A stretch of DNA of 33,381 nucleotides from a virus: the IMG/VR virus record IMGVR_UViG_3300006919_000210, positions 1 to 33,381 of that record, one strand, 5' to 3'. Made by a program: the position numbers and the translations under genes. Under the pieces are notes generated by a model. It was given only the letters and a program-made list of their open reading frames with translations. It made no database searches and had not been told where the DNA came from. Of this stretch, positions 1-33,381 are shown piece by piece (the stretch's first letter is position 1; the number at the start of each line of letters is the position of its first letter).

Positions 1-85
1 TCTTCAACACGTTCAAGACCACTTTCAAGCGATTTTGAACGATGGTGATATTGTTGTTAACTATAATAAAAAACTAAAACGTTAA
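1..85 (+). CDS. C-terminal end of an upstream head gene (partial)
   Basis: An open frame entering from the left edge (codons from base 2) gives 27 residues ending in NYNKKLKR before a TAA at 83-85. The scaffold start codon follows one base later (ATG at 87), the same tight packing as the rest of the operon, so this is very probably the 3' end of the preceding head gene. In related phages the genes before the scaffold are the portal and small head proteins. The visible fragment is too short to say which this is. Confidence 0.6.
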   Translation, partial: LQHVQDHFQAILNDGDIVVNYNKKLKR

Positions 86-86
86 T

Positions 87-1058
87 ATGGCAGAAGAAAC
101 CACTAATACGGAATCTGCGAATCCAGAAGAAGCATTTTTAAGTGTCTTGCAGGGTAATCAAGATGCTGAACCAGTAGCCGAAGAGACTGCAGACGCAGTT
201 GAAGCGGAAAGTTTAGAAGAAGAGACTGAAGAAATCGAAGCAGATCAATCAGAAGTCTCTGACGAAGTAGAAGTTGTTGAAGAAGAAGCAGTTACTAGAT
301 ACGTCTTACCCGTTGGTGAAAATGGAGAAGACGTAGAAGTAGATGCGTCAGAAATTAACAACTATCTACTCCGTCAACAAGACTACACCAAAAAGACTCA
401 AACGTTAGCTGAACAACGAAAAGCATTAGAAGCAGAACGGAACTCTATTAGAGCAATCCAGCAACTAGGGCAGGAGTTAAAAGGCGAGTTTGAAGCGTTG
501 CGGGAAACCGAAGACAGTCAACCGAATCAAGAGTATTGGAACCAACTTAAAGTTGACAATCCGATGCAATATATGATCGAGAGACAGGAGTACCAAGATC
601 GTTTAAGGGAACGTGACCAGAAGATGAAGAAGTTGCAATATCTGCAACATCAAATGGAGGAACAACGTCAGTTGGAATTCCAGCAAAATCTGGTAAACGA
701 GCAAGACAAACTAAGTCAAGCAATTCCAGAGTGGGATGACCCCGAAGTAGCCACAAGAGAACGTCAAGCGTTACGTCTTTATGGTATTTCGCAGGGTTAT
801 CAAGAGAACGAAATGGCTTCTGTTTATGATCATCGTGCGGTTTCTGTTTTAAGGAAAGCTATGCTTTGGGACAACCTTCAATCGAAAAGAGCAGGGATAA
901 AGACCAAAGTATTACAAAAACCCGCAGTTGGAGGGAATGTTAGTTTAAACACTCCGTCCAGAAAACTTACTGATTTAACCAAAGCCAAAAGGCAATTAAA
1001 TAAAACGGGTAGTAATGACGATGCTACTAGAGCATTTGAAGCATTACTAAATAGCTAA
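87..1058 (+). CDS. Capsid scaffolding/assembly protein
   Basis: This 323-aa protein sits directly upstream of the major capsid gene, the usual place for a scaffold. Residues 1-70 are extremely acidic (runs of Glu, Asp, Ala and Val). After a short segment around residue 75 with LRQQDYTKKTQTLAEQR, the middle (about 90-210) is rich in Gln, Glu, Arg and Lys and should form a long helix or coiled coil. The C-terminus is basic (KLTDLTKAKRQLNKTG), as expected for the part of a scaffold that contacts coat subunits. The QxDYTxKTQxLAEQR stretch is typical of podovirus-type capsid assembly proteins. I infer that it nucleates procapsid assembly and is released on maturation. No Shine-Dalgarno sequence is evident, so initiation is probably coupled to the upstream gene. 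Confidence 0.75.
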   Translation: MAEETTNTESANPEEAFLSVLQGNQDAEPVAEETADAVEAESLEEETEEIEADQSEVSDEVEVVEEEAVTRYVLPVGENGEDVEVDASEINNYLLRQQDYTKKTQTLAEQRKALEAERNSIRAIQQLGQELKGEFEALRETEDSQPNQEYWNQLKVDNPMQYMIERQEYQDRLRERDQKMKKLQYLQHQMEEQRQLEFQQNLVNEQDKLSQAIPEWDDPEVATRERQALRLYGISQGYQENEMASVYDHRAVSVLRKAMLWDNLQSKRAGIKTKVLQKPAVGGNVSLNTPSRKLTDLTKAKRQLNKTGSNDDATRAFEALLNS

Positions 1059-1071
1059 TTGAAAGGAAACT

Positions 1072-2079
1072 ATGGCTATTAGTGTAACCGCCTCTCACGT
1101 TGCTGAAAGTTACGATTCTGGCAATATGAAGGCTGATGTCAGCGACATTATTTTTAATATTGACCCCAGCGAAACTCCCCTGCTTTCTAATATGGGAACA
1201 AGGGACGTTGCTAATACCACTTTTGAGTGGAATGTGGAAGACCTTCCCTCAAGTGGTGTAACCAATAAAAAGAAGGAAGGTGCAGACTTTACTTCTGAAG
1301 CAGTAACACAAGTTACTCGCAAAACTAACGTTACTCAAATCTCATCCCGTAACGCAACAGTAACGGGTACGATGACTGCAGTTTCGCAGTATGGGAAACA
1401 GTCTGAAATGGCTCATCAGATGATGTTAGTTTCAAAAGCGTTGAAGCTTGATATCGATAAAGCTATTGGATCGCATAACAAGCAAGAAGCGGGTGCTGGT
1501 GACCAAGCATCTAGTTCAGAACGTCAGACTCAATCACTTACTCACCAGATTTCTAGGGGGAATAATGTGGTTGTAAAAGATTCTGGTGGAACTACCGTTC
1601 CGTCTTCAGATACGGGTGCATATACGGAAGGATCTGGTGCAGAATCCCTTACAGAGACTTTCTTTGTAGACGTTGCAGAGAAAATCTATGAGAACGGGGG
1701 TAAGCTTGATTCCGTTATTTGTACTCCTGCAGTTAAGCGAGAAATTTCGGACTTTACTGGTAGGGGAGGAACACAAGTAATTGTTGATGAAACTAAAGTG
1801 ACATCAAACGTTACTCTTTTTGCATCTGATTTCGGAAACGTTAAGGTAATGATTTCCAGAAATTTAGATACATACGGTTCATCTGGGGCAGGAGGTTGTG
1901 ACTTGCTTTTCGTAGATTTTAGTATGGCAAAAGTGGCGTTTTTACGTCCTTTCACCAGACAAAATATTGCGAAACAGGGTGACTCTGACTCTGAACAGAT
2001 TTTGGCAGAATGGGGCGTTCAGTTAAGTAATCCCGATAGTGCAGGGGTTCGTCACAATTTGTCAAACACCTATAGTTAA
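1072..2079 (+). CDS. Major capsid protein, SU10-like (DUF5309 type)
   Basis: This 335-aa protein forms the head shell. Its N-terminal region, with ADVSDIIFNIDPSETPLLSN followed by an EWxxEDLP segment, is the recognisable signature of the SU10-type major capsid family (HK97 fold). The central part has the family pattern of a lysine/methionine-rich helix (residues about 105-135) and a later FVDVAEKIYENGGKLDSVIC segment. The C-terminus carries the W(G)VQLSNPDSAGVRHN-type ending of such proteins. A good ribosome site (AAAGGA, about 1063-1068) precedes the ATG. The gene is followed at once by a strong hairpin terminator, consistent with a highly expressed transcript ending here. Assignment rests on recalled family pattern and position after the scaffold. 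Confidence 0.88.
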   Translation: MAISVTASHVAESYDSGNMKADVSDIIFNIDPSETPLLSNMGTRDVANTTFEWNVEDLPSSGVTNKKKEGADFTSEAVTQVTRKTNVTQISSRNATVTGTMTAVSQYGKQSEMAHQMMLVSKALKLDIDKAIGSHNKQEAGAGDQASSSERQTQSLTHQISRGNNVVVKDSGGTTVPSSDTGAYTEGSGAESLTETFFVDVAEKIYENGGKLDSVICTPAVKREISDFTGRGGTQVIVDETKVTSNVTLFASDFGNVKVMISRNLDTYGSSGAGGCDLLFVDFSMAKVAFLRPFTRQNIAKQGDSDSEQILAEWGVQLSNPDSAGVRHNLSNTYS

Positions 2080-2088
2080 TAACTAATC

Positions 2089-2120
2089 GGGCGGGGCATC
2101 ATACCCCGCCCATATTTCTT
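2089..2120 (+). terminator. Intrinsic terminator after the capsid gene
   Basis: A perfect 8-bp GC-rich stem, GGGCGGGG (2089-2096) and CCCCGCCC (2104-2111), encloses a 7-base loop and is followed by a T-rich tail (ATATTTCTT). It begins 9 bases after the capsid stop codon. Since more structural genes follow on the same strand without an obvious strong promoter, it probably acts as a partial terminator that raises capsid mRNA relative to downstream genes. Confidence 0.85.
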
Positions 2121-2171
2121 CTAATAATTATAGAACCGTATCCTATTAGTTTAGGGTAGGGTTGTGCAATT

Positions 2172-2474
2172 ATGTCAGCAAAAGTTATCTACGATCATAG
2201 GGGGAATGTTGTGTCCTCTTATGTTAAAGATCCAGACGGTAGAGTAGGATGGATCAAACGTCAAAATCTCGCACCACTTGTTGAAGGACTACACTACGCT
2301 AGGGAGTATGGTGTACGCAATAAAAAGGAGGTGTTTAGACCAATCGCAGAAATACCAGAAGCCGTAGTGGATGATATGATGCGTAGTGGCAGATTTTTTG
2401 ACCCTAAAGAACTAAAAAAGTGGGCAAACGATCCACATAATAAAAAACTTAGATACACCAACGGACGGTATTAA
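2172..2474 (+). CDS. Small head-region protein, function unknown
   Basis: A 100-aa basic soluble protein of mixed alpha/beta character. No catalytic motif or membrane segment is visible. It lies between the capsid terminator and the adaptor gene, so a head-completion or head-tail role is likely by position only. The next gene starts inside its stop codon (TAATG at 2472-2476), which indicates translational coupling. The 92 bases before it hold the capsid terminator and an inverted repeat TTCTA/TAGAA (2119-2135). Confidence 0.75.
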   Translation: MSAKVIYDHRGNVVSSYVKDPDGRVGWIKRQNLAPLVEGLHYAREYGVRNKKEVFRPIAEIPEAVVDDMMRSGRFFDPKELKKWANDPHNKKLRYTNGRY

Positions 2475-2662
2475 TGAACGAAAGAATACAAGCCGAAATT
2501 GATAAGATGTTGGATGGTGAATACCCAGACATCTCCGTTATGACTAAATACTCAAACTCCGTAAGAGGTGGAGTTGGGTCTTTTATGATAATGGCACAAA
2601 TTGCTCAACGAGCCGTTGAGAGAAAAGGCAAGAAGAAAGCAACTCCTAAAGCAGAGGAGTAA
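2474..2662 (+). CDS. 62-aa hypothetical protein
   Basis: A short protein coupled to the previous gene by a one-base TAATG overlap and followed three bases later by the adaptor gene. The sequence has an N-terminal helix (MNERIQAEIDKMLDGEYPD), a middle containing GGVGSFMIMAQIAQRAVER, and a Lys-rich end. I do not recognise a family. Its 3' end also supplies the GAGGAG ribosome site for the adaptor gene. Confidence 0.65.
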   Translation: MNERIQAEIDKMLDGEYPDISVMTKYSNSVRGGVGSFMIMAQIAQRAVERKGKKKATPKAEE

Positions 2663-2665
2663 ACG

Positions 2666-3307
2666 TTGGCAATCACTAATTTTAGTGAATTAAAGACGGG
2701 AATCGCCAATTGGTTGAATCGGTCTGATTTAACGGATCGCATACCAGAGTTTATTGACTTATGCGAAACCGAATTGGACCGTCAACTAAGGACAACGGAT
2801 CAACTGACTCGATCCACCACACCTATAACGGGTCAGTATGCGTCTTTACCAACTGATTTCCTGCAGATTAGAAACATACAGTTAGATACGTCTCCTGTTA
2901 AGCGTCTTCAGTATTTAACGCCAGACCGATTGGATGACGAAAGACGGACCACTTACCGTTCTTCTGGCGAACCCGTTTATTACTCGATATTGGGCAACAA
3001 TATGGAGTTTGCGCCCACACCAGACGCAACCTACACACTTCAAATTGCATACTACGCCAGACTATCAAAATTATCAGACTCCAATACCACAAATTTCCTA
3101 ATTACAAATCATCCAGATATCTATCTGTACGGGTCTTTAAAACACGCAGAACCCTTTCTTATGAATGACGAAAGAATCGTTGTCTGGGGAACGTTATATG
3201 AACGTGCGTTGGAGCAATTAAGACTACAAGAAGAAGCACAAAAGTCTGGTGACGGGATGATGCAGATGAAACCGAAATATAGGCTGGATACGGGTGCGTG
3301 GAGATGA
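2666..3307 (+). CDS. Head-tail adaptor protein (SU10 adaptor-like)
   Basis: This 213-aa protein matches the pattern of the phage adaptor family related to SU10 and P22 gp4, which forms the ring beneath the portal. The N-terminal half is a helical bundle with the characteristic W(L)NRSDLTDRIPEFIDLCET segment and LDRQLRT. The middle contains LPTDFLQIRNIQL and a beta region with YSILGNNMEFAPTP. The C-terminal half has the family's YYARLSKLSD...N(F)LI...HPDIYLYGSLKHAEPFL element. The start is TTG at 2666, chosen because GAGGAG (2654-2659) stands six bases ahead and no ATG fits near the N-terminus. It is the best evidence here for a short-tailed phage neck. Confidence 0.85.
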   Translation: MAITNFSELKTGIANWLNRSDLTDRIPEFIDLCETELDRQLRTTDQLTRSTTPITGQYASLPTDFLQIRNIQLDTSPVKRLQYLTPDRLDDERRTTYRSSGEPVYYSILGNNMEFAPTPDATYTLQIAYYARLSKLSDSNTTNFLITNHPDIYLYGSLKHAEPFLMNDERIVVWGTLYERALEQLRLQEEAQKSGDGMMQMKPKYRLDTGAWR

Positions 3308-3519
3308 GTTACACAAGCCTATCCGATCCTAACAATACTTACTCTGGGACTTCAGTAAGTAGACAAAATACTTATGGTACGGGCTACTATCAGCAATTTC
3401 CTTATGGCGAAGGATATGTCGATTTAAGTGTTTCTTCGTCAAGTTATACCAATCAAACGGTAACAACGAATACCTACACCAATCTAACGGTTTCTAGTAA
3501 TACTTATACGGAACAATAA
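3304..3519 (+). CDS. Small Tyr/Thr/Ser-rich structural protein
   Basis: About 71 aa beginning at the ATG at 3304, which overlaps the adaptor stop (ATGA). A GTG six bases upstream would add two residues but lacks the coupling. The protein is low in complexity. The C-terminal half contains a roughly ten-residue repeat of the form (S/N)-x-Y-T-N-x-T-V, seen as SYTNQTV, TYTNLTV and a final TYTEQ, which suggests alternating beta strands. The next gene starts within its stop codon (TAATG). I infer a small tail or fibre component. No family is recognised. Confidence 0.6.
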   Translation: MSYTSLSDPNNTYSGTSVSRQNTYGTGYYQQFPYGEGYVDLSVSSSSYTNQTVTTNTYTNLTVSSNTYTEQ

Positions 3520-4778
3520 TGGCTAATACATTCACCACAAATTACTCACTAACAAAAAGTGAAGTTGGGGCCAATAATGATAATTGGGGTACAGATTTAA
3601 ACAACGCATTAGATTCAGTTGACGGGCAAATAGTTCGCAAAGTTGACAAGACGGATTTAGTCACCCAAACCTCAAATAAAATTGCGTTTAGTGGTAATTC
3701 TCTTGTGGGTAATTCTTCATCTGCTTCTACAATTTTTCAGAATTTTCAAGCGGGTGATATTATAAGTATTGCTGGTTCTTCTAACTCTGGGAATAACGGT
3801 AATCATACAATTAGCTCAAAAACAAATGCTTATACATTAGTGACGAGTACAACGTTTACGAATGAGCCAGAAGGGGCAACTTTAAGTTACCATTTGGTTC
3901 CTAAGTATTCAGAAGTTGATATAGACGGAGGTACTATTGACGGGGCAACTATTGGTGGAGCAACTATAGCAACGTCTGATATTACCGTTGGTGCTGGGAA
4001 AACACTTAATGTTACAGATGGTACTTTAACATTAGGAAATAACAAAATTACAACGGCATCCATTATTGACGATAATGTAACTTACGCAAAAATACAGAAT
4101 GTAAGTGCAGATGAAAGAATCTTAGGAAGAGTTTCTGGTGCAGACGGGCCAATTGAAGAACTTACACAAGCACAAGTAAAAACTTTTATTGGCAACGCAA
4201 CTACAAGCGCAAGTGGGTTGATGAGTGGTAGCGACAAGACTGCAGTAGACGGGCAGGGTATGCGTCACTTACTTAATGTTTCTGCAGATAACTCAAGTAC
4301 CACTTTAGACATAAATCTATCTAGTTATTCTTATGACCACTACAAAATAATTATAAAGCATCTTGCCCCTGCTACGGACAATGCAAGTTTTGATATAATT
4401 TTAGGGACAAGTAGTAGTAGCTTTGCAACAACAAGTAGTTATTTTATGGTGGGTAGAGCCTTATATTGGAATTCTAATGGGCTTAACGGAGATGGTAGAT
4501 ATAACAAGACCGATGTTATAGCCGACTTAACAACCATAGGTTCTAATTCTGCAGGGGGTGCTCATGGAGAATTAAATCTTTTTGACTTACATAGCACATC
4601 CTATTACACAACGGCTGAATTTACTGCTACGGAATATGATGTAACAGATGGTGATATTAACCGAATAAATCAATCTTGTGCAAGAACTTCAGCAACTAAT
4701 GACGCTTATGTAAGAATTATTTGTAATTCGGGAAATATAAAACAAGGGAAAGTTTCTGTATACGCAATACTAAATTAA
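3519..4778 (+). CDS. Tail fibre-like protein
   Basis: A 419-aa fibre-type protein. The N-terminus (MANTFTTNYSLTKSEVGANN) resembles the start of the next gene's product and probably anchors to the tail. The middle has repetitive glycine/threonine beta motifs (VDIDGGTIDGATIGGATIA) and a module TYAKIQNVSADERILGRVSG continuing to ATTSASGLMSGSDKT. A diverged copy of this module lies in the fibre at 12958-14325. The last ~150 residues look like an independent beta-sandwich receptor-binding domain. It begins one base before the preceding stop ends. It presumably acts in host recognition. The exact receptor cannot be inferred. Confidence 0.75.
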   Translation: MANTFTTNYSLTKSEVGANNDNWGTDLNNALDSVDGQIVRKVDKTDLVTQTSNKIAFSGNSLVGNSSSASTIFQNFQAGDIISIAGSSNSGNNGNHTISSKTNAYTLVTSTTFTNEPEGATLSYHLVPKYSEVDIDGGTIDGATIGGATIATSDITVGAGKTLNVTDGTLTLGNNKITTASIIDDNVTYAKIQNVSADERILGRVSGADGPIEELTQAQVKTFIGNATTSASGLMSGSDKTAVDGQGMRHLLNVSADNSSTTLDINLSSYSYDHYKIIIKHLAPATDNASFDIILGTSSSSFATTSSYFMVGRALYWNSNGLNGDGRYNKTDVIADLTTIGSNSAGGAHGELNLFDLHSTSYYTTAEFTATEYDVTDGDINRINQSCARTSATNDAYVRIICNSGNIKQGKVSVYAILN

Positions 4779-4782
4779 TTAA

Positions 4783-5565
4783 ATGGCAGACTCATCCACA
4801 ACCAAACTTAGTTTAACCCTACCAGAAGTTGACGTTTCTACTACTTGGGCAACGTCAATAAACAACAACTTCACAACGTTAGATGACTCCGTTTTATTAA
4901 CTAATACCCAAACATTAGAAAATAAAACTCTTACTGATTGTGATGCGACTACGCAAGCTACGGGCAATAACTCGACAAAAATTGCGACAACTGCATTTGT
5001 TAAAGCTGAATTGGCTTTGCAGGACGCACTCTCAGAGTTATTGGATGTCGATGTTTCTAGTGCTAACAATAATGATGTTCTTGCTTACAATAGCTCAAAT
5101 CAAAAATTTGTAAACAAAACGGCAAGTAATGCGGGTCTTCAGCCAACAATTGCAGACGGTGACTTAACAATAGCAAAAACTAACGGTCTGCAGAGTGCTT
5201 TAGATGCCAAATTAGATAGTTCCGCACACACTAAAGCGTCACTAGATGTTGATCACTTAATTACACTTTCGGGGGTAACGGATGCTTCTGACGATTTAGG
5301 TACGTTTACGGGGTCTACAATTGCAGACTCTTCAACAATAAAAGCGTCACTTCAATCTTTAGAGACTGCAGTAGAAACCAAACAAGATACCATTAGTTCG
5401 TCAGCAAGAATTAACGCAGATTTGATACACGATGGTTCAATTAGTAATACAGAATTTGGTCACTTAAACGGGGTTACTTCTAACATCCAAACACAAATTA
5501 ATTCGTTGTCTGGTTCTACAGTAACCGAAGCAGATATTGTTGCTCTTTCAATTGCTCTTGGCTAG
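4783..5565 (+). CDS. Tail fibre-like protein
   Basis: A 260-aa protein with an N-terminal segment paralogous to the previous fibre (SLTLPEVDVSTTWATSINNN against SLTKSEVGANNDNWGTDLNN). It then has the phage-fibre signature LENKTLTD...NNSTKIATTAFVKAEL and several helical/beta repeats including LQSALDAKLDSSAHT and LQSLETAVETKQD. The whole reads as shaft rather than receptor-binding tip. There are four bases between the previous stop and this start. A role as a fibre shaft or connector is inferred from composition and neighbours. Confidence 0.72.
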   Translation: MADSSTTKLSLTLPEVDVSTTWATSINNNFTTLDDSVLLTNTQTLENKTLTDCDATTQATGNNSTKIATTAFVKAELALQDALSELLDVDVSSANNNDVLAYNSSNQKFVNKTASNAGLQPTIADGDLTIAKTNGLQSALDAKLDSSAHTKASLDVDHLITLSGVTDASDDLGTFTGSTIADSSTIKASLQSLETAVETKQDTISSSARINADLIHDGSISNTEFGHLNGVTSNIQTQINSLSGSTVTEADIVALSIALG

Positions 5566-5567
5566 TT

Positions 5568-5939
5568 ATGGCAAATACTTTTAAGGTTGTAACAAAAAGC
5601 GGGGTGTCCGCTTCAAGCGGATCACCTACAACGATTTATACTGCGCCTAATTCACCGTCTACAACTTCAATAGTTCTTGCTTTATTAGTCGCTAATAAGC
5701 ACACAACATCAATTAAAGCAACGGTACAGATAGAATCAGATACGGCATCTGGTACTACGGGAGGGGGCGCAAATAACGCTACGGTAAACGTGATTAAAGA
5801 CGTTTCTATAGAAGAAGAAACCAGCCTAGAGATAATGAGTGGGCAGAAGTATGTTTTAATGCCTACAGACGCTTTAAAGATTTATGCGGATAACGCAAAT
5901 CTAGACGTTACATTTAGCTATATGGAGATTACTGCATAA
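5568..5939 (+). CDS. Small beta-rich structural protein
   Basis: A 123-aa protein of almost entirely beta-strand character (TTIYTAPNSPSTTSIVLALL, later TVNVIKDVSIEEETSLEIMS) with no charged catalytic cluster. Proteins of this length and pattern occur among tail fibres of marine phages. The sequence suggests a compact beta-sandwich, perhaps a fibre-associated or baseplate-decoration subunit. The downstream fibre starts in its stop codon (TAATG at 5937-5941). Function is inferred from context only. Confidence 0.65.
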   Translation: MANTFKVVTKSGVSASSGSPTTIYTAPNSPSTTSIVLALLVANKHTTSIKATVQIESDTASGTTGGGANNATVNVIKDVSIEEETSLEIMSGQKYVLMPTDALKIYADNANLDVTFSYMEITA

Positions 5940-7474
5940 TGCCATTTATCGGAAAACAATCCACATCCAATTCTCAGATTACTAATTACACCACAACGGT
6001 TGGTTCTGGTGGGCAGACTAATTTTACAGTAATTATCGAAGGAGGGGATGAGACACACGTTTATTTGAATGGTGTTCTGCTTAAAGAAACAACAGATTAC
6101 ACCGTTAGTTCCACACAAGTTTCTTTGGTTAGTCCTGCAGTAGAAAACGATATTGTTGAGATTAAAGTTTTTAGAAGTTTTGCATTAGTGGATGCAGTAA
6201 AAGCAACGGGTGGGACTATGACAGGAGAACTTGAAGTTCCTACTGTTAAACTAAGTTCAAATGTTATTAAAGCTAGTGATGGTGGGTCAACAATTACTTT
6301 AGACACTTCTGATAATGTTACTTTAGCAGGGAATTTAAAGGTAAAAGATGGTGGAACTATCGGTTCTGCTAGTGATGCAGACGCAATAACTATTAGTTCT
6401 TCTGGTGCAGTAACACTAAGTTCTGATTTCGTTCCTGCAACTCCGTTAAGTCACAGAAATATGATAATTAATGGGGCAATGGAAGTGTCACAAAGAGGAA
6501 CTTCTTTTACCACAGGTAGTGGATATGGTGACTACACATTAGATCGGTTTGCATCTGCTCATACACAGACAGGCAAATTTACAATCGATCAAGTAGAGGA
6601 CGGTCCTACTGGTTTTAAAAATTCACTAAAAGTAACTTCTTCTTCAGCGTATTCAGTTGGTGCTAGTGAAGATTTTTTGATCAGACACAAAATCGAAGGA
6701 AAAAATTGTATACCTTTTGAACAGGGTACATCAAATGCAAAAACTGTTACTTTAAGTTTTTATGTTAAATCTTCTTTGACAGGAACATTTGCAGTATCAT
6801 TTCAAAATAGTGCAGGAAATAGACACTATATTGCAACTTATACAATTTCTAGCGCAAACACTTGGGAAAGAAAAACAATTAGTTTAACTTTAGATACTTC
6901 AGGAACATGGTTGACAACAACTGGCATTGGACTAACCATAGCATTTTCTCTTGGTGTAGGTTCAAACCTTGACGGGACTGCGGGTTCTTGGGCCGATGGT
7001 AATAAGCTGTCTACAAGTAGTTCTGTCGATTTAATATCAACTAATGGAGCTACTTGGTTTTTAACAGGCGTCCAATTAGAACTTGGCAGTGTAGCAACTC
7101 CGTTTGAACACAAAAGTTATGCCGAAGAGTTAAGAAGGTGTGAACGATACTATCATGTAATTTCTGAAACAAACACTAATGGAAAGTACATAGGAATGGG
7201 GTGGAGTTACTCAGCTAATTATTTCACTTGGACTTATGATATTCCTTTAGTAATGAGATCAGCACCAGTAGTAAAAAATTCAACAGGTAGTGCCTTTTAT
7301 TATAACTATCATACTGGTAGTGGTATTAATTACACAACTGTTCCTGCTGGTACAAGAACTAATAGATGTGTAACTTTTGACTTTAATTCAAATGGTAATT
7401 ATACGGCAGGTAATGCAGGTGGAATGTATATAGCTCATGCTGATGCGTATATTCATTTAGACTCGGAGTTATAA
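5939..7474 (+). CDS. Tail fibre / receptor-binding protein
   Basis: A 511-aa fibre protein in three parts. The N-terminal domain (about 1-85, with TNFTVIIEGGDETHVYLNGV and TDYTVSSTQVSLVSPA) is a fibre-attachment beta domain widespread in phage fibres. A short repetitive shaft follows (about 90-165, with TGGTMTGELEVPTVKLSSN). The C-terminal part begins at about residue 173 (HRNMIINGAMEVSQRGTSF) and reads as a carbohydrate-binding-type beta sandwich ending at about residue 400 with TGVQLELGSVATPFEHKSY. That last motif is very common in marine phage fibres. A variable tip of ~110 residues follows. It most likely binds the host surface. Confidence 0.82.
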   Translation: MPFIGKQSTSNSQITNYTTTVGSGGQTNFTVIIEGGDETHVYLNGVLLKETTDYTVSSTQVSLVSPAVENDIVEIKVFRSFALVDAVKATGGTMTGELEVPTVKLSSNVIKASDGGSTITLDTSDNVTLAGNLKVKDGGTIGSASDADAITISSSGAVTLSSDFVPATPLSHRNMIINGAMEVSQRGTSFTTGSGYGDYTLDRFASAHTQTGKFTIDQVEDGPTGFKNSLKVTSSSAYSVGASEDFLIRHKIEGKNCIPFEQGTSNAKTVTLSFYVKSSLTGTFAVSFQNSAGNRHYIATYTISSANTWERKTISLTLDTSGTWLTTTGIGLTIAFSLGVGSNLDGTAGSWADGNKLSTSSSVDLISTNGATWFLTGVQLELGSVATPFEHKSYAEELRRCERYYHVISETNTNGKYIGMGWSYSANYFTWTYDIPLVMRSAPVVKNSTGSAFYYNYHTGSGINYTTVPAGTRTNRCVTFDFNSNGNYTAGNAGGMYIAHADAYIHLDSEL

Positions 7475-7478
7475 TAAC

Positions 7479-7664
7479 ATGGCAATAACTTACAAATATC
7501 ATAAAAACCCTTTGAATGGGGAAAATTGTGCAATTATTTTCTTGAATGAAGAAGGTACTGAATCAACATCTGCACCAATAGATCCAGAAAACACTACCTA
7601 CGCAGAAATTATGAGACAAGTAGAAGCAGGGGAACTAACAATAGAACCAGCGGATGAATTATGA
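7479..7664 (+). CDS. 61-aa hypothetical fibre-associated protein
   Basis: A short acidic protein (ending in VEAGELTIEPADEL) lying between two fibre genes. Its start is 5 bases after the preceding stop, and the next gene's ATG overlaps its stop (ATGA at 7661). The sequence reads as two or three beta strands and one helix (TTYAEIMRQVEAGEL). Position suggests a chaperone or small component for the neighbouring fibre, but no family is recognised. Confidence 0.6.
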   Translation: MAITYKYHKNPLNGENCAIIFLNEEGTESTSAPIDPENTTYAEIMRQVEAGELTIEPADEL

Positions 7665-10300
7665 GTAGATCCAGAGACTTAGGCGATGTAGGTTCTAAGG
7701 CTAATTTTTTAGATAATGTATCTACTGATTTAGGTGATTATTCGGGTCAAAGTATACCGCATATAGTCCCTAGATACTTACATCCTGCGATTGAAGGTAA
7801 GTCTTATGCTGGTGTAGATTTAAAGTCATTAGTAACTGCAGGAAATTATGTTTGGGGTGACGTTTATTCTGGTGATAATCGAAGGTACTTTTATACCGAT
7901 ATTAAAGGTAGTCGTAAAATCTTGGATGCTAGAATAGGCGCACACTTTGGCTCTCAACGGCACAAGTTTAAGAGCAAACAATTGCTAGAACAAGAGACTG
8001 CAACTCATGGTGAAAATGTTTATTCGGTTGACGGTAGGGATTGGGTTAGGGTTGTTGGTCCTGATTGGACTGAACAAAATGATACTTGGGGTACTGGTTG
8101 GTACTCGCCAAACAATGCCACAACTAATTCCCATTTTTTTGAAATAGTCGGTTATTTTTCAGATGCAAATATTTCAGGGTATGCGTCAACAACTAGAGAT
8201 GTAAGTGTCACAGTTGATGGTGGAACTCCGACAACGAATACTGGGTTAACAGCTTCTGTTGGCACTCCTTTAGATCATAGATATGTTGATGCAGGAAGCT
8301 CAATAAATTTAGGATTAAATCAAACTTTAGGTATACACACTTTAAAAATAGGAAATGTAAATGGCGATTATTGTGGTGTACTTTTTAACGTAGAACTAAT
8401 CGCCCAAGACACCTCAAACCGCAACAACATACAGATCCCTAGTCAGAATGTGGTGAGTTATGGGAAGAAGTTTACTGTAAGTGCAGAAGGCAATTCTGGT
8501 CATCACTTTAACCCCTTTAACAACCAAGCAATTGGTAATACGACAAGCCATGGAAAGAACACAACTGGCTGGACTTCATACGATTCCACATTAGACACAG
8601 CAACATCATTAGGTTTGGATGCTTGGGTAGACTCAGGTAACTACTATAGACCAGTTAATGGTGGACGAATTGTTAAATGGGTGGACTCTAGTGGAAACAT
8701 TAAGACATCCGTAAACATGATGCCTCCGGCTGGGAGACATATAAGCGGAGGAGGTAATAACGGCCTTCCAACTGGAACATCTTGGCTTACATCATATCAG
8801 CCATCATTTATGGCTGGGGCGATAGACCACTCACAGGCAGAAGTAGCAAAAACTTTCAATTGGCGAGAGTTTGGAAATGGCAATGCCAACGCTGGTCCAG
8901 TAACAGGTTCAACAGGAGGAAGTTATAAAGACTTTAGTATGCTATATGAATTTACCGCAACCAATTGTGCATTTGTTATGGACGATGGTCTTACAAGTTT
9001 AACTGGTAATGATGTTCATATTGATACTAAAGATGTTCATGGTGATGCAAATGGAGATGGTTTTTATTTTACCTTTATTGGTACTGGGATTACCTTAATG
9101 AACAAAGAAAGTAGTGCTGGTACTGACCATTTGGTTCAAAATTTACCTTATGGAGCTCATATTGTTAAATATTTTAGAAGTTCTGGTGCTGATCCGACTT
9201 TAGTGGTAGATGGCGTAACTATTACTTGTGCAACAGGTACTTATTCTTCACTTAATGAATTAACCTTCTACCAACCCAAGAAACCACCAATCCCTGAAGA
9301 AGCTGTAGTGTTATGTGACTATATGCTGATGGCAGATTTTGTTCCGCAAACAGCACATGGAGGTCAATATATTTCTAAGGGTACTAGAATGTGTACTAAT
9401 GCCAGAGATATATTTGTAGATAGGTCATCTGGTGCTGTTACTTTTAACCAAGATCCTGGATCAGTTTCAACAGGATTTAGGGTATATCCAAGCACAAATG
9501 CTGGCTCTAATACAGAATTTAAAGTTAGACTTCCTGCGTTTGCCACAAACTATGTGGTAAGAGGAAGGTATATGAATGACAGGGCTTTACTTTATATTGG
9601 GAATTCTACAACTACTTCTACATACGACAATAACGATGCTTATGGTAGTTATGCCCATTTAACAAATGATGAAAATTTAGGTATTCAAAATTGGGGAATG
9701 AACAGTAAATCAGGCAAACAAGCAATATTGGAGGCTTTTTGTTTTGCCACCCCAACCCACACTTCGTCACATTACCAATCCTTTGAAACCCCATTCCTTC
9801 ATGAGTTAGTTGGTGGTGACAGAAACATGGAACAGACGAATTTAGTTTGTAGTCCAGATGGTAAAACTTGGGACCAATTAACAAGGGACACGACTTACTT
9901 AGGAGACGCTGTTTTACAAATAACAGAAGCAGGTGATGCTTACGCAGATAATACGACTGTTATTTTTACTGATATAAGAGGAACAGTAGGCAATAGAGCA
10001 ATGTTCAATAAAAAACACTTTGCAATAGCTTACGATAGACAAATTTGCTTAATATCTGGGACATACGTTATTAGTCCTATGAGTATGACTGGTAGTAATA
10101 ATACTGGTGGTCATGTCGCAAGAATATATTTAAATGGTTCACACGTTGTTTCAGGATATGGCACATTAAGCGGTTATTCTACAGCAACAAATCAAGTAGA
10201 ATTGTATTTAAACAGAGGTGATTATATACAGATAAAAGGTTTATGGCACGCAAACAGTGCAGTTAGTTCTTATAGAATCACTAAAGTAAGGAAAGATTAA
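7661..10300 (+). CDS. Large tail fibre / receptor-binding protein
   Basis: An 879-aa protein and the largest of the fibre block. The N-terminus MSRSRDLGDVGSKANFLDNV is a short conserved anchor found at the start of many marine phage fibres. The rest is a chain of beta-rich domains. One occupies about 80-250, one with GxYxxF-type strands lies around 260-520, a jelly-roll-like segment runs about 560-740, and the C-terminal ~140 residues (from about 740) have a TNF/C1q-like strand pattern. No enzymatic motif is clear. It overlaps the preceding gene by four bases. Receptor binding is inferred from anchor, composition and position. Confidence 0.75.
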   Translation: MSRSRDLGDVGSKANFLDNVSTDLGDYSGQSIPHIVPRYLHPAIEGKSYAGVDLKSLVTAGNYVWGDVYSGDNRRYFYTDIKGSRKILDARIGAHFGSQRHKFKSKQLLEQETATHGENVYSVDGRDWVRVVGPDWTEQNDTWGTGWYSPNNATTNSHFFEIVGYFSDANISGYASTTRDVSVTVDGGTPTTNTGLTASVGTPLDHRYVDAGSSINLGLNQTLGIHTLKIGNVNGDYCGVLFNVELIAQDTSNRNNIQIPSQNVVSYGKKFTVSAEGNSGHHFNPFNNQAIGNTTSHGKNTTGWTSYDSTLDTATSLGLDAWVDSGNYYRPVNGGRIVKWVDSSGNIKTSVNMMPPAGRHISGGGNNGLPTGTSWLTSYQPSFMAGAIDHSQAEVAKTFNWREFGNGNANAGPVTGSTGGSYKDFSMLYEFTATNCAFVMDDGLTSLTGNDVHIDTKDVHGDANGDGFYFTFIGTGITLMNKESSAGTDHLVQNLPYGAHIVKYFRSSGADPTLVVDGVTITCATGTYSSLNELTFYQPKKPPIPEEAVVLCDYMLMADFVPQTAHGGQYISKGTRMCTNARDIFVDRSSGAVTFNQDPGSVSTGFRVYPSTNAGSNTEFKVRLPAFATNYVVRGRYMNDRALLYIGNSTTTSTYDNNDAYGSYAHLTNDENLGIQNWGMNSKSGKQAILEAFCFATPTHTSSHYQSFETPFLHELVGGDRNMEQTNLVCSPDGKTWDQLTRDTTYLGDAVLQITEAGDAYADNTTVIFTDIRGTVGNRAMFNKKHFAIAYDRQICLISGTYVISPMSMTGSNNTGGHVARIYLNGSHVVSGYGTLSGYSTATNQVELYLNRGDYIQIKGLWHANSAVSSYRITKVRKD

Positions 10301-10302
10301 AA

Positions 10303-10833
10303 ATGTTTATAGCTGTAATGGATAAAAAAGTAATAGCTATTCACGAATTACAATGGCAATGCAGAAGACACGCTAAAGGCTTAGATAAATCCGCTTACTG
10401 GAAGTGGCTAGAAACTGTAACTTCTGAAGATGAAAACGGACATAAAACCTACGATTTTAGTGGTGAAGATTACGAGATAGTTGAAACAGATTCACCCCTT
10501 AGTTTTGAGTCAACGGATGATGAAGGTAACGCTATTACAATACCTTTTACCCAAAGTGGTCACATACACTCAGAGATCGACACAGGGGAACACTACCACT
10601 TAACGTGGGACGGATCTGCGATCCTGAAAGACGATACTGCATTAACCGAATGTCAAACTGCAGAGAAGTGGAAACGCATTCGTGCGGATCGGAATCGTAG
10701 GTTAGCTGAAACTGATTATCTTGCGTTGTCAGATCAGACATTAAGTACAGAGATGAGTACCTATAGACAGGCTCTTAGGAACGTACCAGCACAGGAAGAC
10801 CCAGACAATATAACTTGGCCTGACAAACCCTAA
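10303..10833 (+). CDS. Tail assembly chaperone-like protein
   Basis: A 176-aa protein. Residues 1-110 are of mixed character with no recognised domain. The last ~60 residues (KWKRIRADRNRRLAETDYLA, then a helix with TYRQALRNVP and a final DPDNITWPDKP) match the phage tail-assembly-chaperone-type domain found next to tail fibres in many phages (Phage_tail_APC family). It follows the large fibre by two bases and leads into the lysis cassette with a TAATG overlap. I infer help in fibre folding or assembly. The N-terminal part may be specific to this phage. Confidence 0.75.
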   Translation: MFIAVMDKKVIAIHELQWQCRRHAKGLDKSAYWKWLETVTSEDENGHKTYDFSGEDYEIVETDSPLSFESTDDEGNAITIPFTQSGHIHSEIDTGEHYHLTWDGSAILKDDTALTECQTAEKWKRIRADRNRRLAETDYLALSDQTLSTEMSTYRQALRNVPAQEDPDNITWPDKP

Positions 10834-11144
10834 TGAACCCAGCCGATCATCTATATTTCACCGGAAAGCCTATGCCAATTGAACCATCAATGTTAGACAC
10901 AGTAATCCAATTAGTTGAGAGGCTGGGGGTTAGTATAGCCGTAGTGATAATGGCATTTTATTATATTGTTTTCCTTACCAAACAGGCAGCAAAAGAAAGG
11001 GAAGGATGGCAACAGCGTGACCAGGAGTCTGATGCACGTTTAATGAAATTAGTTGAGTCATCTAGTGATGCTATGATTCATGTTAAAAATGCATTAGATC
11101 AGAATACGCAAGCAATGCGTGAACTACTTTATAGGCAGAAATAA
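10833..11144 (+). CDS. Single-membrane-span protein, possible lysis component
   Basis: A 103-aa protein with one clear membrane segment (about residues 31-50, GLGVSIAVVIMAFYYIVFL-like). A charged helical tail of ~50 residues (AKEREGWQQRDQESDARLMK onward) follows and is likely to be a coiled coil. No signal-peptide cleavage site or lipobox is seen. It begins in the previous stop codon and is followed by a second membrane protein with the same overlap. Together with the M15 peptidase downstream this suggests a holin or lysis regulator. Alternative starts at Met14 or Met20 would not change the picture. Confidence 0.55.
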   Translation: MNPADHLYFTGKPMPIEPSMLDTVIQLVERLGVSIAVVIMAFYYIVFLTKQAAKEREGWQQRDQESDARLMKLVESSSDAMIHVKNALDQNTQAMRELLYRQK

Positions 11145-11494
11145 TGGAAACAATCACTGAGAAGAAAACAGTAAAAAACGGAGACACTAAAGTGCATATG
11201 ACTGTTGGAGAAAAAATACAGGTTACTCGTTTTTGGGCGAGGTTTGTTATAGCACTTTCTACATTAGGTATTTTTATTTATGTAGTACACATGATGTTAG
11301 TTGCTAGAGAGGAACTGGCAACTAGTAGCAAGGATTTATTGAACATTTTGATAGGCTCGTTCATCCCAATTCTGGCTGGTATTTCAAAGTTTTACTTTGA
11401 GTCAGGAAGTGGTGATGTACCGGAAGAAACTAAACCTAGTGGACCAACTAACTTTGAGCAAAAAGTAGAGTTGTCTGCTCCTAATCAAGCGTAG
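11144..11494 (+). CDS. Two-membrane-span protein, candidate holin
   Basis: A 116-aa protein with two predicted membrane spans: about residues 31-53 (FWARFVIALSTLGIFIYVVH) and 65-83 (LLNILIGSFIPILAGISKFY). It has a polar N-terminus and an acidic/Pro-rich C-terminal tail. Size and topology fit a class II-like holin, which would let the endolysin cross the inner membrane. It is translationally coupled (TAATG) to the one-span protein and lies 1 kb before the peptidase. I rank it the better holin candidate of the pair. Identity with a named holin family is not established. Confidence 0.6.
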   Translation: METITEKKTVKNGDTKVHMTVGEKIQVTRFWARFVIALSTLGIFIYVVHMMLVAREELATSSKDLLNILIGSFIPILAGISKFYFESGSGDVPEETKPSGPTNFEQKVELSAPNQA

Positions 11495-11502
11495 AGGAAT
11501 TA

Positions 11503-11691
11503 ATGATTGAAGCACTCTTATTAAACACGATAAAATCCTTGATTGTAAGCAACGTGCAGTCCTTGGCTGCAGACCATGTAGAAGAGGCCATAAACTCCAA
11601 CTTTAGTGAGGACCAAAAGGCTGCTCTGGACTCAGTTGTCGATTCGATGCCAGACAATGATTTCAAATCTTTCGCTCAAATGATTAAGTAG
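11503..11691 (+). CDS. 62-aa helical protein in the lysis cassette
   Basis: A small acidic protein, largely helical (MIEALLLNTIKSLIVSNVQS at the start, SEDQKAALDSVVDS in the middle), without a strong membrane segment. A GAGGA ribosome site (about 11493-11498) precedes the ATG. It sits between the candidate holin and the Met/Gly-rich gene, so it may be a lysis accessory, but nothing in the sequence shows this. Confidence 0.6.
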   Translation: MIEALLLNTIKSLIVSNVQSLAADHVEEAINSNFSEDQKAALDSVVDSMPDNDFKSFAQMIK

Positions 11692-11692
11692 G

Positions 11693-11702
11693 AAGGAGGT
11701 GA
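11693..11702 (+). promoter_or_regulatory. Near-perfect Shine-Dalgarno site before the Met/Gly-rich gene
   Basis: AAGGAGGTGA (11693-11702) is complementary to the full 3' end of bacterial 16S rRNA, with the core AGGAGG four bases before the ATG at 11704. Most genes in this operon have weak or no such site and rely on coupled starts, so this stands out and predicts strong translation of the following gene. Confidence 0.8.
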
Positions 11703-11703
11703 C

Positions 11704-12501
11704 ATGGGGATGGTAAATAACGTAGCCGGTCCTGCAATGGATATGATGAGCGCGAGAAGGGTAATGGCTCAACAGCCATCCCCAAGTGGCCCAGTAGCAC
11801 AACCGGCTCCTGACCCTCAAGGAGGTATGGGGCAACAAATGAGACAGATGGATATGCCGAGTCCTGGTCAAGGACAACTAATGAACGCTGGACCAAACTC
11901 GATTCAGTCACAACCCCAAGCTGGAGTTGGCATGGCTAGGATGATGGGTGGACAGGCTCCGCAAATGGGGCAATATGGTCAGATGGGCCAGCGCGGTCAG
12001 ATGGGTGGCTTTGGAATGCAACAACCAATGAGACCTCAATTCGGAGGAGGTTTCATGGGAGGTATGTACCAACCTAGACCTCAAATGTTTGGAGGAGGAG
12101 GTTTTGGCATGAACCCATTCGGAGGAATGGGGATGCAAGGTATGGGTATGAGAGGAATGGGAATGGGTATGGGAGGAATGGGAGGATATGGAATGTCTCC
12201 CATGATGAGCCGAGGCTTTGGTATGGGTATGGGCGGTATGCAGAACCCTTACGGTATGATGGGACAACAACCTATGATGCGACAACAGCAAGGCTTCATG
12301 GGCGGTATGTACAACCAAGGGATGAACGCTGCTCGACAAATGCCTCAAGCTAGGATGGGGCAAATGATGAATGCTCCTATGGACACAAGCATGGCCCAAC
12401 AGAGAGGTATAGCACAACAGGGATTAGGACAGGCTAACCAAAACGCCCAAGCAAATGCTATGTCAATGGATATGGCAAGAAGGGCATTAGGAGGATTCTA
12501 A
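11704..12501 (+). CDS. Met/Gly/Gln-rich low-complexity protein
   Basis: A 265-aa protein of extreme composition. By hand count about 53 residues are Met, and Gly and Gln are also abundant. I see no Lys, Glu, Cys, His or Trp; the charge comes from scattered Arg and Asp. The middle (about 75-200) is built of imperfect GM, GMGG, GQMG and MGMG units with Phe/Tyr interspersed. The end (about 220-265) turns Ala/Gln-rich and possibly helical. No signal peptide or membrane span is seen. It has the best ribosome site of the region and is coupled (TAATG) to the M15 peptidase. Function is unknown. The composition is that of a prion-like, flexible protein. It could be a virion or lysis component. The reverse-strand frame here is a shadow of this repetitive coding. 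Confidence 0.75.
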   Translation: MGMVNNVAGPAMDMMSARRVMAQQPSPSGPVAQPAPDPQGGMGQQMRQMDMPSPGQGQLMNAGPNSIQSQPQAGVGMARMMGGQAPQMGQYGQMGQRGQMGGFGMQQPMRPQFGGGFMGGMYQPRPQMFGGGGFGMNPFGGMGMQGMGMRGMGMGMGGMGGYGMSPMMSRGFGMGMGGMQNPYGMMGQQPMMRQQQGFMGGMYNQGMNAARQMPQARMGQMMNAPMDTSMAQQRGIAQQGLGQANQNAQANAMSMDMARRALGGF

Positions 12502-12980
12502 TGCTTAGACTGTCTAAAAACTTCAGCCTAAGAGAGTTTACTAGAAGCCAAACGGCTTTGCGATTAGGTATCGATAACGAACCGGATCGTGAGCAATTAG
12601 TAAACCTTACAGCACTGGCTAATATGTGCTTACAACCAATCCGTGAAAAACACGGATTGGTCACCATTAACTCTGGACTAAGAGTACTGGAACTTAATCG
12701 TGCGATAGGAAGCGGAGATAATTCAGGCCATGTGCGTGGATTTTGTGCCGATATCGAATGCCCATCTATAAGTAATTATGAGCTATCTAAATGGATTTCC
12801 GAGAATCTCGATTTTGATCAACTTATCCTTGAGTACCCAGGTCCAGACCCTAGAGATGGGTGGTGTCATATTGGGTATAAAGTTGATGGGAGTAACAGAA
12901 AAATGCTTTTAACCGCAAGTAGAAAGGAAGGGAAAACTGTCTACGATGAAGGTTTAAATGAGTACAGTAAAAGCGAATGA
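12501..12980 (+). CDS. M15-type peptidase, probable endolysin
   Basis: A 159-aa protein of the peptidase M15 (D-Ala-D-Ala carboxypeptidase-like, M15_3) type, which cleaves peptide cross-links of peptidoglycan. The zinc site is visible: SGHVRGFCADIE gives His77 and Asp84, and GWCHIGY gives His123. FDQLILEY supplies the likely catalytic Glu111, and ITVNSGLR-type residues (TINSGLRV, 55-62) form the substrate-side strand. The N-terminus (NFSLREFTRSQTA) is the usual M15_3 opening. No signal peptide is present, so it needs a holin or acts from the virion. It starts in the previous stop codon. The following fibre gene starts 23 bases before its end. Confidence 0.88.
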   Translation: MLRLSKNFSLREFTRSQTALRLGIDNEPDREQLVNLTALANMCLQPIREKHGLVTINSGLRVLELNRAIGSGDNSGHVRGFCADIECPSISNYELSKWISENLDFDQLILEYPGPDPRDGWCHIGYKVDGSNRKMLLTASRKEGKTVYDEGLNEYSKSE

Positions 12981-14325
12981 ATATAGACACTTAAATAACT
13001 CCGGTACAGAATCCAATCTTACATTAAGCAGTAATGCTAGTGTAGAGATAGGTAATGATTTAACACTCCCTCAAGGTAATATTGATGTCACCGGCAACGC
13101 AACAATTTCAGGAAATATCACTGCTAATGGTAATGCTGCACTAGGTAATGCTGCAACTGATGCTCATACAGTAACTGGAACCTTAGCTGTAACTAAAACA
13201 TTAGCTGTAACTGAACTCATAACTGCAACTGCAGGAGTTAAGGGTGATGTAAAAGATACTGGAGGTAATGTTGTTGTAGGCGTTGGGACAGGGAATAACG
13301 CTACATTTGATGGTGATCTTACCGGAAATGTTACAGGCGATGTTACAGGCAATGTCCAAGGCGATGTTACAGGCACAGCAACAAACGCTGACCATGTCCA
13401 AGTTACTGATAATGAAAGTACTGATGAAAGCAATCTAATTACTTTTGTTGAAAATGCTCAAGCAACTTCAGGCAAACATGGCTTGGAGATGGATGGTAAC
13501 CTCACATATAACCCCAGTACTGGGACAGTAACCTCGACTGCTTTTAGTGGGAATGGGTCTGCTCTCACAAACCTCAATGCAAGCAATCTAAGCTCAGGAA
13601 CTATACCAGCATCCAGAATCGGCACTGAGGCAATTACCTACGCAAGAATGCAACACGTTACCAATGCTAGGATACTTGGTAACAATAGCGGTAGTACTGG
13701 AGATGTTTCTGAGTTAACTGGTGCAACTGTAACAGGTATGCTTTCTGATGCGACTACAAGTGCAAAAGGAGCAATGAGTGCTGGTGACAAAACAAAACTG
13801 GATGCCTTACCTAGCAATTTTGATGGTTATAGTGAACTTTTAAAATTGCATGAGTGGACAACTTTTTATTCAGTAAACGGACTATCAGGATCAGGATATA
13901 AATCTGCACACGCAACAACTGAATCTATTACCCTGCAATCTGGAAACCTTTATGAATTTACAATTAGTTTCCAGTATGAGGTTGTTGGTGTTGCCAATTT
14001 TACAGATGCTATTGAATTTGCCATTGGTTATGGCACTTCTAATGTGGCTCAAGGTGGAAACATTCCTGTAACAAAAAGTATAATTAAAATAAAACAACCT
14101 TCAGGTTCAAGTTATCATGGATATTTACGCCTTAGATTTTTTTTGAACTGGGGCGGTTCCGATCAAGTTGTTTATCCATGTGCAGGAGTGCAGAATCAAA
14201 CTGGTGCATCTGGACACATTGTTAAAATTAATAACGGTATTAATCTAGGTGGTTATTCAGATGATATTTTTTTGACAGTAAAGAGATACAAAGGAGTTAG
14301 TTATACATCAAGTTCAGGAGCCTAA
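12958..14325 (+). CDS. Tail fibre-like protein with tandem short repeats
   Basis: A 455-aa fibre protein beginning inside the peptidase gene. Its N-terminal third is repetitive beta-helix-like sequence (GNATISGNITANGNAALGNA, then a run of G(D/N)VTG units at about 119-140) as found in cyanophage-type fibres. The middle holds TYARMQHVTNARILGNNSGS and ATTSAKGAMSAGDKTKLD, a diverged copy of the module in the 3519-4778 fibre. The C-terminal ~155 residues form a separate beta domain that may be the tip. The ATG at 12958 is the only good start in frame near the stop of the previous gene. It is the only fibre placed after the lysis genes. Confidence 0.75.
   Translation: MSTVKANEYRHLNNSGTESNLTLSSNASVEIGNDLTLPQGNIDVTGNATISGNITANGNAALGNAATDAHTVTGTLAVTKTLAVTELITATAGVKGDVKDTGGNVVVGVGTGNNATFDGDLTGNVTGDVTGNVQGDVTGTATNADHVQVTDNESTDESNLITFVENAQATSGKHGLEMDGNLTYNPSTGTVTSTAFSGNGSALTNLNASNLSSGTIPASRIGTEAITYARMQHVTNARILGNNSGSTGDVSELTGATVTGMLSDATTSAKGAMSAGDKTKLDALPSNFDGYSELLKLHEWTTFYSVNGLSGSGYKSAHATTESITLQSGNLYEFTISFQYEVVGVANFTDAIEFAIGYGTSNVAQGGNIPVTKSIIKIKQPSGSSYHGYLRLRFFLNWGGSDQVVYPCAGVQNQTGASGHIVKINNGINLGGYSDDIFLTVKRYKGVSYTSSSGA
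13312..13371 (+). repeat. Five 12-bp coding repeats in a fibre gene
   Basis: Five consecutive 12-base units encode the tetrapeptide G-(D/N)-(L/V)-(T/Q), for example GGCGATGTTACA. Units alternate Asp and Asn, and the third base varies between copies. This is a fibre-shaft repeat, in frame, so unit number can change without breaking the gene. Confidence 0.8.
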
Positions 14326-16892
14326 TGCCAATAGAATTACAGAATAATTTTACTGGTGGTTTAAATAATCGGTATCCTGCCCACCTAATTCCTGATGGGT
14401 TTAATTCAACTGCACAAAATGTTGATTTATCCTATAGGGATTTAAGGTCTGACAAAGGCACTGGAACTGATTCATTTGACCCAGCCGGTTCTAGGTTTTT
14501 CTATGAGGCTGCAAGTTCATGGATTGGTTCAACAGGTTTTAGCTCTGCTCAATTTTCAGAGATAAATCTTACCAATAATGCAAACCAAACCATATCAACT
14601 AACACTACAGCATCTGATCCTGTTACTGTTAATATTGGTTCAACGCTTACAGTAAGTAGTGGCGCACTTAGTGTAGAATCACAAGGTGATGGTTTTGAAG
14701 TAGCAAATTCTTTTGTTGAATATGCAGATGATTTATATGTATCAAGATCTGGTTACTCTTTCACAGCAAATTCTATAGCAAACACTGGCACAAATGGTGT
14801 TTGTGAAATTGTTTATTTAAGTAGTGATGTTGGGAAATTTCATATTGGAGATGAAATAGTTGGTTTACAGTTCAGTAATCTTTCCCTTATAACGGATATA
14901 AATAAAGCGACAGGCGAGATAACACTTAATAAAGCAGCATTATCTACAACATCTAGTCCAACTAATCTTCAGGCTAATGCTACTGCAGTTAGATACATGG
15001 ATGGTAATATATCTACTTCGTTAGTTATTGGAGTCGATATACCCACTCCTTCATTTAATATTAGTAAACAAACTGGGGGTGCTACTTTTGATGGTTATTC
15101 TACTAAATGGATTTCATCCAGTTTCCCAATACCTTTTCAATATGGGGTGTCAGCAATAGATGATACTGGAATTGAATCAGGTTTATCAGAGTCAAGTGAC
15201 CAAGGTGCGATAAACATATTAGATTTATCCGCATCAGTTGCTAACAGGTCAGCCCCACTAAAAATCAATATCTCAGGACTTTCCCAAGGTAAATATTTTA
15301 TATATAGAATTGGAGACACTTCCGCTGTTTATAAGTTACTAGAATATCTCTATCAAACGTCTTCTTCTACTACATTTGATTTTGGTGCGAGAGGCTCAGG
15401 AAGTGGCGTACCAGCGACTGCACAAAGATTAACTATTGTTGATACAGGAATGCCCACCGGCACTCAGTATGCCGTTAGATGGTATGCTGCAACAGGCACT
15501 TCTAGTGCTTCTGCTTCTGCAGGGGATTATACACCAACAGGGACTACAGCATTTACTACTGGCTCAACTATTGATTTACATACACAAGTCGGTACTCATG
15601 ATCTTTTTGTTGAAGTTATTGTTAAGTTTGACGGAGATGACAGAGAGTATGTAGCCGGTGCAGGGTATATAGAAAATGGAGCAGCCTTAGTAAATACCAG
15701 CCTAGATACATATCTAGATTATAGAAACGCACAAACCTTAGCTTTATTTTCGCCATTTACGCAATCAAACCAGCCTCCAAGAAATTTAAAGTTTTTAACA
15801 GAAGTTAATAACTTCTTTTTTGCATCTGTAGATAAGCGTTTATATATAAGTAGATCCGGTCAAGCTAATGTATGGCCTATTGATGCATTTATTGATTTTG
15901 ATGCGAAGATTACAGGTTTAGGTAGGCGAGGTAGTGAGCTTATTGTGTTTACACAATTCGCTCTATTTAGGGTTTTTGGTAATGCCTTTGACAGTATGAG
16001 GAAAGTAGAAATACCAACAAGAGAAGGGATACCAGATAATTTACACCTGACCATATCAGAAGTTAAAGGTGGATTAATATATGCGAATCTAAACGGCATA
16101 CACTACTACGATGGTTCTTCTGTACAACAATTAACAAGGAACCTTTTAGAAACATTTACATTACCATCTGGAAATTACAGTTCAAATGTTGCTGGAAGTT
16201 ATGATGACCAGTACTTCCTTTTGGCAGATGCCGGACTTGGATATAAAATAGATATGAGGGATGGCTCATTTAAGCTGTCTCGTACCACTTTAAATGCATC
16301 AAATTTATTTTACAGAGGTGCTACTAATAAGCTTTACACAAGTGATTCTATTATTGGGATCGGTTCAAATTTAGAATACACAGTACAAACCAGAGATTTT
16401 ACTGGTGGGCAAATAAACTCATCTAAACTTCTTTCTGCACTGACTATAAATGCAGATTCGTTTACCGGAAGTGTCACTCCAGTGGTAGATGGAGTTGATC
16501 AAACTTCTGAAACAGTGAGTTTTACTAATCAAAATTTAAACCGAAAAGTTTATGTAAGTAATCCTCTTCCAGGAGAAAAGTTTGCTGTAAAGATTGTGTC
16601 TACAGCCGGTGAATTAAATGAAGTAGGTGTAGAGTATTTAGACCCAAGCCAAAATTCATTATCTAGGTTTGATTCGATTACAATTAAGTACACAGGTACT
16701 CCATCGTTTTCAGTCAAGATTGATGACACTGAAAAGATTGCATCTACGACATTACCTTCCTTTACCGGAGATGTTGCGGAGAAGACATATTATTTCCCAG
16801 CAATGACTGAAGGGACAGTACCACATTTAATAGGTGTGGAGACCGAAACAAATAAAATTGTTTCGTACTCTTATGAATCAGAAAGGGTCTGA
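14325..16892 (+). CDS. Tail nozzle-like protein (T7 gp12 / P22 gp10 type role)
   Basis: An 855-aa protein. The opening, NNFTGGLNNRYPAHLIPDGF with STAQNVDLSYRDLRSDKG, is the standard start of nozzle-type tail proteins. Residues about 480-700 read as a beta-propeller/platform with NFFFASVDKRLYISRSGQAN, VWPIDAFIDFDAKITGLGRR, LIVFTQFALFRVFG and IYANLNGIHYYDG. I infer that it forms the distal tail tube below the adaptor. The last ~74 residues (782-855) are a separate module, SITIKYTGTPSFSVKIDD to FPAMTEGTVPHL, that recurs in the next long gene. It starts in the stop codon of the fibre gene and ends with TGATG coupling to a short gene. Confidence 0.72.
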   Translation: MPIELQNNFTGGLNNRYPAHLIPDGFNSTAQNVDLSYRDLRSDKGTGTDSFDPAGSRFFYEAASSWIGSTGFSSAQFSEINLTNNANQTISTNTTASDPVTVNIGSTLTVSSGALSVESQGDGFEVANSFVEYADDLYVSRSGYSFTANSIANTGTNGVCEIVYLSSDVGKFHIGDEIVGLQFSNLSLITDINKATGEITLNKAALSTTSSPTNLQANATAVRYMDGNISTSLVIGVDIPTPSFNISKQTGGATFDGYSTKWISSSFPIPFQYGVSAIDDTGIESGLSESSDQGAINILDLSASVANRSAPLKINISGLSQGKYFIYRIGDTSAVYKLLEYLYQTSSSTTFDFGARGSGSGVPATAQRLTIVDTGMPTGTQYAVRWYAATGTSSASASAGDYTPTGTTAFTTGSTIDLHTQVGTHDLFVEVIVKFDGDDREYVAGAGYIENGAALVNTSLDTYLDYRNAQTLALFSPFTQSNQPPRNLKFLTEVNNFFFASVDKRLYISRSGQANVWPIDAFIDFDAKITGLGRRGSELIVFTQFALFRVFGNAFDSMRKVEIPTREGIPDNLHLTISEVKGGLIYANLNGIHYYDGSSVQQLTRNLLETFTLPSGNYSSNVAGSYDDQYFLLADAGLGYKIDMRDGSFKLSRTTLNASNLFYRGATNKLYTSDSIIGIGSNLEYTVQTRDFTGGQINSSKLLSALTINADSFTGSVTPVVDGVDQTSETVSFTNQNLNRKVYVSNPLPGEKFAVKIVSTAGELNEVGVEYLDPSQNSLSRFDSITIKYTGTPSFSVKIDDTEKIASTTLPSFTGDVAEKTYYFPAMTEGTVPHLIGVETETNKIVSYSYESERV

Positions 16893-17065
16893 TGGTTGGA
16901 TTCCCAATAGCAAATGAGTCAGTAAGTGACCTTGATACATACTTGGATCTTGAATCTGAAACCATGAGAGAAACCTTAAAAACTCTATTTAATAATTGCA
17001 GAGTTTTAGAAGCTAGATTGTTGGAAGCCGAAAATAGAATTCAAAGTTTAGAGTCTGATGATTAA
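16892..17065 (+). CDS. 57-aa coiled-coil protein (short gene)
   Basis: An ATG at 16892-16894, overlapping the nozzle stop as TGATG, opens a 57-codon frame ending TAA at 17063-17065. It fills the 165-base gap between two long genes. The next gene starts eight bases before its end. The N-terminus is MVGFPIANESVSDLDTYLD; the rest (about 22-55) is a regular heptad-like helix with LFNNCRVLEARLLEAENRIQ. The coupling on both sides and the coiled-coil pattern support a real gene. A virion linker or small oligomeric tail component is possible. No family is recognised. Confidence 0.7.
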   Translation: MVGFPIANESVSDLDTYLDLESETMRETLKTLFNNCRVLEARLLEAENRIQSLESDD

Positions 17066-17837
17066 ACAAAGGCAGATATTTCAAAGTATTATACTAGAAT
17101 ACTCTGGAACTCCCACTATAACTGTTTCTATAGATGGAACTGACAAGCTAACAAATTTAGCTCTGCCTAATCATTCTATTAGAAAAACAAGGATTGTTGA
17201 TTTACCGGCTGGAATCATAGGCTATGTACCGCAACTAAGATCGTCACATACAGATGTTTTTAGATTTCAATTTCAAGGCGTTCCTGAAACCCAATACCAA
17301 GCACAACATATATACCATTACTGGGAAATTACGTTTCAGGGAACTGTCAATGTTAGTTTATTTTTAGATGAAGTAGCAAAGAAGCCAAACAACCTTGGAT
17401 CAGACACCATCACACTAACGGCTAGAGATTCTAGGTCACAGGACACAAGAAGAGTTTACTACCCACCGCTAAGTTATGGATGGGTTCCACACTATAGACA
17501 CAATGTAACCAATACAAATAGTGGTCAAATACTTAATGCGAGACCGGTGCAACTGCCACCTCGATTCTACAAAGGACTAAAAGATCATTCAGAGATACGA
17601 ATCACCCATGAGGGATTTGTACAAGTCGCAATGTATTTGGATGGGGAGGAAGTTGACCAGTACCAGTTTGATGCTAGTAACACGAATGATTTTGTTACTG
17701 AAAAAGCGTACTTACCATCTGGCTCAAATGGGCAAGTCCTTCAGTGGATACAGTATGGTGGAGATGGCGAAATAGCGGTGCTTGAAAGTGATGTAACACT
17801 AACAGACCAAGAGCCACCTAACCAGGAATTACAATGA
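17058..17837 (+). CDS. Three-module beta-sandwich tail protein related to the nozzle C-terminus
   Basis: A 259-aa protein composed of three diverged copies of one ~55-residue beta module: residues about 8-60, 88-147 and 178-234. Each has a strand pair around (Y/F)-x-G-T/F...V-x-(I/L)-x-(L/I)-D and a second strand ending with Y-(L/Y)-P or LPAG followed by G-x-V-P/L. Examples are YSGTPTITVSIDG with GYVPQL, FQGTVNVSLFLDE with GWVPHY, and HEGFVQVAMYLDG with GQVLQW. The same module closes the preceding nozzle-like protein. A tail-tip or nozzle-decorating protein is inferred. The first 60 residues are the closest match to the nozzle copy. Confidence 0.72.
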   Translation: MIKQRQIFQSIILEYSGTPTITVSIDGTDKLTNLALPNHSIRKTRIVDLPAGIIGYVPQLRSSHTDVFRFQFQGVPETQYQAQHIYHYWEITFQGTVNVSLFLDEVAKKPNNLGSDTITLTARDSRSQDTRRVYYPPLSYGWVPHYRHNVTNTNSGQILNARPVQLPPRFYKGLKDHSEIRITHEGFVQVAMYLDGEEVDQYQFDASNTNDFVTEKAYLPSGSNGQVLQWIQYGGDGEIAVLESDVTLTDQEPPNQELQ

Positions 17838-17860
17838 TTGGATATACTTATTGGATATAC
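17837..17860 (+). repeat. 13-bp tandem duplication at a gene start
   Basis: ATTGGATATAC occurs at 17837-17847 and again at 17850-17860, separated by TT. This is a 13-base tandem duplication. It places an extra out-of-frame TTG (17838) ahead of the TTG used by the next frame (17851), and it moves that start away from the AGGA at about 17823. Confidence 0.85.
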
Positions 17861-18201
17861 AACGAGTTAAAGAGTTACTTACACCAGCACTAGAACGCGC
17901 GGATGAGGTTAGTTGGGAATGGTTACTAGAAGGAATTGCGAATGGAGATATTCAATTATGGATGGGCAAAGAATCAGCCCTTACCACAAGAATTATCTAT
18001 GGTCTGCACACTGAACTTCAGTGGGTCATGGTAGGCGGTAGCCTAAAAGAAGTATTGGAAATGGTTCCTAAGATAGAAGAATGGGCAAAATCAATGGGTT
18101 GTACTAAAGCTAGATTTGTTGGAAGGAAAGGCTGGGCCAAAGTTCTTCAAGATTTAAATTATAAAATTTTACCACAAGTCAGTATGACTAAGGAGTTATA
18201 A
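17851..18201 (+). CDS. Small alpha/beta protein between tail and ejection genes
   Basis: A 116-aa protein. The frame opens at TTG 17851; there is no in-frame ATG near the N-terminus. The segment WEWLLEGIANGDIQLWMGK followed by TELQWVMVGGSLKEVLEMVP and MGCTKARFVGRKGWAKVL resembles short phage proteins found beside internal virion genes. Their strand-helix order recalls the end of an acetyltransferase (GNAT) fold, though the acetyl-CoA loop is not convincing. It is coupled by TAATG to the 675-aa gene. A role in DNA-ejection assembly is suggested by position only. Confidence 0.65.
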   Translation: MDIQRVKELLTPALERADEVSWEWLLEGIANGDIQLWMGKESALTTRIIYGLHTELQWVMVGGSLKEVLEMVPKIEEWAKSMGCTKARFVGRKGWAKVLQDLNYKILPQVSMTKEL

Positions 18202-20228
18202 TGGGTAGTGTAGTAAGCGGAGTAACAGATGCTATAGGCTTGACTAAAACCAACCAAAAAGCACCCTCGTTTAGTGCAGCGGATGCTGGATTTGACCAAG
18301 AGATTTACGACAAACTTGGTGAACGTAGGGATCTATATCAAACCCTAGTTGAGGGGAACATTGTAGATGCCAATGGCAGACCTTTTGGGGCTTCAGCTTA
18401 TGATGAGAAAACGGCTGTTGATGCGGATGGGAACAAAGCATTCATAACTACTCCAGCGGTAAAGGGGCAATTTGGTGCAATAATTACCCCAGAAAAAACA
18501 ACAAAAAACCCTGATTTTAATCCTGAAACCGCTAAAGATGCATCCGGTAACAAGCCTGGGGATAAAGCATTTGATGCTTCTACTGCTTCCCAAGAAGGCG
18601 GTCTTCGAGGTGATGTAAAAACCGCATTAGACAAATACACAACAGGTCAGGAAGAACTCCAAGACCAGATGTTTGGGAAGGTCAATCCTGAAACTGGAAA
18701 GAGAGAAGGAGGGTTCCTTGGAGACTATGATGCTAACACAAAAGGCATCATGGAAAAGATTATCGGAAAAGATGGTCAGCCTGGAATTGCAGATCAGTAT
18801 GGGGCTGAAACAGGAGCATTTCAGGATGCACTCATGGGTACAGTCAATCCTGAAACTGGTCAACGTGAAGGTGGGATTGTAAATGAATTTAAAGAAAGTG
18901 CTGGAGAGATAACCAAAGAAGGTGGTCTGATTGACCAAACTCAGGCACTTGGGTCTGGTTTAGTTGATAAGTATCAAGGAGCGATAAACCCAGAAACTGG
19001 AGAAAGAGAGGGTGGATTCCTTTCAGACTTAGAAAACGTAGAGAAACAATTTACCGATCCAGAAACAGGTTTCCAGAAAGAGCTTAAAGATAGGGAATCT
19101 AAATACGATGCCGAAACTGGATTTCAGAAGAATTACCAAGACCAGATCGATAAGTTAACTGGAGAAACTGGGTTAGGTAGCGAGTTGTCTGGTATTAAGG
19201 GTGATATCAGTGGCCTTAAAGATGAGCTTATTGGGGTTAAAGGTGAAGATGGTAAGCGAACTGGTGGAGTCCTTGGCGAGGTATCACAACTACAAACCGA
19301 TCTTCAAGATCCTTCTTACCTTATGGAAGACCAAGCCATGTTGGCTGGTCTTTCAGAACAACAGAGAGCAGGAGAAGCAAGAGCTAGTGAGGAATCACTC
19401 CGTAGACAGCTTGCTCAGTCCGGTCTAAGTCCAGACGAAACATCTGGTTTCTTGTCTCGATTCAAAGCAATGCGAGATCCTTTGGAGGAATCCGCTGCTG
19501 GGGATGCGTTGAAGGCTGCACAACAGTCTCAGGATCAACGTAGAGGAATGATTTCTGACAGGCAGAACCTTTTATCCAGTAAAGAAGCTTTGTTGCAGGG
19601 AGGGCTTGAAAACCTTAATCAACAACAGAAAAACGTATTAGCTCAGGCAGGATTAGTTGATCAAGAGTCTGGTCTTACGGATCGTCAGATGGGCGCACAA
19701 GGCAGAATGGATGACATTCTGAAGGACCGCATGAGTTCAACAATGGATGTGCGGAACATGATGCGAGACCGAATGGACGTTGATCGAGGTCTGACTATGG
19801 ACCAACTTGGTTTCATAGATCGAGAGGGCCAGCTACGGAAAGATCAAAGAGATGCGTTGATAGACAGGTCAGGACTCCTCAAAGACAATACCATGATGGG
19901 TCTGACTGGTCTTGATAAAGAGATGGGTGCTTATGATATGTACAACAATCTCAACCAGAACCAGTTCGATACACGCTCTGGAGCTATGGATATGGGGAGC
20001 AACTTCATGGGCAACATTTACAAGGGAACAATGGGTGGCATTGGGGATATGTACAAATACGGAACCTTTGGATATCAAGATGCGAGAGAACGCATGAACG
20101 CAATGGACGATGCAAGACTGGCTGCGTTGGGATCAAGAGTCTCAGCGGATATGGCTCAGTATAACCAGCCAACTGGTATGCAATCCCTTGTTAACACAGG
20201 AATCGGATTTCTAGGAGCTTTGAACTGA
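18201..20228 (+). CDS. Probable internal/ejection virion protein with PETG repeats
   Basis: A 675-aa protein. The opening MGSVVSGVTDAIGLTKTNQK is a short Gly/Val/Ala segment often seen at the start of phage ejection or core proteins. Residues about 155-340 carry spaced repeats NPETG(K/Q/E)REGG, with the first Asn at 162, 216 and 263, and looser DPETGFQK and DAETGFQK copies after. These lie in predicted helical linkers. The rest is rich in Gln, Met, Arg and Asp helices (for example AQGRMDDILKDRMSSTMDVR) and ends in a Gly/Leu tail. No enzyme motif is found. It heads three successive large genes coupled by one-base overlaps, as expected for proteins injected with the genome. Confidence 0.62.
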   Translation: MGSVVSGVTDAIGLTKTNQKAPSFSAADAGFDQEIYDKLGERRDLYQTLVEGNIVDANGRPFGASAYDEKTAVDADGNKAFITTPAVKGQFGAIITPEKTTKNPDFNPETAKDASGNKPGDKAFDASTASQEGGLRGDVKTALDKYTTGQEELQDQMFGKVNPETGKREGGFLGDYDANTKGIMEKIIGKDGQPGIADQYGAETGAFQDALMGTVNPETGQREGGIVNEFKESAGEITKEGGLIDQTQALGSGLVDKYQGAINPETGEREGGFLSDLENVEKQFTDPETGFQKELKDRESKYDAETGFQKNYQDQIDKLTGETGLGSELSGIKGDISGLKDELIGVKGEDGKRTGGVLGEVSQLQTDLQDPSYLMEDQAMLAGLSEQQRAGEARASEESLRRQLAQSGLSPDETSGFLSRFKAMRDPLEESAAGDALKAAQQSQDQRRGMISDRQNLLSSKEALLQGGLENLNQQQKNVLAQAGLVDQESGLTDRQMGAQGRMDDILKDRMSSTMDVRNMMRDRMDVDRGLTMDQLGFIDREGQLRKDQRDALIDRSGLLKDNTMMGLTGLDKEMGAYDMYNNLNQNQFDTRSGAMDMGSNFMGNIYKGTMGGIGDMYKYGTFGYQDARERMNAMDDARLAALGSRVSADMAQYNQPTGMQSLVNTGIGFLGALN

Positions 20229-23179
20229 TGAGTAGACAAGCACTATACCAAAACATACTCCAAGCACAACAGCGCGGTCTGGACAGAAATGTCCAGATGA
20301 ACCAAGACATGATGACCAACTTAGGGAAGTTGGCCGGAGGTGTGTACAAGTTCGCAGATGATAAGCGCGAAGACCAACTGAAAGAGTTCGATAAACAAGT
20401 CCAACAGGAACGGAAAGGTTACCTAGAGGACAGGAAACTCTATGGTATAGGAACCGATGCCTATGATGCCGTCAATAAATCCCTGAAGGAGTATGACGAG
20501 GAAATGTCGAGGCGAAGGGACGAGATATCCAATACTGGTTTTATGGACTATCTAGGCTTTGGAAAAGACCCTGAAGCCCCTTCTGCAAAGCTAGAGAAGC
20601 CTGACCAGTACAAGGGTTTCATTGACCCAGGAACAGGTGCTAGGGATGCATTCCAAGAGTTTCTACCTACAATGGAGTCAGGTAATTTTGATGTCTTCAA
20701 CCAAGGCTCGGCAATGGCCCAACAGGCTGCGGATGAAGAAAAACAAGCAGAGACTTTTAAGAAAGAGTCCGAGGGGACATTTTACAACTCCAGAATAGGG
20801 CGATTTGACAAAAGAGATCTTAGAAAGAATACAGACATCGATGACGAGGCTTATCGTCTTGGAATCATGGCGAAGAAACAAAATGAGATTGATTCCGAAA
20901 GGCTTGCCACTGTAGGCAAGGAGGAAATGCAATCTAGGTTGGAAGAGCTTTTTGGTAAAGCAGGAATTGATCTTAGTACTAGCCTTACCAAATATTCTGC
21001 TCAAAAAGGGATTGATCTTAACTTTGCTCTTGAGGAGATCAAGACCTTAGAGCCAGCAAGGCTTACTGCACTTTTAACCAAAATAGAAGGACTTGCAGAG
21101 CCAGAAGCAAAGGCCAAAGCACTCGAAGAGGAACTGGTAGGTAAAGCGAGGCTAGAAAATAAAAAGAAAGAGATCCGCTTCAAAAATGAAGAGACACTGA
21201 AACATCTTAATGATATCAAAAGATCAGACTTATTTTTCAAAAAAAGAGCTTGGGTACAATTAGGAAAAGAACAAAAAGAGTTTGATACAGATTTGCTTAT
21301 TAAAAAAGCAAATGCTGTAGGTGACAGAGATTTTCAGCGAAAGCTTATAGAGTATGGTCTTATTGAGGTAGATGAGAACGGAAACCTTAAAACTCATGCA
21401 GATGGATCATATGTCATAGACACTTCTAAAGACTTGGCTGATGTTAAGATGGATAAGTCATTAACACAGCTTGAAAAAGAACTTGATATAAAACTTGATG
21501 CTGAAATTGAAAGGGTCACTGACGTTCAGCTTCAAGAAGCTTCTCTAAACAATCATAGGAAATTAAAAGAAGCAGACTATAAGCTCTTAGAAGACCATGA
21601 GAAGAGAATGCTTGACTCAGGCATGGTTGATAAGGTTATAGCGAAGCAGAAAAGGGTACTGGAACTTGAAGACCAAATGGCTCAGGCAAGAGAGAGAAGG
21701 ACCGAGACTAGAGATTCAAGAAGAAGGTATATAGACGAGCAAAACAAGATTAAGGGAGAGATACGCGCGATAAAGATGGGCTATATGAAAGATAGCCTAG
21801 AAAGTCTTTATGGTAGTGGGTCAGGGGTTGATGCCAACGGAGAAGAAGACGGCTCCGTTACAATGGCAGACATGACTCAGTACAAGGAACTTCTAAACCT
21901 TAGTGACGATGAGGCTCAAGGGATCATGAAGATGATCAATAGCCAAGGACGAATCGCTAAAGGTAAAAGAGGAGTTGCTATGGTCAACTCTCTAGAGTGG
22001 CTGTCAGATCAAGATAAGTTCGACATACTTAAAGATGTGCCTGTCAGGGAAGGTGGATTGAAAGGCATAAAGGGTCTTAAATTTGAAGATTACCGAAAGA
22101 ACGAAAGAATTGCTAATGGACTTATTGAGGCTGGAGAAACGGATCTACTAAGTAACGAAGTACTAGACACATTAGGGTATAAAACCGATTACGAGAAGAA
22201 GGCCATAAGGACTTTGAGTGATTTAAATGGCGTAGCTAGAAATAAAAAGAAAATCTCTAATAAGATTCAGAACTACTTAGAGCAAGTTAAATTCCTGAAA
22301 CCTGAAGAAACTGCAGCTCGAGGTGAGTTTGCAAGAGGTGTTTACAAAGATCTTCAATCTGATCCAGAGACCGCAATGGCTATGGAGAAGATGGGAATTG
22401 ATCTTAACTCTATTCAAGGCATGACGGAAAAGAAAGCTAGGGAGATCGCACAATCACTTGCTTCCACACAAGCGGATCTACTTAGAGCAAAAGCTTCACT
22501 CGCTAATGCAAGCAAAACTTCTTCTAGCGGTGAGACACCTCCGTCCAAGATGTTCAGAAGTTTAGTAGACAAATTTACTCAATCTGGTGACATCGCACCA
22601 GGAAACGCAGAGGGCAATGCGAAAGCGATGAAAGATGCATTAGCACTTGTTCGACTCTCTTATCCAGGTTGGACTCCAACTGGAGCCGTCCCAGTTGATG
22701 GAGGTGGCAAAACTGGTGTACTAGCGAAAGAAGAAAGCCAAGGTGGAGGTGAAAAGAAAACAGATGTAGTAGCAGAAACTGTTATTGAAGAAGACGATAA
22801 TCAAGCAAGTGCAAAGAAGAAATCTACTGGTAGAGGAGTTGGTTTTCAAAAGGATATAATAGAAACCGCCTCCCAAGCCGCCTTGAAAGACTTAACACCA
22901 AGGATTGAAGCCAATGAGAAATCCGCTTTAGGGCGAGGTCTTATGGCATTAGACTCACTTTTTGGTGAAGGCAAACAGACGGCTAAGAGTAAAATTATAG
23001 AGCTTTCAGAGGAAGAAGGAGGTTTAGATAACTTTTTCACCAAACTAGGGAATAAAACTGATGACGAAATTGATGATTACCTAAACCAAAAAGAAGTTAA
23101 AGGTGGCCCCAAAATAAAACGCCAAATAACCAAAGCAATCAGAGACTACCAAGACTTTAACACTAATCGTTACGATTGA
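20228..23179 (+). CDS. Large coiled-coil internal virion protein
   Basis: A 983-aa, highly charged, mostly helical protein. The N-terminus (ALYQNILQAQQRGLDRNVQM, KLAGGVYKFADDKRE) is a pattern I associate with internal virion proteins, followed by long Glu/Lys/Arg helices (about 230-520). A more compact region at about 530-740 contains LNLSDDEAQGIMKMINSQGR. A Ser/Gly/Lys linker comes after about 800, and the C-terminus is helical. No lysozyme or transglycosylase signature is visible. It starts inside the previous stop (TGATG) and ends five bases before the giant gene. By size, composition and order it plays the role of the second T7-type internal core protein; sequence homology to T7 is not claimed. 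Confidence 0.65.
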   Translation: MSRQALYQNILQAQQRGLDRNVQMNQDMMTNLGKLAGGVYKFADDKREDQLKEFDKQVQQERKGYLEDRKLYGIGTDAYDAVNKSLKEYDEEMSRRRDEISNTGFMDYLGFGKDPEAPSAKLEKPDQYKGFIDPGTGARDAFQEFLPTMESGNFDVFNQGSAMAQQAADEEKQAETFKKESEGTFYNSRIGRFDKRDLRKNTDIDDEAYRLGIMAKKQNEIDSERLATVGKEEMQSRLEELFGKAGIDLSTSLTKYSAQKGIDLNFALEEIKTLEPARLTALLTKIEGLAEPEAKAKALEEELVGKARLENKKKEIRFKNEETLKHLNDIKRSDLFFKKRAWVQLGKEQKEFDTDLLIKKANAVGDRDFQRKLIEYGLIEVDENGNLKTHADGSYVIDTSKDLADVKMDKSLTQLEKELDIKLDAEIERVTDVQLQEASLNNHRKLKEADYKLLEDHEKRMLDSGMVDKVIAKQKRVLELEDQMAQARERRTETRDSRRRYIDEQNKIKGEIRAIKMGYMKDSLESLYGSGSGVDANGEEDGSVTMADMTQYKELLNLSDDEAQGIMKMINSQGRIAKGKRGVAMVNSLEWLSDQDKFDILKDVPVREGGLKGIKGLKFEDYRKNERIANGLIEAGETDLLSNEVLDTLGYKTDYEKKAIRTLSDLNGVARNKKKISNKIQNYLEQVKFLKPEETAARGEFARGVYKDLQSDPETAMAMEKMGIDLNSIQGMTEKKAREIAQSLASTQADLLRAKASLANASKTSSSGETPPSKMFRSLVDKFTQSGDIAPGNAEGNAKAMKDALALVRLSYPGWTPTGAVPVDGGGKTGVLAKEESQGGGEKKTDVVAETVIEEDDNQASAKKKSTGRGVGFQKDIIETASQAALKDLTPRIEANEKSALGRGLMALDSLFGEGKQTAKSKIIELSEEEGGLDNFFTKLGNKTDDEIDDYLNQKEVKGGPKIKRQITKAIRDYQDFNTNRYD

Positions 23180-23183
23180 GACT

Positions 23184-26100
23184 ATGTCTTATATACAGCA
23201 CGTTCTTGATGATTACGATTCAAATCAATCTCTGTCTCCAGTAGAGAAATACCAGAAGAAAAAAGATTACATCAATAGCCTTCTAGATGAAGAAGGTATT
23301 GATGATGTCAATCGTAGAAATAACGTCATCCAACAGTGGATAGGTGACGATCCCATAGCTACAGAAGGTAGCTTCATGGAACGTGCAGGGAGATCCTTTT
23401 CCAGAGGGGTAGATCAACTTCAATCCAATATTGGTGCAATAGGTGAGTACGCTGGCGAACTTACTGGTATCGATACCCTCCGTGAAGCTGGAGGTGACCT
23501 CTACGAGGAACAGAAGAGCCAGATGGATGCCCAGGCTCCTGCTTACCAAAGTCTTGAGCAGGAAGGCACTGGTTTCATGGATCGCATCGATGATTATGCG
23601 AACCTTGGAGTTGAATCCCTTGTTGGCTCTGCTCCGATTGCTATGGCTGGTCCTCTTCTTGCTGCTTCTGCTCCAGCTACCCTCGCTGGTGGCATCATTG
23701 CTGGTACTGGAGCTGCTGTCCTCTCCAACGCAGCATTAGAAGGTGGGACCACATATGCGGAACAATCAAGGAATGAAAACTTAGGAAGGACTGAAGAAGA
23801 GCGAAGAGCTAAAGCTCTCGCTCAAGCAAACGAAGTCGCTATTGCACAAGCAAGAGATCCTGAGCTTCTCGCCAATTCAGTACTATCATCAGTCCCTCTT
23901 GGAAAGGTCATGACCAATGCAGGGAACATGACCAGACTGGGTGCTGGGGCTGTCCAACAATCTGGTCTTGAAGGTCTCCAAGAAGGTAGACAATACGAAG
24001 TTGGAGAGGCCGCAAGAGGGAACGAAGTCAGTAGGTTTGATCCTGAAGGTCAAGAGCAGATGATTGTAGGTGCGTTAACTGGTGCGCCTGGAGCTGCGAT
24101 TGACGTTATCATGGACCCAAGGGTGGACCAACAGGCCACGGATATCTACCAGAAGATGGATGTTGAGAGGGCCGAAGAGGCTATTGCAGCAAGTGATGAA
24201 AACTTAATTCAGGAAAACAAGGGTAAAGGGTTAATCCAACAACAGATTGAACTTCTCAAGCTCAAGAGAGAAGAGCTTAAACTCAATAGGGAAGAGGATG
24301 CCTATCTTAACGATTTAGAGACCTACCGCTCGAATGCTATTGAGCGCGAACAAAAGGTAGTCGAGAACGATATCCGAATTGAGGAACGGATTGCAAAGCA
24401 GAGAGAGGCATTAGAGAAGCAACGTCTTTCTATCAAGAGCCGTCCAGATGAAGACTTGAAGAAGGCAAAAAAAGCAGAAAAGGACGAAGATAAATTAAAG
24501 GAAAGACAGGAGAAGGATAAACCCAAGGAAGTTGATAAAGGGTTCAGAGGTATAGAGGCCCAGAATATCGCTGAAGAGAAAGAGGCTTTAGAAGAATACA
24601 ATCAAGACTTTCAGCCAGGCAAACAGCTAGGGGCCGATAGAGCAAGGCAGACAAGGCTTGAAAACCTTCCTGAAAAACAGAAAGACAAACAAATTAGTGA
24701 AGCCTTTAAAATAAACGAAAGAAGAAGGCTTAGGGAAGAGAGGCAAGCTGACACTGAAGTCGCTAAAGAAAACCAAGCTATAGCGGATGAGATAACTGAA
24801 GGGCTAGGAGCAGATGATCTATCTTTAGAGAATAGGGAAACATTTGGTAAACAAATCCCTACACCTAAATCACAGGCACAATTAGATGCTGAACAGCTAA
24901 AAGCAGAACAAGAGCTTGCTGCCGCTAAATTGGCAGCCGAGGCTGAAGCTCGTAAAGAGACCGAGCCTCAAGCAGAAACAATGGATGATCTTCTGGCAGA
25001 GACAGATGCACCAATTGTACAAGATGTTGTACAAGATGATGTACAAGTAACTCCAGAGGAAAGGACTGACGAGGACGTTATTACTGGGGACTCAGATGAT
25101 GTAGAGAGTGAAGTTGCCCAAGATGCCCTAAGCCAAGAAGAAGGGCAAGTTGGGCAAGTTGACGATAAATACTTCGTTGTTGATGACCAAGATAACATTG
25201 TGGATTCTGCTCCAACTTTAAAGGAGTTACGCGCGGTCAGGAAGTTTAGTGGCAAGAAGAAGGACGGACTTTTCACTGGGAAGGATGAAGTCAAGCTTGC
25301 AAGTGGTCAACCTGGTAGCAACCTATTTGTAGGGACCAAGGAGGATCTTTCCAAGGCTGGGAAAGGAAAAGCATTTGGGGGTACAAATGAAGTAGAATCG
25401 GCTACAGACGTTGCAGACACTGCAAATGTGGAGTTTGAAGATATCCCTGACGTTACAGATAAGGAGTTTCAGGCTTCTGAGGCCGCTCAACAAAAGACAG
25501 TCGAGAAAGCTCTTTCAACTAAAGAGTATGAACTACTAGATAAAACTGCAGATGGTGAATCTGCAGATGCAGATACTATTAAATTTGTAAGAGACACGGC
25601 TACTGAACTAGAAATTGATTTAAAGTTTCCAGATGGTAAGGAGAAAAAAGTAGATGAGTTGGCAGACGATATATTGTCTTCAGGTAATGTCTACGAAGAT
25701 ACTGACCTTGCATCCTATTACGAAGACACTACAGATCAAACAGAGACCCTAACGCCCAGACAACTTTCGGTAGCGATGAGATCCCTGAAGAATGGATTTA
25801 AGTCGATGCCAGATGTTGAAGTCTTAGCTGACAATAATGCTGTCCGTGAAGTGGTAGGTAGAGAGACAAAACCTATGGAAGGTTTTGTCAAGGATGGAAA
25901 GATTTATGTAGTAGCGGAAAACCTCCGAGGGAAGACTACAAAAGAAGCCGTAACAAGGGCCGTTCAGGTTTTTTATCATGAGGGCATTGGTCATCTAGGG
26001 TTGACAAACTTCATGAACAACCATGGCGGTTTTGACAACTTTATGGATGCTTTCGGAAAGAATACAAGGAACAGGAAGAAACTCCGTAAGTGGCTAGGAA

Positions 26101-29100
26101 CAGACAGAGGGAAACAATACAAAGACAAAAGTGAGAGGGTCCAGTTCGAGGAATACATTGCTTCCGAGTTTGCGGAAAAGGGAGTCCGTGGAGTAGGCAC
26201 TCTTGAAGCGGTTGGTGAGTCCATCCGAAGGGTCATGGGAATCAAAGGTTCTGAGACCGCGCTTAGACAGGCACTCCAGAAAGTCCAGAAGGAGATGCAG
26301 TCAGACGGAAGAGTAAGCCTGTTCACTGGGAAGAGAGGAGGAAAGGCCATTGAGTCCAACCAAGACAAAGAAAAGCTTAGGAATGAAGAAATCATTGGTT
26401 CTAAGATTTCTGAAGAGGACTTCAACGGATCTACAGATGAAGGATTCAGGGCATCCTATCTAACCCAAGAGCAAGGTTCAAAATTCCCTGTTCAGCCTAG
26501 AGAAGAAACAATCTTCTCGTCAGATGAAGCCCAGACAATGGGAGGGATCAAGGAGCGTGGACGAAAGAGAATGTTATCATTCCTGAAAGGTTTATCTGAA
26601 GGAATGGCTCCAGCGGATCTGATTCGCCAATCTAAACGGATGATGATGTCGCACAAGGACGTTTACGATCCTAATCTTGGAGAAGAGTCTGGCAAGAAAT
26701 CAAATTTCAATCCGAATAAATACTCTGACGAGGAAGCCGTAGTCAGGGTTCATCTAGGTGGAACAATCAAACTAGAGTCAGGAAAGACTGGGAAAGGATA
26801 CACAGCACACCCTGTCACAAAAACTGGGAAGCCTGACTACAATAAAGCCATGTTCTACGGACCAGGATTCAATATCGTAGACGGCTCCTTCCAAGTAGAC
26901 CAGAACAAGAGAAGAGATATCGCCCTTGGGAAAAACAAGAAGGGAGATAAACAGACCAAAGTACCTATGGCAGGGTTGCAAGGAAAGTTAGCTACTACAC
27001 CTCTAAGTACTGAGGGCAAACAGGTCATATTCAATCCCAAGACAGTCCATCTGTTTACAGAGTCCTCGACTGGTCTAGCCGTTAAAGGGTTCAAGGGTGA
27101 GGCAAGTGCTATAGGCAATACGATATATGTTCGAGGGGAGCTTGAGTATTACACCAAGGAGAATATGCCTGAAGCCGTGGACGGAGTAGCCAGTGAGTCA
27201 AAGCCATTCGATCAACAAGAAGAAGCCCAATACACAGGTGAAGAGATGGCAGACTACTGGATTGACTCCCAAGCGGAGATGCAGAGGGCTGGTGTAGAGG
27301 AAGATGGTATCCGTGAGTCTTTTATGGGCGAAGTGCTTGATGCTGCAAATCCAACATTCCGTGAACCAATCATTGAGAAGTTGAAGTCAGTAGGTCAAGT
27401 CGTAGCCAAGTATGCAGACAGCGCGGTCAACCCAGTTGCATTGATTCCGAAGATGCAGGAATACTTAAAAGGGAGGAATCGAGTCAAGGGTAGAATCGAT
27501 AGACTAAGTGAACTGGGTAAACAGATTTACGATACGCTGAAGAAAGCGAATCCAGAGCAAGGAGAGAGGATATATAAATATTTAACGACTGTTGATGCTG
27601 ACCCTAACACCATCCCAGAAGATGAGTTTAGAGAGATTTCTATCCAGATTAAGGATGGAATCGAGAGGATTGGTGAACAGGCTGTAGCCTCTGGAGTTTT
27701 GGCAAGGGACCAAGTGAACGCTCTCAAAGGTCAGTATTTACCTCGTGTATACATGAAGTATCTGCTTGGTGAGGATAACTCCGCATTCGCTCAAGTCTTG
27801 AGAAGTGATCTCAAGGTACAAGGTGATTGGATGAAGGGTAGAAAGAACATTGATGAGGCGATCCGAAAGATCTTTCTTGGGGAAGTAGAAGACCCAGCCT
27901 ACCTTGCCCAGAAGGGTATCGTTACTCCAGGAAGAGATTTGGCAATCATTGATTTCATGGATTGGATTTCCACAAAGCCTGAGTGGGCTTACGAGGAACA
28001 ATTTACAGAGTTCAATACTCAGCAAGAGATATTCGATCTTGCTCAAGATGATGCGGTTGCCCAAAGCCTCATTAATGATTACGGATTGACTCCGACTGAT
28101 AAGCCTATGCGGACTACCGCAAACTACTTATTGGGTGAGGCGAAGCGGATAGAATCCCAGTTGAGTATGTTTGAGGAAAATGGTGGGAAAGATACTGCCA
28201 AACTCAAATTGATGAAGGGTCTTGCGGAAAGGATGCGAGAAGAGGGTGAAAGAACCCTAAATGCAGGAGGTATCAACGAGGCGGCAGAGGCTGCAGGATT
28301 CGTCAAGATGCCTGACATGAAGAAGTACGGAAAGCTCCGTGGAATGTATGTCTTGCCAGAAATCAAAGAGGATCTGACAGGCGCACAAATCCTTTCTGAC
28401 GAAGCACCAAACTGGCTCAAGAATCTTGTTGGCGAAGGTGGAAAGATAGCTAGGTTTGGATCGTTCTTCAAACTATCCAAAACTGCACTAAACTTCCCAG
28501 CCGGTCATGTACGGAACTTTGTGTCCGCTGCTTCGCTTGCCTACTTTGCTGATGTCCCAGTTACGAAACTTCCCAAGCTGATCGGAAGAGCATTCAATGA
28601 GATGAGGACACAGGGCCGATACTACAACATGGCTAAAGACCGAGGATTGATGTCCGCTGGATTTATCGCAGAAGAAGTCAAGCGTGTGGAAGTCGAGTAC
28701 CTGAATGCCCTCAAACAGAATGAAGCCAAAGGTCCGTGGGAGCAGATGTGGTTATCCGTTCAACTGGCTGCATCAAAGCTAGGAAATAAAGCTGGAGACC
28801 TTTATCAGTTTGGTGATGAAATCAACAGGCTTGTTGTCCTTATGGACCAAGTTGAGAACAAGGGAATTGATCCTGACACGGCTGCAGTCCATGCAAACAA
28901 ATGGATCATGGATTACAGTCTCGCGCGAAGTTGGGTCAAGTATGGACGAACCGCTGTTATCGGCGCACCCTTCCTGACCTATACGGCAAAAATAGTCCCT
29001 CTGATGTTGGAAACCGCTGTAACCAAACCTACGAAATTCATACTTCCATATGCACTTGGTCATGGAATGATGGAATTCACAAAGGCTCAATTTGATTGGG

Positions 29101-29864
29101 ATGATGAGGACGTTGAAGCGTTGAAACTTAATCTTCCAGATTACTTGAGAAGTAAGGCAAACGCTGGGATGTTACCTCCTGCCTTAATCCCAATACCTTG
29201 GAAAGATTCCGAAGGAAGAATTCAGTTCTGGGATGCCAGCTATGTATATCCTTGGGGTATAATTAATGAGTTATGGTCTGAGATTTCTGAGGGAGATGCA
29301 GCTCAAGTACTAAGAACTTTGGGTGTAATGGGAAGTCCTCTTCCACAAGTCTTGACAGCCATTCAGATGAACGAAGATCCGTTCACGCAAAAAGAGATAA
29401 TTCAGCCTTGGATGGAACCATTCGATCAGATTATGGCTCTTACGGATTATGCTTGGAACCTGACAGCACCTCCGTTCATGCACGGCATGGTATCTATGAC
29501 GATGCCTGGACAAGAGAACAAAGGTTTTGGTGTAATATCTAGGATGACAAGAATAGGTGACTTCAAGAGAGGATCTGGAGAACCTGAAAAGGATCTTGGT
29601 CAGATAACTGGTCAGGCGATAGGTTTTAACCTAACGGCTGTCAATCCCAAAATCACAAGAGAGAGAAACGTCCGTCAGTTGGAGAGGGAGTTATCGGATA
29701 TCCGTAGTGAACGGAAGCAAGTTATTCAGCAACTTAACCGAAATAAAAAATACAGAAAAGCTGCTGAAGTAGCTAAAGAATTTAGCGAAAGAATTCAACG
29801 GAAGCAAAAAGAGATACGAGAGTATCGTCAGTCCACTGTGAGGGCAATACGAGCTGCTTCTTAG
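23184..29864 (+). CDS. Giant multi-domain (polyvalent-type) ejection protein with zincin-like motif
   Basis: A 2226-aa protein. (1) Residues 1-140 are helical. (2) A hydrophobic Ala/Gly/Leu stretch at 145-186 could insert in a membrane. (3) Long acidic coiled coil and linker run about 320-720. (4) A metalloprotease-like region at about 870-1010 has FYHEGIGHLGL (His932, Glu933, His937, an HExxxH arrangement) and downstream FEEYIASEFAE (Glu989, 990, 995) as a possible third ligand. (5) A beta-rich domain at about 1187-1330 includes VHLFTESSTGLAVKGF. (6) Helical regions follow to about 1750. (7) The C-terminal part has PFLTY at 1929-1933 and a W-D-x-SYVYPWG element. It resembles the membrane-associated LPD38-type end of large polyvalent proteins. 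It is probably ejected with the DNA. Protease activity is unproven. Confidence 0.72.
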   Translation: MSYIQHVLDDYDSNQSLSPVEKYQKKKDYINSLLDEEGIDDVNRRNNVIQQWIGDDPIATEGSFMERAGRSFSRGVDQLQSNIGAIGEYAGELTGIDTLREAGGDLYEEQKSQMDAQAPAYQSLEQEGTGFMDRIDDYANLGVESLVGSAPIAMAGPLLAASAPATLAGGIIAGTGAAVLSNAALEGGTTYAEQSRNENLGRTEEERRAKALAQANEVAIAQARDPELLANSVLSSVPLGKVMTNAGNMTRLGAGAVQQSGLEGLQEGRQYEVGEAARGNEVSRFDPEGQEQMIVGALTGAPGAAIDVIMDPRVDQQATDIYQKMDVERAEEAIAASDENLIQENKGKGLIQQQIELLKLKREELKLNREEDAYLNDLETYRSNAIEREQKVVENDIRIEERIAKQREALEKQRLSIKSRPDEDLKKAKKAEKDEDKLKERQEKDKPKEVDKGFRGIEAQNIAEEKEALEEYNQDFQPGKQLGADRARQTRLENLPEKQKDKQISEAFKINERRRLREERQADTEVAKENQAIADEITEGLGADDLSLENRETFGKQIPTPKSQAQLDAEQLKAEQELAAAKLAAEAEARKETEPQAETMDDLLAETDAPIVQDVVQDDVQVTPEERTDEDVITGDSDDVESEVAQDALSQEEGQVGQVDDKYFVVDDQDNIVDSAPTLKELRAVRKFSGKKKDGLFTGKDEVKLASGQPGSNLFVGTKEDLSKAGKGKAFGGTNEVESATDVADTANVEFEDIPDVTDKEFQASEAAQQKTVEKALSTKEYELLDKTADGESADADTIKFVRDTATELEIDLKFPDGKEKKVDELADDILSSGNVYEDTDLASYYEDTTDQTETLTPRQLSVAMRSLKNGFKSMPDVEVLADNNAVREVVGRETKPMEGFVKDGKIYVVAENLRGKTTKEAVTRAVQVFYHEGIGHLGLTNFMNNHGGFDNFMDAFGKNTRNRKKLRKWLGTDRGKQYKDKSERVQFEEYIASEFAEKGVRGVGTLEAVGESIRRVMGIKGSETALRQALQKVQKEMQSDGRVSLFTGKRGGKAIESNQDKEKLRNEEIIGSKISEEDFNGSTDEGFRASYLTQEQGSKFPVQPREETIFSSDEAQTMGGIKERGRKRMLSFLKGLSEGMAPADLIRQSKRMMMSHKDVYDPNLGEESGKKSNFNPNKYSDEEAVVRVHLGGTIKLESGKTGKGYTAHPVTKTGKPDYNKAMFYGPGFNIVDGSFQVDQNKRRDIALGKNKKGDKQTKVPMAGLQGKLATTPLSTEGKQVIFNPKTVHLFTESSTGLAVKGFKGEASAIGNTIYVRGELEYYTKENMPEAVDGVASESKPFDQQEEAQYTGEEMADYWIDSQAEMQRAGVEEDGIRESFMGEVLDAANPTFREPIIEKLKSVGQVVAKYADSAVNPVALIPKMQEYLKGRNRVKGRIDRLSELGKQIYDTLKKANPEQGERIYKYLTTVDADPNTIPEDEFREISIQIKDGIERIGEQAVASGVLARDQVNALKGQYLPRVYMKYLLGEDNSAFAQVLRSDLKVQGDWMKGRKNIDEAIRKIFLGEVEDPAYLAQKGIVTPGRDLAIIDFMDWISTKPEWAYEEQFTEFNTQQEIFDLAQDDAVAQSLINDYGLTPTDKPMRTTANYLLGEAKRIESQLSMFEENGGKDTAKLKLMKGLAERMREEGERTLNAGGINEAAEAAGFVKMPDMKKYGKLRGMYVLPEIKEDLTGAQILSDEAPNWLKNLVGEGGKIARFGSFFKLSKTALNFPAGHVRNFVSAASLAYFADVPVTKLPKLIGRAFNEMRTQGRYYNMAKDRGLMSAGFIAEEVKRVEVEYLNALKQNEAKGPWEQMWLSVQLAASKLGNKAGDLYQFGDEINRLVVLMDQVENKGIDPDTAAVHANKWIMDYSLARSWVKYGRTAVIGAPFLTYTAKIVPLMLETAVTKPTKFILPYALGHGMMEFTKAQFDWDDEDVEALKLNLPDYLRSKANAGMLPPALIPIPWKDSEGRIQFWDASYVYPWGIINELWSEISEGDAAQVLRTLGVMGSPLPQVLTAIQMNEDPFTQKEIIQPWMEPFDQIMALTDYAWNLTAPPFMHGMVSMTMPGQENKGFGVISRMTRIGDFKRGSGEPEKDLGQITGQAIGFNLTAVNPKITRERNVRQLERELSDIRSERKQVIQQLNRNKKYRKAAEVAKEFSERIQRKQKEIREYRQSTVRAIRAAS
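25015..25047 (+). repeat. 12-bp tandem repeat in the giant gene linker
   Basis: TTGTACAAGATG occurs twice in succession (25015-25026, 25027-25038), followed by a partial third copy (ATGTACAAG). It encodes VQDV/VQDD/VQV within the acidic linker. Each unit contains the palindrome TTGTACAA or TGTACA. The unit is in frame and probably reflects slippage. Confidence 0.8.
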
Positions 29865-30328
29865 CCATGTACCTCTAGCTTGGGCTTTGGCTTCATATCA
29901 AGCATTTCATGAATTGGGATATCATAAACCAATTCCCTGTCTGTAGGCCAAAACCTTTTGAAGGTTCCTGCCTCAACCAACGGATATTTAACGACTGTGT
30001 GTACATCGATGAACTTGGTTACATGGTCTGACCACTTCACAAAATAGTACGCGCGACATCCAAACCCTGCAGCCAAAAGCTTTAGGGCCGAAGCCTTCCT
30101 TAAGTTCAGCCAGATTGTTGGGTGTTTATCGTGTGGGTTGCTCCGTTCCTTAAACTCAATGACTGAGTGGATCTGAAGTTCAGGTTTCCGATAGCATATG
30201 AAATCAACAGGACTCAACCTCCCCAGGTGACTAAGTTTGTAGTTCCCATTCTGAAGCTCAAAGTCTGATTTGAACTTCTGTTCGTTTTCTTCTGCAAGTG
30301 CGACATCTCCTAACATCCCTGTCTCCAT
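29861..30328 (-). CDS. PD-(D/E)XK nuclease-like protein
   Basis: A 155-aa protein with the core of a PD-(D/E)XK nuclease: Glu16 in the first helix, Asp42 in SPVDFICY, then Glu58 and Lys60 in VIEFKER. A following helix (TIWLNLRKASALKLLAAGFG) and strand (RAYYFVKWSD) fit the fold. Such small phage enzymes process recombination or replication intermediates. It is the last gene of the - strand module. Its TAA overlaps the opposing TAG of the giant gene (TTAG at 29861-29864). Upstream is the 218-bp repeat region, and one repeat overlaps its start codon. The C-terminal ~45 residues have no recognised pattern. Confidence 0.72.
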   Translation of the reverse strand: METGMLGDVALAEENEQKFKSDFELQNGNYKLSHLGRLSPVDFICYRKPELQIHSVIEFKERSNPHDKHPTIWLNLRKASALKLLAAGFGCRAYYFVKWSDHVTKFIDVHTVVKYPLVEAGTFKRFWPTDRELVYDIPIHEMLDMKPKPKLEVHG

Positions 30329-30347
30329 TGTCGATATTGTCTATACG

Positions 30348-30367
30348 CACTGGCTTCAATGCCAGTG
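30348..30367. other. Perfect hairpin between repeats A and B
   Basis: CACTGGC (30348-30354) and GCCAGTG (30361-30367) form a perfect 7-bp inverted repeat with a six-base loop TTCAAT. No T-run follows on either strand, so it is not a normal terminator. In the - strand transcript it would fold just upstream of the nuclease start (about 20 bases away). Confidence 0.75.
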
Positions 30368-30380
30368 ATATCAACAGATA

Positions 30381-30424
30381 GAGACTTTTAACTCGTTCAA
30401 ACTGAATGAGTAATAAAAAGCCTC
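30381..30424. other. Long hairpin between repeats B and B'
   Basis: ACTCGTTCA (30391-30399) pairs with TGAATGAGT (30403-30411) across a three-base loop with one G-T position. The stem can extend outward through CTTTT with AAAAG and GAG with CTC, with some mispairs. The T-rich arm comes first and the A-rich arm last on the + strand, the opposite of a bidirectional terminator. A cruciform or origin-like element is possible. Confidence 0.6.
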
Positions 30425-30485
30425 TAATCTGTTTATTATCAACGGATAGACGTTAAATCCAAAAAGATTATTGTCCATACGTTGT

Positions 30486-30512
30486 CTATAAAAATAGAGT
30501 CCCAAAGGCTCC
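30486..30512 (-). terminator. Possible weak terminator after the 71-aa gene
   Basis: Read on the - strand, GGAGCC-TTTG-GGACTC (30512-30497) forms a short stem with one bulged A and is followed by TATTTTTATA (about 30495-30486). It begins 35 bases after the stop of the 71-aa gene, so it could end the primase transcript before the nuclease gene. The stem is short, hence the moderate confidence. Confidence 0.45.
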
Positions 30513-30518
30513 ACACTT

Positions 30519-30531
30519 TTTCAATTTGAAA
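30519..30531. other. 13-bp palindrome, possible operator
   Basis: TTTCAATTTGAAA is a perfect inverted repeat (6-bp arms about a central T) lying between the 71-aa gene stop and the repeat region. AT-rich palindromes of this size can be protein-binding sites but also arise by chance. Confidence 0.4.
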
Positions 30532-30546
30532 CTCAACCTATAAAGA

Positions 30547-30762
30547 TTAATTAACAATTGATGGGACTCCATTCCTTTTGACCACTACATGGTCCTTGAA
30601 CACTAAGATCTCCGATCCGTCCTCTACGGATATGCCAACATAAGAACCAGAACGTAGGCCAGAACAAGAGACAAGACCGGCTCTTATCTTCTTGGCTATC
30701 TCAAAGACCTCTACACCTCTACTTGCAAGCTCATCGACTTGCTCGTTTGTAACAACATTCAT
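30547..30762 (-). CDS. 71-aa hypothetical protein
   Basis: A small protein coupled to the end of the primase-helicase gene (ATGA overlap at 30759-30762) with a GGAGGT ribosome site five bases before its ATG. Residues 1-30 are helical (MNVVTNEQVDELASRGVEVF). Residues 35-71 read as a small beta barrel or SH3-like set of strands (SGSYVGISVEDGSEILVFKD, then HVVVKRNG). No family is recognised. Its placement in the replication operon suggests a regulatory or DNA-metabolism role, which is only inference. Confidence 0.68.
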   Translation of the reverse strand: MNVVTNEQVDELASRGVEVFEIAKKIRAGLVSCSGLRSGSYVGISVEDGSEILVFKDHVVVKRNGVPSIVN

Positions 30763-33053
30763 AATACCTCCGAAAGGCTAATTATCCAGTCAGCCTTTTT
30801 GCCCTCCTTGGTCACGTTAATCCTATTGGATTCGTCCAAGAACTCAAATACTGATTGGTATTCTTTAGCATTGGGATCTTCTCCGTAGACTTCCTTCAAT
30901 GGTTTGAATCTAAGGATTTTCCCCCAAGTAGTTTTACCGCCTTCTACAGCAATAAATTTTAGTATTGCTCCCCTTGCTCTTTCATCCCTAGAACCTCCGA
31001 GGCTTCCTCTATAAAGGTTTATAGTGGAGTTCGCAGAGTGACTGACTATGGAGATGGCTCCCTGCATTGACTCATTACTGATCTCATCTGATCCTGGCTC
31101 ATCAACCCACTGGAGGATCATTGCCAGTTTTATAATATTAGCAGGCCAACGCTTACAGAAGGCATCCATCAGACTCTTGACACTGGGATCAGTTTCCTGA
31201 AACTTCGTTTCATAAAACAGATCGTGAGCATCCCTATAATCAACGGAAGCGTGTTCCGATAGTCGCATCTGGGTATCGCCTTCAATCTCCATAATCTTAT
31301 CGACTACCATCTTCATCTTGGCGTATTCGTAAGTTGAGTTAAAGGGTCTTCCATCTGGTGGCAACGCTGGAGGAATCACATCCTCATGCGGAAGCTTGAA
31401 GAGGAGAAACCTAGCCAGAAATCCTGTTTTAACGTCTTTAGGTGTTAAAAGATCCCCTACAAATTCTTCCGTACTGACACCAGCGATTGAGATATATGGA
31501 TTCTCAACAGGAAGATACCCTTTACCAACAGTGGATTTCGAGTCTTTGTAGTAGGCGTTATACATACTGGTCAACTCACTCTTAAATCCCTTGTTAGTGG
31601 AGCTATCGAAGTTATGAAGAAAGGTAGAAAACTCATCCACAATGAAGGCTCCTCCATTTTTCTTCCTACTAAGCAGCTCATAGAAGGCATCATAAGTAAT
31701 TCGATTTGAATACTTTAGTAGGCTTGCCTCAATGGACTTAATCTGGTCAAGAAGGAGATTCTTTTGGTCAGCTTTGAGGTTAGGAAGCTCCCAAGATTTC
31801 TCCTTGATCTCCTTCTTGATTTCCGAATCATGGACCCCTAGTAACTCAGAACCTTTGGCGAGTGCTGTACTCTTCCCTGCACCAGATCCAGCGAATACGA
31901 GAGACCAGATGTTCGATCTCATTGGCTCGAAAAACATGAAATGAGACTTATGCCCAACGTATGTGGAGAGAGTGGTCATGAGTGACATTAAAACCATCGT
32001 AGGGGAAACCATTGTTCCCTCCGCTGCCTTGTTAACATAATCCTGAATCGTCACTGGGAGGTACTCCATATTGAATTCAGAACTATCGTCTGAGTACTCT
32101 TCCAAGACTTCTTTCCGAGCCTTCTCCAGTACAGCGATCTCAGGAACCGGAACACTCTCTCCACCTAACGGAGTCTCTTCCATTCCTGCCTTGAGTCCGT
32201 TCTCGATGGTCTGAAATGCCTTTGGTTCAGGATATCCGAGCTTAGAGACAACAGCATCCTGAAGAGCTTTACGCGCGGTCATTTCATCCACTTCAGATTC
32301 AAGCCCTAAGAAGAAGGCCATATCGTTAATGGTATTATTGACCTGTCCCTGTGTAGCAGAAAGGATTGTGTTTACTGCATGAGCAACTGGACCTGTCTGG
32401 GCTTCTGGCTTTTCAGGAGCGTTGCATTTGACAATGGTCCATCCAGATTGGGGATCTCTTGGAGCATCGTTCAGGAAGATATCGGCTGGCTTGAACTGTT
32501 TCTTCCTATATTTAGGAAACCACTTTTGGATTTGCTTTAGGCTTACTATGGGAATCTTACCAAACTCACCGCCTACCTGTTCGTACTTGACCATGCCGTT
32601 CCCTGACTTTTTATCCTCTACTACAGACGGAGGAAGTAAAGCCATCGATCCATAACCAAGAACTTCTCCACAATGTTTCCCATTGTATTCAAAGTTCCAT
32701 TTACTTATAGGGGATGCAGAACTGACGGACACCCAAACGTGAGTTCCTCCTGAAGGTGTTCTGACTACCGGAGCTTTTAGAACAAGCTCCTGGAATTCCA
32801 TGTCATCCGTCAGTTTTGTGAAATATTCTGGATCGTCAAAATCCAGAACTAAGAGATGAACCGATTTACTACCAGCGAGGGTTCCAATGACACCTCCCAC
32901 GTTATATTCATCATCACTGAATCGTTCTAAGGTATCATTGAAATCTTCACTACCTAATTGGTTCCACGCCTTATCGACTGGTACTTTCGTTCCCTTCCGA
33001 ATCCTCAGTAAGGGGATTCCTGCTTTGTGGTAGGTTGTCAAATCTTTTTGCAT
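30759..33053 (-). CDS. Primase-polymerase fused to DUF3987-type helicase
   Basis: A 764-aa replication protein. The N-terminal ~190 residues are an archaeo-eukaryotic-type prim-pol domain: the catalytic acids are in LVLDFDDP (Asp71, Asp73), the nucleotide-binding motif is TPSGGTHVW (Ser101, Gly102, His105), and GEVLGYGSMALLPPS follows as in other prim-pol domains. After a linker, residues about 325-760 form a P-loop ATPase of the DUF3987 type: Walker A GSGAGKST (389-396) and Walker B AFIVDEFS (Asp473, Glu474). The fusion supports priming and unwinding by one chain. An AGGAG site lies seven bases before the ATG, and a small gene overlaps its start by 83 bases. Confidence 0.88.
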   Translation of the reverse strand: MQKDLTTYHKAGIPLLRIRKGTKVPVDKAWNQLGSEDFNDTLERFSDDEYNVGGVIGTLAGSKSVHLLVLDFDDPEYFTKLTDDMEFQELVLKAPVVRTPSGGTHVWVSVSSASPISKWNFEYNGKHCGEVLGYGSMALLPPSVVEDKKSGNGMVKYEQVGGEFGKIPIVSLKQIQKWFPKYRKKQFKPADIFLNDAPRDPQSGWTIVKCNAPEKPEAQTGPVAHAVNTILSATQGQVNNTINDMAFFLGLESEVDEMTARKALQDAVVSKLGYPEPKAFQTIENGLKAGMEETPLGGESVPVPEIAVLEKARKEVLEEYSDDSSEFNMEYLPVTIQDYVNKAAEGTMVSPTMVLMSLMTTLSTYVGHKSHFMFFEPMRSNIWSLVFAGSGAGKSTALAKGSELLGVHDSEIKKEIKEKSWELPNLKADQKNLLLDQIKSIEASLLKYSNRITYDAFYELLSRKKNGGAFIVDEFSTFLHNFDSSTNKGFKSELTSMYNAYYKDSKSTVGKGYLPVENPYISIAGVSTEEFVGDLLTPKDVKTGFLARFLLFKLPHEDVIPPALPPDGRPFNSTYEYAKMKMVVDKIMEIEGDTQMRLSEHASVDYRDAHDLFYETKFQETDPSVKSLMDAFCKRWPANIIKLAMILQWVDEPGSDEISNESMQGAISIVSHSANSTINLYRGSLGGSRDERARGAILKFIAVEGGKTTWGKILRFKPLKEVYGEDPNAKEYQSVFEFLDESNRINVTKEGKKADWIISLSEVL

Positions 33054-33213
33054 CCTTATACTCCTGTATCAGATGATGAATAAGTAGCTCCATCCTCCCT
33101 AGTACTTCTTGAACTCTGGGATGGAGTTTTGAGCGGTCCTCGCTATATAGAGCCGTAGCGAGTCCATGAATTAAGAAGCGTTTTGCTTCAAATACAGCGG
33201 TTCTGGGTCTCAT
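32971..33213 (-). CDS. Small helical protein overlapping the primase start
   Basis: The frame fills the gap between the rusA stop (33188) and the primase start (33053) and ends 83 bases inside the primase gene. The start chosen is ATG at 33213 (80 aa); a GTG at 33258 in the same frame would lie well inside rusA and is less likely. The product is helical and basic (AVFEAKRFLIHGLATALYSE, VQEVLGRMELLIHHLIQEY), with a polar tail. No clear ribosome site precedes the ATG. The absence of other coding in the gap supports it. No family is recognised. Confidence 0.5.
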   Translation of the reverse strand: MRPRTAVFEAKRFLIHGLATALYSEDRSKLHPRVQEVLGRMELLIHHLIQEYKDAKRFDNLPQSRNPLTEDSEGNESTSR

Positions 33214-33381
33214 ATAATGTGCAGTCCAAAAGAAGTTCCCCCCCTTTTTTGACTTCACCGAATTCTACAGTCAGCTTCTTGACTTGGCTGTCATCCTCGT
33301 AGACGAGGCCAATCAGAGAATCTAATATAGATTTTCCGCTAAAGTTATCAATGTCTCTCCTGCGTTTGTCTGGAGGATGAA
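33188..33381 (-). CDS. rusA: RusA-type Holliday junction resolvase (C-terminal part)
   Basis: The last 63 residues of a RusA family endonuclease, which resolves four-way DNA junctions, enter from the right edge and end at TGA 33188-33190. The catalytic Asp pair is in RRRDIDNF, followed by LDSLIGLVYEDDSQV, which supplies the further acids, and a final KKLTVEFGEVKKGGELLLD strand pair, as at the end of E. coli RusA. The Lys that usually follows DxDN by four positions is displaced by one (NFSGK). The 3' end contains an A6G7 run. The frame is open to the window edge, so the N-terminus is not visible. Confidence 0.82.
   Translation of the reverse strand, partial: HPPDKRRRDIDNFSGKSILDSLIGLVYEDDSQVKKLTVEFGEVKKGGELLLDCTLYETQNRCI

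Follow-up and report, generated by a model that had tools for sequence, protein, structure and literature searches.

A non-coding stretch of 250 bases in a phage genome very probably folds as mRNA into hairpins able to mask or free the ribosome-binding site of the nuclease gene that follows it. With about even confidence, and judging from sequence, we propose that this element acts in cis as a structured leader RNA for the nuclease and is read from the minus strand together with the replication operon. It combines the strongest predicted RNA fold of the genome with higher conservation than silent positions of its neighbors, and it abuts the Shine-Dalgarno sequence of the gene that it would control. 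The coordinates of all features are given in Table 1.

Genome context of the element

The DNA analyzed (the window, 33,381 bases) represents one virus record, IMGVR_UViG_3300006919_000210, that encodes an SU10-type capsid protein (Pfam) and probably belongs to a podovirus-like phage. This phage is probably marine, judging by the type of sample from which a relative, called G001 hereafter, probably comes. The rightward structural genes end at position 29864 and face a leftward replication operon in which a primase-helicase gene lies upstream of a nuclease gene of the PDDEXK_14 family; a search of 16 other phages turned up no member of this family. Between the nuclease open reading frame and a small gene for a product of 71 aa lies a gap of 218 nt, the longest in the window ahead of one of 92 nt, in agreement with the first-pass annotation that had called it the only sizeable non-coding DNA in the right half. 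A small open reading frame inside the gap (30371-30514) was discarded and the gap taken as non-coding because, by eye, the frame is lost in G001. The 71-codon gene fills precisely the space between primase gene and element. It was apparently inserted, or lost, at the element's edge, given that its last eight codons form the 5' arm of the stem P0 and that it is absent from G001.

On the structural side, a single gene for a protein of 2226 amino acids (23184-29864) takes up one fifth of the record. The C-terminal third of this protein is 93% identical to its counterpart in G001 and 25-29% identical to the product of a gene of podovirus ctwe8250 (MW202615), and no supported Pfam family was found in it. 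Many podoviruses with a DUF3987 helicase (loci L024-L039) show a replication operon that ends with the helicase gene and runs head-on into a giant (4-6 kb) structural gene.

Table 1. Positions of the element, its repeats and predicted helices, and the neighboring genes in the window
Feature	Positions	Strand	Remarks
PDDEXK_14 nuclease gene, start best placed at M5 (ATG 30316-30314)	29861..30316	-	Pfam PF24579, E 5.9e-11; Shine-Dalgarno
Nuclease Shine-Dalgarno GGAG	30323..30326	-	inside 3' arm of H1
Whole conserved element, proposed structured leader RNA from upstream gene end to nuclease start	30314..30577	-	fold z; identity to G001
Repeat A, TTGTCGATATTGTCTATACG	30328..30347	+	unchanged in G001 up to its outer end
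Repeat B, TATCAACAGATAGAGAC	30369..30385	+	unchanged in G001
Repeat B', TATCAACGGATAGA	30437..30450	+	changed in G001
Repeat A', TATTGTCCATACGTTGTCTATA	30469..30490	+	unchanged in G001
Hairpin H1	30321..30385	-	repeat B with repeat A and Shine-Dalgarno; 24 bp, 10-nt bulge
Hairpin H2	30373..30434	-	AACAGAUUAGAG with repeat B; excludes H1; Shine-Dalgarno left free
Hairpin H3 (repeats A' and B')	30439..30484	-	-15.3 kcal/mol (window), -11.5 kcal/mol (G001)
Long-range stem P0	30495..30571	-	UGGAGUCCCA/UGGGACUCUA, then AUUUUUAU; terminator-like with long loop
Small hairpin in P0 loop, UUAAUCU-UUAU-AGGUUGA	30533..30550	-	identical in window and G001
71-codon gene, no known family	30547..30762	-	absent from G001; last codons overlap 5' arm of P0
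Prim-Pol + DUF3987 primase-helicase gene	30759..33053	-	Pfam PF09250, PF13148; upstream in nuclease operon

Start codon of the nuclease and repeats of the element

The longest open reading frame of the nuclease begins at 30328 (M1) with an ATG inside repeat A, which had been taken for the start of the gene. This codon does exist, but its Shine-Dalgarno energy of 0.4 kcal/mol amounts to none, while the next in-frame ATG (M5) has GGAG 6 nt before it and an energy of -6.4 kcal/mol that is typical of this genome. Because a Shine-Dalgarno sequence precedes M5 only, the start is best placed at 30316, so that repeat A would immediately precede the ribosome-binding site rather than cover the start codon.

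Sequence reading and a repeat search recovered all repeats (A-B-B'-A') and hairpins that the first-pass annotation had named, including the perfect 7-bp hairpin between A and B (CACTGGC/GCCAGTG) and the long imperfect one between B and B' (30373-30434). The paired TTGTCNATA units described in A and A' are indeed about one helical turn apart (spacings of 9 and 11 bp), and the search that it suggested for further copies returned four in the whole window (30328, 30337, 30471, and 30482), all on the plus strand and all within this interval. Four copies compare to 1.5 expected in the window, and 7 of 100 shuffles hold at least as many, for a word that was picked post hoc after being seen. The direct repeats as such (score 13) are not beyond chance (10.7 +- 1.7 in shuffles, maximum 17), whereas the inverted repeats reach a local score of 35 that lies far above the 15.5 +- 3.7 of dinucleotide shuffles (maximum 27, n=120). 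A 13-bp palindrome noted to the right of the repeats, TTTCAATTTGAAA at 30519-30531, is present but not conserved in G001 and was set aside.

If the TTGTCNATA pairs in A and A' acted as a double-stranded DNA operator, they would bind a phage regulator of nuclease transcription or of an internal promoter, and it would make sense that all four copies of the window lie here, that all four are kept in G001, and that A and A' are unchanged over ~20 bases. We nevertheless find such an operator improbable, since the direct repeats do not exceed shuffles, a count of four single words is post hoc, G001 has three additional copies elsewhere, and conservation extends far past the TTGTCNATA sites while B' is changed.

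Conservation of the element together with the nuclease

Searching IMG/VR with DNA words taken from the element itself and from the genes for nuclease, primase pair, and giant structural protein yielded a sole relative of the element, G001 (IMGVR_UViG_3300007511_000061; 35,551 bases or 35.5 kb), which carries both the element and the nuclease. Blast of phage and plasmid records found no relative of the element, and exact 19-mer matches to bacterial genomes numbered four, about the chance expectation. Over 277 aligned positions the elements of window and G001 are 89% identical and thus exceed the four-fold degenerate sites of the flanking genes (38/54 and 168/290 identical, i.e., 58-70%), which places the element under selection as non-coding sequence. 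As for the alignment of related genomes that had been proposed as a check, G001 keeps the nuclease and repeats A, A', and B, but neither B' nor the 13-bp palindrome.

Along the operon, identity is ~0.5-0.6 within the primase gene, increases abruptly to 0.84-0.93 in the element, and amounts to ~0.9 in the nuclease, and the encoded proteins are 57% (primase-polymerase) and 95% (nuclease) identical to those of G001. A blast block covering 25695-30576 shows that homology ends abruptly at 30576, where the element has its 5' edge. Since homology runs on into the nuclease while the primase has diverged and the 71-codon gene is absent, the element belongs with the nuclease. The same pattern could arise from a recent recombination patch that took in the nuclease along with the last part of the structural module, within which the element would have no structural function as RNA or DNA; the 4.9 kb of flanking sequence shared with G001 at 81% and the boundary at the element's edge would fit. 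This explanation is very improbable in our view because the four-fold sites in that patch trail the element so clearly (58-70% against 89%) and because no other stretch of the genome is folded as strongly as the element.

Predicted RNA structure

RNA folding gave a z-score of -6.6 for the minus strand, the sense of the operon, and -5.0 for the plus strand; for the element, minus and plus strand compare as -6.3 vs -5.0 in the window and -4.9 vs -3.8 in G001. Among 754 positions x 2 strands across the window record, the minus-strand element shows the strongest structure; within the genome of G001 it ranks third, not first, for folding. Strand-symmetric helices contain 17 G-U against 8 A-C pairs when read as minus strand, a weak excess that leans toward minus-strand RNA. 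The plus strand also folds well, so the structure may be one of DNA instead. Conservation with the nuclease, the direct contact with its Shine-Dalgarno sequence, and the strongest fold on its sense strand together support the part of the first-pass annotation that assigned the element a role in controlling the nuclease.

Two of the predicted hairpins compete for repeat B. In H1, the inner 7-bp stem reads CACUGGC/GCCAGUG as RNA and GGAGAC, with the Shine-Dalgarno sequence, pairs with GUCUCU; the hairpin alone has -29.2 kcal/mol in the window and -23.7 kcal/mol in G001, and its duplex of B with A is matched by 9 and 8 of 1000 shuffles, respectively. The pairing of B with the strand upstream of it in H2 is matched by 1 (window) and 4 (G001) of 1000 shuffles, with energies for the hairpin alone of -23.3 and -22.8 kcal/mol, and B does not pair with A' any better than shuffled sequences do. 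Which hairpin prevails in the window depends on the segment folded: it is H1 for the entire leader up to the start codon, and H2 for a segment that begins at H2 and takes in coding sequence; this switch of the preferred state with the folded segment indicates that the two are close in energy. The minimum computed for G001 contains H2 and has a mostly free Shine-Dalgarno sequence (paired with probabilities of 0.02-0.56).

Both genomes agree in the anti-B strand, in B, in A together with the Shine-Dalgarno sequence, and in the lower 17 pairs of H1. Toward the tip of H1, in its inner stem, a G-C pair has become A-U on both sides in G001, and further changes affect the H3 3' arm, which is rewritten though the hairpin persists, the tip of H2, and P0 (G-U in the window, G-C in G001). 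Changes within helices are mixed when counted by eye (one two-sided compensation, two one-sided changes with the pair kept, and at least three broken pairs), and as they come from n=2 sequences, covariation cannot prove the structure (see PMC11234323 for a general caution on inferring RNA structure by covariation). A scan with the covariance models of Rfam 15 gave no match to the element; its single chance-level match lies outside.

Helices of this size might serve the processing or stability of the message without any switch, either as targets of RNase III or by protecting the 3' end of the primase-helicase message, with P0 and the T-run as a weak terminator. H1 and H2 are each ~20 or more bp long, P0 is followed by AUUUUUAU in both genomes, and the element sits between two genes of one operon, all of which suits this reading. 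We rate it as rather unlikely, because it does not alone account for a Shine-Dalgarno sequence inside a helix, leaves the two partners of repeat B with full conservation of all three strands unexplained, and has to reckon with a P0 loop of 57 nt that is unlike ordinary terminators.

Proposed mechanism of nuclease control

As a leader RNA, the element would act on long transcripts that arrive from the primase-helicase side, in which the folded leader may lower nuclease translation as H1 buries the ribosome-binding site. The nuclease would then be made when repeat B is held in H2. Alternatively, it could be made from transcripts that start inside the leader without the 5' arm of H1, or from transcripts that lose this arm through a cut inside the leader, e.g., by a double-strand-specific RNase. 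Either way, a DNA-cutting enzyme would be delayed until late infection, as for T4 genes 49, e, and soc and I-TevI. The trigger might be an internal late promoter, processing of the RNA, a protein, or a ligand. A candidate site for such a promoter or protein is offered by repeats A and A', which read TATAGACAA...GACAAT on the minus strand; a sigma-70-like promoter was not recognizable within the leader.

A more elaborate version would be a two-state riboregulator in which repeat B is common to the sequestering H1 and the anti-sequestering H2, while the upstream domain (P0 and H3 with A') senses an infection signal and sets the stem, tying nuclease output to the stage of replication. The signal might be a small molecule, a protein such as the nuclease or primase, or a ribosome that completes translation of the gene upstream. 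We consider this version quite unlikely.

The element as a possible origin of replication

The first-pass annotation had offered an origin with iterons as one interpretation. It finds no support: the direct repeats are at chance level, the element did not diverge along with the primase-helicase, and no stem-loop recurs consistently downstream of the DUF3987 helicase gene in 13 other phages. The change in GC skew at ~30 kb, an inflection that had been suggested as a sign of an origin, coincides with the switch in gene direction and is uninformative in this respect; skew was dropped from the analysis since it tracks gene direction.

The best alternative to a leader RNA is instead a pRN1-like origin, in which a stem-loop immediately follows the primase-polymerase/helicase gene and at which that protein would assemble and melt the DNA. 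pRN1 needs a stem-loop of ~100 nt just 3' of its primase-helicase gene, and a similar one was proposed for Bordetella phage BIP-1 (PMC4234260). With these precedents, it speaks for an origin that the element starts about a dozen bases past the primase stop codon in G001 (in the window, past the 71-codon gene), and that Vibrio phage VS-ABTNL-3 also has large stem-loops beyond its DUF3987 gene. Still, we judge this origin possible but unlikely. The element is 89% identical in G001 while the primase-helicase has drifted to 57%, and pRN1-type proteins have an SF3/D5 helicase and a winged helix, whereas the helicase part is DUF3987 here: Pfam found Prim-Pol and DUF3987 but neither D5_N nor a winged helix in the window's primase-helicase, while BPP-1 has D5_N.

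Long stem-loops at this place are also not a rule in 13 other phages with a DUF3987 helicase, and BPP-1 itself has a z-score of only -1.9. Within 2.5 kb downstream of the DUF3987 gene, the structure ranks 1/475 in the window, 1/284 in Aeromonas phage P5, 2/284 in VS-ABTNL-3, and 1/646 in Tiera, while Mel-JY34, Kuura, a Desulfofustis phage, vir526, and DDSR119 do not rank among the highest. The very strong hairpin of P5 recurs at two other gaps of its genome, and in several other phages (Tiera, PaP2, and ctMlz233) the site is a junction of converging genes, at which one expects terminators. A general rule of a stem-loop downstream of the DUF3987 helicase, which looked strong in the first three genomes, was thus rejected after a wider set and a test for long stems had removed it. 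The gene arrangement is compatible with an origin without being a rule of the DUF3987 protein family. More generally, a plausible call of an origin with iterons can dissolve once strand, co-conservation with neighbors, and start-codon evidence are checked.

Some of these genomes carry structures that merit description in their own right. VS-ABTNL-3 has two large stem-loops without T-runs in a convergent gap (8189-8378 of locus L028), the best single pRN1-type parallel among the phages tested. The hairpins of P5 are a dispersed family of three, located in three gaps (4970-5095, 12123-12229, and 17973-18096 of locus L027) and very long, with a common TGTCAAGGG...CCCTTGACA core. EBPR podovirus 3 (JF412296) contains two near-perfect inverted repeats (9391-9449 and 29047-29103 of locus L034) with the same GATGCGGCCGCTTGTATCTGATAC arm, which resemble adaptors introduced by cloning or assembly more than phage DNA.

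Comparison with known systems

The element resembles iteron origins and multi-site operators of the P4 ori/crr type in that short words are repeated at about helical spacing, but differs from them by having two word pairs only, a repeat strength at chance level, and conservation beyond the words. With pRN1 and BIP-1 it shares non-coding stem-loops that directly follow a Prim-Pol-helicase gene and are preceded by what may be a terminator stem. Unlike in these systems, the helicase is of the DUF3987 type, and the element is conserved with the downstream nuclease instead of the primase and abuts a translation start.

The leader RNA that we favor finds closer counterparts in phage T4, where the Shine-Dalgarno sequence or start codon of e, soc, 49, and I-TevI is sequestered by an inhibitory structure; in gene e, late promoters whose transcripts lack the 5' arm provide relief (PMC3014915). 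What marks sequestration of a ribosome-binding site, a Shine-Dalgarno sequence within a stable sense-strand hairpin, is found here in H1, with H2 as its competitor. Like these T4 genes, of which gene 49 encodes endonuclease VII, and like mobE of phage Aeh1, the element concerns a phage gene, often a nuclease, with its Shine-Dalgarno sequence in a hairpin of long transcripts from an upstream gene. It differs from them in that the leader is ~250 nt long, contains several hairpins, and offers the 5' arm a second pairing option; furthermore, the sigma-70 scan identified no late promoter. We therefore see the element as a candidate example of the known type of phage leader hairpin with a new sequence (no Rfam match, one relative), in which the two-partner design of repeat B is the part that could be new. 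If this is true, the element is a compact candidate for a two-state leader that is in no RNA library, and an unrelated phage joins the few cases of a DNA-cutting enzyme held back by a message folded over its own ribosome-binding site.
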